64,000 nucleotides of DNA from NCBI GenBank assembly GCA_001887945.1, contig LDOQ01000320.1, positions 62,001-126,000 on the forward strand, written 5' to 3'. The stretch's first letter is position 1, and the number at the start of each line of letters is the position of its first letter. Of this stretch, positions 1-64,000 are shown one piece after another. The notes below the pieces were generated by a model. That model worked only from the letters and a program-made list of their open reading frames with translations, was not told where the DNA came from and made no database searches. Source of the DNA: Spraguea lophii. Taxonomy: Eukaryota; Microsporidia; Spragueidae. The position numbers and the translations under genes were made by a program.

Positions 1-335
1 TTATTAATATTATTTCACCTAATGATAGACATAAACAACAATTTAATTAAAGAACTTATCAATTACGACAATAATATTATATAATTCCATGAATGTAACA
101 AATATAGAGATATGTTTATAACATGCCGATAAGATATTGGATCCATAAAATGATGAATATTTTTAATTTTGAACAGAAAAGGAAATTAAAGAAGCTATAA
201 AAAATATTTTTTTCCTTAATTTAAATTTAAAGACCTTTTTAGTTATTACAACGGTGTTGCCCACGATAAATATATTATAAAATACGAAAATAAAAATAAT
301 ACAACAGTAAACTTTTAATATCCTTATTCATTTTT
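1..335. other. Gene-free AT-rich segment
   Basis: No open frame longer than a few dozen codons and no start-site CCC/GGG signal. It lies 3' of the reverse-strand gene that ends at 336. I see nothing further in it. Confidence 0.5.
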
Positions 336-1262
336 TTAATTTCCATAAAATGATAAAGTTTCCGCTATAGCATCATTCATAATACATACGTTTTCTTGAG
401 TTAAATTATCATTACCATGATCAAAGTTTATAGTAATATGAAAATCCTTATCTTTTCCTATCAATCCTTCATCTGCTATAAAACTTGTACAGTCAATAAC
501 AATAGCTTTCCCACATAGTTTTATATTCGAAATATCAACTGATTTACCATCTGTTTTAGATGCAAATTCATTTAGAATTTGTTCTTTTGAACTATCCGGT
601 ATATCCGTTTTATCAAAAAATGCAATATGAGGATATCGGGAATTCACTCTTCTTTTGCCCGTTTTTTTTCTGTAAATTCTTGCTGCCGTTCTTATTACCC
701 AATAGAGAAAAGAGTCGGGAGATAGTTTTTTTGAACAAACTTCATGAGGAAGTTTTGCTAATGATATAAAATTTATCCTTGGTGTATGATCCATTATAGT
801 TTGAGGTAAATAATATCCTTTACTTTCTATAGCATATTTTACATTCATATATATATTTTCCAGTTCACTTAAACAGTTGTCTTCCATTTCATATATTCTA
901 GCTACTAGAACATTTAATGTTAAACCATGATTATTACTTATTTCCACATACAAATCCCTATCATTTCTTTCTCTCGCCACTGTCTTATAGTTATAAAAGT
1001 TTATATTAAATTTTGTAGTTCTAAGCTTTTGCTCTACATAATACCTACTGTAGGCATTAATATCATAAGTTATATAAAACATTTTAACATAGGGTAACCT
1101 AGGATTTAAACCGACAAAGTGATCATTAGTATTTTGTAAGCATTGTAAAAATTGACCTGAAGTAACACCAAAGATACCATGTTCGATAAACGTTGCAACA
1201 ATTAAACCAATATTCATAATAAAAAAAATTTTATTGGTATTTATTTTTATGAAATTTACCAT
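336..1262 (-). CDS. Unknown secreted protein with two His-x-Thr/Ala strand motifs
   Basis: I do not recognise this 308-aa protein. A hydrophobic stretch near the N-terminus looks like a signal peptide. It would be most compact if translation began at Met16 (base 1217), where the sequence reads MNIGLIVATF. The rest is a globular protein of mixed charge without low-complexity tracts, unlike the core genes nearby. Two His-centred strands, YPHIAFF (about residue 211) and DFHITINF (about residue 273), are spaced roughly as the paired H-x-[ST] motifs of 2H phosphoesterases. The first has Ala where Ser or Thr is expected, so this is only a hint. No CCC signal precedes either possible start. A secreted, host-exposed protein is an inference. 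The gene itself is well supported by its length and balanced composition. Confidence 0.75.
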   Translation of the reverse strand: MVNFIKINTNKIFFIMNIGLIVATFIEHGIFGVTSGQFLQCLQNTNDHFVGLNPRLPYVKMFYITYDINAYSRYYVEQKLRTTKFNINFYNYKTVARERNDRDLYVEISNNHGLTLNVLVARIYEMEDNCLSELENIYMNVKYAIESKGYYLPQTIMDHTPRINFISLAKLPHEVCSKKLSPDSFLYWVIRTAARIYRKKTGKRRVNSRYPHIAFFDKTDIPDSSKEQILNEFASKTDGKSVDISNIKLCGKAIVIDCTSFIADEGLIGKDKDFHITINFDHGNDNLTQENVCIMNDAIAETLSFYGN

Positions 1263-2521
1263 AAACAGATATTTGAATATGACAGCAAAATAATATATAA
1301 AAATAAATGTTACAATATTTTTATATATTATTTTGTTAATATGTTATAATTTCGATTTTTATAAAATAAATTTTGTTTTGTAATTTATTTTTGAAATGAC
1401 ATTATAGATATTTTAAAAATAAAAAGTTTTATATAAGACTATAATACATTATATCTTAAATTAATAGATAGAAAAATAATCGTTATTATTTTATGTCATT
1501 GTTTTTCTAACTAAAAAAATGACATTTTGACACTATGAAAGAGATTACTCCTTCATAAAACTATTAATAATAATTTATAAGAGAGAGATATCTATAGTTA
1601 GAAATTTGTTATATACAAAAATATTAATGTTATGAAGAACAGAAAAATATATATGAGTACAGACGATATATCATTAAATTAGAATAAAAATTATATTGGA
1701 TGTTAAGAATCAAAAGATTCAATATTAATATTTTACTAATCTGTATTATAAGATACAATAAAAATCTTCAAAAAACTAAGATCGCATCTATCATATAAAA
1801 ATATAACATTTTATCAAATAAGATAAAATAAGAGCAATGTACTTACAACCTATAATGATAGGTTTAATAATATAATATCTTCATACAATATAATATATAA
1901 ATAAAGGACTTCGCCGTATTCTAATAAAACAAAAAAAAATATTCATACAGAAATATGATATAACCACTCACTAAATTTCTACAAATAAATATTCATTCCT
2001 TAATAAACTCAATAAATAACGTACTTATAAAAGATCCAATATTTTTATATTGTAAGATTAAATATTCAAAGAAAATACAGTTAAACAAATAAATACAATA
2101 TTTTTAAACAATATAATTTAAAAGAGTACATAAAGCTAATCATAAGAGTAACGTATTTGTTATTCAACCTATATAACAATAATCTTCTAAATTATAAATA
2201 TTTTATTCAAAAAATACATTTTATTTATTTTCCACAAGAGAAATAGAAAACCAACCACTCAATTATTATTAAGATCTTGTAAAATTCCATATAATTTTTA
2301 TTCTAATAAAAATTTTACACAACATAAATATTACTCTTATAATTAATCAATAAAAATATATATATCATAGAATAAATAAACTAATAGATATATACTAATT
2401 GATAAATATTCCTTCTATATCGTAATTATACAATAATAATTAATATCCTATAATCTAATTACAATTATTATTACATTATTTCAATTACAACCATTAATTC
2501 TAAAATCTAAAATTATAATTA
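1263..2521. other. Long AT-rich intergenic region
   Basis: About 1.26 kb without a credible coding frame on either strand. It consists of A/T-rich sequence with short runs and a recurring ATGACATT word near 1394 and 1518. I cannot link it to the transposon remnants seen elsewhere in the window. Confidence 0.5.
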
Positions 2522-2893
2522 TTATTGTATAACTACAATATAACATGAACATGAATTACAATATACTATACCCATACCATCATCATAAGTATCACCACAT
2601 CTACATATTACATTATTATTATTTTTAACAATATCATATGGTTTAGAATAAAACCCTATCTTATTCTTCCAATTGGTATAATATTCTTTTAATTTAATAA
2701 AATCTATAGAATTACAGTTATTTATATCATATTTTTTATTATTATTTATATCATTGATATATTCATTATTATTTCTAATTCTATCGGGATGTATTTTCAT
2801 TATTATATTTTTATATTTCGATTCTATTTCTTTATCAGTACTATTTATATCTATGTTTAAAAATAAACATAATTCTATTTGCGATAGAAACAT
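2522..2893 (-). CDS. DPH4: DPH4-like J-domain protein with CSL zinc finger
   Basis: A 123-aa protein that starts with a J-domain, with the diagnostic HPD at about residues 36-38, and ends in a compact CSL-type zinc finger (CRCG near residue 96, then CNSCSC near 112-117). This two-part order is that of DPH4 (Jjj3/DNAJC24), the J-protein that assists Fe-S-dependent DPH1-DPH2 in the first step of diphthamide synthesis on eEF2. An Asn-rich linker replaces part of J-domain helix III, so helix boundaries are hard to place. The start is set by a CCC one base before the ATG. Assignment to DPH4 rather than another small J-protein rests on the zinc finger. The cytosolic role is family knowledge. Confidence 0.82.
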   Translation of the reverse strand: MFLSQIELCLFLNIDINSTDKEIESKYKNIIMKIHPDRIRNNNEYINDINNNKKYDINNCNSIDFIKLKEYYTNWKNKIGFYSKPYDIVKNNNNVICRCGDTYDDGMGIVYCNSCSCYIVVIQ

Positions 2894-2894
2894 A

Positions 2895-2897
2895 GGG
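2895..2897 (-). promoter_or_regulatory. CCC start-site signal of DPH4-like gene
   Basis: GGG on the plus strand, read as CCC T ATG on the gene strand. It matches the microsporidian start-proximal motif and fixes the start at 2893. Confidence 0.75.
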
Positions 2898-2998
2898 TAA
2901 AATAAAATAAATAATATGATAATAATAATGAATAATAAAGATAATGAATAGTAGAGAGTGCTATAAAATAATATTTATTATAATTATAATTATAATTA

Positions 2999-5900
2999 TC
3001 ATATTTCTTTAATATTATCTATACCATAGAATATACTGGTAATACTCTTCTTAGGTATAAACCTAGGTATTACAACATTAATAGTATTACATTTCTTTGT
3101 AAACTCTGGTAATATAAGTCTAGGTTTTTCTAAATTTATATTATTTTTACTTAAAGTATAAATATTATCTTTACTTTGTATATTTTCATTATCTATTACT
3201 TTATATTCTCGTATTATTCTTATATCCTTTATATTTTCCAATATTATATTTATTTGTTTTTTATTCAAAATTAAATTATCTTCTAAATATTTTATAGATT
3301 CTTCATTTATTGTTTTACGTGTATTTTTTCCATTTAATATTTTATTAGAAGAATACACAGAATTAATTAATAATACTATATCTTTTATATATTTTATTAT
3401 TTCTATATTATTATATTTTATACTTCTACACATATCTTCTATTTTATTGATATTATAATTTATTTTTTTACTGAAATCTAAATCTAGATTTAGATTGTGT
3501 TTCTTAAAGAAGAAAGTATATTTATTATTATTATTCGTATCTGTATATGATTTATTGTCTTTATATTCTTTATCTGTATTATTATTAATATTATTTATTA
3601 TTCTATTAAATATAAATACATTAATATATTTAAGTATATAATTTATTATATAATCTCTATATTCAGTATCTATATAATATAAATCTATAATATTTATATA
3701 ATTGATTATTTTATTCGTTAATATTTCTATATTATCGTATAATAATGATTTTAATATATTTTTTTTAAAATTATCATATTCTAATATCAATGGAATATAT
3801 TTCTTTATGTTAGATATAATATATGATGTTATCATAACAGTTAATATATTTATTAGGTTATCTAATTTATAAGATATATCTTCTATATCTTTCATAGAGA
3901 GAATATTATTAGTTGTATGATTATAATTGTTATTATTGTTAGAATGATTGTAATTGTTATTATCTTCTGTGTTTATTTTATTATCCATTTCATCTATATA
4001 TTTATTAAAACTATAATCTCTTCCATATTCATTGCTTATATCATATGAATATTCATTATCTTTTTCTTCTTTAAGTTTACTATATTTTCTATAATTGATG
4101 ATTTTTTTAATTTCTAACGTATTTACTAAAATAAATGCTATTTTTTCTATATTATTTTCTATTCTTACTATTCTTCCTTCTAATTGTGATATGAATATAT
4201 TAAATAATTCTATTTCTTTTCTATTATTTCTTAATCTGATAATTATATTATAAGCTATGTAAGATAGACTGTATATTTCATCTTTTGGGAAAATATTACT
4301 GAATGGCAGTGTAGTGTGAGATGGATTGATATTACTATCTATTTTATTTTTATTATTAATTTTTATATTCTTATAATTATCAAATAATGTAGATTCATTA
4401 ATATATAATTCTATTAAACAACTGAATATATCATAATGTGAAGATATTGGTAGACCAGCGTAATTAGCAAACATATTATTATCTTGTATTTCTTTCTTTT
4501 CATCATCTTTTACTTGTGATTCCAAATGTTTTATTTTATTTTGTAATTCTGAAATTATTTTATCCGTATCATTATTTTTTATCTTTTTCAATTCTTCTGT
4601 TTGTATTTTATATTTTGTTTCTATGGTTTTACAATTCTTACAACAATCATCTTTATGGATTTTATCATCCAAGCAGGTATTACATGTTTTTTTGTTATTA
4701 ATATCAATTATACTACTAAAACTACTACCACTTTCCAAATCATTCTGTATTGTAGTTTCATTCAAAAAATCTTCTATTATTTTTATTTTATCTTCTAAAT
4801 ATTTTATTTTATTTTTATTATTATTATCTGACTTTAATCCTTTGAGGTCTTCCTTTATTGTTTCCACCATAACTTTTAATTCTTGATTAGTTTTATTTTT
4901 TAATGCACCAATAGATAATTTATTTAATTCACTTATCATTTTACTATGATGTGTCATTGGTTCATCTTTTTCCATCTTTATTTCTGTGGTTGGTTTTTGT
5001 ATCAATTCATTTTCTATTTGATTATTATATTCAGAAGATATATTACATTCATCATCGTTAATAAAACATATTTTTTTATTTTCTTCGTTTAGTTTATTTT
5101 TTATATTTAAATTTTCTGTACTTATATTTTTATTAATTTCTTCTTTTATTTTTGTTTCTTCATTACTCTGTACATTTTCTGTAACAATTTCAATATCACC
5201 CTTTTCTAATTCTGGACTATTAAAACTATCACAAAGCTCTAATAAATATCTACAATACCTATTAATCATATACTTACTATAATTATAGTTATATAAATAT
5301 AATCTTATCGCAGCATTTATTTTATCTCTACATCTATTTACTCTTATTTTAAATGATTGATATTTCAATATCGAGGATATAATATTGTTTGATCTAGCTA
5401 CTTTTATTTTTAAAATATAACATTTAACAGCAGATGATATTATATCAGTGGATATACTTAATTTCTTCTTAAATAAATAACTCTTAAGAGTAGACGATAG
5501 TATATTTTTACTATTATTATAGTTAATATAATATCTTTTGATATAATTACCAATAATATTTCTATTCTTTATTCTATCATTTAAATACAATCTAATACTT
5601 TCACTTATTATTCTTTTATTTCTAAATATCAATTCTTTATAATCTTCTAATATTTTTAAACTATTATTTTTCAAAAAAACTTTTGTTTTACCTATTTTCA
5701 TATCTATATGCTTTGTTAATATTTCTAAAGAATCAGAACAATTATCTTTAAAATAATTATCCATAATATATTTAATACTATCACTATATCTATTTTTAAA
5801 CATATCTATTTCTATATCATAGAAATATCCATTTTTAGATGTTTCTATTACACTAACTATACCCGTAGTCATTAATTGATTCTTTACTAATTCTTTATTA

Positions 5901-8095
5901 TAACTAAATATTTTTAAATTATTAGGTTTGATTGAACGAATATAATATACTTTAGATTGTAATATAAAAGAGAATAGAGAATTTAGAGAATCTTTAAATG
6001 ATGATAATATTGTTTTATGACCAGGCTTTCTATTTTTTATATCTTTAAATATCACATCTATACTGTCTTTATCTCTATTTTTTATTAAAAAATTATCTAA
6101 GCTATATTTTATTGTCCCTGCGTAATGTTTTAGGTGTAAATAAAAATTATCAATTTCTAAAGGATTATTTGTACTTTTATATGAAGAATTATTGTTGTTA
6201 GATGATACATTACTACTATTATTAGATACATTACTACTGCTAATATTACTATTGCCATACCCTTTAAATAAACCTACAAGAGATTGATTACTCTTATTAA
6301 AGTTATTAATTTTTACAAATAAATTTTCTACTTTACCATTAAGCCTACATTCTTCATCAACCAAATCTACAATACCACATTTATTTTCTATTAAAGATAG
6401 CGCATTTGAATAAATAATACCTGTATTAGAGCCATTACTACTATTACCCTCACTGTATCCATTTAAATCTATATCTATACCTTCATCCTTATACTTCTGC
6501 AATTGTCTTCCAAATAAATCCTTTATGAATTCATTTTGTATTTTCTCATTTGCCCAATTAATACAAAACTGTTCTATATCATTGTTTTTATTATCTTCAA
6601 AACCATATATATCTACTAATGATATGGTATATATATTTTCATTATCAGATATATCAGAGATTGAATTTCCATCTAAATTATCATCTGGTGTTAATTTAGA
6701 ATTAATATTATCTATTATATGATTAAATAAACCATTATATAGATTTTTACTTATACTTTCTATTTTTTCTTCTATTTTATTTTTATCATTATGCTTGGTT
6801 ATTATTTCTCTACTGATTACAAGCTTATCTATTAACAAAGACTCTACAAAACTATTAGCATCAGAATATTTTAATACTGATGATATAAATTCTATTTCCT
6901 CATTTATTTTGATAGTAAAAGTAATATTACTATTTGATTGACCTGTATTTTCTAAAACTTTAATGTTACCTAGATATAATATACATTTAATAACATTAAA
7001 CACATATTCTATATCCATATTTAATTTCTCCAGTGCAGTTTCTACTTCTTTAAAATTATCTATACAATATTGTTTGTTAAATAATACTTCTTCTGTATTA
7101 TCATCAAAAGAAATAAATCTATTATCTGAAATATTTATACCATAATACATTGTTGTATAATAAAAAATATGATAATTAAATTCATTTATATTTTGATGTG
7201 TTACTCTTGATTTTTCTAAAAGATAGGTTTCTATTTTTAATCCTGTTATATTATAATCACTATAAGATTTATTGTTATTATTCTTTTTATAGAATATTTT
7301 TATAAGTTTACCAAATCTTGATGAATTATCATTTAAAGTTGTTTTTGCATTACCAAATGCTTCCAAGATAGGATGTATATTTTCTATGCAGATATTTAAA
7401 TTATTAGTATAATTAATATCAATGTTATTATCTTCAGAATTATTAGAATTGGTTGTTTCATTAGATTTGTTATAACTCAATAAATAATCCATAGCTATTT
7501 TTGTATTAACAGTCTTACCACTACCACTCTCTCCAGTTATTATAACTACCTGATTTTTATATAATTCTATTGATGATATAATATCTTTAAACATCTCGTA
7601 TATATAATTATATCCTGTATTCGTATATGTTGTAGGTGGATTATAAAAAATATCATTATTTTGTAAACCTGTTTCTGTATTTATATCTTTCTTATTTATG
7701 CTATCAGTTTGTTTGTTTATGTTAGATGATATACTTGCATTAACAACATGACCGTCATTAAAATATGTATAAGGATTTAATGTTATTATCATTGGTCCAA
7801 CATATGTATGTGTAATATTTCTATTATATCTATATTCTAAATGTTGAAGAATATTTTCTATACTAAGTTCTTTTAACAGACATAGATCATTTATGTTATT
7901 TATATCACTTTCATAATTTATGCTACTTTCAGGAATTTGAAGAGATTTGTTATCTTCTATAAACTTATTATCAGTAGATATATTATTTCTATTACTATCG
8001 TCTTCTAATATAGAATCTTCTTTTAGAATATTATTTTTAGATTCTTTACAAGTTTTATATTTTGTCTTTTTTGTTTTCATATGGATATTTTCCAT
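2999..8095 (-). CDS. Myosin heavy chain, class V-like
   Basis: A 1698-aa actin motor that probably moves secretory cargo. The motor domain (about residues 70-800) shows the P-loop GESGSGKT (about 189-196, Ser in place of the usual Ala), switch I NSSRFGK (about 257) and switch II DIYGFE (about 496). The neck (about 830-960) has repeated basic, hydrophobic segments that look like degenerate IQ motifs for light chains. A predicted coiled-coil follows, then a large all-helical tail (about 1210-1570) containing IAFILVNTLEIKKII. That segment resembles the 'FWLSN-xE-L' core of a DIL (Dilute) globular tail and is why I favour class V over class II. A cysteine cluster (CNTC ... CCKNC, about 1133-1150) sits inside the coiled-coil. 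Asn/Ser-rich loops expand the motor. There is no CCC signal. Alternative start: Met6. Confidence 0.9.
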   Translation of the reverse strand: MENIHMKTKKTKYKTCKESKNNILKEDSILEDDSNRNNISTDNKFIEDNKSLQIPESSINYESDINNINDLCLLKELSIENILQHLEYRYNRNITHTYVGPMIITLNPYTYFNDGHVVNASISSNINKQTDSINKKDINTETGLQNNDIFYNPPTTYTNTGYNYIYEMFKDIISSIELYKNQVVIITGESGSGKTVNTKIAMDYLLSYNKSNETTNSNNSEDNNIDINYTNNLNICIENIHPILEAFGNAKTTLNDNSSRFGKLIKIFYKKNNNNKSYSDYNITGLKIETYLLEKSRVTHQNINEFNYHIFYYTTMYYGINISDNRFISFDDNTEEVLFNKQYCIDNFKEVETALEKLNMDIEYVFNVIKCILYLGNIKVLENTGQSNSNITFTIKINEEIEFISSVLKYSDANSFVESLLIDKLVISREIITKHNDKNKIEEKIESISKNLYNGLFNHIIDNINSKLTPDDNLDGNSISDISDNENIYTISLVDIYGFEDNKNNDIEQFCINWANEKIQNEFIKDLFGRQLQKYKDEGIDIDLNGYSEGNSSNGSNTGIIYSNALSLIENKCGIVDLVDEECRLNGKVENLFVKINNFNKSNQSLVGLFKGYGNSNISSSNVSNNSSNVSSNNNNSSYKSTNNPLEIDNFYLHLKHYAGTIKYSLDNFLIKNRDKDSIDVIFKDIKNRKPGHKTILSSFKDSLNSLFSFILQSKVYYIRSIKPNNLKIFSYNKELVKNQLMTTGIVSVIETSKNGYFYDIEIDMFKNRYSDSIKYIMDNYFKDNCSDSLEILTKHIDMKIGKTKVFLKNNSLKILEDYKELIFRNKRIISESIRLYLNDRIKNRNIIGNYIKRYYINYNNSKNILSSTLKSYLFKKKLSISTDIISSAVKCYILKIKVARSNNIISSILKYQSFKIRVNRCRDKINAAIRLYLYNYNYSKYMINRYCRYLLELCDSFNSPELEKGDIEIVTENVQSNEETKIKEEINKNISTENLNIKNKLNEENKKICFINDDECNISSEYNNQIENELIQKPTTEIKMEKDEPMTHHSKMISELNKLSIGALKNKTNQELKVMVETIKEDLKGLKSDNNNKNKIKYLEDKIKIIEDFLNETTIQNDLESGSSFSSIIDINNKKTCNTCLDDKIHKDDCCKNCKTIETKYKIQTEELKKIKNNDTDKIISELQNKIKHLESQVKDDEKKEIQDNNMFANYAGLPISSHYDIFSCLIELYINESTLFDNYKNIKINNKNKIDSNINPSHTTLPFSNIFPKDEIYSLSYIAYNIIIRLRNNRKEIELFNIFISQLEGRIVRIENNIEKIAFILVNTLEIKKIINYRKYSKLKEEKDNEYSYDISNEYGRDYSFNKYIDEMDNKINTEDNNNYNHSNNNNNYNHTTNNILSMKDIEDISYKLDNLINILTVMITSYIISNIKKYIPLILEYDNFKKNILKSLLYDNIEILTNKIINYINIIDLYYIDTEYRDYIINYILKYINVFIFNRIINNINNNTDKEYKDNKSYTDTNNNNKYTFFFKKHNLNLDLDFSKKINYNINKIEDMCRSIKYNNIEIIKYIKDIVLLINSVYSSNKILNGKNTRKTINEESIKYLEDNLILNKKQINIILENIKDIRIIREYKVIDNENIQSKDNIYTLSKNNINLEKPRLILPEFTKKCNTINVVIPRFIPKKSITSIFYGIDNIKEI

Positions 8096-9139
8096 TTTAT
8101 TTTTTTAGTAAATAAATTGATAAAAAATCATTGTTTGAAAATAGAACAAATAATTTGTTTTTTTAAAAATAAAAAATGATATTTTAATGTTTTAGTTATA
8201 AAATATAGAATTTTAAATGTTTTATATTTTTTATCGATAGATCAATAATTATTATACAGTATATTTAGATAAGATAGATTTATAAATATACATACATATA
8301 ACAATATCATAGAAATATATTTATATTTCTATAATTGATAAAAATTTCTATAAAGATAATTTATTTTATGGTAAAATCAATAATAAATATTATATTTATC
8401 TTTTACATATTTTTTTATTATAAATTATTTAATGGATTGTTTTTTATATTTATTTCTATTTTTAAGATATTTTCTTTATTATGAATTTGTATCTGATGTA
8501 CTCCAATATTAGAATCATCCCAATAAGATTTCTATCGAAAGCTGACAGAGGTTATTTACCATAATGGTTATATATTTTATTGTTACCATAACCAAATTTC
8601 TTATTATTATTAAATTCATTATAAGTAGTTTGTGTTAAAATACCATAACTTTTATTAAATTATATTCTTAGATATTTTAAAGGTGCTTGTTTTTAATTGA
8701 TAATAAATTACTTTTTATAAAAATATATTTAATGTTCTAAAACTCCTATATAAAGAAGTAATGGCCATAAATGGTTGCCATTTGTTAATATAAACACATT
8801 AATAAATTTAATTGCATTTTATATCAGTTTATTCACAATAATACCTTTATTGTAACTTTAATATGGTTAGTCTTTATCGTTCTTGTATTTTTTTGAAGAT
8901 TTGATTAAATGAGACAATTACATATATAGTTATTCTATTATATCCTATAGTCATTTGAACGCTTATTCTTTCTAAATACTAATAATTTCAAAATTTTTTA
9001 TTAAAATCTATATCCATTCAGTATGTTTTAAACATAATTATTTGACAGAGGAGTAGGTTGGCTGGAAATAAATTGGTGTTTCAAATTTTTTATGTTGTTG
9101 ATATGTGAAGATTCAGTAACATAGGATTACTTATACCTT
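8096..9139. other. Gene-free region upstream of myosin
   Basis: No credible ORF. The reverse strand between about 8470 and 8700 can be read for short stretches between stops, so it may be a decayed coding sequence, but I could not assign a family. A small imperfect palindrome, ATGGCCATAAATGGTTGCCAT, lies near 8761. Confidence 0.4.
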
Positions 9140-9400
9140 ATATCACAGTCCTGTTACTAAATTAAAATAGTGTTTAGCTAATGTAATTGCAATCACTGTA
9201 TTGAGTTATAACTCGCCAATATTATGCTAAGAAAGAAGTTTAGGTTCTCTAAGAAGCTGTATCTGAGTAATAATGTATATAATACGCAAATTACCAACAC
9301 TTTGGGCATGAGGTAAGATGAGATTAATGCATATCTTTAGCGACGCTAATTAATATAAGTTTAAATGTACTTAAAGAACCAAAGGTCATGAACCACGATA
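9140..9400 (-). repeat. Dispersed repeat, copy 1
   Basis: The reverse complement matches the repeat seen best at 30730-31020. Shared blocks, in the repeat's orientation, are ATATGCATTAATCTCATCTT, then GTGTTGG near a GCG, then GCATAATATTGGC and ATACAGTGATTGCAATTACA. This copy is AT-shifted relative to the GC-rich copy. It has no ORF. Confidence 0.7.
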
Positions 9401-9966
9401 AGTCAAAACCATCCAAGAAACTCCGATAAATAAAAATTTATTAAAAATAGACTAGTACTTTATAATTGCTATAATATATAATTATTTACATACTTGATAG
9501 CTTATAATAACTATTAAATTAAATATATTAATTTATTTTATTAAAATTATATAAACAATATATTTTATATAATTCACCAATGAAAATAAATCAAGATTCT
9601 TCGATTCCAATCAATATTTTCAAGGTTATAATTCTTTTAAAAAAAAATATAAATCAAAATCCACCAAATACATTCAATAATTTTTTTATTGTATAATAAT
9701 TACATTTAACGAAATTATAAAAAACAACCACAAACTATAGCTTAACAAATAATGATAATCTATAAAAAGTTTAACATTTACTTATTTCCCTTAAAAAGTA
9801 TCTATAAAACAATTTACTTCTTTAAACAAATAAATATAAAATTATTTTATATTGCTATCATAAATATATCAATATAATACATTATTTTTACAACCAATAT
9901 CACTTAACTAAATTTGACCAAAAAGGTAAAAAAATTAAATAAAAATTCTTAAATTTTTTAATCGTA
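9401..9966. other. Gene-free AT-rich segment
   Basis: About 570 bp between a dispersed repeat and a microgene. It is AT-rich with no ORF or recognisable signal on either strand. Confidence 0.4.
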
Positions 9967-10125
9967 ATGTTTATGGTTGTCTGTGGAATATTATCAACGA
10001 TTGTGATGATTTATGGTGGAGTTTTTCATTATATGCGTAGTAAAGAAAATTATGAAGATGATGAACTTTGGTTTAGGAAAAACAATGATCATGAACGATG
10101 TGTAAGTGATAGTAAAAATGAATAA
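9967..10125 (+). CDS. Small single-pass membrane protein (52 aa)
   Basis: This short frame encodes 52 residues. It begins with a hydrophobic segment, MVVCGILSTIVMIYGGVF (about residues 3-20), followed by a soluble tail rich in Asp, Glu, Asn and Arg. Its base composition is clearly less AT-rich than the flanks, which is unusual for chance frames here. The layout (one N-terminal membrane anchor, charged cytosolic tail) suits a small ER or Golgi accessory subunit or a secreted peptide. I do not recognise a family. No CCC signal lies within 20 bp. It is a probable gene, not a certain one. Confidence 0.5.
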   Translation: MFMVVCGILSTIVMIYGGVFHYMRSKENYEDDELWFRKNNDHERCVSDSKNE

Positions 10126-10304
10126 ATTCATGGATATTTAACTTTTTAATAAAATGAAATTCTTTAAAATAAGATTTTTATAAATAATAAAAAAACTTTA
10201 CTACCAAAATCTTATATTAATTTCAATTATATTTTTACTTAAATATAGTTTTATATTTTAATTGTAGTTAAACCACTCGAACCAATCAAACACCAAAACT
10301 AATA

Positions 10305-10395
10305 AAACTATGATCTCTTTTAAAGTAAATATTAAACTCATACTAACTAATTTCACTACATATATGCATTAATCTCATCTTACCTTCACTAATAA
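10305..10395 (+). repeat. Dispersed repeat, copy 2 (partial)
   Basis: It contains ATATATGCATTAATCTCATC followed by TTACCT, preceded by ACTAATTTCACTAC. This matches the central block of the copies at 9140-9400 (reverse strand) and 30730-31020. Only about 90 bp is alignable. Confidence 0.65.
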
Positions 10396-10507
10396 AAAAC
10401 TCTTAATTCATAATTTTAATAAAAAAATTATAAATAAAATATTACAAATATTTATTTATTTCTTTATTTCTTTTATTTCACTTATATTCCCATTGCTACA
10501 CACTCAT
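10396..10507. other. Short spacer 3' of Sec61 gamma
   Basis: AT-rich spacer between repeat copy 2 and the stop codon of the reverse-strand SEC61 gamma gene. No signal seen. Confidence 0.3.
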
Positions 10508-10744
10508 TTACTTATTCACTATAACATTATTTATCAATATATGTATAAATTTTATACTATATCCTAAAAATCCCAAAGCACCAATACCAATAACATGAGA
10601 TCTCAATAAATTCCAATATTCTTTAGAACTAGGTTTAACACAATTGCTTAGAAATTGTTTGCTAGAATAGAAATAATAAAATATATCAGAAGAAGCATTA
10701 TACTTAGAGGATTTCGATTTTAAAGATTTAACACTCTGAGACAT
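10508..10744 (-). CDS. SSS1: Protein translocase subunit Sec61 gamma (SSS1)
   Basis: A 78-aa tail-anchored subunit of the Sec61 translocon, which carries nascent secretory proteins into the ER. The conserved amphipathic helix and cytosolic segment (FLSNCVKPSSKEYWNLLRSH) lead into one membrane helix, and the protein ends in FIHILINNVIVNK. This corresponds to the family signature in which the helix ends '-K-IHIPINN-I-V'. Length agrees with the family (about 65-80 aa). The N-terminal 25 residues are Ser/Lys-rich and variable. A CCC four bases before the ATG fixes the start. The identification is firm despite the small size. Confidence 0.95.
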   Translation of the reverse strand: MSQSVKSLKSKSSKYNASSDIFYYFYSSKQFLSNCVKPSSKEYWNLLRSHVIGIGALGFLGYSIKFIHILINNVIVNK

Positions 10745-11053
10745 TTAAGGGTAAAATAAAAAAATATTAAAAAAATTAAATTAATTTAATTTTAATTTAA
10801 ATGATATTATACAATGATATTTCAAATGATATCTCAATAATATTTTGATATTATAATATTACAATGGTACTTTAGTAATGCTGTAATAGTATTTTAATAA
10901 CACTGTAATAATATTATTTTCTATTTCACATAGCGTTACAGAATTTAAAAGAAATATAATTCTAATATTAATTTTTAAATAACATATAAAAGTAAATCTT
11001 AAAGTAAATAAACACCGTATAGAAATATGTAATATTAAAAATAAATATTATAA
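10745..11053. other. Spacer between ELP2 and SSS1
   Basis: About 310 bp of AT-rich sequence with loosely repeated words such as ATAATATT and CTGTAATA near 10840-10920. No ORF. Confidence 0.4.
10749..10751 (-). promoter_or_regulatory. CCC start-site signal of SSS1
   Basis: Read on the gene strand as CCCTTAA ATG. It defines the start at 10744. Confidence 0.75.
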
Positions 11054-13708
11054 TTATATTTTAAATACTCTTACCATATTATCACCTCCTCCTGTTGCTA
11101 TTATTCTTTCTTTTTCATTTACTTCTATTACATTTATTTTACTATGTATTTTATATTTACTTATAAATTTTATATCCAATATATTATCTATGTTATATAA
11201 ATGTATATAACCATATACATCACCTATTAATAATATATTATATATAACAGATATAGCAGTAACTTCGTATTCTATCTTTATTTCTTTTAATAATTTTATA
11301 TCTATTATATTATTACTACCAATATTATTGTTATTATTACTATCAATATCATTATTGTCAATATGTCTATCATTATTATTATTATTATCAATATTATTGT
11401 TATTATAGGAATATATCAATACTCTTTTATCTCTACTGCATGTAATTAAATATCTATCATTTATATAACAATCATTTATTAATCTTTTATGATCTGATAT
11501 ACGTTCTATAAATTTTAAATAATATTTATTCTTCTTTATAATTCTATTTATTATATTATCATTGTTATTACTGTTACTGTTAACATTTTTATTATTGTTA
11601 TCACTCCTATGGTTATTACTGTTACTATCAAGATTATTATTATTACCATCATTATTGTTATCTTCTTCTATGCTGTATAAGCTAGCTGTTCTATCTCTTG
11701 AAACTGCTATCACATATTTATTATTTTCTGTTATTCTTATTTTTGTTACTGTTAAATCATGTACTGCTATATATTGTACTAATTCATAATCCTCATTATT
11801 ATTATTATACCATAAAAATATTCCACTATATTTTTTTATTGATGATTTATTGGTTGATAATATAAAATTATTTCCTGTGGCTATACATTCAGTTTCAAAA
11901 TAATGACCGTATAATTTTTTATATTCAGAAAATAGAAGATAATCTGATAGGCTTTTTTCATTGATGAAATTTTTTGTATTTATGGATAAGGATAATATTT
12001 CATTGGTGAGAGACAGTTCTGAAGTCGTTGCGGCAGTAAATTCATGGTTATCAATTTTATCTTGTATAATCTCATAACATTTATTATCGTCAATTTTTTC
12101 ATCTTGTATAATTTTATAACATATATTATCAATCTTCGTATCTTGTATAATTTTATAACATATTTCTGCTGGCTCCATTATTCTAAGAATACTTTCTTCA
12201 CTTCCTATAATTATTTTATTACTATTTTTTATTATCTTACAATCATTTATAGGATAACCATGACACATAGGTCTTAATACCTCCATATTATTTTTTATAT
12301 CAAATATTCTAACAGTAAAATCTAATGATCCTGATATAAGCATATTTTTCATATCGTTACCATTATTCTGTATATCATTGTTATTTTGTATATCCTTTAT
12401 ATCATTATCACTATTATAATTATCATCATTATCGTAATTATCTTGCTGTTTGTAAAAATCTAAAGATGTTATTTCTGCTGTATGTCCAGAATAAAAATAT
12501 CCCAAACAATTCTCCCCACCATCTTTATATTTTATATTATAACAATAAAAACCCCCAGTATGCGATTGTCCCAACAATTTTACATCATCACCATCCTCCA
12601 TTACGAACGCATTATAAAACGCTCTATTTTTTTCTTGTAATCCACCATATCTTTCTTTTATCTCCCATCCATTATCTCTATATTTCCAATATATTATTGT
12701 ATTATCAGAAGAACTACTAATAATATCATTTTTATACATATTAATACTATTAATCCAATCACTATGTGATATCAAAGTAGATACTAAAGTATAATCATAC
12801 AATGAATGTATTTTTATAGATCTATCTTGAGATGCTGTAATTATATATATATTTTTCATATAAGATACATCTCTATCGTTGTAAGATATATCTTTATCAT
12901 TGTTCATATTCTCTCTTCTATCTTCATTTATCTTTAATATTTTTATATCTTTTACAACATCAGTATGTGCATGAATAGTTTTTATTATTTTATTATTATT
13001 TATTATATGTATTCTTCCTTCTATATCACCTACTATTATCATAATATTATTATTTACTATTATAGAATCTATAGCATATATGTATTTCATTTCAATAATA
13101 TTTGTATCATTAATAGTAGATTTGTTATCTGTATTACGTATACTGTTTATATTATTTTCATTGTCTGTATCCTCTGTATTCTTTATATCATTTATACCAC
13201 CCATATTGTTTGTATTATATTTTATAATCTTTATATATTTAGTTGTAGAATATATAATATATATACATTCATTATTATATATTAATATATCAACACTTAA
13301 AATAGGTGTAGATTCATTATTAGTATATATATTATTTCCATTCTCTAAAACATTTATATTATTTTTACTATCTGCATATATTATATAATTTTCTTTTATT
13401 TTTATTTTTGTAATAATATTATCATTAAAAAATAATTTATATTTATAATTATTCATAAATATAGTAGATATATTGTTATTGTTGTTATTAGTTATATTAA
13501 TATCAATGTGTTTGTTATCTATATTAATACTATCATTATTATCATTTATGTTATTATTATCTTTATCCATATTACCATCATTATTATTGTTATTGCAATC
13601 TATAACTATTATATTGGATGCTGATGCTATAGCTATTTTGTTATTATAATAAGATGTTGTATTAGGTTTATTTGGTATTCCTGCAGATATAAATATTGGT
13701 TTTAACAT
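11054..13708 (-). CDS. ELP2: Elongator complex subunit 2 (WD40)
   Basis: An 884-aa double beta-propeller protein. WD-type blades include HAHTDVVKDIKI, TASQDRSIKIH, SHSDWINSINM, SGSLDFTVRIFDI, VSRDRTASLYSI, TCSRDKRVLIYS and GGGDNMVRVF. The decisive block is LYGHYFETECIATG, then IFLWY, then HDLTVTKIRIT, then VSRDRT. This follows the ELP2 pattern LYGHG-E ... W ... H-LTVTQ ... VSRDRTWSL. ELP2 scaffolds Elongator (ELP1-3), which modifies wobble uridines of tRNAs. Blades are separated by Asn/Asp-rich insertions, which explains the length. Three tandem copies of a CYKIIQD-K-ID unit occur near residues 510-550. The start is set by a CCC eight bases before the ATG. Confidence 0.9.
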   Translation of the reverse strand: MLKPIFISAGIPNKPNTTSYYNNKIAIASASNIIVIDCNNNNNDGNMDKDNNNINDNNDSINIDNKHIDINITNNNNNNISTIFMNNYKYKLFFNDNIITKIKIKENYIIYADSKNNINVLENGNNIYTNNESTPILSVDILIYNNECIYIIYSTTKYIKIIKYNTNNMGGINDIKNTEDTDNENNINSIRNTDNKSTINDTNIIEMKYIYAIDSIIVNNNIMIIVGDIEGRIHIINNNKIIKTIHAHTDVVKDIKILKINEDRRENMNNDKDISYNDRDVSYMKNIYIITASQDRSIKIHSLYDYTLVSTLISHSDWINSINMYKNDIISSSSDNTIIYWKYRDNGWEIKERYGGLQEKNRAFYNAFVMEDGDDVKLLGQSHTGGFYCYNIKYKDGGENCLGYFYSGHTAEITSLDFYKQQDNYDNDDNYNSDNDIKDIQNNNDIQNNGNDMKNMLISGSLDFTVRIFDIKNNMEVLRPMCHGYPINDCKIIKNSNKIIIGSEESILRIMEPAEICYKIIQDTKIDNICYKIIQDEKIDDNKCYEIIQDKIDNHEFTAATTSELSLTNEILSLSINTKNFINEKSLSDYLLFSEYKKLYGHYFETECIATGNNFILSTNKSSIKKYSGIFLWYNNNNEDYELVQYIAVHDLTVTKIRITENNKYVIAVSRDRTASLYSIEEDNNNDGNNNNLDSNSNNHRSDNNNKNVNSNSNNNDNIINRIIKKNKYYLKFIERISDHKRLINDCYINDRYLITCSRDKRVLIYSYNNNNIDNNNNNDRHIDNNDIDSNNNNNIGSNNIIDIKLLKEIKIEYEVTAISVIYNILLIGDVYGYIHLYNIDNILDIKFISKYKIHSKINVIEVNEKERIIATGGGDNMVRVFKI
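12045..12170 (-). repeat. Intragenic tandem repeat in ELP2 (3 units)
   Basis: Three consecutive units of about 42-45 bp encode C-Y-[KE]-I-I-Q-D followed by K-I-D. They stay in frame and sit in a loop between propeller blades, so they probably arose by slippage or unequal exchange under coding constraint. Confidence 0.8.
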
Positions 13709-13716
13709 ATTTTTAT

Positions 13717-13719
13717 GGG
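13717..13719 (-). promoter_or_regulatory. CCC start-site signal of ELP2
   Basis: CCC lies eight bases before the ATG on the gene strand (CCCATAAAAATATG). Confidence 0.6.
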
Positions 13720-13796
13720 TTGTGAAAAGTAGAAATTTTTAAAAAAATATATATTTATTATTTCAAAATAAATAATATAAAAATTTGGCATTGGTA

Positions 13797-14757
13797 ACTT
13801 TGGGTACCCCGAAAAAACAATATTAAAAAAAGAATACATGACTATGAATAGACGTCAATTGAACTCAGTAATTTACTCACCGTGCAAAACTGTTGAATAC
13901 CTACAGAACCTTGGAGTATTAAAAAAATCATTTAATTATAAAAAATGCAAAAAAAGAATGAATCTAGTGACCGTCAAGAAGAATGACAGATATATTTGGA
14001 AGTGTATGATAAATAAATGCAAAAAGCAAACCATTTCAAAAAGAAAAGGTTCTATTTTTTATAAAGTTAAAATAAAATTATCAAAAATTTTAGAAGTAAT
14101 ATAAGAATGGGTACAGAAAAAAGACTTAAAAGAAATAAACATAAATTATAAAGGAGTCAATACAATAATGGATTGTTTCAATTCAAAAATTATGAAGATT
14201 AATAACAACAAAATTGGGGAATATAATAAATGGGTTGAGGTAGACGAGAGCGCGGTATCTAAAAGAAAATATAATGTTGGTGATTAGTTAAGACGATATA
14301 GGTTGCTGGAAAAAATATAAAGAGGTTCGGATAAGATGTTTTTTAGAGTTATCAAATCAAGAAATTCGGATTTCTTAAGAATTACAATTAAAAAACATAT
14401 CAAACCTAAATCAATCGTTGTCACTGATTGTTGGAAAGGATACAAAAATCTTGAATCACTCGACTTACAGCATTTTAAAATTAATCATTCTAAAAATTTT
14501 GTAGACCCTACAAATAAACAAATACATACACAAACAATAGAATCTGTATGGAGATATTTAAAAGAATACATTAAAATTCGCAAGCCAAAAAGCAAAAAAT
14601 CTCTGATAAGGATTATCGATCAATATTTTTTTTTAAAAAAAAATAATTTTAGCTTTGAACAAGTCTTGCACGGTATAGCCATAAAACAACATTAAATTAA
14701 TTTATTTGGTACATTTATTTTCTTTTTTTAATATTGTTTTTTCGGGGTACCCAAAGT
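13797..14757 (+). mobile_element. Merlin/IS1016-type DNA transposon
   Basis: A 961-bp element bounded by perfect 38-bp terminal inverted repeats (13797-13834 and 14720-14757). Both ends read ACTTTGGGTACCCCGAAAAA inward. The interior is one transposase frame broken by stops. A clear 8-9 bp target duplication is not visible: CATTGGTA and CACTAATC share only four positions. The perfect termini suggest recent activity, probably driven in trans. Confidence 0.9.
13838..14695 (+). pseudogene. Merlin (ISXO2-like) transposase with three in-frame stops
   Basis: One reading frame spans the element but holds TAA at 14102, TAG at 14285 and TAA at 14318. It keeps the family landmarks. An N-terminal zinc-ribbon-like region (CKKRM ... 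WKCMINKC, about residues 45-70) is followed by a basic KRKGSIF block. The first catalytic Asp is in VEVDES (about codon 133), the second in VTDCWKGY (about 212), and the Glu in TIESVWRYLK (about 245). There is no frameshift, only substitutions to stops, so the decay is limited. The ATG lies four bases inside the left inverted repeat. The protein would cut and paste the element. As it stands, full-length product cannot be made. Confidence 0.88.
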
Positions 14758-15139
14758 CACTAATCCCAAAAATTTTATTAAGAGGAAATAAATAATATTT
14801 TAAGGTTCTATTTCGTATATCAATAATTTTTATTAAGAATAAAAATATTTGTTTATAAAAAAAATTTATATATCTGTTATTACAAATTATTACGTTATGT
14901 TCATTATATATCATAATTTAGAGTATTGTTATATATATTATTTTAATTCAATTTTGATAAAATATCTATTGATATATTTAAGATTTGAGATTACTATATT
15001 TTATCAAGATTGATTATTTAATAGTAAAACTAATTGATAATGTTTTAAGTTATTTATTTATCGTAATATTTTTATATTTAATTCTTATAAGTTATAATAT
15101 ATCATAATTTAAAAGCATGGGATTCTTGACGCACAAATA
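14758..15139. other. Gene-free AT-rich segment
   Basis: Flank of the Merlin element. Short frames on the reverse strand at 14702-14914 overlap the inverted repeat and look like chance. Nothing else seen. Confidence 0.4.
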
Positions 15140-15240
15140 AATTATATTGACTGGTTTTGTTCTTTATCTCTGTCAATCTTGTATTTACCTTATGCTCCAA
15201 GATGTTAGAATTTTAGATGTTAGTGTATTCATTGAAAGAT
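15140..15240 (+). repeat. Dispersed repeat, copy 3 (partial)
   Basis: It contains TTGACTGGTTTTGTTC and then ACCTTATGCTCCAAGATGTT with AGAATTTT. This corresponds to ACTGGTTTCGC and ACCTTATGCTCCAGAGTGTT with AGGATTTT in the copy at 30730-31020. Confidence 0.65.
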
Positions 15241-15930
15241 TAATTTAAACACATTATAATTCTATGTATTATATATGTTGTTATATTGGATAATCTGTTC
15301 TTATTAAAAATATATTTATTTTTTATATTTTTGAATGCGTGGAAAGTTGTTTGAAAAGGTAAATAAATAAATATATTTTTAGTTTTACCTTACTTATTTA
15401 AATACATATTCAATTGTTATATTCTATAATAATATGTATTATTTTAAATAATTTTCATTTTGATTGTCAATCAATAATTAAAGTTTATTAACCTTATTAT
15501 AAATAATGTTATATATCTTTAATTTCAATTTTTTATAAATAAATTCTTATTTATTTCTTTAATGATGTACTCTATCTTACTTATTTTTATAGAAATATAA
15601 ATTATATTTTAATCTTTTCATAATTAAATATTTATACAGTAACTATAGATTATGAAAAATATAATATTCATATTAATAAAAGTTAATAATATTCTTAAAT
15701 ATATCTTATTTTCAGTTATTAAATATTATTCTCTTATATAATCAATTATAACATCTATTTATTCTTATATTATAATTTTTATTCATTCTTATATTATAAC
15801 TTCTATTTATTCTTATATTATAACTTTTATAATAATATTTGAAAGAAATACATTATGTGATATTGTAATTATTCTATTTATGAAATGTAAAACATTGTTT
15901 TATATTTTTTATATTATGAAATTATGGTAA
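15241..15930. other. AT-rich spacer with short tandem repeat
   Basis: A 24-bp unit beginning TCTTATATTATAA is repeated three times at about 15763-15834, with slight variation. Otherwise AT-rich without frames. It leads into the SM-protein gene. Confidence 0.5.
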
Positions 15931-17229
15931 ATGATTATGAAATTATATGATATTATAATTAATAATAATGAAAAGATTATATATGTATTGATATATGGAT
16001 ATTTACAAAAACAATTGAAATTTAAAAATAATAATTCGTCTAATGGAATTGGTAAGATAAAGGAAATATCTGAAGAAATGGATAATGAACAAATAAAATC
16101 TAACGATAAAAATACAATAGAAGATACTTATAAAATACGTATGGAAATTTTAAAGAATTTAAAATTGGTGGTTAGTAAAGATATTTTTAAATTTTTTTGT
16201 TGTTTATTTCCTTATTCAAAAATATCGTCTGATCCTAATGATGATAACGATTTGGTTATAATTTATACTGGTGTTAATTGTATTAAGGAATTTAGACATA
16301 TTAATGTGGATTTTACTTTGAATATTAGCAATTGTATAATTAATTTAAGAAAAAAGAATAAAGAGAATATTTTAGATAAAAATGAATTTAAGAATATAGA
16401 ATATAATGGTATTTTATCTCAATTATTTACAAATAATATTATACAATTATATTTTATACCGATAGATAATATTCTTAGTATGGAAAGATCTTTATTCACT
16501 ACATTATTCATAGAAGATAATTATCAGCTTTTAAATTTTGAATTGTTTAAATTTTTTAAAAAATTTATTATATCGGAAATATATTGTAAAGGAAAAATTG
16601 CAACTGATTTGGGAGAACAGTTGAACAAATATAATAAATCGAAACCTAAATTTTCAAAAAATAGCAAAGAAATACGTAGATTGGTGATATTTGATCGAAC
16701 GGAAGATATTATTACACCATTATCATTTAATCTCGAACCGATGGAAAATCTTCTTGATTTGTGTAAAACAGAAGAAGATTTTATTGATAAAATAAATATA
16801 AAAAGTGAATTAGAAATACTTAGTGAGTATATTTTATTTAATATAAATAATAATCATTCAAAATTTAGTACAGGGCATTATGAAAATTTAAAACGTGAAT
16901 TGATTTATACGTATGGTCCTAAACTTTTAAAATTTTTTAATAATGTAAGTAAAATAAGAAAGAGAAGACCTATATTTCTTCCGGATTTGTGTAAGGCGGT
17001 AAGAAGACAGGATATTGATAATTATAAATTCGATAGAATATTTTATCAGAATAAAAATATGATGCAAAGTAAAAGTGAAAATAAAAATATGGAAAAAAGA
17101 GAAATGGAAGATGTCGTATTGTTTATAGGCGGTGTGTGTAAAAAAGAAATTTCTAAATTAAAAAAATTTCAGATTTTAACAACAGAAATCATTGATAAAA
17201 AAAGCTTCATAGAACAATTAATGCAATAA
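15931..17229 (+). CDS. Sec1/Munc18 (SM) family protein, VPS33-like
   Basis: A 432-aa protein of the SM family, which clamps SNAREs during vesicle fusion. The domain 2 core LVIFDRTEDIITPLSF (about residues 250-265) matches the family 'DR--DL-TPL' motif. The stretch LYFIPIDNILSMER (about 173-186) fits the VPS33 'P-D-D-LSLE' region. The C-terminal VVLFIGGVCKKEISKL ... TTEIIDKKSFIEQLM matches 'GG-T-AEI-AL ... TT--I-G--W---LM'. The protein is about 200 aa shorter than animal or yeast VPS33, in line with microsporidian reduction. If it is VPS33, it would act in HOPS/CORVET tethering. Sly1, Vps45 or Sec1 remain possible. The start is Met1 or Met3, with no CCC signal. The stop lies 35 bp from the convergent gene. 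Confidence 0.82.
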   Translation: MIMKLYDIIINNNEKIIYVLIYGYLQKQLKFKNNNSSNGIGKIKEISEEMDNEQIKSNDKNTIEDTYKIRMEILKNLKLVVSKDIFKFFCCLFPYSKISSDPNDDNDLVIIYTGVNCIKEFRHINVDFTLNISNCIINLRKKNKENILDKNEFKNIEYNGILSQLFTNNIIQLYFIPIDNILSMERSLFTTLFIEDNYQLLNFELFKFFKKFIISEIYCKGKIATDLGEQLNKYNKSKPKFSKNSKEIRRLVIFDRTEDIITPLSFNLEPMENLLDLCKTEEDFIDKINIKSELEILSEYILFNINNNHSKFSTGHYENLKRELIYTYGPKLLKFFNNVSKIRKRRPIFLPDLCKAVRRQDIDNYKFDRIFYQNKNMMQSKSENKNMEKREMEDVVLFIGGVCKKEISKLKKFQILTTEIIDKKSFIEQLMQ

Positions 17230-17264
17230 ACATAAATTATTTTTTATCGTATTTTCATCTTTAA

Positions 17265-18509
17265 TTATTTATCTTCTTGATCGTTTATTTTCTTTAATAA
17301 CTCACTTACCACACCTTTCATATTTTCCAATCTAATTTCCATTGTTTTATTTTCATTCTTCAATTCATCTATACTTTTAGTCATCTCCTGTTTTTCTATT
17401 TCATATTCTTCACCCATTTGTTTTAATATTCTTTTTCCGTCTCTAACATCTTCTTTGACATCAGAAGATTCTTTATTTTTTAACTTTTCTGTTTCTAGTT
17501 TATTAACAACTATATCAACTTTATTTTTTAATATTTTTATTTGTTCTTCCAAGTGAATTATTGTTTTGTCAGCACAATCAATGGTGGTATTTAAATTATC
17601 CATTTTTTCATTTAAAGAATTATTGTTTTCAGTTAATTCTTCTATTTTTATTTCATTTTGTTGATTTTCTATTTTTAAGTTTTTAATTTCTTTTTTGTAA
17701 TTTTCAAGGTCTTCTGAAAATTGTTCTTCAACTTTTTCTACTTCTATTTTCTTTTCTTCCATTATTACTTCATTTTTTTGTTGTTTTTTAATTTTAACAA
17801 TATCATCGATTGTAGAAACTATATTCCCATTCTTTAAAAATGAACCTAAGAATTCTTTTGCAGATGGATTATTACATATAATATCTTGCATTGTATTTTG
17901 TATTTTTGAAATTTCTTCTTCATCAATTTCTTCTTCGCTAATAGACTCTTGATCCATAGAACATTCCATTTCTTCCTCATCTTCATCTTCGTTTGTTGTT
18001 TTATCACCCAATTCATCAATAATAGCAGCTACTCTTTCTTTATGATCTGCTCTAATTTTTTCTAATATTGATGGATCTAAAGAATATTTATTTTCTATTG
18101 TTTCTTTTTTATCTAGAATATCGTTTTCTTTCATTGAATGTATTTTTTCTGTTTCTTTCTCTTCCTTCTCAATCTCAATATTTTTTTCTGTTAAATTATT
18201 ATTCATTTGTATTTTTGTTGTCGATTCTTTCTTAGATAAATTAATTTCTTCGACTTCTTCCTGTACCAAAGTATCATCAACATTATTTTCAATCTTTTCT
18301 ATATCAACCACCTGTTCCTTTAAAAATATTTCTTTATTATTGTTTATTTCTGAAATATTTTCTTTTGTCTCTTCTATATCTACATTTGTTACCTTTGTCT
18401 TTTCTTCTACATATGTTGAGAACTCTATGTTTGTATCTTCTTCATCCTTTTTATGAGATTTAGATGCTGATAATGCTGATAATCTACGTTTTCTAGGTGT
18501 GTATGGCAT
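17265..18509 (-). CDS. Unknown acidic coiled-coil protein
   Basis: This 414-aa protein is not recognised. It opens with a basic patch (TPRKRRLSALSAS, residues 4-16) that could be a nuclear localisation signal. A long Glu/Lys/Asp-rich disordered region with an acidic run (EDEDEEEMECSMDQE, about 173-187) follows, then an almost continuous coiled-coil from about 240 to 410. A compact segment, NTMQDIICNNPSAKEFLGSFLK (about 204-225), interrupts the low-complexity sequence and may be a short interaction motif. The layout fits a chromosome-, spindle- or pore-associated scaffold, but that is inference. CCC lies four bases before the ATG, which is typical of the conserved gene set. Confidence 0.85.
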   Translation of the reverse strand: MPYTPRKRRLSALSASKSHKKDEEDTNIEFSTYVEEKTKVTNVDIEETKENISEINNNKEIFLKEQVVDIEKIENNVDDTLVQEEVEEINLSKKESTTKIQMNNNLTEKNIEIEKEEKETEKIHSMKENDILDKKETIENKYSLDPSILEKIRADHKERVAAIIDELGDKTTNEDEDEEEMECSMDQESISEEEIDEEEISKIQNTMQDIICNNPSAKEFLGSFLKNGNIVSTIDDIVKIKKQQKNEVIMEEKKIEVEKVEEQFSEDLENYKKEIKNLKIENQQNEIKIEELTENNNSLNEKMDNLNTTIDCADKTIIHLEEQIKILKNKVDIVVNKLETEKLKNKESSDVKEDVRDGKRILKQMGEEYEIEKQEMTKSIDELKNENKTMEIRLENMKGVVSELLKKINDQEDK

Positions 18510-19572
18510 ATTTAGGGTTAATGCAAAACAAAGTATATAAACAAATATTTATGCAATAAATTAAATTTTTAGAATTTTAATGACTTTTATTATAATGAAT
18601 AAATTTAATCTTTATTTAGATTAAGAATAAAATCCCATAGGTATTTTGTAGTAAATTCTCTTTGATAAAAAAATTATTGCGATTATTTATCTATAAATTT
18701 CTCTTTTCAATACTCTTTAAAGAATAAACAATTTAAGAAATAAAAAGATCACTTTTACTCCGGCATAATATTTATTTGATATAATAAATTGTTTAGATAT
18801 ACAAATTTCCTTTCTAAATTTTGATAATCATTGTATATGAAGAGATAATGTTGATAGAGTTTTAAATTCTGACGAAATGTTTATCTATTTACTTTAATAA
18901 ATGTATTTACATTGCTCATATATTGAATTCATCACAAAAAATCTTTATGAGAAGATTAAATGTGATTCTTTTCAAAGAATTTGGACTTACTTTTAATTAT
19001 TAACTGCTTCTTGTAATTAAAAAAATATTGAAAAGTTTATTATTGTAAAATATGGTTTATTTAATGTGTACTCTAAAAAATATAATGAACCAATTATATG
19101 AGTACCAGTGATAAATTATAAAATTGGAAGTGTAACGATTAACCATGTAATTTATGATTAGGTTTATGATTGGTTATTAAAGTCAATTAATTTAAGTCGT
19201 TCATAAAATAATCATAATATGTTTAAAAAATAATAAATTGTGGTTGTGGGTATTTAGAGAGGAATTATGGATGTAATGGTTCATATTTAAAGATATTTTA
19301 ATAGGAAATACTATAATATTTCATAATTCTAGATCTACCTTTGATTTATCTATGTGAAAAAAATCTGATATTTTTTCGCTTATCTGTTCACCGCAATTTA
19401 ATTTACTTAAAAATACGCCTAATATTTTAAAAGGGTATATTTTATATATAACAAATAAAATATCGTTAAATATTATATAATTATTAAATTATACTTTAAA
19501 GTTTTATACACATTTACCTTTTAAGAAATATAAAAATATATTATTGAAATAATAAATAATTTTTTATATTCT
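18510..19572. other. Gene-free region at the edge of the secreted-gene island
   Basis: About 1.06 kb without a credible frame. It is AT-rich but with moderate G content near 19120-19300. I found no clear match to the dispersed repeat or to transposase fragments. Confidence 0.4.
18515..18517 (-). promoter_or_regulatory. CCC start-site signal of coiled-coil gene
   Basis: Gene-strand sequence is CCCTAAATATG, pointing to the start at 18509. Confidence 0.65.
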
Positions 19573-20727
19573 ATGAGATTATATCTTTTTCCTTCAAAAA
19601 TTCTATGTGCGTATAAAGTATATGAAGAATACGAGGAAAATAATATTGAAAATATTAAAGAAATATGGGATGATAATACACACATAATAACATATATATC
19701 ATGCGAAAACGGAGAATTTTGGTTAAACGATACAGAATTCATACGAAAAGGCGTTGCATTGAGTATTGATTATAAAGAATTTTTTAAAAATTCTAAATAT
19801 ATCGATAAAGAAAGTTTAGTAAAAAGTTTTAATGATATGATTTATTGGAAAAATTGCATTTTAAGTTCTGATAATATTTTAGAACTTGGGGAAGCTTTAA
19901 TTAATTATAATGTGTTTAGAATTGAGTATTTAGAATATATTATAAACGAATTGGAAAGGTTAAAATATGCCAAAGAAAATGAATTTAATAAGAATCGAGC
20001 TAACGGAATCTATGAAAATGGGAAAAGTTATTATTTTTATAAGACAGATAAATTTGGTAAATTGAAGCATATTTCTGGTTGTGAATATGAAGAAAAAAAT
20101 CTTGTTATTGTTAAATACAATTTTTTTAGATCAAAAATAATGAGTTCAAAACTTGCTGGAGAATATCCAAAGATTAAATTATTATCTATTCAAAATATAC
20201 CACATGTTGCATATCAATTTAATAATTATGTAGACTCAAACTACGAAGAATATAAAAAAGAAACAACTAATTGCTTGGAGATTATAAAAAACAGTGATTT
20301 AACAACACCTGCTGAATGGTTTTACGTTAATTTTGAACATTCTTTTAAAATAATTGAACGTACATTGAAAAATCTTAAACACGGAAAACCTTTTAAGAAA
20401 GAAATATATGAAAAATTCAATTGGGATAAATTACTGAACGACACAGGTGGTAATTTTTCAGTTACCGATATAAAACTTTATATTTATCTGTGTAAATATT
20501 TAAATCTTATTTCCATGGATGAAAGATTATATTGTTTGAAAAAAACTTGGTATGATTTATATATGATGGCAGTAAAAAAGGCGGATTTTTTTTCTGAGTA
20601 TTTTGCTGTAGGTAAAGATGCTTCTTATGAAAGTGTTCTAGAATTCTGTAACGATTTTAGTTTAAAAAATTTTAATAGTGAGAAATATCAGATTTTTTTA
20701 AAAAGTACATATATTATGAGAAATTAA
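19573..20727 (+). CDS. Secreted IW/GxDxS-family protein (paralogue A)
   Basis: A 384-aa unknown that begins with a short hydrophobic leader (LYLFPSKILCA, cleavage predicted near residue 13). It is clearly homologous to the gene at 21976. Shared blocks include YEEYE, the IW motif KEIWDDNT with FWLNDTEF (about residues 35-55), DNILELGEALINYNVFRIEY (about 104-123), KLAGEYPKI (about 195) and FFSEYFAVGKDASYESVLEF (about 340-359). The mature protein is soluble and mostly helical by composition. A secreted, possibly host-directed role is inferred from the leader, family expansion and lack of homologues I know. There is no CCC before the ATG. Its GC content is higher than that of the core genes. Confidence 0.85.
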   Translation: MRLYLFPSKILCAYKVYEEYEENNIENIKEIWDDNTHIITYISCENGEFWLNDTEFIRKGVALSIDYKEFFKNSKYIDKESLVKSFNDMIYWKNCILSSDNILELGEALINYNVFRIEYLEYIINELERLKYAKENEFNKNRANGIYENGKSYYFYKTDKFGKLKHISGCEYEEKNLVIVKYNFFRSKIMSSKLAGEYPKIKLLSIQNIPHVAYQFNNYVDSNYEEYKKETTNCLEIIKNSDLTTPAEWFYVNFEHSFKIIERTLKNLKHGKPFKKEIYEKFNWDKLLNDTGGNFSVTDIKLYIYLCKYLNLISMDERLYCLKKTWYDLYMMAVKKADFFSEYFAVGKDASYESVLEFCNDFSLKNFNSEKYQIFLKSTYIMRN

Positions 20728-20755
20728 AAATAAACAATATATAAAAGCTGGATTT

Positions 20756-20941
20756 ATGTTTAATCTTGTATTCTACATAAATCGATTCGAGGATGAAATT
20801 CAAAGATTAACCAATATATTAAAATATTTGTTATTATGTAAAATTCTCATTTTAGCTATTTGCATCGGGGGTGATTTCCTTTTATTATGTTTTATTGTAA
20901 ATATTCTTCAACGACACGGAGAATATCTTTTTCTGATGTAG
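20756..20941 (+). CDS. Possible small two-helix membrane protein
   Basis: A 61-aa frame starts 28 bp after the preceding stop codon on the same strand. It encodes a polar start (FYINRFEDEIQRLTNILKY) and then two hydrophobic stretches (LLLCKILILAICIGG and DFLLLCFIVNIL, about residues 25-51). Composition is less AT-rich than the flanks, which favours coding or a gene relic. There is no CCC signal and no family match. It could equally be a decayed 3' fragment of a duplicated neighbour. Confidence 0.3.
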   Translation: MFNLVFYINRFEDEIQRLTNILKYLLLCKILILAICIGGDFLLLCFIVNILQRHGEYLFLM

Positions 20942-21975
20942 GAAAGCGTTCTGTGAAACAGGCCATTATTTATTAGAAAAGAACTTGGTTTTAGTTGTTT
21001 GAATGCTTTATAGCGTAAAAATACTCAAAACATTCAAGGAACATCAAACATTATTAACTTATAATGAGATAAACCATAATGCCTAACAGAACATATCGCA
21101 AATTATAAATCAAAAACAACAATTTGAATTAAATCTTTTATTAATGTTGGCTATTGCTTGAAGTTTATATTTTGTTATTATTTTAATAATAATATTTAAG
21201 TCACAAAATTTTATATTTATCCGGACGAATAATTTTAACTCAAGTAATTTACCTTATTCATATATTTATTGCCATTTCATTGTTATTACTTCAACTTTGA
21301 TAATAAATTGACATGAAGTCATTCCAAACTTAAAACAATTCAGAATATTTGTAAATTAATTAATATTATCATTTTAAATTTGCTTTTACAAATCATGTTT
21401 TTGTTTCTCCTATTTTTTCCTTTATTTATAAAATATACTCAAATTTTCATAAGGAAGAATAGTAAAATGATTATTTACTTTTAAAATAGAAAATTTTTAT
21501 TATATAGAACAGCAAAAAGTTTTTTTAGCTGTCAAAACCAAATAATGTGAAGTATTTATATTTATGTAAATTTTATTGAAAATAAACACTTAAATATTAT
21601 CAATAATAAATATGAAATACATAATGGCACGCTCCGGGTGCGTAGGAATTTATTAAGTGGCGATAATACGTTAGCCAGTTATATATCAAGTCATGAGGTT
21701 TTTGTCGAGAACTGGACTTAGTTAATAAATTATATTTGGAAAATTTATGACAAAAGATCGTGTTTATTTAATATTTATTTTGTTAAACATTTCAAAGGAG
21801 AAAGTCATTCTTTGAAAGATGCTGTTAAATATATCAATTATTTATTTTCCATCGACCACCTCCTTTTATTGTGTATGTAACACATAGTTCTATCTATCAA
21901 AACGTCAACGTTACATTTTAACAAGTATTTGACAGTTTATAAAACTATATATTGATATCAATGGTATAGTCCATA
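20942..21975. other. Spacer between secreted paralogues with possible relic
   Basis: About 1 kb. Around 21610-21850 the composition is richer in G and C (CACGCTCCGGGTGCGTAGG at 21628). A plus-strand frame reads, with one stop, as a peptide containing HSLKDAVKYINYLF. This looks like a degraded gene but I cannot assign it. The remainder is AT-rich. Confidence 0.4.
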
Positions 21976-23175
21976 ATGATTTTTAATAAATTTGTATATC
22001 TTATGAGCTTAAATTATATTTTTCTTTCAAGAATCGTATGCGCAACATATGAAGAGTATGAATTTCCGGAAGAAAAAATTGAAAATGTTAAAAACATATG
22101 GAATAACGATCTTCAAACCCAGACATATTTAACCTATGAAGGCGATAATTTTTGGTTAAACGATACTGAATTTATGGTAGATGGCATTGGTATCTCTTTG
22201 ACTTTCGACCATAATGAACTTTTCGAAATCTGTAAATCGACAAATCAAAATGATATAAAAAGAAGCTTTGATGATATGAATAATTATAAGAATGAGATTT
22301 TAAATTCCGATAATATTATAGATCTTGTAGAAGCCTTAACCAACTATAACGTATTCAGAATCGAATATTTGAAATATGTTGTAAATGAATTTAACAATGA
22401 ATCTAATCTAAAAAAATGTGCGTTTAAAAAAGCAGGGACCAAGAAATTAACTGAAATGGGTGGATACTATTACCTTAATATAGACGAACAAAAAATAAAT
22501 TTAAACAATATGTCTTACGGTGAAGAAGAATATAAGTTATCTGATATAGCGCGTTGTAATCTTTATAAATCGGAAATTATGCGTTTTAAACTTGCAGGAG
22601 AATATCCAAAGATTCGTATATCATCTATGCAGATTATACCACATATTACATCTACGTTTAACAATTATATGATAGCGTTTACGCATTGCGATGAATATAT
22701 TGGATATCTAAAAGAATTACGGGAATGTTACGGTAGTATAAGAAGAAACAAGCTATCAACACCAGAAGAAAAGATTTATAGTCTATTTTGGTTTATTTTG
22801 TGCGATGTTGAACAGGTGCTGAAAGATGCTTTATATGGAAAACTTATCGATAGAAAGATAAGCAAAACGATTGACTGGGAAAAGTTAATGGAAAATATTA
22901 ATGGAGACCTTTCAGTCGATGATGTAAAGGTTTACATTTATCTTAGCGAACGTTTTAGAAATTTAGCCTTGCACGAACGTGGATATTTTTCAAAGAAGGG
23001 AGATCAAGATTTATTGGATATGGTAATGGAAAAGTTTAAATTTTTTTCAAAATATCTTGTTGTAGGAAAAGATATATCTTATAAAAGTTTATTAAAATTC
23101 TGTGAAGATTTTACATTTAAAACTTTCAATTATGAAAATTATCAAATATTTATACAAAAAGATTATATCAAATAA
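21976..23175 (+). CDS. Secreted IW/GxDxS-family protein (paralogue B)
   Basis: A 399-aa paralogue of the 19573 gene, in tandem and 1.25 kb downstream. The leader is longer and canonical (MSLNYIFLSRIVCA, residues 10-23, cleavage predicted before TYEEYE). The shared motifs are KNIWNNDL with FWLNDTEF (about 41-60), NIIDLVEALTNYNVFRIEY (about 114-132), FKLAGEYPKI (about 205-214) and FFSKYLVVGKDISYKSLLKF (about 355-374). Blocks between these motifs differ by insertions and substitutions, so the duplication is not recent. The start is preceded by GTCCATA, a CC-only version of the start signal. GC content is the highest of the window's long genes. Secreted role is inferred. Confidence 0.87.
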   Translation: MIFNKFVYLMSLNYIFLSRIVCATYEEYEFPEEKIENVKNIWNNDLQTQTYLTYEGDNFWLNDTEFMVDGIGISLTFDHNELFEICKSTNQNDIKRSFDDMNNYKNEILNSDNIIDLVEALTNYNVFRIEYLKYVVNEFNNESNLKKCAFKKAGTKKLTEMGGYYYLNIDEQKINLNNMSYGEEEYKLSDIARCNLYKSEIMRFKLAGEYPKIRISSMQIIPHITSTFNNYMIAFTHCDEYIGYLKELRECYGSIRRNKLSTPEEKIYSLFWFILCDVEQVLKDALYGKLIDRKISKTIDWEKLMENINGDLSVDDVKVYIYLSERFRNLALHERGYFSKKGDQDLLDMVMEKFKFFSKYLVVGKDISYKSLLKFCEDFTFKTFNYENYQIFIQKDYIK

Positions 23176-23399
23176 GTTTAAGAATAAGGTTGAAGTTAAA
23201 GTATTAGACTCGATTTAAATAATATACAATCTTATGTATATCTATACCGATGGTAACTGTTATCTTGAAGATTTATAAATAAACTTTCAGGTAAGTAAAT
23301 TTTATTTTTTTTATTCGTTAAAGTTTAATCAGATTGAAAACTTATTATCTGTTATGACCCATCACAATCTGAACTGGATAACATATTAAACCATATATT
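23176..23399. other. Short spacer
   Basis: Between secreted paralogue B and repeat copy 4. AT-rich, no frame. Confidence 0.3.
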
Positions 23400-23600
23400 A
23401 AATTAGTATTAGCTTATTTTATTATATATATTCATTAATCTCATCTTATTTATTATACCGTTGGACTGAATATTTGCATATGGTACTTATTATTATCATA
23501 ATACAATTTTACTGGGGTTTTATATCTTTTGGGCATAGTATCGATCATATTATTTATCGATACAGAAATTGTGATTACATCATTTTATCATTGTTAATTT
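23400..23600 (+). repeat. Dispersed repeat, copy 4
   Basis: The block ATTCATTAATCTCATCTTAT at 23430 is followed downstream by CTTTTGGGCATAGTATCGAT and ATACAGAAATTGTGATTACA. These appear in the same order and at similar spacing as in the copies at 30730 and 51800. Strongly AT-shifted. Confidence 0.7.
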
Positions 23601-23928
23601 TTTCTAGAAACATCTCAACATAAAAATACAATACTGTACGATAACAATTATTGATTTTTTTGAATACATAAATATTTAATATATAATTTTTATATATCTT
23701 TAAACCTCGCAGTTCTTGTCTCATGGATTGGATATATTGTATTTAAATCTTTTAAAAATATTTATAAAGGTTTCCAATAAAAATAATGTATAATTAACCT
23801 TTGTTTATGTTTAAACAAAGACACATAATACATTACAAGTAAATAATAAATCAATCAACGTCATTTTGTATTTAAACTTAGTATAATATTTTTTTTAGAA
23901 TAAATTATTTTTTTCCTTGGCCCTAATA
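23601..23928. other. Upstream region of cyclophilin
   Basis: About 330 bp, AT-rich, containing an imperfect inverted pair around 23806-23818 (TTTGTTTATGTTTAAACAAA). The last 12 bases hold the GGCCC start signal. Confidence 0.4.
23921..23923 (+). promoter_or_regulatory. CCC start-site signal of cyclophilin
   Basis: The sequence GGCCCTAATAATG places CCC five bases before the ATG at 23929. This rules out the upstream TTG at 23917 as the start. Confidence 0.75.
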
Positions 23929-24417
23929 ATGGAAGTATTTTTTGATATTACAGCTGATGGAGAGAAATTAGGACGTATCGTTATGGTTCTTTTTAATGAC
24001 AAAGTCCCTAGAACATGTGAAAATTTCCGTGCCCTTTGTACCGGAGAAAAAGGATTTGGTTACAAAGGTTCTATATTTCATAGAGTAATTCCGCAATTTA
24101 TGTTACAAGGAGGAGATTTTACTAACGGAAATGGATCAGGAGGTAAAAGTATTTATGGAAGAGTTTTTGCTGATGAAAACTTTTCAGTTAAACACACAGG
24201 ACCAGGAAATTTATCCATGGCTAACGCAGGTCCAAATACTAATGGATCTCAATTTTTCATAACAACAATTAAGTGCGACTGGTTAGACGGAAAACATGTT
24301 GTTTTTGGACAAGTTAAAGAAGGAATGGATGTGGTTAAGAAAGTCGAGAGTTTAGGCACACCATCTGGTGCTACCAAGAAGAAAATTATTATTTCTGATT
24401 GTGGTGAACTAAAATAA
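23929..24417 (+). CDS. Peptidyl-prolyl cis-trans isomerase (cyclophilin A type)
   Basis: A 162-aa single-domain cyclophilin that catalyses proline cis-trans isomerisation, probably in the cytosol since no leader is present. Catalytic and ligand-binding residues are all visible: the FHRVI Arg (about residue 50), FMLQGGDF (about 55-62), the [21 protein letters not shown] block (about 91-111) with its Phe, and the Trp/His pair in [10 protein letters not shown] (about 116-125). Length equals that of CypA. The real ATG follows the GGCCC signal. The gene is noticeably less AT-rich than its neighbours, probably from codon bias in a highly expressed gene. The identification is firm. Confidence 0.97.
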
Positions 24418-24459
24418 ATTTTATTTTCGTTCTTTTTTATTTCTTTTAATAAATATTTA

Positions 24460-25431
24460 TTATTTATCCAATTTGATTATTATGTTTAATTTATTTCCTA
24501 AGTTATGGAGTGATGATATTAAATCTTCTTCTATTTCTAAATGGTATAATTTCTTTTTATCTTTAATATAAAATTTAAATTCTTCATATTGTTTTAAATC
24601 TATCATCTTATCTATTATTTGTTTTTCCGGATAAAAATATTTACCTATTCTTGCAATAGATTTTTTCTTAATATTTTCAATTTGTTTTTGAGAAGAGATA
24701 AAGAATCTAAGATCATTGAATTCAATTCTAAAAAATAAATCTTCTTTCTTTCTCTCTCCAAATTTTATTTGATGCTGTGATAATATAGTTTTTTTGTAAT
24801 CTATTAAATCTAATTTTGATTTTATATGTTCTTTTTCGTCAATCGTTTCTTTAGATTTATATGTTTTCTTTTCATTTTTTTTAGTATCTTCTATATTTTT
24901 TTGTTTTTTATTATTGCTATTTCCTTTCGTATTTTTTCTCGATGTTTCTTTATATTTTATTTCATCATCCAATATTCTATCAATAATACTTTCTTCCCTG
25001 CGTCTTTCATTTTTAATCGATTTTTTAACTCTTAAAGATTTCACCATTTCGTTATCACTATCTTTTTCAATCTTAATTTCACTTTCTTTTTTCTCTTTTT
25101 TATTCAACTTCTTTATGTCCTGTATCAATTTAAAACTTCTTTCCATTAACTCTCTATTTTTGAAATTTATTTTTAACTTCTTTGTATGATTTATTTTGTA
25201 TTTAAGTTTAATATATTTATCTTTTATATCTATATCTTTTATATTTTCTGGTTTTATTATTTCTTCAACCTTATTGTGCACAATAGCCAAACCTTCGGTA
25301 AAAAACATAATATATATAACACATTCATCATCTTTATAAACAGTGCGTGTCTTATGGTAAAAAATATATTTTCCTATTATTGCGTCATTAAAATCTTCAT
25401 GAATAATTTTATCTAATTTTTCAGCATTCAT
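24460..25431 (-). CDS. Unknown Lys-rich protein with PH-like N-terminal domain
   Basis: A 323-aa protein without a recognised family. Residues 1-105 alternate short hydrophobic strands (KYIFYHKTRTVYKDDECVIYIMFF, then GLAIVHNKVEE, then DKYIKLKYKI) and end in a helix (RELMERSFKLIQDIKKL). This pattern resembles a PH or PH-like fold, but that is inference. Residues 105-200 are Lys/Glu/Asn-rich and disordered. Residues 205-323 form a second folded part rich in Phe and Tyr, with similar strand spacing. A nuclear or chromatin role is possible (double PH domains are found in histone chaperones) but unproven. There is no CCC before the ATG. It is convergent with cyclophilin, 42 bp away. Confidence 0.8.
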   Translation of the reverse strand: MNAEKLDKIIHEDFNDAIIGKYIFYHKTRTVYKDDECVIYIMFFTEGLAIVHNKVEEIIKPENIKDIDIKDKYIKLKYKINHTKKLKINFKNRELMERSFKLIQDIKKLNKKEKKESEIKIEKDSDNEMVKSLRVKKSIKNERRREESIIDRILDDEIKYKETSRKNTKGNSNNKKQKNIEDTKKNEKKTYKSKETIDEKEHIKSKLDLIDYKKTILSQHQIKFGERKKEDLFFRIEFNDLRFFISSQKQIENIKKKSIARIGKYFYPEKQIIDKMIDLKQYEEFKFYIKDKKKLYHLEIEEDLISSLHNLGNKLNIIIKLDK

Positions 25432-25582
25432 AACGTTGAAAGAATATTCAAATTAAAAATTTATAAAGAAATGTTTCAAATGATATCCAATAGAAAATAA
25501 ATATAAAATGATAAAAGAAAGATATTGGTTTTTGAAAAATAGAAATCAAATTTTAAAAATTTTAAAACTTAGTACTTTTTAT

Positions 25583-26620
25583 TTATTTTTCTATTCTTAG
25601 ATCTTTTCTCGTGTCTGGGAATTCTACTATGGTTGCTTGTGTTTCTAAACGAGGGCTTGGTATATCTGTAATGTATTCTTCTCTGTTACATTTTTCTTTC
25701 TTTTTTATTAGATCATCATCAAATAATTGAGATTTTAGTGGACATAACATTGAAATTATCAATATTCTTATCGATAAAAATGTAAAGAATAACATCTTTT
25801 CTATCAAATAATCTATAAATGGATTTGTTATGTTTATAGCCAATATATTTATTGTATATCTCAACGAAGAATCTAGAACTAATAAAAATAGGAGTAGATT
25901 GGGTGTATCAAAGCTATAATCATTGTATTTTACACTTTCATAAAATTTTATCTCCAATACAAACATCAATAATACAACAACATATATTTCTGTGCTATAA
26001 AAGAAATTTCTATAGAATATAGTCGTCTTTTCATTGTAAAAATGATAGAAATCAATAAATATTGTGAGAGGTATTCTGAAAAAAGAATATAATACTGCAA
26101 ATGTTGATACAGAAACATTAGATAATTTACTTTCTATATTTGGTGTATGTCTAAGACCTTTATCATCAAAAAATAAATAATTAAGATCATTTCTATTCAC
26201 GTCTAATCTTTTTCCCATAGCAAAATTATATGCACAAGGCACCCACAGACCTATCATCAGAAAAAGTGTTGTAGTTGTCAAACTTTTTGACAAATACAAA
26301 CACACATTTAAAACTTGTACCAAATTAATTTCTCTTTGGTATACCGTTACCACATACTTGCCAAAATACGTTCCCAAATCTTCAGATTGTCTTCTATCTA
26401 TATCCGCATATGTAGATAAAAACAAGATAAGAAGATTATACGCTAATAAACATATAATAGAAGATAAAAAACACAGAACCGAAACACTTCTTAGATTTCC
26501 TGTAAAAGCTTTCAACAATTGTACCTTACTAGATTTGTTTACTCTCCATATTGTAAAGGATAACAAGAACGTTGAAAATATTATCTCATCAATATTTGAA
26601 TATATCAGCTCGTCACTCAT
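25583..26620 (-). CDS. Unknown multi-pass membrane protein
   Basis: A 345-aa integral membrane protein with about seven hydrophobic segments, near residues 12-27, 45-70, 108-128, 173-190, 208-226, 238-262 and 272-295. They are separated by short polar loops, and a charged cytosolic tail of about 45 residues ends the protein. No transporter or receptor signature is recognisable. The second loop, RRQSEDLGTYFGKYV, and the region FDDKGLRHTPN are the most distinctive polar parts. Composition is balanced and low-complexity tracts are absent, so it is a well-conserved gene in its lineage. No CCC signal is seen. Function is unknown. Confidence 0.82.
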   Translation of the reverse strand: MSDELIYSNIDEIIFSTFLLSFTIWRVNKSSKVQLLKAFTGNLRSVSVLCFLSSIICLLAYNLLILFLSTYADIDRRQSEDLGTYFGKYVVTVYQREINLVQVLNVCLYLSKSLTTTTLFLMIGLWVPCAYNFAMGKRLDVNRNDLNYLFFDDKGLRHTPNIESKLSNVSVSTFAVLYSFFRIPLTIFIDFYHFYNEKTTIFYRNFFYSTEIYVVVLLMFVLEIKFYESVKYNDYSFDTPNLLLFLLVLDSSLRYTINILAINITNPFIDYLIEKMLFFTFLSIRILIISMLCPLKSQLFDDDLIKKKEKCNREEYITDIPSPRLETQATIVEFPDTRKDLRIEK

Positions 26621-26841
26621 TAACCAAACAGAAAAGCTCCGCCTTAAATACTCATAGTTTCAAATCTGAAACATGTTTAAAAAATTTAGATAATTTTAAA
26701 AATAAAAAGAATTAATATTTTATTTTTAATCAGAAATACGCCGATGAATAAGATTTTCTCTCTCGCTGCTAAAAATATAAATATATTTTAAAATTTACAT
26801 TTTAAATATAAAACACGTGTTTTAAAATTGTTAAACATTTT
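26621..26841. other. Short spacer
   Basis: AT-rich spacer between the membrane-protein gene and the helical-repeat gene. No signal seen. Confidence 0.3.
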
Positions 26842-28446
26842 TTATGGTTCTTTCATTCTTTTACTATCTCTCAAAGATTTATCATCCATATTTCTTTTTC
26901 TAATTTCTCCATCTTCCAAATCTTTTAATTCCATCTCTCTAACTTTTATATTAGCTAAAGAACTATTAGCTATCAATCTAATATCTTCATATTTACTATT
27001 ACACAACTCTTCTATTTTAATTATCATCCATTCTTCTACCTTTACTTTATTTATAAAAAGTATAAAACATCTAATTCCTATATATTCCACAGGAAAATTA
27101 TCTTTAAAATCTTTTATAATCAAATTATTCATATCTTCATTCAATTTAATATTTTTTATTTCCAATGGTGTTAAATATTTTATAAAATTATAAAAATTAT
27201 TTTTTTCTGGTATTTTTATTTTTCCATTGTCGTTTTCTTTCAGGATATATTTTATTTTATTTTTTAATTCTTTATATTTATCTAATAATTCTATTCTCTC
27301 ATTTATAAAACAATTTTCATATTTAAATATTTCTACTTCTATATTTTTTATTGTTTTATATATTTTTTTATAAAAAATCATATCTTCTTCTTTCTTTATT
27401 ATAATTTCTAGAAGATTATAATAATAGAATTTCTTTCTTTTTAGTAATTTTCTTAAAATCTTTTTTATTATTTTATAATTTACATCCAATAATCCCAATA
27501 ACTTAGATACATTAAATATTTTATCATTAAATTCTTTATAATTGTTTATTTCTGTTTCTATAATGTAATTTAAAATATAAAAATAAAATATATCTCTTAT
27601 AGCAGAATGAAATTGATTTATAACACTAGCCATCGTTTCTATACTGCTACTAAATTTTATAACCTCTTCAACCATACTTTCTATAACACTGATAGGTGAT
27701 AATAATAATATTTTTTCTAATTCATAATATATTTTCATTATGTTTGTGGTACTTAATCTTTTTATAAATTTCTGTGCATTCTTTTTATATTCTTCATTTA
27801 TTTCAAAATAATTATTTTTGTATGGATTACATTGTTTTCCTTCTCTGAATATTTTATACGCTATAAAATTTAATGGTATATCTTCTATATTACCTGTATT
27901 TTGAAATAATTCTGCTTTTTGTATAAACATTCTATTTTCTATATTATTTTCTATTAAAGATCGTTTATACATTATTCCATCCATTACTATATTTTTTACA
28001 TTAAAATATTTCTGTAATAAATAACTATCAATATATAATTTCTTTTGATACAAATGATCCATTATTGAAAAAAATTTATCTTCTTTTATTTTTATATTTT
28101 TATTGTTGATATTAATATAAAAATATCCTTTCTTATGTTTTATTTTACCATTATCTTTTATTTCTTTCATAATATCTATATATTTTAAAATATCTATAAA
28201 AACATTACCCTCTCCTGTGTTTAAATATGCAGAGAATAATGCATAATCTGTAATATTTGTTTCTATCTCAAATATTCTATCCTGCACATAATTTTTTATT
28301 GTATTTATATTTTTTAAATATTTTATATCTTCTTTTGTTACAATATTATTCTCTGTTAAAAATGAAAGAGGTTGTATCAAAAGAGATATTTTAGAATCAG
28401 AAGGATTTTTTAATTCTTTAATGATTTCTTCTTTAGTAAAATTCAT
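26842..28446 (-). CDS. Unknown all-helical protein (HEAT-like)
   Basis: A 534-aa protein that appears helical throughout, with repeated pairs of hydrophobic helices resembling a HEAT or ARM solenoid (about residues 10-500) and a short charged tail containing LEDGEIRKRN. Such tails occur in nuclear RNA-processing scaffolds, but I see no signature that fixes the family. Symplekin-like, THO-like and nucleoporin-like scaffolds are all possible. The start is set by CCCTTATG, the canonical signal, which suggests a conserved housekeeping gene. No low-complexity expansion is present, in contrast to VPS13 and ELP2. Confidence 0.85.
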   Translation of the reverse strand: MNFTKEEIIKELKNPSDSKISLLIQPLSFLTENNIVTKEDIKYLKNINTIKNYVQDRIFEIETNITDYALFSAYLNTGEGNVFIDILKYIDIMKEIKDNGKIKHKKGYFYININNKNIKIKEDKFFSIMDHLYQKKLYIDSYLLQKYFNVKNIVMDGIMYKRSLIENNIENRMFIQKAELFQNTGNIEDIPLNFIAYKIFREGKQCNPYKNNYFEINEEYKKNAQKFIKRLSTTNIMKIYYELEKILLLSPISVIESMVEEVIKFSSSIETMASVINQFHSAIRDIFYFYILNYIIETEINNYKEFNDKIFNVSKLLGLLDVNYKIIKKILRKLLKRKKFYYYNLLEIIIKKEEDMIFYKKIYKTIKNIEVEIFKYENCFINERIELLDKYKELKNKIKYILKENDNGKIKIPEKNNFYNFIKYLTPLEIKNIKLNEDMNNLIIKDFKDNFPVEYIGIRCFILFINKVKVEEWMIIKIEELCNSKYEDIRLIANSSLANIKVREMELKDLEDGEIRKRNMDDKSLRDSKRMKEP

Positions 28447-29519
28447 AAGGGTATAATTTTATTTCATTGTAATTGACAGATACAAACAATTTCTTTTTGA
28501 AATAAAAATAAATTAAACCCAAAAATGACAATTTTTTTATTCAGCATCAAAGATAAAAAAATTTTTAATGACCTTCAAAAGGGGCATACGTAGGGTACCC
28601 AACTCCATGAAATTTCGATTTTTATCTTGTTATCTCATTGGTAGAATCACAAATCAGCAAAGAATTTATGATTACACCGTCTAAATAAAAATTTTGTAAA
28701 ATTTTTGGCAAGGTACATGCATAAGTCGTGATTCTGAATTTTTGAAGATTCAATAAATATTTTGGTCTAATTTTTTTAATAATCCAATAACTGGGTTATA
28801 AACAAATAGGAGAGTTACCTTTTTTAAAAGATATAGTTTTATATAAATGTTTATTTGTATAAACAAAAGAAGTTTTTACGTTTTTTCGTATCAATTTTGT
28901 AAACATCTTTTGTTTTCCACCAGAGGAGAATAAAATCTTTTGCGCGTCTTTTACTGGGATATCACGACTATTACAATCTCAAACATAAACACCAAACATC
29001 ATTTATCATCAATGTTATCTTTAAAAAAAGATCAGCACTTAATTAATTCTTCAAAACCATAAATATTTACAATTTAGAATTAATTTATTTTGATTTCAAA
29101 AAAGATATATTAATATATCTTCAATATTTCAATTGATATAAGATTAAGTTATTAAACAAAGTCCTTCACAAATCGAACGAATATTTTTTATATAAATTAT
29201 TTTAGCAATATTCTCTCATAAATTAGGTTAATTTAAATATACCATTTTAAGTCATACAAATACAAACTAACATTATTAAACACAAAACCTTAATTAATTA
29301 TCTCTTAAATCGTCTATAATCCCAAATGATAATTTCCTAATAATTATCCAATAACAAAAATTTAACATTTATTTTTAATAAACATAATATTTTGTATGCT
29401 ATTTAATATTTCAAAATATTATTTCACTCACATATTTTATTTCTATCAATGATTCTATTTTATCTTTATATAGAAAAAAATATATTATAATGTATTTAAA
29501 CAATGTTTAAATATAACCA
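28447..29519. other. Gene-free region with hairpin-forming segment
   Basis: About 1.07 kb. Between 28850 and 28920 there is an imperfect inverted repeat (AACAAAAGAAGTTTTTACG and, inverted, TGTAAACATCTTTTGTT) next to a small palindrome, GTTTATTTGTATAAAC. Near 28595 GGGTACCC occurs, and CC precedes a 24-codon frame. I do not regard that frame as a gene. Confidence 0.45.
28449..28451 (-). promoter_or_regulatory. CCC start-site signal of helical-repeat gene
   Basis: Gene strand reads CCCTT ATG, which decides the start at 28446. Confidence 0.75.
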
Positions 29520-30626
29520 ATGTTTCTTTTAATATTTTTATTTCAAAAAATACACAGTATAAACCCGAACTTTGAAATATGGAATGAAAATCCTGTATTA
29601 GAAACAATAATAAAATATCATAATGAAAATATAATAATATCTCATTTAGATATTTTCCAATATGAAAATTTATATTCCAATCCTCCAATTGATGATATCA
29701 ATATTAAAATGAAAGAAGAAGACGTCACAAAAATAAAAAATAAAATTTTAGACAATTTAGAAAAAAATAATATAACTATTTTAGATTTAGCAATAGATTT
29801 ATATGAATATTATCACCACAAAATAGAATATCATAATAAAATATGCGATCACTTACAAGAACTTCTTAAACGCAATATCGATAATGGATATCTTTTTGAT
29901 ATGTTTAATTTAATAGTTGATAAATTTTATTTTTATATAGGATTTATAAGAGATAAAAAATTAGAAGAAGATGAAAGATTAGTTTTTTTGTATTTTCTTT
30001 TAAACCATAAAGAACGCAAATTAAATCAAATATATAAACAGATAATCGAATACGAGATACCCAAATGTTATTTATATGTGAAATATCGTACAAATTCAAT
30101 ATTAATTAATAATCATTTAGATATTTATAATTCTTACAATATAATCAGATTTTATAAAAAACTTAGTCTTTTTATAAACTTACTGTTAGAGAATAAAGCA
30201 ATTTATAATAGTTTACCATCGAAAGATTGTTTGGATATCTATTTTCAAACGGGATATTATGACATGATATACAATTTATATGAATTTAAATACAATCGAT
30301 TCGATATAGAATATTGCTTTGATGGAATAGATGTAGATTTTCAAATGTTATTTGATTTTTTGATAAAAAAATATGGTGGTATGTGTAGTAATAGCCAGAA
30401 AGATAGAATTATAAAAGAATTGGGGCTTGGATCTGTTTTAAATGTTTTCTGCATGAAATATACGATGTATTTGAAATATATGGATAATTATAATTTTTTA
30501 AATTCATATTTTGTAACACAAAAAGATCTAAGTATTAAAAAAGCAGTTGAAATTGTCAATGTTTTGATATGTAAAGATTTCGATCTAAAAAAGATATGTA
30601 AAAAATATATAATAATAAAAAAGTAA
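29520..30626 (+). CDS. Secreted IW/GxDxS-family protein (divergent paralogue C)
   Basis: A 368-aa unknown with a clear leader (LLIFLFQKIHS, residues 3-13). It is a distant member of the family at 19573 and 21976. FEIWNENPVLETIIKYHNEN (about residues 18-37) aligns with the IW block, and FLNSYFVTQKDLSIKKAVEI (about 325-344) aligns with the C-terminal GxDxS block, here with Gln for Gly. The protein ends soon after that block, as the others do. Middle sequence is not alignable by eye. The start follows AACCA, a weakened CC signal. Homology is inferred from collinear end motifs and equal length, so it is less secure than for the tandem pair. Confidence 0.75.
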   Translation: MFLLIFLFQKIHSINPNFEIWNENPVLETIIKYHNENIIISHLDIFQYENLYSNPPIDDINIKMKEEDVTKIKNKILDNLEKNNITILDLAIDLYEYYHHKIEYHNKICDHLQELLKRNIDNGYLFDMFNLIVDKFYFYIGFIRDKKLEEDERLVFLYFLLNHKERKLNQIYKQIIEYEIPKCYLYVKYRTNSILINNHLDIYNSYNIIRFYKKLSLFINLLLENKAIYNSLPSKDCLDIYFQTGYYDMIYNLYEFKYNRFDIEYCFDGIDVDFQMLFDFLIKKYGGMCSNSQKDRIIKELGLGSVLNVFCMKYTMYLKYMDNYNFLNSYFVTQKDLSIKKAVEIVNVLICKDFDLKKICKKYIIIKK

Positions 30627-30729
30627 TATAATAAATTTATTGCTATGATTTTGTTTCAAAATATTAATTATATTTTTTCGTTCCTTTAATTTTTTTTTAT
30701 TAATGAAACTTTTATTTATAAAGTTCCCT
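30627..30729. other. Short spacer
   Basis: AT-rich spacer before the GC-rich repeat copy. Confidence 0.3.
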
Positions 30730-31020
30730 GACCTGTTGCCGCCTACCATGGTCTGTGACCTTCGGTTCCTCGAGCGAATCTAAGCTTGTACTAACTGGTT
30801 TCGCTACAGATATGCATTCATCTCATCTTACCTTATGCTCCAGAGTGTTAGGATTTTGCGTCTGGTGCACGTCGCCGCCCCCTCCAAGCTTTTAAGGAAT
30901 TCTCAGCCTTTTTCGTTGCATAGTATGGGCAAGTCACAAATCAATACAGAGATTGTAATGGCATCAGCTAAACATTACTTTGATATAATAGCGGGGCGTC
31001 ATACAAGGCCCAGTTAATAT
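30730..31020 (+). repeat. Dispersed repeat, copy 5 (GC-rich, best preserved)
   Basis: About 290 bp, including CTACAGATATGCATTCATCT, ACCTTATGCTCCAGAGTGTT, GCGTCTGGTGCACGTCGCCG and AATACAGAGATTGTAATGG. It aligns in order with copies at 9140 (reverse strand), 10305, 15140, 23400 and 51800. Roughly half G+C, against about one fifth in the window, so it is probably the least decayed copy. Frames within it are short and unlike known proteins. Confidence 0.75.
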
Positions 31021-31200
31021 TGTGTTATCGAACCCTCACCCTCTCAATAATCTTTTTCTTCTCTTCTGCTTTTATTCTTATTATTTTTTTTTGAAAATTT
31101 TTCTGGATGAGGGGTTCGAATCTACCAGGCTTGGGGTTTGGTTACCATCCCACGACCACTGGGACAAGTGGGACCCTTCATGTTACCAGCAAAAAAAACA
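31021..31200. other. GC-rich tail next to repeat copy 5, with tRNA-like B box
   Basis: It contains GGGGTTCGAATCTACC at 31106, which resembles a pol III B box, and a near-palindromic pair CGAACCCTCACCC / GAGGGGTTCG around 31028-31115. The T-stem pairing of a real tRNA cannot be completed, so this is not called as a tRNA. Confidence 0.4.
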
Positions 31201-31559
31201 TTTTTGAATATTTATGAACTTGTTTAATAACGAATTGAATACGTTTTTCACCTATTCTAAATTAATTTTTTGGTGTTTTGGGGTTTTAAGGCATCTGAAA
31301 AAATAACATAAATGGGAATAATGAATATAAATAGGTTTAAAAATTTATTCTTTTACTTTTAAATCTGTTAATATTTTTATATGTTCTGTTATAGCCTTTT
31401 CTGATTTTAAATATTGTTTCTGTAAGTATTTTTTTAAACCAATACTATATTAATTTAATCTTTTATGTGTTAATATCACTGTTTTTCGGGTCAACGAATT
31501 TTTTTTGTGATTTTTCATAAAATGCTCATATTTGTTTTATTGATATTATCTTAATCTTT
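31201..31559. other. Gene-free flank of Merlin remnant
   Basis: AT-rich. It may hold the decayed 3' end of the reverse-strand Merlin relic that follows. No clear inverted repeat found. Confidence 0.35.
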
Positions 31560-32060
31560 CAAACTATTTGTTACTATTTTGTTCTTTTCGTTTACATGTT
31601 TTTTCTATGATGTTGTTAAGTTTTGTTGAATTCCCTTTCGATTAACCTCGAAAAATGTCTCTGAACTTTCTCTATCTATATCATCTATATGTCATAGATT
31701 TTTTAAACCTCTATCTCTGTTATACTTCCTTTTAGGAATGCATGATTCGTCGATTTCTGCCCAGATCTGATTATCTCCTATTCTCTTATTGTATTTATTA
31801 TCAAAGATGTTAACCAAAAGTTTAATAACTGTTTTAATTGATGAATAATCAATATTATATTCGTTTATTATATTCTTATACGATGAAAAGGTGCAAATTT
31901 CGTATATTATTTTTATAATTACTGCAAGAGATATTTTAGTTCCCTCGAATAACGACTTTTTTCTAATTGAACTCGATTTATTTCTGCATTTATATCTATA
32001 ACATCTCCAAATATCTCCTTCAAACGATTTCTATCTATCAAAACGACTAGTTTTTATATT
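31560..32060 (-). pseudogene. Merlin transposase remnant
   Basis: The reverse strand can be read across stops and small frameshifts as a Merlin/ISXO2-type transposase. A zinc-ribbon-like piece WRCYRYKC with KSLFEGTKISL (31920-32020) precedes the catalytic block IWAEIDES with PKRKYNRDRG (31705-31770) and a following SSETFFEVNRKG. The order and spacing match the better preserved element at 13797. Several stops separate the pieces, so it is dead. No terminal repeats were found. Confidence 0.75.
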
Positions 32061-32765
32061 TTGAACATCAACTTGATTTTTTTAATCTACCTATGTTCAT
32101 TGGCCAATTAGCAAACATAAAACTATTAACACATTTACTAAATAATTGGACTTTTGATGTAACTATTAATTCATCCATAGAGGTTATTTTTTCACATGCC
32201 TTAAATAATATTTATAAATGGATGAATGATATGAAATGATTAATAATAATATTTCAATGTTAATTTCTATTATTTTATATGCATAGATTTAATAAATAAA
32301 CGGGTTATTTTTGAAAAATAAATTTTAATATTATTTTCCAATAAGAACGATGAAAATATTTTTAAGTATAAGTGTATAACAGTTCTAAGCAATAATAAAA
32401 TTGTTAATAAAATTTTATTGAAGTATTATGATTTGAATACATTTAAAACCCCCAATATAATATTTTTATTTCTTTAAATTTAGATATTTAAATAAAATGT
32501 ATCTTTTATAAAATATTTTATATCATGTTTTCTAGTTTAAACTGTCAAAATCAAATGTCATAATATTTTCAAATTTTTTATTTTTTGACATTTAGAAATA
32601 TTTGTATAAGAACAATATTAAATCTATTGTGTGTATAGACACCAACGATATTAAAATCCATTTTATAGCAGGATTTAATAAATATCTTTGTGAGACATAT
32701 TTGATTAAATCCACTCATATTTAATTTATGAATTTTCGTATATTGTTAATAATTTTTAAAGAAAC
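32061..32765. other. Upstream region of secreted paralogue D
   Basis: About 700 bp, AT-rich, partly flank of the Merlin remnant. No frame or signal seen except the CC just before 32811. Confidence 0.35.
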
Positions 32766-32810
32766 ATGTCAACATATGTTGAAAATAAATATGTTGGAAT
32801 CATCTATTCC

Positions 32811-34028
32811 ATGGTGTTTTTATTGGATTTTATAAATTTTTTTCTTTGTACAAGTTTTTGTGCTATGCAATCCGAATTTAATTCGGACATAGAAATGATA
32901 AGTACATGGAATAATAGCCACATAACAAAAACTTATATTTTTTGTAATAATCTTGATATTGCATTGGATATAATACCACTTGATAAAGGTTTGTTTGAAA
33001 TAACTTTAGATTATTTTGAAGTGTTGCGATTTTTGGAATTAAATGATCTTCCATACGCAAATTTAAAGAGAAGATATTTGAATATAATACGTAATAAAAA
33101 GAAATTATTTGAATGCAAATCAATATCCGATATATCAAATGAGTTAAGCGAATATTTGAAATATTTAGAAATATTTTTGAAGGACTTGATAAACGAATGT
33201 ACTACTCATTCTAGAAGATATTTTGAAATCAAAAGATTTTCAGAAAAGAAATATCACAACAAGATAAAAAATAATTTCGTTAGAAAAATATTTTATAAAA
33301 AGAACTTAAATAGTTTAAAATTTATAAAAAAAATAGAGGCATTAGCGGAATATAATTTAAACCGGTTGAAAAAAACACAAAAAATATTATATATTGAACA
33401 TTCTAGGATGTTCCCTAATGATTATGAAATTATTATGAATAGCAATATTACAGATTATTATCAGGAATTTATAAAAACAACTATCAATAATATAATTTTA
33501 TTATCAACGGTTAATCAGATATACAACTGTTTTTCAGAAATAGAAAATTACATTATTGAGGCTTTTTTCATTTTATACCAAATAGAACGAATATTAACTT
33601 CAATTATATGCAACGATAGAAGCCAGGAAATTTCTTTACTGTGCGGATATGATTATATGAATATGCACACGGATTTTGCAGAATTTTTGGATATTTATGA
33701 TTTCATGAGATATATTTTCATAAATACTCAGCTTCAAAAAATTGCAAAAGTAGAAAAAAAATATTATAAAAAATTGGGAATGACGATAAACTATAATATT
33801 GCAGTGAACAAAGAATTATTTCTTGCAAACTATATATTAATTGGATCAGATGCATCTATACAAAGTTTTCTAACACTTTATAATTCATTTAAACCAGGCG
33901 AATTCCACAATTCGGGATTCAAAATATTAGAAAAGAAAAAATATCATTATATTTTGTCGCGCTCTGGTGTAGGAGACGATCAGTTAGATGATTGTGATAT
34001 GTTGACCGCAAAATTACTGGGTCACTAA
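32811..34028 (+). CDS. Secreted IW/GxDxS-family protein (paralogue D)
   Basis: I place the start at 32811 (406 codons including the stop) because it follows TTCC and gives a clean leader (MVFLLDFINFFLCTSFCA). An upstream ATG at 32766 would add 15 residues. The IW region reads STWNNSHITKTYIFCNN (about residues 25-41). The C-terminal block FLANYILIGSDASIQSFLTL (about 345-364) matches FFSEYFAVGKDASYESVLEF of paralogue A almost position by position. The middle is rich in Lys, Ile and Tyr and may be helical. A 40-residue C-terminal extension (SGVGDDQLDDCDML) is private to this copy. Secreted role is inferred. It sits between two transposon relics. Confidence 0.83.
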   Translation: MVFLLDFINFFLCTSFCAMQSEFNSDIEMISTWNNSHITKTYIFCNNLDIALDIIPLDKGLFEITLDYFEVLRFLELNDLPYANLKRRYLNIIRNKKKLFECKSISDISNELSEYLKYLEIFLKDLINECTTHSRRYFEIKRFSEKKYHNKIKNNFVRKIFYKKNLNSLKFIKKIEALAEYNLNRLKKTQKILYIEHSRMFPNDYEIIMNSNITDYYQEFIKTTINNIILLSTVNQIYNCFSEIENYIIEAFFILYQIERILTSIICNDRSQEISLLCGYDYMNMHTDFAEFLDIYDFMRYIFINTQLQKIAKVEKKYYKKLGMTINYNIAVNKELFLANYILIGSDASIQSFLTLYNSFKPGEFHNSGFKILEKKKYHYILSRSGVGDDQLDDCDMLTAKLLGH

Positions 34029-34479
34029 AACTTTGTTGGAGGCCAAATTTAGGTAATAAATTGGTCTTAGAAAACTTATTGCAAAAAACAGTTTTAGTAA
34101 ATGTTGCGTCTGGTGCGTGTAACCATATTCGAATCCTCGTAAAACCAAAACTTTTATTACTAAATAAAAAATAAGTTTTATTTAATAATTTTTACACTAC
34201 TCATTAAAACATTTTACTTTTTTGAGATTTATTGTTTTTTACTTCAATGAAATTATTTACATGGATATTTACTCATATATATAATCAACCACCTATTTTT
34301 CTTTTTGGTATTTTTATTAGCAACAAAATCTTTTTTAATTAAAACTTTATTTCCTATATTTATTTCGTATTTTGATATTTTTAGATTACAATCTTTATCT
34401 ATCTAATATATCCTTTCTCACAAAAGTAAATTCATTGGAAAATAATTCGGCGCTTTCATTATTACATTGTATTGTTATA
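34029..34479. other. Gene-free region with decayed repeat fragment
   Basis: Near 34105 the word GCGTCTGGTGCGTGTAACC echoes GCGTCTGGTGCACGTCGCC in repeat copy 5, followed by ATTCGAATCC. This may be a short fragment of the dispersed repeat. Otherwise AT-rich without frames. Confidence 0.4.
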
Positions 34480-34990
34480 TTATTTTCGCCTGTCTGTTGT
34501 GAAATAATTCAAATGGATTCTTGAATATTGCCGAATGAATAATTTTGTTTTAAGTAAATGTAATTTTTAAAAAATATTTGTGCCGATTATGCTTATTATC
34601 TGTAGATGTTTCCTTATTTATTATTCATATTAATGTTTGATTAAAACGTTCAATCCGTCCTGTGAATGAGAATCTCTAGGTCTCTAAATATATGTAAATT
34701 TCCCGATGTTTGCATAATTCTTCCACATGATGGGTTTTACATATAAAGCATTATCACGTTTTATTATTCGTGATACTCCGTTTAAATAAAATAAGTTAAA
34801 GATTCAATACGAGATTTTACTTTTTTATTTTTAATTGATAACAAAAAGTAAATTTCGCGCAAATATCAATAATTATTAAAATTCCTCCATATTCATCTTC
34901 ATTATTCCTATATTTTTTTAAATCTACCAAGTCGATTTATATTTTTTCGAGAAACTTGATAGATTTAATGTGTTCAGGTTTCTTTTTTAA
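34480..34990 (-). pseudogene. Retroelement-type (rve) integrase remnant
   Basis: Reading the reverse strand across stops gives three collinear integrase-core landmarks. EHIKSIKFLEKI is followed by IDLVDLKKY and then GGILIIIDICAKFTFCYQL (first catalytic Asp region, 34850-34980). RDNALYVKPIMWKNY lies near 34720-34770. TGRIERFNQTLI (34631-34667) carries the catalytic Glu, followed by HSAIFKNPFELFHNR. This is the order in integrases of Ty3-like or Maverick-type elements. It holds several stops and no flanking repeats were seen. Which class it came from cannot be decided here. Confidence 0.65.
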
Positions 34991-35271
34991 TTTTAAAGAA
35001 TTATACATTTACTAAGCAATCAATTTATTTATATAAGGATGTTAAGAATCATTATATAATTTTCCAATCTCCGGTTTCATTGTTTCTATAGATTCATTAA
35101 GTATAACCCCAAGTAATTTTTGATTGTCTACAAGGCATAATATATTTTTAATACATTTGAAATAGTAGCCTTCTTTATTAACCAGTATTTGACATCTTTC
35201 AATTAATTTTTATATTATTATAAAAATTAACTATATTTCGAATATTATATACCTTATTTAAAGAACTCTTT
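34991..35271. other. Flank of integrase remnant
   Basis: AT-rich. The first 100 bp may still be decayed integrase N-terminal sequence. No other feature. Confidence 0.3.
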
Positions 35272-35274
35272 CCC
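35272..35274 (+). promoter_or_regulatory. Possible CCC start-site signal of small secreted gene
   Basis: CCC lies eight bases before the ATG at 35283 (CCCTATTTTCTATG). The spacing is at the long end of those seen in the window. Confidence 0.5.
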
Positions 35275-35282
35275 TATTTTCT

Positions 35283-35561
35283 ATGATTTTTTTATTCATT
35301 ATTTCTATTTTTTGTGCTTCTACTGACGAAAATAATGAAGTAACTACTTTAGATAAAAACTCATCGGCAGAAGATAATACAATTGGAGTTCCAGTACCTG
35401 CTTTTGTTGATCCAGATGAAAATGATAAAGAAGTAGTAGAGAGATGCCATATACACTGTTCATTAAAAAGAGGGAAATATATTTTAAAATTGGAAGATAC
35501 CGAGGCTGGTGATAAATCTGAGAAACAAAAAAAAGGATTGGATAAATGTAGGCTAATTTAA
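35283..35561 (+). CDS. Small secreted acidic protein (92 aa)
   Basis: A 92-aa unknown with a short leader (FLFIISIFCA, residues 3-12, cleavage predicted before STDENN). The mature part of about 80 residues is acidic and hydrophilic, with three cysteines, two of them in ERCHIHCSLKRGKY. It has no low-complexity runs and its composition is balanced for this genome. I do not recognise a family. Small secreted proteins with few Cys are typical of host-facing or wall-associated factors, but that is inference. A CCC signal eight bases upstream supports real translation. Its neighbour on the other strand is another small secreted frame. Confidence 0.65.
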   Translation: MIFLFIISIFCASTDENNEVTTLDKNSSAEDNTIGVPVPAFVDPDENDKEVVERCHIHCSLKRGKYILKLEDTEAGDKSEKQKKGLDKCRLI

Positions 35562-35712
35562 CTTGAATTTAATAAAAAAGATTCGAAATTAATGGTAAGT
35601 AAAAAATTAAACTTTTTATTCGAACATTTTATTTTTAATATAAATTATTCAAATAAATTAATTACAATTGGGGTTTTATTTTTTAACCTCTTTATTTTTT
35701 TTCTATAAAACA

Positions 35713-35883
35713 TTAAACAATTTCTATGTATTGTAAACCCATATTTCTCTCAACTAATTCACGCGAAACTAAAAATAGAGAAAGAAATACATTATTAAAC
35801 TTATCTGGGATATCCAATTTATAATTTGAATATGCAGTTACAATGTAAAATCCTGTAACTGATAAGAAAATAATTTTCTTCAT
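35713..35883 (-). CDS. Small secreted protein (56 aa)
   Basis: A 56-residue reverse-strand frame. It begins MKKIIFLSVTGFYIVTAYS, which looks like a signal peptide, and ends in NMGLQYIEIV. The mature peptide would be about 37 residues. Composition is less AT-rich than the flanks and the frame has no Asn/Lys runs. It is convergent with the secreted gene at 35283, which ends about 150 bp away. No CCC lies upstream. It could be a true micro-secretome gene or the 5' part of a truncated longer gene. Confidence 0.5.
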   Translation of the reverse strand: MKKIIFLSVTGFYIVTAYSNYKLDIPDKFNNVFLSLFLVSRELVERNMGLQYIEIV

Positions 35884-36119
35884 CTAAGTAAATATTACCA
35901 ATATGATTTTAGCAGGAAAAACATATTAGTAATCCTTGGATATTACTAAAAACATTAAAAAAATATCAATGAAATGGATCAAAATTTACTTATTGTTTTC
36001 TTTTAAGTCTAAAGAATCACTTTCATATAATAATTCAGTAAAATTTGCTTTGAAAGTCTCCTTTTTAAAAAATAAATATAAAACGTATCTCATACTTACG
36101 AGAATAAAATCGTATGAAC
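35884..36119. other. Flank with unassigned frames
   Basis: Frames on both strands overlap here (35936-36256 forward, 35986-36210 reverse). The forward one runs into transposase-like sequence. I do not call either as a gene. Confidence 0.35.
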
Positions 36120-36690
36120 GCCTTAATTCATCGTATAAAAGTTTTAATTCCTGTTTTGTTATGGGAATAATTTTTAGAGTTAGAAGATATAAAAAATGTA
36201 AAAAGACCATGGTTTTAAAAAGTAAAACATATCGAATAGATCAATCTGTTTTATAAATTCGATAGATGCAATAAAATATTAATTTCAATTCGATATGATT
36301 CTGTATTTATATAGGTATTAGAACATCATTGAAAAATATAATTGGGGTAATATACGACGAACTCGTAAAACGTGATTAAAAACATGAGGCACGAGTTGCT
36401 GTTTTATTATAAATTCATTAGCAGAGTTTGAATTTTATAAAAACCATTGTTATTAATAAGATTAAACACGATAAAACAAAAGGGACGGATATATAGTTAA
36501 AGTCGACAAAATCTGTTTTGGTAAGAGGACATACAATGTATGATGGAGTATTTGCAGTACATCATGAACTTTTAAATAATGGCCTTTCGAAATAATGCGT
36601 ATACGAAATCATGAAATTATCGAAAATATAGCTTTAAAAGTATAGATGAATATTCTGCGATAATAACGAACGGGAAAATCATTATAACTT
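36120..36690 (+). pseudogene. Merlin transposase remnant
   Basis: Plus-strand pieces in order: RRYKKCKKTMVLKSKTYRID (36180-36240, zinc-ribbon region), RCNKILISIRYDSVFI (36265-36315), and VKVDKICFGKRTYNV (36498-36542). The last matches VEVDES--FGKRKYNVG of the family, with the residue after the catalytic Asp changed from Glu to Lys. Multiple stops and frameshifts follow. No inverted repeats were found. Confidence 0.65.
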
Positions 36691-37023
36691 CAAAAAGATA
36701 GGATCTAAATATTTCTGGTAAATCATAAAATAATTTTTTTGACCCAAAAAATAAAGAAATACCCATTTAAAACATTGAATATCCGTAATGCAGATTAAAC
36801 AATAAATAAAACATGAATGACCAATATTTAAAAAAAAACATTTAAGATATAATTCAAATTTCAAACGACGTATAAAATAAATAAATATTAAATGAGTATT
36901 TTTGTGATTTCACAACAACTTTAATTACCAATTCTTCTATTTTTTGTATATTCCACGTCCAACTAAATTATATTTAAAATATTAATTTTTACAATTATCA
37001 TAGCATAAACATTTATTATATAT
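36691..37023. other. Gene-free AT-rich segment
   Basis: Spacer between the Merlin relic and the membrane-protein gene. A 60-codon reverse frame here is hydrophobic but has no start signal, and I treat it as chance. Confidence 0.35.
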
Positions 37024-37632
37024 TTAATAATAAGATGTAACTAGCATCAATATGGTATATAACAACGACACGGCTAGAGCAATAAAGATAAATACAAACC
37101 TCGAATATTTCCCTTTATGAATCATCACTTTCTCTATATTTAAATACCAAACAATAGAAACCATTATACTAGAAATACCTAGAACAGCTCTAACAATAAG
37201 ACTTGTATAATCACCACTCAAACATTCTTTGATAACATAAAATATAGGGAACAATATAAAATTATATAATGAAGAATACCCAAACATCCTAAATAAGCAA
37301 AAAGTATATCCCTCAAGTTGTAACCCTGCTGCAAAACAATATGATAAAAGCATAGGAACAATCAAATATATCGAAGAAAATATAAGATGGAATAACAAAG
37401 TATGCATAACAGCTCCATAAAGAACGCTACGTAGTAATTTCAATAAAATAATGAATACAAGATAAATTATACAAAACGATACATTGTATAATATACCGAA
37501 ATAAATATCATATGGATGTGGTTCTTTTATACGTGTGGGTTTAAATTGAAGAGATCTACGTAAATAAAATGCTTCAGATGGCTGTTCTTGAGCTATTATT
37601 TTAGGGAGAATACGTTTTCCTTTGATTACCAT
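37024..37632 (-). CDS. Multi-pass membrane protein, possibly YIP1-like
   Basis: A 202-aa protein with a cytosolic N-terminus of about 45 residues (Lys/Arg-rich with PTRIKEPHPYDIYFG) and five hydrophobic helices, near residues 50-68, 80-100, 118-135, 145-162 and 174-198. Length, five-helix layout and a GYSSLYNFILFPIFY segment resemble YIP1/YIPF-type proteins of ER-Golgi vesicles, in which a 'YGYSL-P--P' segment is conserved. The match is by eye and weak, so the family stays open. A run of five C bases precedes the ATG by three bases, which marks the start firmly. Confidence 0.83.
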   Translation of the reverse strand: MVIKGKRILPKIIAQEQPSEAFYLRRSLQFKPTRIKEPHPYDIYFGILYNVSFCIIYLVFIILLKLLRSVLYGAVMHTLLFHLIFSSIYLIVPMLLSYCFAAGLQLEGYTFCLFRMFGYSSLYNFILFPIFYVIKECLSGDYTSLIVRAVLGISSIMVSIVWYLNIEKVMIHKGKYSRFVFIFIALAVSLLYTILMLVTSYY

Positions 37633-37950
37633 TAAGGGGGAAACTATATTTTTTTAATAAATACAAATCCAGAAACAATTTCAAAGATAAAATTATCCTT
37701 CGTTTGAAATAAAAATATTTAAATTTTTATTGTTACCAATTAAAAAGAATCTTATTTTAATTAATTCACTTGAATAATTAAAGAAATAATTTAATTAAAA
37801 ATATTTAACATATTCAAATATTAATATCAATAAGCATGTCATTAAAATAAAAAATAATTTTATTTTAAAATTTTAATAAAATAATTCTATCACGTACTTT
37901 TAAAAACAATTTTATTTTAAATATTTTTAAACTTCTTTTTCTCCTTAATT
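37633..37950. other. Spacer between CCT7 and membrane-protein gene
   Basis: About 318 bp, strongly AT-rich with TTTTAAAA-like runs. No frame. Confidence 0.4.
37636..37640 (-). promoter_or_regulatory. C-run start-site signal
   Basis: Gene strand reads CCCCCTTAATG, which fixes the start of the membrane-protein gene at 37632. Confidence 0.75.
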
Positions 37951-39795
37951 TCATTCTTTAACAGAATATAGACTATCAACTCTCAATAAAGTTTTTACTG
38001 CAGTTAAAGCACTCTTATACATATTCTGTTTAACAACCACTGGTTCAATAACACCCATACTAACCATATCAGCCACTCCATCAATACTCATTCCATATTC
38101 TTTTCTTTCTCTACTATGGTTTAATCGTAATTCTTGAATAGTAGCTATACTATCCATACCAAAGTTATCAGATAATGTTTTAGGAATTATTTCAAAAGCC
38201 TGTGCTAATGCTCTGTATACTAATTTGGATTTTGTTTTAAGTTTCATTGAAATATCACGCAATTCTTTGGATATTTGCATATCAACAGCACCTCCACCAG
38301 GCACAAGATGTAAATCATCGTTAAATATCATTTTATCGTTTTCTTTCATAACATCAGTGGTAGAATGTATTTTTGTTAAAATGGATAATCCATCTATTAA
38401 ACTTCTTTCGGCTTCATCCAATATTTCTTTACCTCCACCTCTTAATAATAAAGTGACTGTGCTATTATTTTTATTCGTAATAAAATTATATCTATATTTT
38501 CCTATTTGTTTTTCTTCAAAAAGATCACACTTACCAACATCTTTCATATTTCCCGTTGTTATTTCTTCATTATTACTTTCTATATTTTCTGTAGATGCAT
38601 TTATTCTACATCCACACATAGCACTCATTCTCTTCATATCTTCCATTCCTACTCTTCCTGCACTAAATATATTATATCTAGCAAAATACTGCGTAGCATA
38701 GTCTCCAATACTCTTAGTGCTAAATATAACATCAGCACCTGATTTTCTTATCGCATCAAGCTTTTTGTTGATTATATTCCATTCTGCATTAACAAATTTC
38801 TGATAATTATAAATATCAGTTTTTATTTCTGCATTATCTCTCTCACTCTGCCATTCCAAATCAACACTCAACAACAATATTTTAGGTTCTATTATTTTCT
38901 TTCTCATCTGCATATGTCCAGCATAAGAAAATGTCTTTTCAAAACATATACCATCAACAAGAATAGAATCTAAAAGATTCTTTCCTACCACCTTTTTTAT
39001 AGAATAATTTTTATTATGCATAGCAACGAGAATCTCACTAAAATATTTCTTTGAATTTTTTAAAATCTTAGAAGTCAATGCAGTACCTGCAACTTTCAAC
39101 AAGAAATTATTTCTAATATCAGATGCATTAATATTGATTTTAGCAACAGAATCATTAACCTCATCAGTTATCGTAGTTTCATCTATTGTATTATTATCAT
39201 TTATTACTGCATTATCATCATCAACCTCAGTAGTATTATTATCATCAACCTTAGTAATAGTATTATCATCCACATTCGTAGTATCATTTACTGCATTACC
39301 ATCCTCAGTAATAGTATTTTCTTCTTTATTATCATCCACAGAATTAATTATACTATTATCAGATTTATCTTCCAAACTAATAATATTTTTTCTAATAACA
39401 ATATCCACAACATCCACTATCTCATCTATTACATTAACTATATCAATTACCTCATATTTACTTTTAACCAAACTTTTCAAACAATTTAATATCTCTACTG
39501 CCAACAATACCACACTTGTAGTACCATCACCTATTTCCACATCCTGACACATACTTAAACTATGCAACAACCTAGCACTTGGATGTGAAAGAGATAAATG
39601 ACTAAGAATAGTAGCACCATCGTTAGTCAGTATTAAATCATCATTATCACTGTTGTTAATAAGCTTATCTCTACCATAAGGACCCAAGGTAGTTTTTAAA
39701 ATATTACTAATTTCTAGCCATATATCAATGTTAGAAAGTAAACATGGTATACCATCTCGAGTATCTTGATGTTCTATAACATTTATATTAGACAT
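37951..39795 (-). CDS. CCT7: CCT chaperonin subunit eta (CCT7/TCP-1 eta)
   Basis: A 614-aa subunit of the cytosolic CCT/TRiC ring that folds actin and tubulin. Group II landmarks: LGPYGRDKLI (about residues 37-46), NDGATIL (about 58-64), GDGTTSVVLLA (about 90-100) and the C-terminal GGGAVDMQISKELR (about 503-516). The subunit eta markers DNAEIKTDIYNYQKFVNAEWNIINKKLDAI and GDYATQYFARYNIFSAGRV (about 325-390) follow CCT7 closely. An Asp/Asn/Thr-rich insertion of roughly 75 residues (about 148-223) with repeated VDDN units makes it longer than the usual 540-560 aa. CCC lies five bases upstream of the ATG. Confidence 0.94.
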   Translation of the reverse strand: MSNINVIEHQDTRDGIPCLLSNIDIWLEISNILKTTLGPYGRDKLINNSDNDDLILTNDGATILSHLSLSHPSARLLHSLSMCQDVEIGDGTTSVVLLAVEILNCLKSLVKSKYEVIDIVNVIDEIVDVVDIVIRKNIISLEDKSDNSIINSVDDNKEENTITEDGNAVNDTTNVDDNTITKVDDNNTTEVDDDNAVINDNNTIDETTITDEVNDSVAKININASDIRNNFLLKVAGTALTSKILKNSKKYFSEILVAMHNKNYSIKKVVGKNLLDSILVDGICFEKTFSYAGHMQMRKKIIEPKILLLSVDLEWQSERDNAEIKTDIYNYQKFVNAEWNIINKKLDAIRKSGADVIFSTKSIGDYATQYFARYNIFSAGRVGMEDMKRMSAMCGCRINASTENIESNNEEITTGNMKDVGKCDLFEEKQIGKYRYNFITNKNNSTVTLLLRGGGKEILDEAERSLIDGLSILTKIHSTTDVMKENDKMIFNDDLHLVPGGGAVDMQISKELRDISMKLKTKSKLVYRALAQAFEIIPKTLSDNFGMDSIATIQELRLNHSRERKEYGMSIDGVADMVSMGVIEPVVVKQNMYKSALTAVKTLLRVDSLYSVKE

Positions 39796-40049
39796 TAAGA
39801 GGGATAAAAAAATATTATTTTTATAATAATGATAATATTAATGATAGGGATGGTGATAGTAGGAATAATATAATAATGATAGGGATGAGGATAGTAGGAA
39901 TGATAGAAAAATGTTAATATAAATTAAAATAATATAAAGATATTAATATAAATATAAATGATAAAACATTATAACAATATTAATAACAGTAACATAAATA
40001 TCAATAACATAAATAATATTAGGGTTAGTATAGGTTATTTAATTATTAT
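39796..40049. other. Spacer with repeated GATAGGGATG word
   Basis: At 39842-39908 the word GATAGGGATG recurs with GTAGGAAT, an imperfect repeat of about 48 bp. This is upstream of CCT7. Confidence 0.45.
39801..39803 (-). promoter_or_regulatory. CCC start-site signal of CCT7
   Basis: Gene strand reads CCCTCTTAATG. Confidence 0.65.
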
Positions 40050-41858
40050 TTATTTATATTTTTTATATAAAACAACATAACCTACACCTATGCTTATCAA
40101 TGTAACGATCACCATTTTATAATTACTTACTAACTTATTTATTACATATAAAATAAATATAAGATTTTTAAATATTATTTCTATCGTAGTAATAATATAT
40201 TTATAAATATTTCTTAAACCATCATAGATTATAAGCCTTATAATTTCTATTATCATCAATAGAATAATTCTTAATATCATAAATATTACAACAAGATAAC
40301 TATTACTTTCATTTTCATATACTTTTTTTATACATTCTATACTTCTATAGAAATCTCTGTTACATCCTATTCCTAAGCTATACAAGTAATATAGATTGTA
40401 ATAAGATTCTGTAATATTAGAAAGTGCACCAGAGAGATAGTAACCGTATGCAATCTCTTTATTTTTCTTGTTATATTCTCTATTATACTCTTTATTATAG
40501 TTTCTGTTATCATCTTTATATTCTCTACCATTTTTACAATCTTTATTATTTATTTCGTTTCTGTTGGCATAATAAATATCTCCTAGCATATTTATAAGAG
40601 AATTATCCCCCACACTTACAAGTGTTTTCAAATAGTATATCAACAATTTATTATAATCAATAATAATGCTATCTATTACTTTATTCTGTATTATATATAT
40701 AATATTTTTCATAGACACTATATCTCCTGCCTCACTATTAAGTATCAATAAATTTACAGCCGTATAATAATCTTTATCCATATATTTAAGAAATGCCTTA
40801 TTTTCTATTTCTCTTATACTCTTACTATACGTACTAACCAATACATAATGATGAATAGCCTGTCTGTAAGATTTATTTTTATAATGATGTTCTGCCAATT
40901 CATAAATAGCAGGAAGATATTTTTTTTGTGCTGCTATTTTTAAATATCGTATACCCATATTTTGATACGGAAGAATCTTTTGATAGAAATTATACAAATT
41001 ATACAATGCATCTACAGATCCATGTGATATTGCTTTCTCGTAATAAGATTTTGCACTATTCATATCTCCCTTAGTTTCATATATTTTACCAATACCATTA
41101 TAAGAAATAGGATCATCAAGCGATGCACCCAATCTATAATAATGCATAGATAAATTTATATTTTTATTATCTTTTTTATTCTTAAGTGCACCATAAAAAT
41201 ATATATCTCCCAAAATACCATACGCTCTACCATCCTGCTTACTCTTTAACCATTCTATCACCATATCATCTATTTCTACATCCCGTTTTTCTATTATATT
41301 TAATATTTTATCTTTTCTCTCTCCCGCACGTATTAACATTTTTATATCTACTTCAGAATACACACTAAAATCTTTCTTAGGCTTAAAATTCCATCTATCA
41401 TTCTTAAATTCTAAATATATCCTATTACACACCCTCCTGCAAATATTAGATAATTCCATATCAGATGTAATACCACCAATACCATAATATAAATTGTTTA
41501 TAAGAATAAGATCAGATAATTCACCAGTATCTATATTATTATAAACAGAATGATCATATAATTTATTACCAATAGTCGTAGTCTTATTATTATTAATAGT
41601 ATTATTTTCAGTGGTATGGTCAGTAATAGTATGATCAGTGGTATCATTTATGTTACCTTTATTATTGTTATCATTACTACTTTTATTATCACTATTACTA
41701 TCACTCTTAACATTATTATTATTATATTCTCTATTTACTAATAAAAGATATATATCATGTTTATCATATAATATCTTATTTGTTATATATTCATATACAT
41801 ATTTATTCGTAGGTATATATTCTTTAGAATACATAAATAAAAAATACAATATAAACAT
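40050..41858 (-). CDS. Sel1-repeat ER membrane protein, HRD3/SEL1L-like
   Basis: A 602-aa protein with a hydrophobic N-terminal leader (FILYFLFMYS), Sel1-type helical repeats and a membrane anchor near the C-terminus. Repeat units include MHYYRLGASLDDPISYNGIG, AKSYYEKAISHGSVDALYNL, IRYLKIAAQKKYLPAIYELA, AIHHYVLVST and YGYYLSGALSN with LYSLGIGC (about residues 235-510). Hydrophobic segments lie near 515-545 and 575-597. This order (signal, Sel1 repeats in the ER lumen, C-terminal anchor) is that of HRD3/SEL1L, the partner of HRD1 in ER-associated degradation. Asn/Asp-rich insertions occur near 50-95 and 440-465. CCCTTATG marks the start. Another Sel1 protein cannot be excluded. Confidence 0.78.
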   Translation of the reverse strand: MFILYFLFMYSKEYIPTNKYVYEYITNKILYDKHDIYLLLVNREYNNNNVKSDSNSDNKSSNDNNNKGNINDTTDHTITDHTTENNTINNNKTTTIGNKLYDHSVYNNIDTGELSDLILINNLYYGIGGITSDMELSNICRRVCNRIYLEFKNDRWNFKPKKDFSVYSEVDIKMLIRAGERKDKILNIIEKRDVEIDDMVIEWLKSKQDGRAYGILGDIYFYGALKNKKDNKNINLSMHYYRLGASLDDPISYNGIGKIYETKGDMNSAKSYYEKAISHGSVDALYNLYNFYQKILPYQNMGIRYLKIAAQKKYLPAIYELAEHHYKNKSYRQAIHHYVLVSTYSKSIREIENKAFLKYMDKDYYTAVNLLILNSEAGDIVSMKNIIYIIQNKVIDSIIIDYNKLLIYYLKTLVSVGDNSLINMLGDIYYANRNEINNKDCKNGREYKDDNRNYNKEYNREYNKKNKEIAYGYYLSGALSNITESYYNLYYLYSLGIGCNRDFYRSIECIKKVYENESNSYLVVIFMILRIILLMIIEIIRLIIYDGLRNIYKYIITTIEIIFKNLIFILYVINKLVSNYKMVIVTLISIGVGYVVLYKKYK

Positions 41859-41860
41859 AA

Positions 41861-41863
41861 GGG
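41861..41863 (-). promoter_or_regulatory. CCC start-site signal of HRD3-like gene
   Basis: Gene strand reads CCCTT ATG. Confidence 0.75.
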
Positions 41864-42124
41864 TAAATAAATTTTAATTATAATAAATAAACAATAATCA
41901 TAATGATATAATAATAGTGATAAAGAGATAATAAAGGGATAATGACAGGGAGATAGAAGATAATAGTAATAATATCTTAGTATTGATATAAAAATATTAT
42001 TAAATATATTACATATATTTATTATTATTTTAATTATATTAATTTATGATAGAAATATTCTCTGTAGATTTCTATTATCTTTATCTTATATTTTATAATG
42101 TTTATATTCTGTAATTGTAATTAT

Positions 42125-42172
42125 ACTTATACTCTATTATACTTATATTCTATTATACTTATATTCTATTAT
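42125..42172. repeat. 16-bp tandem repeat, three units
   Basis: ACTTATACTCTATTAT followed by two identical ACTTATATTCTATTAT units, 19 bp beyond the VPS13 stop codon. A typical slippage-prone minisatellite. Confidence 0.85.
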
Positions 42173-42190
42173 ACCTATTATACTTTATGA

Positions 42191-45100
42191 TTATTTCTTA
42201 AGTATATGTTTTATTCTTTCTATAAATTCTTTATTAACTAATACTATATGTCTTCCTATGACTATACCTTCTTCTGTGATATTAAAATCTGTTATATTTC
42301 CCATACTGTATATATTTATAAGAAATAGTTTATTATCTACTATTAATATTTGTATTCTTTGATCTTCTAATATTCCTATATCACTATCATTAAATGTTGT
42401 AAAACCTTCTTTATCTTTTAAAATATTAAAAATATAATATCCTATGGATTGATTAGTGTTATAAGATAAATATAATGATAGAGGGGATGGTGGTGGTTTA
42501 GTATCTGATAATTTATATTCTTTTATATTATTATTCTTATTAATAATGCTGTTAGTAGTACTATTATTAGAAGTAATATAGGTAGTACTATTGTTATTAG
42601 GTGTAATATTGGTAATACTATTGCTATTGTTATTAGTGTTATATTCCTTGTGCTCGTTATTGTATCTCCTATCATCATATCCGTCATATCCATCGTATAG
42701 ACCATATTCATTATTATCGTTTTTGATTGTTACTATTTTGCCTTCGATTTTAATACATGTTATACCTCTTGGATATTCTACTCGTTCTATTTTCTCTTCT
42801 ACCACATCTTTTACTGCTTCTGTTATTTTTGTTGAAAATCCTACTATTCCTACTATCGGTTTAGCGATTACTCCTGCTATTCCTTTTCCTATTCCTTTGA
42901 AAAATCCTTTAACTCCTTTCTTTGCTCCATCTACTGGTTTTTTTATTAATCCTGTTAATCCATCAACTATATCACTTATAGGATTATATGTATCACTTTC
43001 TATATTTATTAATAAATATTTATCATTATGGTATGGTATGCATATTCTTTGTTCTGTTTTTTCAAATGTTGCTAACTGTATAACAGAACCTATACTCTTA
43101 AACATTTTTAACATCGTATTATTTACACCAGCTACTGTATTTTTTATAAATGATTTGGATCCTTTTAATATTCCTGTGGTTATCTTTTGTGGATCATTAC
43201 TAACAAATCCTAAATATGGTTCATAGAAAAAATCATGGATTCCTAAACTGAAACTATCAATAAGATTACCTATATTTCCTAGGAAATCTAATGATGCTAT
43301 AATATTTATCATTTGAATAAGTAATTGGGATTTATATTCTGTAAAAATAATATTTTGTAAAGATTTCATATCTACGTCTACGTCTATAAGAATTATGGTA
43401 TTAAATCTTAAATTTAAATTTGAAATATTTTTAAGAATAAGAGATAATACATTGCTCACCAGTCCTTTCTTTTCACTCTTAATAAAACTAAATCTTAATT
43501 TTACAGGGAATATATGAAAGGTTTTTATATTTATAAAAATATTATTATATTCCATATCCATTTGTTGTAAATACGTGTAAATATCTATCTGTTGTTCTAT
43601 TTCATCTAAATTAAAAAATATTAATATTCTCTTAGCAATATCTTCTTCAATCATCAATGTAAATTCTTGGACAAGAAATACAAAATATTTTATCTTTAGA
43701 GGTTTAAATGAATTAATCTCAAAATTACATTGTAAAAAATGTAAATCTCTGTTTTTCTTAGCATTTACATAAAGATACGGATTCACTGGATGTAGAATTA
43801 TAGGGAAATTAGATGCATATTCTTGATTATCTATTTGCATACCAACTACAGATAATTTTACCTCAAAACTATCTTCATTTTCAATCTCTTTTTTTATACA
43901 CATTAATTTTACCATTTTAAAATGAGCTGCTAAAAATTCAGTATCATTATTTTTTTCTTTATCGATAAGAGATATACTCAATCTTCTTATTATAATTTCT
44001 CCTAAAAATAATATATTATCTCTTTTATTCTCTATCTCTGTCTTACTATCCATTACCTCTATTATTTCTCTATTATTAATTATAACACTACTTATTTTCA
44101 CGCTACCATCCTTCTTAACCCCATTAGCTTTATGTTTTATTTTCTTATTTCCTATACTAAAATCTAAGAATAAATTATCATCTAGAATATCAAAAGTATA
44201 ATAATACGATGATAATGGTGCTACGATATGCTTATTTTTAACATTATGTTGATTAAACCTTATTTCATTATCCATCATATTTTTAATAAGAATAGGCCAT
44301 TTACTTTCTTCTACAATGGTAAAAGTACGTTGTTTAGATCTTATAATTATATTGACAGAAAATAAATGTCTTTTATCCTTGATTATCAAATAAAAATATT
44401 TCTTACCTATTGTTTTAGTGGGAATGAAAAACTTATTGTATCTTTTAGTAGAATTAATATCTATTCCCGTCATATTTGATACCTGACCCTCTATTTCTGA
44501 TATCTGACTGTTATTCTCATAATAATTTTCTGTATTATCTTCAATAATCCTATCTTCATCACCATTCAAACATTCATTGTTATTTTTATCCTTATTTTCT
44601 TCATAAAGAACATAGAATCCTTCATTCTTACCTATACTCAATTCCTTTCTCTCGTTAACTCCAAATACTAATGTACAATCATCTACTTTTATTCCCAGCT
44701 TATACTTAGTATTATTTATTAAAAAATTAGCATATTCTATTTTAACTACAAAAGTATTTTTTATCTTTTTTATATCTACTAAAATATTCAAAAATGATAA
44801 ATTACCAGTATTTTTTAAATTGTTATTTTTCTCGTAATCATTTATAATATTATCATTATTACTTTTATCCCGATTCTCAATTTCTTTATGTTTATTTTTA
44901 TAACTCTTTTTTCTTTTCACTTTTATTACCTGTGTTTGTGACATAGAAAATATTATTTCTTTTGATTCTTCATATCCTTCTATTTTTATAGCATTACAAT
45001 AATATTCTAAACTACATTCTGTTATACCAGGTAATAATATTCTATCTATGTATATACTCTCTTTTAGATTGTTTATAAAAATAAATTCTTTATAAATAAT

Positions 45101-48100
45101 ATACACCAATTGATTTATATTTATATTTGATATTATACTGTTATTAATCTTTATATTTTTCAAAGATAGTTTATATTCATCAAATAAATTATATGATATA
45201 TTTTCTATTTTTTTATCAACAATGGATAGATGGATTTTATTTATCTTATCATTTTTTATAAAATTATTATTTATCTTATCATTCTTTATTTCATCATTTT
45301 TGATAGAATTATTATTTATCTCAATATTCCTTATAAAATTATTATCTGATTGATTATCATTTAAATCTATATCATTAGCTGCAGAAAACATATGGTCATT
45401 ATCTAAATTATAATATTCAATACTTTCATTCTTTCTCACATTTATAGTATCTATACATTTACCTTTATCATAAATATCAATTTCTATATTTGATAGACTA
45501 TGATTTTTAAACACTGTTTTTGAATATATTATTATATAATAAACTAAATATCCTTTTACATTCTTTACAAATGATTCTACGCTTAATCTTATAAATTCTT
45601 TGTTATAAATATTTCTATTACATTTATCATTATCATCTCTAAATGCTATAAAACAACCTTCTTTTATTTTTGCTTCGTAATTTACTTCCGGTGCTAATGT
45701 TACTACTCTATGTATATCAAATGTATCTATACTCAGTTTATACCCTCTGGGTTTTATCCTCATATTATTATATAATCTATTTAATTCTACAGAAGCTGTA
45801 TTTTTCTTAGATACACTTAAAATACCTTTATAATTACTAATATCCACATCATTGTCTCCTATATAACATTCTATATCTATATTAGATGTATTATTTATAA
45901 CTATATTTTTATATATCTTTATCTTTCGATTAAAATTATCTAAAGATATATTTAAAAATAGATATTTAGAATAATCATCTATAACAGAAGAATATGATGA
46001 TCTAAGATCAAATATAAAATTATTATCTTTTATGTTAATATTACTTTCATTCTTATAAAATATATTTCTATTAAACAAAGCTTGGGAATGTGGTAATACC
46101 AAATTATCATGTAATTTTTTCTTAGTATCATTATCTATCTCAATATTCTTATTAATTTCATCATCACTATCTTTTTTGTTATTATTTACTATAATGTTAT
46201 TATCATTATCTATTTTTACAGTCTTATCTTCTGAATCTTTACTATTTTTATATTTTCTTGTTAAACTATCATCTATCACTCTTATAAATTCATTCGTAGT
46301 ATTTTCTATTATAAAATCACGTGTAGATTTATTAATATTACTTATAACCTTTATCAATTCTTGTGTTAATACTATTCTAATAGGATTATCTACCTTAAAC
46401 ACCAATTTCGGCTTCTGATCATTATAATTATCTTTTTTATTATCATTGCTATAACATTCCATATCTTTAATACTGTTACAACCATAATCTTTATATGTAT
46501 ATTCTTTATCATCTGCTATAGCAGTGGTATATAATATTATACATACTTTATCACCAAATAATATATAATCCAATAACATAGCATCATAATAATATATATT
46601 TATTACCACAGTACCGTTTACAGGATTACTTATAAATTTTAATGTTGTAAATTCTATTTTAAACAAAGGTAAATCATTATCTTTATGTAAAAATACCTCT
46701 AACCAATCATTCTCCAATACAAATACATTCTGTTTATCTATTCCAAATTTAAACCCATTACCATTTAAACCTTTTATATCATCGCTAGCGTAATTAATAT
46801 ATTCATTATAATTATTTATTGCATCTTTTACATAATTTATATAAAACATTATTTCATTTATATTCTCTGTAACTATAATAGTATTATTTACAGAAATCAA
46901 TATACTAGTTGTCATAGGCTCACTTAATATTTTTATCTTAATATCCGTAGTTATTAATCTATCATTACTCTCAAATGTTATTATATTATTTTTTATTACA
47001 AGATTGTTTATCTTAACACCATAGTTATCTATATCATTAATATCTTCTATATTGTCAGTTTTAATATTATTATCTTTAATATTATTGTTATTATAGTTAT
47101 CTAGATTGTTAATTAATTTATTATTATTACATTTATATAATGTGTATTCTATATTATTTATTATTACATATACATCTGTCTTCATATTACATCCATATAT
47201 TCTTAGATCTATGTTTATTATATCATTCTTTAACAATAATATACATTCTAATGGTATAGAACATATTAGATTATCTATTTCTATGGTTAACATAAAACCT
47301 ATAAATGTTTTCATAAAATATATATTATGTTTACCTATTATATATGCTATACCATTATTATATTCTGCAATATTAGATATTTTAATATTTAATATATCTA
47401 TATTACCTTCTACTCCTTCTAACATATATTCATAACCATTATAATTATCTATCATCTCTTTATTAAAATCACATCTAACATTCTTTAACTTACATAATGT
47501 TAATAACGTTTTACATTCTAAAGCTAGTAGATTATAATATATTACATTACCGCTAATATTTAATATTATTTCTAAATCTTTTATATTCTCTAATGATATA
47601 TTTTTATTATTATCTTCTATGTTATTCTCTAATGATATACTATTGTTATTATCATCTAATGATATATCGTTATCTTCTATGTTATTATTTATTGATATAC
47701 TATTATTATTATCATCTATTGATATATTATCTTTATCTTTATTGTTCTCATAAATGATATCTTCATCTAATAATTTATTTATTATTAAATTTATAATATC
47801 TAGAAGATATAATATAAATATTATAATACTATTATATTCTAATTTATCTCTTATTCTACCATCTACGTCTATATTACCATTTAATATTCTATTCTTCTTA
47901 TTAATATCTATTTTTATTTCTATATCATTAATATTACCATTCACTTTAATATCTATATTCTTAGTATTCTTTAAAAACATATTACCAGATATATTCAATA
48001 TTATAATACTGTTATATATGACATTAAAATTATTTACTTCTATTACAAAGTTGCTAATAGGAATAGATATGTTACCTTTATTATTTATGTTAGTATATAT

Positions 48101-50524
48101 ATTATCGTTATTATTTATATTAGTATATATATTATCATTATTATTTATATTGGTATTATTTTTTATAATACTCTTATCTTTATTATTAATATCATTACCA
48201 TATTTATACTCTTTATTATTATCATCTCTTTCTTTATACTCATTATCATTATTATTATTTTCTATAATATTCTCATCCTTATCACGATCTATAGGTAACC
48301 ATTTTATTTCTCTAAAAAAGTTTAATAAAGATTCTATTGTATAAAATAATTGTTCATCCTTAATTATTCCTATTCTTTCTATTTTGATTATATTCTTTAT
48401 ATCATTCATAATATTTTGATTATCATTATTATTATTTTCTAATATACTTAATTCGTACACATTTATATTCTTACTTTTAATATCTATTTTATTATTTTTT
48501 ATAATAAAATTAATCTTATATTTAAAATCCTTATATTGTCCTTTATAATATTTATCTTTGTATTTACTATATATTCTACCATTCATATTATCAGTATTAA
48601 TAGTATTTATATTATTATTCATATTATCATTTACTGTATTGAGATTATATTTTATATAATATTTACTTTTAAGTATTTTATTCCTATTACACAACTTTAT
48701 CTCATTGATTTTACATAATAAATTATTTTCTATAATTTTTATATTTATATTCTTCCCGGATGATTTATATAATGATTGTATATTATCTATCTTTAGATTA
48801 TATTTATAATCATTTATTCTTATTCTAATATCCTTATTATCCTTGATCATTTCTATATCATTTATTAACATAATATTATTTTTATATCTTATTTTAATAT
48901 ATTCTATGGTACTATAATATCTATGATTGTTAGTGGTAATAGTAGTATGATTGTTATTGGTTATGTCAGTAGTATCATTATTATTACTACTCATATTATT
49001 ATTCATATTGTCAGTATCATTATTATTACTTATACTCTTATTATCTATATTATCATCCATATTATTGTTATCTACATCCTCTATAATATTCTTATCATTA
49101 CTATTATTAATTATCCTTCTATTATACTTTCCATGTCTCATAAAAATATTACACTCTTCTAAGCATAAGCATAAATATCTATTTATTTTTTTAATATCTT
49201 TTTTTCTTAAACAAACAAACAAAGTTGAAAAAGACATACCATATAAGGGAATTTCTAAACTATAAATACCAGCAGTAATAACATTATAATAATGTTTTAA
49301 TATCTTCAGCCAACTATCTATATCTCTATGATCAGTATTTATATTAGTTGTAGTATTATTTATATTAGATGTTGTATTATCTATTGTAATATTATTATTA
49401 CCATCAGTATTATCAGTTGTAGCATCATTACCATATAATCTACCATCAGTATTATTATTACCATATAACCTATTATCAGTATTATCAATATATCCTCTAT
49501 TGTACTCTCTATCATAATTGATATATAATGATCTAATATCTATAATCTTTATATTTTTATTATCTTTCAGTATAAAAGATTCTATGTTTAACTCTAATAT
49601 ATTATTTATACTTATAATACCATTGGTAATATCTAACCTATATTCTATATCATATTCTTTTAGTAATGTAAATGATAATAATTTTATATCCAATAATATT
49701 TTATCATTAATATTGATATTATTATTTGTGATGTTATTATCACTACTTTTATTATCATTATTATTATCATGAGTATATTCATTTATTAATTTTATTATCC
49801 TTTTTATCTTTACATTATCTATCATTATTCCTATCTCTTCTGTTTCTATTATTATATACTCTCTATCCTTTATTCTTAATGTAGTAGGTAATAGAATATA
49901 TTTATATCTTCCTTTATCTTTCATTTCTATACTTATATTAATATTTATATCATTATTATTATTAATAATAGTAATATCATCATTATTAACTTCATGACAA
50001 TTATAATTGTTTATATCTTCTAATCTTATTCTAATCGTATTACAATAATTAACAATGATATCAGATATATTTATATTATATTTATTTATTATTTCTTTAA
50101 TAGTCTTAGATATTAATCTTATAATATTATTATCATTGTTGTTGGTAGTAGTATTATTATTGTTATTAGTAGTATTGTTAGTAGTAATATTATTATCATC
50201 TACATTTATATCCTTATAACTATTAATACTATTCTCTATATCATTATTAATATCTTCATAATCATTATTATTATGTTTATTTATATCAATAGTTATTCCT
50301 TTAGCTATAATATATATTTTTTCATATTCTATATTCTTCCATGGTATATATATTTTTATATCTTCTATTTTTATATTAATTCTATGTTTGTATGTATTTA
50401 TAGGTATGGATTGTAGATTGGTTAAATGTATAGAACCTTCCCATAACTGTATGTTTATATTATCTATAATAAAATATGGTGATATATATTTCTTATAGAA
50501 ATATTCTAAGATAGGATTAACCAT
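42191..50524 (-). CDS. VPS13: VPS13-family bridge-like lipid transfer protein
   Basis: A 2777-aa protein, the largest gene in the window. The N-terminus MVNPILEYFYKKYISPYFII with LWEGSIHLTNLQ (residues 1-38) is the chorein domain. The C-terminal third contains PLSSYYYTF and TIRVEE-like beta segments. A highly conserved VPS13 C-terminal block, DIVDGLTGLIKKPVDGAKK with GVKGFFKGIGKGIAGVIAKP (about residues 2510-2550), precedes a PH-like end. VPS13 proteins form long grooves that carry lipids between membranes at contact sites. Between the conserved parts are many Asn/Asp/Ile-rich runs and in-frame tandem repeats, the extreme case of the low-complexity expansion in this genome. CCC lies five bases upstream of the ATG. 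Confidence 0.93.
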   Translation of the reverse strand: MVNPILEYFYKKYISPYFIIDNINIQLWEGSIHLTNLQSIPINTYKHRINIKIEDIKIYIPWKNIEYEKIYIIAKGITIDINKHNNNDYEDINNDIENSINSYKDINVDDNNITTNNTTNNNNNTTTNNNDNNIIRLISKTIKEIINKYNINISDIIVNYCNTIRIRLEDINNYNCHEVNNDDITIINNNNDININISIEMKDKGRYKYILLPTTLRIKDREYIIIETEEIGIMIDNVKIKRIIKLINEYTHDNNNDNKSSDNNITNNNININDKILLDIKLLSFTLLKEYDIEYRLDITNGIISINNILELNIESFILKDNKNIKIIDIRSLYINYDREYNRGYIDNTDNRLYGNNNTDGRLYGNDATTDNTDGNNNITIDNTTSNINNTTTNINTDHRDIDSWLKILKHYYNVITAGIYSLEIPLYGMSFSTLFVCLRKKDIKKINRYLCLCLEECNIFMRHGKYNRRIINNSNDKNIIEDVDNNNMDDNIDNKSISNNNDTDNMNNNMSSNNNDTTDITNNNHTTITTNNHRYYSTIEYIKIRYKNNIMLINDIEMIKDNKDIRIRINDYKYNLKIDNIQSLYKSSGKNINIKIIENNLLCKINEIKLCNRNKILKSKYYIKYNLNTVNDNMNNNINTINTDNMNGRIYSKYKDKYYKGQYKDFKYKINFIIKNNKIDIKSKNINVYELSILENNNNDNQNIMNDIKNIIKIERIGIIKDEQLFYTIESLLNFFREIKWLPIDRDKDENIIENNNNDNEYKERDDNNKEYKYGNDINNKDKSIIKNNTNINNNDNIYTNINNNDNIYTNINNKGNISIPISNFVIEVNNFNVIYNSIIILNISGNMFLKNTKNIDIKVNGNINDIEIKIDINKKNRILNGNIDVDGRIRDKLEYNSIIIFILYLLDIINLIINKLLDEDIIYENNKDKDNISIDDNNNSISINNNIEDNDISLDDNNNSISLENNIEDNNKNISLENIKDLEIILNISGNVIYYNLLALECKTLLTLCKLKNVRCDFNKEMIDNYNGYEYMLEGVEGNIDILNIKISNIAEYNNGIAYIIGKHNIYFMKTFIGFMLTIEIDNLICSIPLECILLLKNDIINIDLRIYGCNMKTDVYVIINNIEYTLYKCNNNKLINNLDNYNNNNIKDNNIKTDNIEDINDIDNYGVKINNLVIKNNIITFESNDRLITTDIKIKILSEPMTTSILISVNNTIIVTENINEIMFYINYVKDAINNYNEYINYASDDIKGLNGNGFKFGIDKQNVFVLENDWLEVFLHKDNDLPLFKIEFTTLKFISNPVNGTVVINIYYYDAMLLDYILFGDKVCIILYTTAIADDKEYTYKDYGCNSIKDMECYSNDNKKDNYNDQKPKLVFKVDNPIRIVLTQELIKVISNINKSTRDFIIENTTNEFIRVIDDSLTRKYKNSKDSEDKTVKIDNDNNIIVNNNKKDSDDEINKNIEIDNDTKKKLHDNLVLPHSQALFNRNIFYKNESNINIKDNNFIFDLRSSYSSVIDDYSKYLFLNISLDNFNRKIKIYKNIVINNTSNIDIECYIGDNDVDISNYKGILSVSKKNTASVELNRLYNNMRIKPRGYKLSIDTFDIHRVVTLAPEVNYEAKIKEGCFIAFRDDNDKCNRNIYNKEFIRLSVESFVKNVKGYLVYYIIIYSKTVFKNHSLSNIEIDIYDKGKCIDTINVRKNESIEYYNLDNDHMFSAANDIDLNDNQSDNNFIRNIEINNNSIKNDEIKNDKINNNFIKNDKINKIHLSIVDKKIENISYNLFDEYKLSLKNIKINNSIISNININQLVYIIYKEFIFINNLKESIYIDRILLPGITECSLEYYCNAIKIEGYEESKEIIFSMSQTQVIKVKRKKSYKNKHKEIENRDKSNNDNIINDYEKNNNLKNTGNLSFLNILVDIKKIKNTFVVKIEYANFLINNTKYKLGIKVDDCTLVFGVNERKELSIGKNEGFYVLYEENKDKNNNECLNGDEDRIIEDNTENYYENNSQISEIEGQVSNMTGIDINSTKRYNKFFIPTKTIGKKYFYLIIKDKRHLFSVNIIIRSKQRTFTIVEESKWPILIKNMMDNEIRFNQHNVKNKHIVAPLSSYYYTFDILDDNLFLDFSIGNKKIKHKANGVKKDGSVKISSVIINNREIIEVMDSKTEIENKRDNILFLGEIIIRRLSISLIDKEKNNDTEFLAAHFKMVKLMCIKKEIENEDSFEVKLSVVGMQIDNQEYASNFPIILHPVNPYLYVNAKKNRDLHFLQCNFEINSFKPLKIKYFVFLVQEFTLMIEEDIAKRILIFFNLDEIEQQIDIYTYLQQMDMEYNNIFINIKTFHIFPVKLRFSFIKSEKKGLVSNVLSLILKNISNLNLRFNTIILIDVDVDMKSLQNIIFTEYKSQLLIQMINIIASLDFLGNIGNLIDSFSLGIHDFFYEPYLGFVSNDPQKITTGILKGSKSFIKNTVAGVNNTMLKMFKSIGSVIQLATFEKTEQRICIPYHNDKYLLINIESDTYNPISDIVDGLTGLIKKPVDGAKKGVKGFFKGIGKGIAGVIAKPIVGIVGFSTKITEAVKDVVEEKIERVEYPRGITCIKIEGKIVTIKNDNNEYGLYDGYDGYDDRRYNNEHKEYNTNNNSNSITNITPNNNSTTYITSNNSTTNSIINKNNNIKEYKLSDTKPPPSPLSLYLSYNTNQSIGYYIFNILKDKEGFTTFNDSDIGILEDQRIQILIVDNKLFLINIYSMGNITDFNITEEGIVIGRHIVLVNKEFIERIKHILKK
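47595..47745 (-). repeat. Intragenic repeat in VPS13 (SL/SI-x-NNIEDN units)
   Basis: Repeated codons for DDNNNSIS and NNIEDNN alternate over about 150 bp in a low-complexity loop and stay in frame. Confidence 0.75.
48085..48155 (-). repeat. 33-bp tandem repeat in VPS13
   Basis: Two and a half units encoding NINNNDNIYT. The DNA units are nearly identical, so the expansion is recent. Confidence 0.8.
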
Positions 50525-50850
50525 TATAAGGGTAATAAATGAATTTTAATTATTAAGTGATATTATAATATACTATAGATGTATGATTGATATTAATACT
50601 ATTATATTATGTTATTGATATATGATTGATATTAATATTGATATTATTCTGTGTTATTGATATTGTTATTAATATTATGTTATAATTATATTATAGAAAT
50701 GGAACCCTCTTGAATTAAGAATGAAAATAATAATAAAGAGATAGAAGTTTATGAAGATTAGGATGTAATATAGATTTTTAATGTATTTAACAAATTAATG
50801 TATGTTAGATAAATACTTATTATCAAATGTATTATTTATTTAAAAAGATT
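50525..50850. other. Upstream region of VPS13
   Basis: About 325 bp with the repeated word TGATATTAATA (50588-50680) and otherwise AT-rich sequence. No frame. Confidence 0.4.
50530..50532 (-). promoter_or_regulatory. CCC start-site signal of VPS13
   Basis: Gene strand reads CCCTTATAATG. Confidence 0.7.
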
Positions 50851-51800
50851 ATGGTAAAAAGGCTACTGGGATGGAAACAAAAAATATATTATTAAAAGCT
50901 TTACGAAAGAAATAATAATTGAAAACAAAGACACTTTAAAATATATTATCTTTTATTACGTGTTTAAGAGAAGAAGGTATTAAAAAATGTTATAAACATA
51001 AAATTTATTAAATATTTATGTTTACAATACATTTGAATTGTTATATTTTTATTGTAAGAAGAGATATGTGTTAAGAAACGATATTTGTTTAAAATGATCT
51101 TTTTATGAGTTACATATATCTCTGAGTAAAATTTAGAAATAATTTATAAATTTTTAAAAAAAATAAATTAAAAAAACAATCAAACAAACTGGCTTGAATA
51201 AAAAGATAATTAAGGAAAGAAGAAGTATATATTGACAAATCGCTTTAATCGCCTCAAACCAATTGATAATAAATATCATATAATTGAGATAAACGATCCT
51301 TTGTTACGCAGAGGAGATATAATAAAGATAGAATTATAAAATAAATTGAGTTGTAGGAGGCATATATAGAGAAAATAATGATGTATTCTTTGCAATAACA
51401 AGAAAAGGAATTTCGAGAAATACTAAAAATCATATGTAAGAATGTAAGATCAAAGACAACTATAATTACAGATTATAAAAGAATATGATTGTTTAAAAGA
51501 TTTAGTACATAAATATTTAACATTAAACACAAAAGATTATTTGTTAATTTCAATAATCCTGAAATAAATATTCGAGGAATTGAAAACGAATGGAAAACAC
51601 TTAAAAGATCATTCAAAATCAAGAGAAGCCAATAAATACAAAAACATAAAAAATTTTCTTTATGAATTTTTATCTCTATTTAAATTAGATTAAAGTAATT
51701 TTTCGAGGTTTTTATATTCTCAGAAAATAGAAAGATTTTTTTTTATTCTTCAATCTTTCCTAATAATATATTTCTTTGCTCCCGTCCCAGCCTTTTACCA
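50851..51800 (+). mobile_element. Decayed Merlin-type transposon with imperfect inverted repeats
   Basis: Ends of about 40 bp are inverted and imperfect. The left reads ATGGTAAAAAGGCTACTGGG and runs to about 50894. The right, inverted, reads TGGTAAAAGGCTGGGACGGG and covers 51761-51800. Inside, plus-strand fragments in order include EINDPLLRRGDIIKIE (51285-51335) and the catalytic C-terminal stretch FNNPEINIRGIENEWKTLKR (51556-51620), which matches 'H-T-TIES-W--LKR' of Merlin transposases. Many stops. The terminal sequence differs from the element at 13797, so it is a separate Merlin family. Confidence 0.72.
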
Positions 51801-52010
51801 TCTATATTAACTAGTTTTGTTATTCTATACATCAATCCAACTCCATCTTATGCTCATAATCGTTAGAATTTTGTTGCGATGAAATATCATTCTAACGGTC
51901 CTAATGGGATTTGTATCCCTTTGACATAATATTGATCAAATCACTAAACAATAGAACAGTTGTAACTACATCAAATAATCATTATTTTAATCTGGTAATG
52001 GATTATTATA
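51801..52010 (+). repeat. Dispersed repeat, copy 6
   Basis: It begins directly after the Merlin right end: TTAACTAGTTTTGTTATTC, CATCTTATGCTCATAATCGT with AGAATTTTG, CCCTTTGACATAATATTGAT, AACAGTTGTAACTACATCA and CATTATTTTAATCTGGTAA. The same order as copies 1, 4 and 5. Confidence 0.72.
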
Positions 52011-52434
52011 CAATATATAATCAAATCACTTATTAAATCTTCAACCGTTCAATACACTTTTTTTATTTTTTTTATTTTAAATATTTTTTTCGAGTGAATA
52101 ATTTTAACCTGTCAAATCTAAGATTTGGTTATTACCATATACCAATTGAGTCAGGTAGGTTTAATAATACATAGTTATTTTAAAATACAATAGAATAAAA
52201 TTTTAATTATGCTTCAAAGGTCTATATTATTATTTTATATATTCCTGAATAATCCATATTAATATTTATACTAATATTTATATTTATAATCACACCAATA
52301 TCTATAATACATAAAATATTCATTAAAACATTAATATCTCTATTACCACAATCATATTTATAATTATTACCACATCACTTTGATTTATATTTGTTTCATT
52401 GTTTTATTTTTTGTTTTTATTAAAAACTCTTATA
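52011..52434. other. Upstream region of RTF1
   Basis: About 420 bp, AT-rich. A frame opens at 52380 with TTG and no ATG. I treat it as 5' flank. The G-run signal ends the segment. Confidence 0.45.
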
Positions 52435-52439
52435 GGGGG
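52435..52439 (+). promoter_or_regulatory. G-run start-site signal of RTF1
   Basis: GGGGGCTAATG: here the coding strand carries G rather than C. It excludes an upstream extension of the frame and supports the ATG at 52443. A GGG version of the motif is known in microsporidia alongside CCC. Confidence 0.6.
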
Positions 52440-52442
52440 CTA

Positions 52443-53366
52443 ATGCACAAAACTCCCATAGACGATGATCTCTATTATGACTCTGACGATAAAAACTATT
52501 TATTAACACTTCCTGAATATGAAAGAGAGGAAATATTATATGAAAGATACAATAAAATAATCAAACTAAAGGAAGAACAAGAATATGAAGAAAAATTAAA
52601 AAATATAGATACAAATGGTATAAATACAAACATAGAAGAAATAAAACAGATAGATATAATAGAATTCACAGAAGAAGAAATAAAAAAGATGGTAGTAAAT
52701 AGAGATGTGTTGGTAAATAATATTTATAGAGGTGATTTTGAAAGATTCATAGGCCAATTTATTAGAATTAATTGTATAAATAAATATGTAATAGGATTAA
52801 TTACAGATATAAATAGAGGAGAGACATATTCTATAAGATATAAACATAAGAATATAAAAACTAATAGACATTTAAAAATAAAGATAAAAAACAAGGAATA
52901 TGAAAGTGTAGAAATAAAAAATGTTAGTAATGCATTACCAGAAGAAGATGAAATAAAAGAATTCCAAGATTTTTTCAGTACGTTAGAAATTGAAAAAGAA
53001 ATACAATTTAAAAAATATAAAAATACCATAGCATTTTTTACCAGACCACTTACAGATGCAGAAATAACAGAATATCACGTAGAAAAAGAAAAATTTGTAC
53101 CCAATACGAAAAGCAGAGTAAAAAGAAAAATAGAATTGATAGCAAAAAGAGATAAATTGGTAGAAAATAGGAAATTTAAAGAAGCAGAAGAAATACAGGA
53201 TGAAATAGATAAATTGGATGGAAATGAAGAAGAGGATGTATGGGCTACAATACACCAAAAGAATAGAAAAACAAATATTTTAAATGCAAAGAAAAATGAA
53301 GGTAAAACAAAGAAAGAAAAAGATGATATCTATAATCCGTGTAGAAGAAGATCTAAATATTTTTAA
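52443..53366 (+). CDS. RTF1: RTF1, Paf1-complex elongation factor (Plus3 domain)
   Basis: A 307-aa protein. The N-terminal segment LPEYEREEILYERYNKIIKLKEEQE (about residues 21-45) is the RTF1 'E-ERE-IL-ER' motif. It is followed by a Plus3 domain (about 78-185: EEEIKKMVVNRDVLVNNIYRGDFERFIGQFIRI, then GLITDINRGETYSI, then RHLKIKIKN and VSNALPEEDEIKEF) and a helical tail with 'RDKLVENRKFKEAEEIQDEI'. RTF1 couples RNA polymerase II elongation to histone H2B ubiquitination. The histone-modification domain found in larger homologues is short or missing. The start is decided by the GGGGG signal, so the apparent leader upstream is not translated. Reduced length is usual in microsporidia. Confidence 0.93.
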   Translation: MHKTPIDDDLYYDSDDKNYLLTLPEYEREEILYERYNKIIKLKEEQEYEEKLKNIDTNGINTNIEEIKQIDIIEFTEEEIKKMVVNRDVLVNNIYRGDFERFIGQFIRINCINKYVIGLITDINRGETYSIRYKHKNIKTNRHLKIKIKNKEYESVEIKNVSNALPEEDEIKEFQDFFSTLEIEKEIQFKKYKNTIAFFTRPLTDAEITEYHVEKEKFVPNTKSRVKRKIELIAKRDKLVENRKFKEAEEIQDEIDKLDGNEEEDVWATIHQKNRKTNILNAKKNEGKTKKEKDDIYNPCRRRSKYF

Positions 53367-53528
53367 GTAAATAAAATTTACAATTACTAATATTTATTTA
53401 GCATTATATTTAAATTATATAATGATAATGATATTATAATTATAATATGATTTTAATCTTAATCACTACTATACTATTATTAAACTATATTATCATAATA
53501 ATAATATTTTTATTTTTATTTCCTAATA
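53367..53528. other. Short spacer
   Basis: Between RTF1 and the 34-aa microgene. AT-rich with ATAATAATA runs. Confidence 0.3.
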
Positions 53529-53531
53529 CCC
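53529..53531 (+). promoter_or_regulatory. CCC start-site signal of microgene
   Basis: TACCCATGG, with CCC touching the ATG at 53532. It is the main support for this very short gene. Confidence 0.6.
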
Positions 53532-53636
53532 ATGGATGAAAATATAAATAATAAAAATAATGTAAATTTAGCAGATGAACTTTCAAAAGAAAATGAATTA
53601 AATAATTTTTTAGATAAATTTATAGAAAGAATGTAA
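53532..53636 (+). CDS. Putative 34-aa microprotein
   Basis: The frame encodes an Asn-rich start (MDENINNKNNVN) and then LADELSKENELNNFLDKFIERM, which can form an amphipathic helix of about 20 residues. A perfect CCC abuts the ATG, as in the DPH4-like and Mutator-type genes, and the gene lies in a core block between RTF1 and the eIF4G-like gene. I know no family. Short helical subunits of larger complexes (for example spindle-ring or APC subunits) look like this but the sequence does not decide. Chance occurrence of the motif is possible. Confidence 0.42.
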   Translation: MDENINNKNNVNLADELSKENELNNFLDKFIERM

Positions 53637-53992
53637 TTTATTCAACATAATAATAATATTATTATTATAATAATATATAACAATATATATTATCAGATAA
53701 AGAATATTTATTCATTTTATTGTTAACCCTATGAAATATTATTATAATTATTATTAAATATTAAAATTGTATTATCTTTATGATACAACACAAATAATCT
53801 TAATCTTAAAATATTTATTATTATTAAATATTTTAATTTTTTATAACCTTGATGATACCGTATTAAGCTTTTATAATAATATATATTATATATTCTTAAA
53901 AAGATATAAAAAATATAACAACAGAACCTAGAAATTTAAATAGAAAATAAAATAAATATAACAATAAAACTTAGAAAGTAAATTTAATGAAT
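53637..53992. other. Gene-free AT-rich segment
   Basis: About 355 bp of AT-rich sequence with ATTATTATAATA runs. It separates the microgene and the convergent eIF4G-like gene. Confidence 0.4.
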
Positions 53993-55834
53993 TTATTTTA
54001 ATGTTATATATTCTTCTTCTATCTCTTTTATTCCATTTTCTGTTATTTCTTTTATTTTATCTAAATCTATATATTTCTTTTGTATTGGTATTGGTGATGT
54101 TTTTATAAATCCTTTGGCTTTAAGCATAAATAATAGAATATGAAAATGTTTTTCAGCAAATGGAGAATCTAATACAATATCAGGAAGTCTGTTTTTTATG
54201 TTGGCTATGATATTGGAAAGTTCAGATGGTTGAGTATAATTGTTAAGTAGTATTAATATAAATTGTAGGTGTTTGTAAAAATGGGTGAAATTTTCTAGGA
54301 GTACTTGGATGTAGGCTTCTAGGAATATTTTTTTGTTGATTTCTTTCTTTTGTTCTTTTTCTTTTATTTCTTCTACCAGGCGATCCATTTCATCTAAATT
54401 CATTAAATGTACTTCATCGGTGATATTTCCTACTCTTTTAATATCTTCCATGGTTATTTCATTTTCTGATTCTATCTTAAGTCCTGAAAATGCATTTTTC
54501 TTGGAAGTAGTTTTTTCTTTATTGGTTTTTGGTGTGATAAATGTTTTAACTTTGTCTATCGTGTCAAAAACCATAAATTTTATTCTGTTATCCATATTTT
54601 CTACCATATTCTTTAATTGGTTGATAATTTTTATAACAACGTCTTTTTTATCGCAGTTAACTAATTTTTCTACTGAATTTTCTAAGAGGAAACATAATGT
54701 TTCCACACTTTCTTCATCTGGATTGGTTAGAAGACTGTTTATACACATACTAATAGCTTTGTAGCTTATAATGGTATATGTATACATAAGAGTTATTAAA
54801 CGTATTGTTCCAAGGTATCTTTCTCTTCTCTTAGATTTTTCAGTAAATTGTTCTTCTATTAAATTTTGTTCTTCCATTTTTTCTTGGTATGAAAGATTAG
54901 ATTCTGAAATACTGGTCATATCACTCCATTTCTCTTTACTGGCCACAGTTGTCTGACATAATTTTATCAGTGTTGTAAAAAATATTGTTTTAGGTGGATT
55001 GGTTCGTATTTCTTTTTCGGTTTTAAATGTTTTTGATAATTCCTTTATCACGAACGCATATAATTTTGCAAATGTTTTTTCTGAAATAGCTTTTTCATAA
55101 AGAATATTTGCCATTGTTATCATATCTGCTTCTTCCGCGATTCTCAGTCTTTTTATTCTATCCAATGTTTCTTTTGCATTTGAAATAGCTATTCTATTTA
55201 ATTCCAATCTAAATGTTCTTACGACTTCATCTTTTCTATCATATCTCTTTTTTACCATCCTATTCTTATTATCAGAAAATATTTTATTTTCTATTTTTAT
55301 TTCAATCTTCTCTCTTTCCTTTACACCAAATATTTGTTCTAACGTATAAACGTATGGTTTACCAGGAATATTTACCATAACTTGATGTGTAGATTCTTCC
55401 ACCATTGATTGTGTATCATCAAGTATCACTGCCTCTTTTCTTTCTTCTTTTAACATATCATCTCTTATTTCTTCCAATATCTCTCCCTTAATTTCCTCTT
55501 TTATTATATTTTTTATCTCACTGTTTATTTCAACTTTGATTTCTTCTCTCTCAACGACCTTTTCTATCTTCACTGCTTTACTTTCTGTATAATGTATTTC
55601 CTGACTGTCATCACTATCTGAAGAATCCACATATGCATCCATCAATTCTTTTAATGATTTACCTTCACTTGTTTTTAATTCAACACCTTTATTTACTGAA
55701 GTAGGTATATCTAAGAGTGATGATTGTGGTGGAGCACTCTGTGTACGTAGATATGTAGTAGTAAAACTATAATTCGTGGAATCTATAGTTAATAGAGGTT
55801 TTTTATTGTAATGAATAATACGTTTTATTATCAT
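53993..55834 (-). CDS. eIF4G-like translation initiation factor (MIF4G)
   Basis: A 613-aa scaffold for cap-dependent initiation. The MIF4G core (about residues 225-470) reads FRLELNRIAISNAKETLDRIKRL, IAEEADMITMANILYEKAISEKTFAKLYAFVIKEL, SKRRERYLGTIRLITLMY and DEESVETLCFLLENSVEKL. This follows the eIF4G order 'LN-L----F---L----L ... I--KA--EP-F---YA ... R-LGNI-FI-EL ... ESLE-LC-LL'. Upstream, PYVYTLEQIF (about 160-170) may be a variant eIF4E-binding motif (Tyr-x4-Ile-Phe). The N-terminus is Ser/Glu-rich. A run of six C bases, three bases before the ATG, sets the start at 55834. A TTG extension to 55885 is not used. A second helical domain is at 510-600. Confidence 0.88.
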   Translation of the reverse strand: MIIKRIIHYNKKPLLTIDSTNYSFTTTYLRTQSAPPQSSLLDIPTSVNKGVELKTSEGKSLKELMDAYVDSSDSDDSQEIHYTESKAVKIEKVVEREEIKVEINSEIKNIIKEEIKGEILEEIRDDMLKEERKEAVILDDTQSMVEESTHQVMVNIPGKPYVYTLEQIFGVKEREKIEIKIENKIFSDNKNRMVKKRYDRKDEVVRTFRLELNRIAISNAKETLDRIKRLRIAEEADMITMANILYEKAISEKTFAKLYAFVIKELSKTFKTEKEIRTNPPKTIFFTTLIKLCQTTVASKEKWSDMTSISESNLSYQEKMEEQNLIEEQFTEKSKRRERYLGTIRLITLMYTYTIISYKAISMCINSLLTNPDEESVETLCFLLENSVEKLVNCDKKDVVIKIINQLKNMVENMDNRIKFMVFDTIDKVKTFITPKTNKEKTTSKKNAFSGLKIESENEITMEDIKRVGNITDEVHLMNLDEMDRLVEEIKEKEQKKEINKKIFLEAYIQVLLENFTHFYKHLQFILILLNNYTQPSELSNIIANIKNRLPDIVLDSPFAEKHFHILLFMLKAKGFIKTSPIPIQKKYIDLDKIKEITENGIKEIEEEYITLK

Positions 55835-56059
55835 GAAGGGGGGATAATTTTTTATGAGAAAAAATATGTAAAGAAAGTGAAACAAGAAAATTTAAAAAAG
55901 ATAAAACAAATAAATTTTAATGTGTATAAATATTTTATAGATAAATTTTAATGTTGTATAAATATTTTAAAAGTAAAAAAATATTTTATAATGTTTTTAT
56001 TACCTAAAATAAATATATGATAAAAATAATTATTCGAACATTAAAATTTATTTAAGATT
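55835..56059. other. Short spacer
   Basis: AT-rich, with two copies of ATAAATTTTAATGT near 55910-55960. No frame. Confidence 0.3.
55838..55843 (-). promoter_or_regulatory. C-run start-site signal of eIF4G-like gene
   Basis: Gene strand reads CCCCCCTTCATG. This is the longest C-run signal in the window. Confidence 0.8.
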
Positions 56060-56563
56060 TTATACTTTTAAAAGCTTCTCTTCTTCTGGATTAATTTTTT
56101 TATCGCGCATAGGACATTTTTTTACCTTCTTTTTATCTTTCAAAGGCTTATTACAATTCTTATCGTCATTCAATAAACTTCTATTCATTTTTAAACCTTT
56201 ATCTTCTTTACAATTAATATCTTTAGTTTTCTTTTCTTTTTTAGCATTCATATTCTTAGTTTCATCACAGTAATTCTTATTCTTATTATTTTTATTGTTT
56301 TTCTTATCTTTATTCTTATTATTAGTTACGTTATTTGGTTTCTTGTTTTTATTCTTATTATCCTTATTCACATTCTTATTCTTATCATCTTTATTATTTA
56401 CGTTCTTGTTTTTATTATCATTATTTTTTACAATCTTATCATCTTTATTATCATCTTTATTATTCTTATTTTTGTCATCTTTATTCTTTATATTTTGTAC
56501 TTTTTCTGTTTTTACTATATTTGATAATATCATAAGTAAGATAAAATAAAAATATAATAGCAT
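56060..56563 (-). CDS. Lys/Asn-rich secreted repeat protein
   Basis: A 167-aa protein with a hydrophobic leader (LLYFYFILLMILSNIV, residues 2-17). It is followed by about 90 residues of tandem K-N-D units (for example NNKDDKNKNV, repeated with variation), and a short Cys-bearing C-terminal part with CDETK, NCKEDK, NCNKPLKD and KKCPMRDKKINPEEE. The highly basic, repetitive composition resembles polar-tube or spore-wall proteins of microsporidia only in general character. I see no family signature. No CCC precedes the ATG. The repeats are prone to slippage, so length may vary between isolates. Confidence 0.65.
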   Translation of the reverse strand: MLLYFYFILLMILSNIVKTEKVQNIKNKDDKNKNNKDDNKDDKIVKNNDNKNKNVNNKDDKNKNVNKDNKNKNKKPNNVTNNKNKDKKNNKNNKNKNYCDETKNMNAKKEKKTKDINCKEDKGLKMNRSLLNDDKNCNKPLKDKKKVKKCPMRDKKINPEEEKLLKV

Positions 56564-57466
56564 AGAATATTGTAATAGTTAATATTTATAGTTAAATATA
56601 TTATTTTAAAATATATAATTGGTATATATTAAAATAATATATTACTTGTTTCTTTATATAGAAAATATATTCTTATAAGTATAATATATTATTATATTAT
56701 ATGTAAAATAGTTGATATTAGATTATAGGTAAGATATATTATTATTATACTTTAATTGATTATTAATAATAATATTTATAAAATAATATATATTATTATA
56801 TTCAATTATATTATCTTAGAATGTATATTTTATTGCTTATGGATATTTATATTATGAAACATTATATAATTATATATATTATTATATGTCAATAGATTAT
56901 CTTAGATTATGAAACATTATATAATTATATATATGATTATATTGGTTATTCATCTATAGGTATTAGTGATAACCTTTAATATCATAAGTGTTATATCATA
57001 ATTATATCATACTTGTTATATGATATATAAATAAAATTTTATTTTCAAATATTTTCTTAAAAATTTAATTATAATTGATAAGATATATAACAATACATGT
57101 TATATGATATATTTATTGGTTAATAATATAATGTGTTTGGTGGTTATAATGTTTTATAAAATCCTAAAGTTGATATGTTTGAATTCTTGACGTGGAAAAT
57201 TTATAAGAGAAAACAAATAAAAATGGATGAAGAAAAAATTTATTGAGTGATAAATTGGTAATTATATGTCTTGTATGATACTTTTAATGTTAAATTAATA
57301 TAGGGATTAGATTGGTAAAATTATTGTCTCGTTATTGAAGTGTGTTTGAGTAATACAATCTCAAAAAGAATTTATAATCTGACTAATATGAGATGGAACA
57401 TAATAATGTACATTATACACGAATATATAACAATATAAAGTATAACTATTATGATATTAATATATA
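56564..57466. other. Gene-free AT-rich segment
   Basis: About 900 bp. The words ATTATATAATTATATATAT and TTATATGATATAT recur between 56850 and 57120. Around 57170-57200 the composition is less extreme (GAATTCTTGACGTGG, which also resembles GATTCTTGACGCAC at 15122). No frame. Confidence 0.45.
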
Positions 57467-57473
57467 GGGTTTT

Positions 57474-57595
57474 TCGATCAAATTCGTACGATTTTTCAAT
57501 CAAATTCGTACGGTGTCAAAACAATCAAAAATACTTTAAAAAGAATGGAACTTTTTTCAATCAATTTCGCACGGTTTTTCGATCAAATTCGTACG
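57474..57595. repeat. Subterminal 17-bp repeats, left end (4 copies)
   Basis: TCGATCAAATTCGTACG and variants at 57474-57490, 57496-57512, 57557-57573 and 57579-57595, all in the same orientation. They are probable transposase binding sites, as in IR/DR-type Tc1 elements. Confidence 0.85.
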
Positions 57596-57601
57596 GCCTT
57601 A

Positions 57602-58614
57602 ATGAATGAAAAAAAATACAAAAAAATTGAAGTTGAGACAAGAGAACAAATCCTTTTTTTACACAATAAAGGTATGTCTTATAACAAAATAGGTGAGAAA
57701 CTGGGATTGGCTAAATTTACTGCCCAATCTATTATTCAAAAGTTTAATAATAAAAGTGTTTTATCGGTTGAAAAAAGAGGCGGGATAAAAGGTCTAAACT
57801 TGGTGATGTCGAAAGGACATTTATATCTGAGCTTGTTGATGGCAACCCAATAATCACTCTTAAAAAAATAACAGAGAAGGTGAATGAAAGGTTTTTAATA
57901 TCAGTTTCAACATCTACGATTTTCCGAAACCTAAAAAACTTACATTTCTCGTTAAAATCATTAACCATTGTTCCAGTGAATCGAAACACTGCCACAACAA
58001 TTGAAAAACGTAGAGAATACGAAGAAAAATCCACACGGTTATCGTATGAAAATTCATCAGAATCATTCGTATTTATAGATGAGGTAGGATTTTCTCTCGC
58101 AACTAGAGTTAAACGTGGCAGAGCAATTATTGGCCAATCTGCATATGTAGAGGTTGGAGGTGTAAGATCAAAAAGTTACAATTTTATAGCGGCTGTAAAT
58201 AAGAATACGGTAATACATTATAAAAATAATATTAATAATGTAAATGGTATTGATTTTAAAGAATTTTTAAGGGATTTGCATACTATTACTGTTACTAAAG
58301 GAATTAATAATCCAATATATGTTCTTGACAACGCCAGAATACATCATTATAGTGGTGTTATCGATTTAATCTCAGAACTTAATCTTTCGATTTTGTATCT
58401 TCCACCATATTCTCCATTTTTAAATATAATAGAGAATTGTTTTAATAAATGCAAGAACATTATTGGAAGAATGGTGATAAACACACGAGATGAACTTTTT
58501 AATCATATTGATGAGAGTTTTAATTGTATAACACCTAATGATCTAGCGGGATTTTTTAGGAAAATGTTGAGATATTTACTAAGGTGTAGGAACAATGAAA
58601 TTATACTTGAATAA
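57602..58614 (+). pseudogene. Tc1/IS630 transposase with one -1 frameshift
   Basis: The first frame (start preferred at 57602 after GGCCTTA; an ATG at 57545 lies in the terminal repeats) encodes an N-terminal helix-turn-helix: TREQILFLHNKGMSYNKIG with LGLAKFTAQSIIQKF. After KRGG near 57780 the homology continues in the -1 frame (KLGDVERTFISELVDGNP). It includes the catalytic triad: Asp in FVFIDEVGF (about 58078), Asp in YVLDNARIHH and Glu in LNIIENCF, with 34 residues between the last two. A run of six A (57768-57773) lies at the junction, and the -1 frame is open from there. The shift may be a disabling mutation or a programmed slip as in some IS630 elements. Confidence 0.85.
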
Positions 58615-58696
58615 ATTATTTATTCTATTAACGTGTTTTTTTACATATATACTATCTTATAAACTACATTTCTTTTAATATAATTTATGATTTTCA

Positions 58697-58784
58697 AACC
58701 GTACGAAATTGGTTGAAAAAAGTTCCATTCCTTTTAAAGTATTTTTGATTGTTTTGACATCGTACGAATTTGATTGAAAACCCC
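58697..58784. repeat. Right terminal inverted repeat of Tc1/IS630 element
   Basis: It contains two copies of the 17-bp motif in reverse orientation (58700-58716 and 58761-58777) and pairs with the left end over more than 70 bases. Confidence 0.85.
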
Positions 58785-58984
58785 TATATATAGATGGTTA
58801 AGTTAATTAATACAAGTTATTTGTGTTTTAAAGAACTAATTGTTTTACATCATAGTGATTGCAACTACTCTGAGAATTTTAACCCGAATTAAAGTGTTAT
58901 TAAGGCAAATAAAATATTTGTGTTGTCATTTTCTATTTTAGGATAATATGAATATAACATAAAAGATATGTTTATGGTGTATCC

Positions 58985-59695
58985 ATGTATTTCATATCGA
59001 ATTTATATTTTATCTTTTTAGTTTCTTGTACTTATCAAGAATCATATTCCTCATTACCTCAAACCAATCCAAAAGATATCACAAAATTGGTAAAAACATT
59101 ATTTGATAGAAATTTATCAGACAAGAAAGTCTTACATTATTTACTCTCAACAAAATCCCCATGCGATTTCGTAAATCCTTTTTTATGGCGATTTAAACGC
59201 AATGAAAAATTTCATCGTCTTTGCCGAGAAAAGCTAATTAGCCATTTAAATAAATTCAATCCACCTAAAACACTATTAAAAAATATAGCTGGAAAAAAAG
59301 CATACCATACCATATATGCTATAAAAAGACTTATGGAGGATTTTTGTTGTATTACTTGGCGTGATTACACTTATGTAGAATATCGTATATTAGATGAAAT
59401 TGTATGTAATCTAATAATATGTTTTATTACTACAAAATACGAATGTAATATATTTCAATTAAATATAACAGATATGGATAGTGAATATACACATTATTTA
59501 TTAAGAATAAAAAATATAATATTACATTATTACAATAATATAACAATATCGTTTATTTATATAAACCATTTTAAAAGTTTATCTACTATTTTATATGATG
59601 AAAGTCGTATTTTAGTTGCTAAATACTTTAATAGTGTTTTAAAGTTATCAAAAACACTTCAGAAAAAATATGAAGCCGAAATTATGAAGATATAA
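58985..59695 (+). CDS. Unknown secreted protein (236 aa)
   Basis: Not recognised. A leader of about 16 residues (FISNLYFIFLVSCTY) precedes a soluble helical protein with several cysteines (SPCDF, HRLCRE, DFCCITW, IVCNLIICF, YECNIF). Charged blocks near FLWRFKRNEKFHRLCREKL alternate with hydrophobic helices (for example LDEIVCNLIICFI). By eye it lacks both marker blocks of the IW/GxDxS family, so I keep it apart. Translation is preceded by TATCC touching the ATG, a CC form of the start signal. It begins 200 bp from the right end of the Tc1/IS630 element. Host-exposed role is inferred from the leader and the setting. Confidence 0.75.
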   Translation: MYFISNLYFIFLVSCTYQESYSSLPQTNPKDITKLVKTLFDRNLSDKKVLHYLLSTKSPCDFVNPFLWRFKRNEKFHRLCREKLISHLNKFNPPKTLLKNIAGKKAYHTIYAIKRLMEDFCCITWRDYTYVEYRILDEIVCNLIICFITTKYECNIFQLNITDMDSEYTHYLLRIKNIILHYYNNITISFIYINHFKSLSTILYDESRILVAKYFNSVLKLSKTLQKKYEAEIMKI

Positions 59696-60473
59696 TAACA
59701 AATATCAGGATAGTAACAGAAAGGAAATAAAAATAATAGTTAAGAAATATTTTTTATTAAAATTTGTATAAGTTATATTTTTTTATCAAAAATATATAAA
59801 TTTTAAATCTTATAATCTGTTTAGTAACTGTAATTATATAAAATATATATTTTAAACATAATTGATATATATATATTTTATTCTTTTAAACAAACATTTT
59901 ATAATATTGTAAGTTATATATAAAGTTTTATATAAATATTTATAAGAACCTTTGATGTAGATTTTGGACAGGAAAAATATATATCAATTATAATTATATA
60001 TTATATTTCAAATAATATATTATTACGTGCTTATATTCAGTTTATTGTTAGATTAATAAAATATTTGATTCGAACCAGTGAAAGTTTATATTATATATAG
60101 TTTATTTGTAAGATTATGTTAAAAAAATTAAGAAATTATATGAAAAAGAATTAGTAATGTGTATAATACTTAGAATTATAATATTTGATAACATAATTTA
60201 AGATATCATTAATATATTCATTATAATATTCATCAAATATAACAAATCATAAGTTATGACTGATTGAAAATTTCTATAAATAAAAGTTTCATTATATGTA
60301 AGGTTAGAAAATAAAAATATAATTGGAAGAAGTAATAAAAATGAATCTTAAATAAATTTTCTTATGTTAAAATAATCATATCATTATAAAAACGGAATAA
60401 TCCATAAACAATCCATAGATTAATTTAAAATAAGTTATAAACAATAATTTATTTATCTTAAAATATATTTTGT
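59696..60473. other. Gene-free AT-rich segment
   Basis: About 780 bp without frames or repeats I can identify. Near 60070 GATTCGAACCAG resembles a reversed pol III B box but no tRNA can be folded around it. Confidence 0.4.
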
Positions 60474-60614
60474 TTATTCTAATTTTTCTGGATGGTCTTT
60501 CATTTCCCTACGTATATTCTCTACTTCTTCTGGAGTAAGTGTTTTTTCACCAATATCATCATTATTATAACATACAACAAAGAAAATATAATTAAAAATA
60601 ATAAAAATATTCAT
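60474..60614 (-). CDS. Small secreted acidic peptide (46 aa)
   Basis: The ATG at 60614 gives a 46-residue product. It has a leader (MNIFIIFNYIFFVVCY, residues 1-16) and a charged mature part, NNDDIGEKTLTPEEVENIRR with EMKDHPEKLE, probably one helix. The region upstream of the ATG lacks a CCC run (it reads GGAGTA). An apparent N-terminal extension to 60680 begins with TTG and is ignored. The mature part has normal codon variety and no low complexity, so I think it is real. Function is unknown. Confidence 0.5.
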   Translation of the reverse strand: MNIFIIFNYIFFVVCYNNDDIGEKTLTPEEVENIRREMKDHPEKLE

Positions 60615-61501
60615 TACTCCTATTATTATTTTCTTTTTTATAATGTTACTGTCAAAAATAGAAAATAGAAAAATAACCAATAAAATGTCTTATTTATAAA
60701 ATATAATATTTTTATTAAAGGAGAATAATTTATTTTAAATTGAAATAATTAAGATAACACAATATTGTAAATATAAAAAAATAAAATAAGATTTTAAATA
60801 ATTTTATAAAACCAATTAAACTCTCTGTAAATAAATATTTCAAAAAATGTAAAATATAATAAAATAATATGACAATAAAGATGTATAAGTGTAATACAGA
60901 TGTATATCTTTTAAAGAGACATACCGGGATGAGAACAGAAATTCTTGTTAGAAAATGGAAATAAGGAGAATAGTTGACAATAAAATATTGTTTAACAAAT
61001 AAGAGATATATTTTATCGATCAATATATAAATATTCATTATATAAATAAAATATACCTTTAAATAAAATTAATTCTTTATCTTCTAATATACATAGTTAA
61101 TAAAATACGTTTAATTACAATAAAATTAAAATGATATGATTTTCTTATAAATAATTGAATATAAAATAAATAATATATTTTATAGCGTTATAATTGAATA
61201 TAAAAATATATCTTAATAACAAATGGATAAATAGTGTTATTTTTATTCTGGTAGAAAACAAAAAAATAATTATAAAAAATTTAATCTTAGATATTTATAT
61301 CTGAGAGATAAATAATTATTTAAGATTAAATAATTATTGAATATTACATCTAAATAATATATTTAATTTATAAAATCATAATAATAAATCAGTGAAAGGG
61401 GTTTCCTTCTTCGGATAGGAAAATAAAAAATATTATATCATTTACAAACGCAATAGACCATTACCTATTAAAGAGAGAAAAGATAATTAACGTAACATAT
61501 T
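60615..61501. other. Gene-free region with hydrophobic chance frame
   Basis: About 890 bp. A 102-codon reverse frame (60730-61038) is almost entirely hydrophobic or AT-driven and has no start signal. Near 60920 ATACCGGGATGAGAACAG resembles the right end of the Merlin element at 50851-51800, so a short relic may lie here. Confidence 0.4.
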
Positions 61502-62344
61502 TTATTTTCTCAATTGTTTTGGTATAACCAAATATCCTATACCTACTAACGCTAAAATAAAAACTATCCACAATAACCACGACACACCCTTTCTTTCTGC
61601 TTTTTCTTCTACTGGTTTTATTATCGGTTGTTTTTCAATATTATAAAATCTTACTCCAAAAAGATTAAAATCCGAATTTCCTGCTTTATTAGACGATGAT
61701 ATTCCAACGTAAAAATCTTTTCCCAATCCCGAATTACCAATTTTAAAAATTTCAGTAAATTTTTTCTTCTCTTCCAAACTAACAACCATTTCCCCATTAA
61801 TATTTTCTATTCTCATTTTATTTTTTTTATTAAAAATACTTTCTGAAAGCGCTACAGGACTTTTAAAAATATTCATACCTTCCTGATATTCATCATATTT
61901 AAGATCCGTACCACACGCCACACCAATATACGGCGCTTTACGAACCTTACTTTTTGTAACTATGGCTATCAACACACCAGTAAATTTACCATCCCTTCCA
62001 AAACACTCTCCATTTTTATACGTTTTATCCTTTGTAATCCATATTGCAAACCCATCTCTCATTTTACTATCTTTATTTAATGCAAAAGTAACATCCATTC
62101 TAAAATCATCACTAGTAATAGCTTCTTTACTAACCATACCTGCATTACTAGGAGAAAAACAATGTCCTAATCTTGTATATGTCAATCTATCAGAGTATGT
62201 AACAATAAAATAATCATTATGAAAATTCCAGCGCATATTCCTACCATTATCGTCTACAGCAGGAGAAAATAAACTCTGATTATCTTGCAATCTATATACC
62301 GGGCGGAAGGATTTTGCATAAAATAACAATATAAAGAAAAACAT
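61502..62344 (-). CDS. L-type lectin cargo receptor (ERGIC-53/Emp47-like)
   Basis: A 280-aa type I membrane protein. A short leader (MFFFILLFYAKS) is followed by a legume-like lectin domain (about residues 20-225). Key block: MRDGFAIWITKDKTYKNGECFGRDGKFTGVLIAI (about 93-126), which follows 'DG-A-W-T------G--FG----F-GL-I--D' of the ERGIC-53/VIP36 family. In place of the usual Asp in the last strand there is Val-Thr-Lys, so calcium-dependent sugar binding may be altered. One membrane helix (WLLWIVFILALVGIGYLVI, about 256-274) and a short cytosolic tail KQLRK, without a classic KKxx signal, follow. Probable role: glycoprotein transport from ER to Golgi. CCC lies three bases before the ATG. Confidence 0.85.
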   Translation of the reverse strand: MFFFILLFYAKSFRPVYRLQDNQSLFSPAVDDNGRNMRWNFHNDYFIVTYSDRLTYTRLGHCFSPSNAGMVSKEAITSDDFRMDVTFALNKDSKMRDGFAIWITKDKTYKNGECFGRDGKFTGVLIAIVTKSKVRKAPYIGVACGTDLKYDEYQEGMNIFKSPVALSESIFNKKNKMRIENINGEMVVSLEEKKKFTEIFKIGNSGLGKDFYVGISSSNKAGNSDFNLFGVRFYNIEKQPIIKPVEEKAERKGVSWLLWIVFILALVGIGYLVIPKQLRK

Positions 62345-62347
62345 GAA

Positions 62348-62350
62348 GGG
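62348..62350 (-). promoter_or_regulatory. CCC start-site signal of L-type lectin
   Basis: Gene strand reads CCCTTCATG. Confidence 0.7.
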
Positions 62351-62387
62351 TATATTTTTAATTTAAAATATAAATATTTAATTAGAT

Positions 62388-62444
62388 GTTATTTTTATTT
62401 CTATATGAATTATACAATATTTTTATATTTAAATTCATATAATA
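62388..62444. repeat. 57-bp direct repeat, copy A
   Basis: Identical over all 57 bases to 63944-64000. The unit carries a short inverted pair, TATATGAATT ... AATTCATATA. It lies 37 bp upstream of the lectin start signal. Confidence 0.95.
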
Positions 62445-62509
62445 CATATATCCTTTATCTTTATTTGGGTAAAGGACAACTCGTCTGGAAAAATAAACTT
62501 TTTAATAAT

Positions 62510-63910
62510 TTAATTTTTATTGAAATCCCATTCATATGTATCCACCATTCCTGATAAAAAGTTTTCATTTGTTAGCATAATGTAATTTTCATTTAGAATT
62601 TTTATTTTTTTATCTTTTTTCAATTGAAAATAAGAAACATCTATTTTTCCTCCAAAATATTGATCTAAAGAAAAGCTATTAAGATTTTCCTCTTCTAATA
62701 TCTTTGTTATAAAAAATGCAATGTTGGGATGTATCACAGTCATATTGGCCTTTATGACCCTATGCCATGCCTCAACATTGTTTATTGTTCTTGGAATATT
62801 ATTTTTGGTTCTTTCAAATGTATTCCAGAAACCAATATTATACTTAGGTTCATTGTATTTATCTTCAATTATTTTCCCAACATATGTTGCTTCAAAATAT
62901 TCGAAAAAATCATTTATTTTTTCTATTTTACATATATTTTCCAATATATTTTTAATTTGTAAATAATTTTTCAATACATGTTCTTCCTTTAAAAATGCTA
63001 AAAAAAATAACTTTTTTATTTCTTCATTAAATGTTTTATTATTCTTATATAATGAAGCCAAATCTAGCTGTTGGAGTCTTCTATATAGAGATTGTATTAA
63101 ATGGAAATAACAACCATGATAGTTTGATTGTGTAAATGTCTTTTTAATTGAATTGAATAATCCCAATTCGAAATCTGTTATGATATATTCCGGTTCCAAT
63201 TTTGCAATTTCTTTACATTTATTAAAAACTTTATAATAACTTGACTCACTTTTGTCTTTCATAATGATATAAATATAAGGAACTGCTTTACCAAAAATAT
63301 AACAATGTATTGTTAATATTTGATAATATTTTAATGGTGCTATTTTAAAAGTTCCATCAATAAGTATTATTTTTGGATTTATGATTTTTTGTTTTTTATT
63401 CTCTGACATTAAAATTATAAATCTTTTTTCATCTTCGTAACCACTATCATATCTTAAAAATAAATTGCCTTTAGAATCTTTTTTAAGGCTTTCAGGTATA
63501 TCATCAATTGGTCTTTCCTCGAATCCATATACTTTATTTCTTACTCTTCCTATTTGTTTAACCATGGATGAAAGTTTTGGGAACTCCCGTGGAATTATAC
63601 TATCATTGTTTAAAATTTCATCTGATATGATCGATTTTGGTTGCTCTCTACTTGTAGCTGCCTTTTCTTTAATTGTATTTAATGTTAAAATTCGGTTAAT
63701 TTCTACTGACATATTATGTGTCATATTATGTTCGACCTGATTATTAATAATACCATCATTATCTGTGAAAATGGCACCTTTACATGGTCGGTTTTTACAC
63801 CTCCATCTTGTATTTCCATTTTTTAATGAATCTTCATTGTATAGATTATTGTTATAAATAATCATTTCTTTGCCTCTTTGGCTTTTTGTAGTTTTATAAT
63901 TTTTTTCCAT
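62510..63910 (-). CDS. Mutator-like transposase with FLYWCH zinc finger
   Basis: I place the start at 63910, where CCC touches the ATG. The open frame continues to 63994 but that would cross the terminal repeat. The 466-aa product has an N-terminal FLYWCH-type finger (residues 10-65: IIYNNNLYNE, then RWRCKNRPCKGAIFT, then HNMTH) and a MULE transposase domain. The first Asp is in ILIDGTFKIAPLKYY (about 183-197), the second in YIITDFELGLF (about 243-253), followed by GCYFHLIQSLYRRL with the family's C-x2-H pattern. The frame is uninterrupted, so this copy may be active. Only the edge of its flank is in the window. Confidence 0.9.
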   Translation of the reverse strand: MEKNYKTTKSQRGKEMIIYNNNLYNEDSLKNGNTRWRCKNRPCKGAIFTDNDGIINNQVEHNMTHNMSVEINRILTLNTIKEKAATSREQPKSIISDEILNNDSIIPREFPKLSSMVKQIGRVRNKVYGFEERPIDDIPESLKKDSKGNLFLRYDSGYEDEKRFIILMSENKKQKIINPKIILIDGTFKIAPLKYYQILTIHCYIFGKAVPYIYIIMKDKSESSYYKVFNKCKEIAKLEPEYIITDFELGLFNSIKKTFTQSNYHGCYFHLIQSLYRRLQQLDLASLYKNNKTFNEEIKKLFFLAFLKEEHVLKNYLQIKNILENICKIEKINDFFEYFEATYVGKIIEDKYNEPKYNIGFWNTFERTKNNIPRTINNVEAWHRVIKANMTVIHPNIAFFITKILEEENLNSFSLDQYFGGKIDVSYFQLKKDKKIKILNENYIMLTNENFLSGMVDTYEWDFNKN

Positions 63911-63913
63911 GGG
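63911..63913 (-). promoter_or_regulatory. CCC start-site signal inside the MULE
   Basis: Gene strand reads TTTTTTACCCATGG, seven bases inside the terminal repeat. The element carries the host-type start signal itself. Confidence 0.75.
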
Positions 63914-63943
63914 TAAAAAATCCAGACGAGTTGTCCGCAAGCC

Positions 63944-64000
63944 GTTATTTTTATTTCTATATGAATTATACAATATTTTTATATTTAAATTCATATAATA
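63944..64000. repeat. 57-bp direct repeat, copy B (reaches window end)
   Basis: Identical to 62388-62444. It is cut by the window edge, so the full repeat may be longer. Confidence 0.95.

What the first reader, a model, noticed from the sequence alone, without database searches (positions are those of the whole stretch)
19573..34028. Undescribed secreted family with IW block and C-terminal GxDxS block
Four genes (19573, 21976, 29520, 32811) have a leader, similar length (368-405 aa), an N-terminal 'IW-[ND][ND]' block about 10-20 residues after the leader, and a C-terminal block of the form [FL]-x3-Y-x3-[GQ]-x-D-x-S-x6, 30-60 residues before the end. Two are clear tandem paralogues. Two are recognisable only by collinear end motifs. 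They occur in a 15-kb island with transposon debris. A fast-evolving, lineage-specific, host-exposed family is the simplest reading.
Basis: partly seen in the sequence, partly recalled or inferred. Interest (0 to 1): 0.75.

Follow-up and report, generated by a model that had tools for sequence, protein, structure and literature searches.

The report
Dispersed secreted-type gene family in Spraguea
A fish-infecting microsporidian carries about ten scattered copies of a fast-diverging gene whose proteins start with an export-like leader and have no relatives found elsewhere; they probably face the host, and such private secreted families are common in these parasites, so this is a new example of a known kind.

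Summary
The window is from Spraguea lophii or a very close isolate (gene A is SLOPH_1122 with 2 of 384 residues changed). Three of the four genes (A 19573, B 21976, D 32766) belong to one family with five further full-length members on five other contigs; leave-one-out profiles recover each of the eight at 52-247 bits. Gene C (29520) fails that profile (1.2 bits) but matches the family by profile-profile comparison (40.0, against at most 23.2 in 200 shuffles and 21.7 in 30 real decoys), so it is a probable, very divergent member. There is no island: A/B is the only tandem pair and other genes lie between. The GxDxS motif is in only 4 of 9 proteins; the shared mark is the N-terminal tryptophan. 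One AlphaFold model (pLDDT 77) is mostly helical, without a convincing PDB or viral match. Three protein searches found no relative outside S. lophii. Secretion and host exposure are inferred, not shown. A real lineage-specific family, not described in the papers searched; new member of a known kind.

The parts
19573..20727 (+). Gene A (384 aa), tandem paralogue; orthologue of SLOPH_1122 of isolate 42_110 (2 residue differences)
19573..19611 (+). Gene A leader, short (13 residues); by eye B's start codon aligns to a GAA codon, so A starts at the position of B's second Met
   Evidence: sequences; alignment by eye; cleavage site inferred
19660..19740 (+). Gene A N-terminal block IWDDN...FWLNDTEF
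20587..20700 (+). Gene A C-terminal block (FFSEYFAVGKDAS...YQIF)
21976..23175 (+). Gene B (399 aa), tandem paralogue of A (42% identity); identical to a database protein
   Evidence: AlphaFold model
21976..22044 (+). Gene B leader, 23 residues ending VCA (signal-peptide-like)
   Evidence: cleavage site inferred, no SignalP available
22093..22173 (+). Gene B N-terminal block IWNND...FWLNDTEF; W42 invariant in the 8 aligned members
23041..23154 (+). Gene B C-terminal block (FFSKYLVVGKDIS...YQIF); helix-strand-helix-strand in the model
29520..30626 (+). Gene C (368 aa), probable divergent member; 180 residues match partial SLOPH_2524; 81% identical copy C' in two pieces at the ends of contigs C32 and C36
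29574..29654 (+). Gene C N-terminal block (IWNEN...)
30495..30608 (+). Gene C C-terminal block (FLNSYFVTQKDLS...)
32766..34028 (+). Gene D (420 aa), divergent member; best matches are on contigs C5 and C12, not in the window
32901..32981 (+). Gene D N-terminal block (TWNNS...)
33819..33932 (+). Gene D C-terminal block (FLANYILIGSDAS...)
33951..34025 (+). Gene D C-terminal extension of 25 residues without counterpart in most members; no repeat match found under it
30690..31174 (.). High-copy dispersed repeat just 3' of gene C (not part of the family)

Best explanation
The genes are members of a Spraguea-specific family of about ten mostly dispersed, uninterrupted paralogues. Each encodes an N-terminal leader followed by about 350 residues of mostly helical protein without a clear later membrane segment. 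Shown here: the family's extent in this assembly, its conserved ends, the hydrophobic N-termini and a fairly confident model for one member. Inferred: the leader sends the protein into the ER and out of the parasite, which in Spraguea grows inside the host cell. The conserved N-terminal block (helix, invariant Trp, beta hairpin) and C-terminal block (helix-strand-helix-strand) form the scaffold, while the variable helical middle with its low-confidence loops binds fast-changing partners, most likely host proteins; each paralogue would be a binding variant on one scaffold. I put about 0.55 on secreted and host-facing; the binding mechanism itself is weaker, about 0.3.
For: Eight members recover each other in leave-one-out HMM tests (52.1-247.3 bits; 20 real window decoys at most 4.6 bits, 1,800 shuffles at most 6.3). 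All nine full-length proteins have a hydrophobic 11-residue stretch near the N-terminus (mean KD 1.38-2.75) and none has a 19-residue window above KD 1.6 after residue 45 (C6 1.58 and D 1.51 come close). W42 and L61 are invariant in 8 of 8. Conservation is highest at residues 41-60, 321-340 and 361-380 of B and lowest at 161-180 and 221-240, which overlap the model's least confident stretches 148-181 and 218-234. B model: pLDDT 77.1, pTM 0.74. Only S. lophii proteins match. No Pfam match above cut-off for nine proteins and no NCBIfam match at E<=1 for B, C and D. C versus C' dN/dS 0.51, bootstrap 0.34-0.83: constrained, loosely. Precedent: Nematocida host-exposed proteins are enriched for targeting signals, clade specificity and large families, and germination-released S. 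lophii proteins for signal peptides and clade specificity (PMC5423893, passages).
Against: No expression, secretion or localisation data. The main text of the S. lophii genome paper does not name SLOPH_1122 or SLOPH_692 (find); its figures and supplements, which list the secreted proteins in full, could not be opened. No SignalP was run; gene A's leader is only 13 residues and has a proline in this isolate where 42_110 has leucine. The same features fit parasite-internal secretory or spore-coat proteins. The four proteins comparable between isolates differ at 0-2 residues, which gives no sign of an arms race within the species. Spraguea-specific genes as a class were enriched among duplicate pairs in which both copies decayed in North American Spraguea (PMC4948709, passage), so some such genes may be dispensable. 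That the two end blocks pack together was not measured, since no coordinates were available.
Confidence: 0.55

Rival explanations
1. Spore-wall, polar-tube or plasma-membrane-associated structural proteins of the parasite: exported through the ER but retained on the parasite, with paralogues used at different stages.
For: A leader without a clear membrane segment fits equally well. Spore-wall proteins were among those recovered from germinating S. lophii spores (PMC3749934 section 11).
Against: No Pfam domain above cut-off. Paralogues are only 17-43% identical to B, high divergence for a structural coat protein (general expectation, not tested).
Confidence: 0.25
2. Intracellular secretory-pathway proteins, or membrane-tethered proteins with an uncleaved signal anchor, without host contact.
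For: The leaders are of variable strength (KD over 11 residues 1.38 to 2.75), two members (C6, D) have a later window just under KD 1.6, and signal anchor and cleaved leader cannot be told apart here.
Against: The B and D leaders end in cleavage-like VCA and SFCA (read by eye), and ER residents are rarely private, fast-diverging ten-copy families (general knowledge).
Confidence: 0.15
3. Gene C is unrelated and only mimics the family's end motifs; the true family is the eight others.
For: The full-length HMM scores C at 1.2 bits, below the best shuffle (4.9). A genome search with C found only C and the two C' pieces, and a database search with C alone found nothing. Its AlphaFold model is poor (pLDDT 53.6, pTM 0.49) even with the family in the alignment.
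Against: hhalign of C+C' against the family scores 40.0 (C alone 33.5); 200 column shuffles reach at most 23.2 and 30 real decoys at most 21.7. The alignment is collinear (19-106 with 40-133) and the C-terminal block is in place. The ends of the model show the same order of elements as B, though the alignment leans that way.
Confidence: 0.2

Closest known systems
Lineage-specific large gene families with signal peptides in microsporidia, e.g. NemLGF1 and NemLGF5 of Nematocida (PMC5423893, passages seen)
   Same: Private to one genus or species, leader-bearing, paralogues strongly diverged
   Different: No sequence relation found in the protein searches; about ten members here against 18-169 for the four N. 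parisii families; mostly scattered single genes, while NemLGF1 and NemLGF5 are enriched at chromosome ends and the four families often adjacent; localisation untested here while members of the Nematocida families were found in the host-exposed fraction
S. lophii leucine-rich-repeat family (PMC3749934, section 8 read)
   Same: Same organism, many members with predicted signal peptide, Spraguea expansion
   Different: No leucine-rich-repeat match in our nine proteins; an LRR protein near the C12 member does not match the family profile (hhalign 14.7, within the decoys)
Ricin-B-lectin-like secreted family of microsporidia (PMC3749934, passages seen)
   Same: Multigene, secreted members, some adjacent gene pairs
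   Different: No RicinB match by Pfam; B model almost all helical, whereas RicinB is a beta-trefoil (recalled)

Membership tests
Microsporidian 'large gene family' as defined in PMC5423893 | at least 10 homologous proteins in one genome (profile HMM) | tested here: inconclusive
   8 secure members plus C and C' make 10 only if C and its copy count; C' is seen in two pieces with a short gap; genome searches score best candidates only, so counts are lower bounds
Microsporidian 'large gene family' as defined in PMC5423893 | at least 2-fold enrichment in predicted signal peptides or transmembrane segments | tested here: inconclusive
   9 of 9 full-length proteins have a hydrophobic N-terminal stretch; no SignalP and no genome-wide background
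Microsporidian 'large gene family' as defined in PMC5423893 | members confined to genus or species (as for 59 of 68 families there; typical, not required) | tested here: met
   Only S. lophii proteins found: 3 at E<=0.1 of 6,043 candidates, 3 at E<=10 of 7,997, none for C alone; the search is limited to relatives sharing 5-residue words and to similar lengths
S. lophii LRR family | leucine-rich repeats | tested here: not met
   no LRR model at E<=1 in nine proteins, while the nearby LRR protein scores 1e-33 in the same scan
Ricin-B-lectin-like family | RicinB lectin domain | tested here: not met
   no RicinB model at E<=1; B model almost all helical
Host-exposed / effector proteins | demonstrated presence in the host cell | not testable with these tools
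   needs proteomics or microscopy
The Spraguea W-block family described here | gene C: recovery by the family profile | tested here: inconclusive
   HMM 1.2 bits against hhalign 40.0 with clear separation from controls

The most novel reading that the evidence does not exclude
A Spraguea-only family of secreted proteins on one new helical scaffold, in which the conserved first and last blocks build the core and a free-to-vary helical middle carries a different binding surface in each of about ten paralogues. They are exported into the xenoma host cell and switched on outside the usual CCC-type core promoter.
Probability: 0.25. Interest if true: 0.6.

Novelty: new member of a known kind. Interest (0 to 1): 0.38.

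Why it matters
S. [quoted passage not shown] This adds a compact, defined candidate set of about ten proteins with one fairly confident model and clear conserved residues. Five of the eight secure members were not found among deposited proteins of comparable length. It also shows that searching with one member undercounts such a family: the search with the C9 member reached only two others, and with C none.
Full report
What it is. The window lies in a 5.27-Mb, 73-contig assembly. Protein matches identify the organism as Spraguea lophii or a very close isolate: gene A matches SLOPH_1122 with 2 of 384 differences, the C9 member matches SLOPH_692 with 0 of 411, and 180 residues of gene C match partial SLOPH_2524 with 1 difference. 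Gene B is identical (399 of 399) to a database protein whose source the tool hides because the window encodes it; its contig length (11,986) equals that of SLOPH_1122.

The observation. The four ORFs exist as described, except that D has an earlier ATG at 32766. A and B are 42% identical, D matches B at E 1.2e-9 over nearly its full length, and C's best BLAST match is to A over about 50 residues near the C-terminus (E 0.002 and 6e-4 in the two directions of a four-protein comparison). The literal 'IW-[ND][ND]' fits A and B; C has IWNEN and D has TWNNS. The looser [ILMT]W[NDE] in residues 16-75 is in 9 of 9 members and 2 of 35 control ORFs. The C-terminal [FL]x3Yx3[GQ]xDxS is in 4 of 9 members (the four in the window) and 0 of 35 controls. 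These patterns were chosen after seeing the sequences.

Extent of the family. Own-genome protein searches with B, C, D, C9, C12, C6, C5 and C45 bring up one set of places and no others at E<=10: A, B, D on C67, and one gene each on C45, C6, C9, C5 and C12, with open frames of 382-416 aa from the start I chose. Not every query reaches every member: C9 finds only itself, B (E 3.9e-5) and C6 (1.4e-4), and C finds only itself and its copy. C has one copy, C', 81% identical over residues 1-308; that piece lies at the start of contig C32, and residues 316-368 (87%) at the end of C36. About seven residues between the pieces are not in the assembly, so whether C' is one intact gene cannot be told. The DNA match starts at window 28607, about 0.9 kb upstream of the gene (86% over 1,907 columns), so this is a segmental copy. 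SLOPH_1064, a fragment from isolate 42_110, is 139 of 174 identical to C and 128 of 174 to C' without gaps, hence probably a third copy there. Counts are lower bounds, because the tool scores best candidates only.

Is it one family? Leave-one-out HMMs built from seven members find the eighth at 247.3, 236.5, 199.3, 167.0, 52.1, 105.2, 118.5 and 122.1 bits (B, A, C45, C6, C9, C5, C12, D), while 20 real window decoys stay at or below 4.6 bits and 1,800 shuffles at or below 6.3. C scores 1.2 with the full profile (best shuffle there 4.9) and at most 9.1 with any leave-one-out profile. Profile-profile comparison of C+C' against the eight gives 40.7 (P 7.8e-5) and 40.0 (P 9.7e-5) in the control script, aligned 19-106 to 40-133; C alone gives 33.5; 200 column shuffles reach 23.2 at most and 30 real decoys 21.7 at most. 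I take C as a probable member (about 0.8). A tree of ten rows supports only A+B and C+C'; all other forks are open. D's best matches are C5 (30%) and C12 (22%), so the window genes are not each other's closest kin apart from A and B.

Structure. AlphaFold with the eight-sequence alignment gives B a pLDDT of 77.1 and pTM 0.74: leader helix, helix ending at the Trp block, beta hairpin 51-62, helices 91-109, 114-160 and 170-213 among others, and a C-terminal helix-strand-helix-strand; 66 of 399 residues are below pLDDT 50. C, predicted with the family in its alignment, reaches only 53.6 / 0.49, with 161 of 368 residues below 50, but its ends show the same order of elements (hairpin 31-40, helices 59-81 and 87-119; helices 294-317 and 321-329, strand 330-333, helix 339-349, strand 364-367), and its last 68 residues are its best part (block means 71-83). 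This leans on the family alignment and is supportive at most. No solved or viral structure matched convincingly.

Leader and selection. All nine full-length proteins have a hydrophobic N-terminal stretch (KD over 11 residues 1.38-2.75), and none has a 19-residue window above KD 1.6 after residue 45, though C6 (1.58) and D (1.51) come close; SignalP was not available. In gene A the codon aligned by eye with B's start is GAA, and A starts at the position of B's second Met with a 13-residue leader (sequences). C versus C' gives dN 0.091, dS 0.179, ratio 0.51 (bootstrap 0.34-0.83) over 308 codons: kept by selection, but loosely.

Regulation. A CCC motif just upstream of the start codon is reported for 1,439 of 3,172 Spraguea genes (PMC4948709, passages). 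Here 13 of 30 control ORFs (taken mechanically from the first ATG) have CCC or GGG in the 25 bases before it, and 0 of 9 family genes do (Fisher p 0.018); allowing any in-frame ATG in the first 40 codons gives 16 of 30 against 1 of 9 (p 0.052). No common upstream word stood up to permutation. This hints at a different expression programme, but the sample is small and other Spraguea-specific genes were not tested as a group.

Surroundings. The stretch 30690-31174 is a dispersed repeat: 39 other near-full-length matches at 84-88% identity, with 40 of 418 candidates scored. The 31692-32030 fragment has 87 matches including itself, 70 with internal stops; no transposon family was assigned, since Pfam gave nothing above cut-off. 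Between the members lie a cyclophilin-like gene (23929-24417; name by recall) and three minus-strand genes (24460-28446).

Comparison with the known. Reinke et al. (PMC5423893, passages) found 68 families in 23 microsporidian genomes with at least 10 members and signal or membrane enrichment, 59 without members outside the genus or species, and showed that large families are enriched among host-exposed proteins of Nematocida. Campbell et al. (PMC3749934; abstract, sections 6, 8, 9 and 11 and passages) describe the LRR and ricin-B families of S. lophii and do not name SLOPH_1122 or SLOPH_692 in the main text. The second Spraguea paper (PMC4948709, passages) reports that Spraguea-specific genes are enriched among duplicate pairs of which both copies decayed, which counts against assuming that every such gene matters. 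The present family fits the Reinke kind and matches neither of the two S. lophii families. Three protein searches found it nowhere outside S. lophii.

Judgement. Real, undescribed as far as the searches named above go, and lineage-specific at the sequence level; secretion is likely, host exposure plausible but untested. New member of a known kind.

Noticed in passing
L047 (contig C12:143143-145540), about 1.5-4 kb upstream of the C12 family member: A large leader-bearing leucine-rich-repeat protein (LRR_8 E 1e-33) whose non-repeat C-terminal part (243 residues searched) matches nothing in NCBIfam at E<=1 and no PDB sequence better than E 0.24. Presumably one of the S. lophii LRR family; what the C-terminal part does is open.
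   Followed up: partly
window 19573, 21976, 29520, 32766 and L005, L006, L007, L016, L017: Family genes lack the CCC-type motif before the first ATG: 0 of 9 against 13 of 30 control ORFs.
   Followed up: partly
window 30690-31174: Dispersed repeat of about 485 bp, 39 other near-full-length matches at 84-88% identity among 40 of 418 candidates scored; likely a short mobile element (inference).
   Followed up: partly
window 28607-30689 against contigs C32:1-1897 and the end of C36: A segment of about 2.1 kb including gene C is duplicated at 86-91% identity, and the copy falls on two contig ends, so C32 and C36 are probably neighbours.
   Followed up: partly
window 34106-34400: Another low-copy dispersed repeat just 3' of gene D (71-78% identity over about 210-290 bp on 6 other contigs).
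   Followed up: no
window 37951-39795 (minus strand): A chaperonin-like (CCT) protein with a long Asp/Asn/Thr-rich low-complexity insertion in its first half (name by recall, sequence seen).
   Followed up: no
contigs C45, C6, C5, C12 and window gene D: Five of the eight secure members were not found among deposited proteins of comparable length: assembly gaps or real presence/absence differences between isolates.
   Followed up: no
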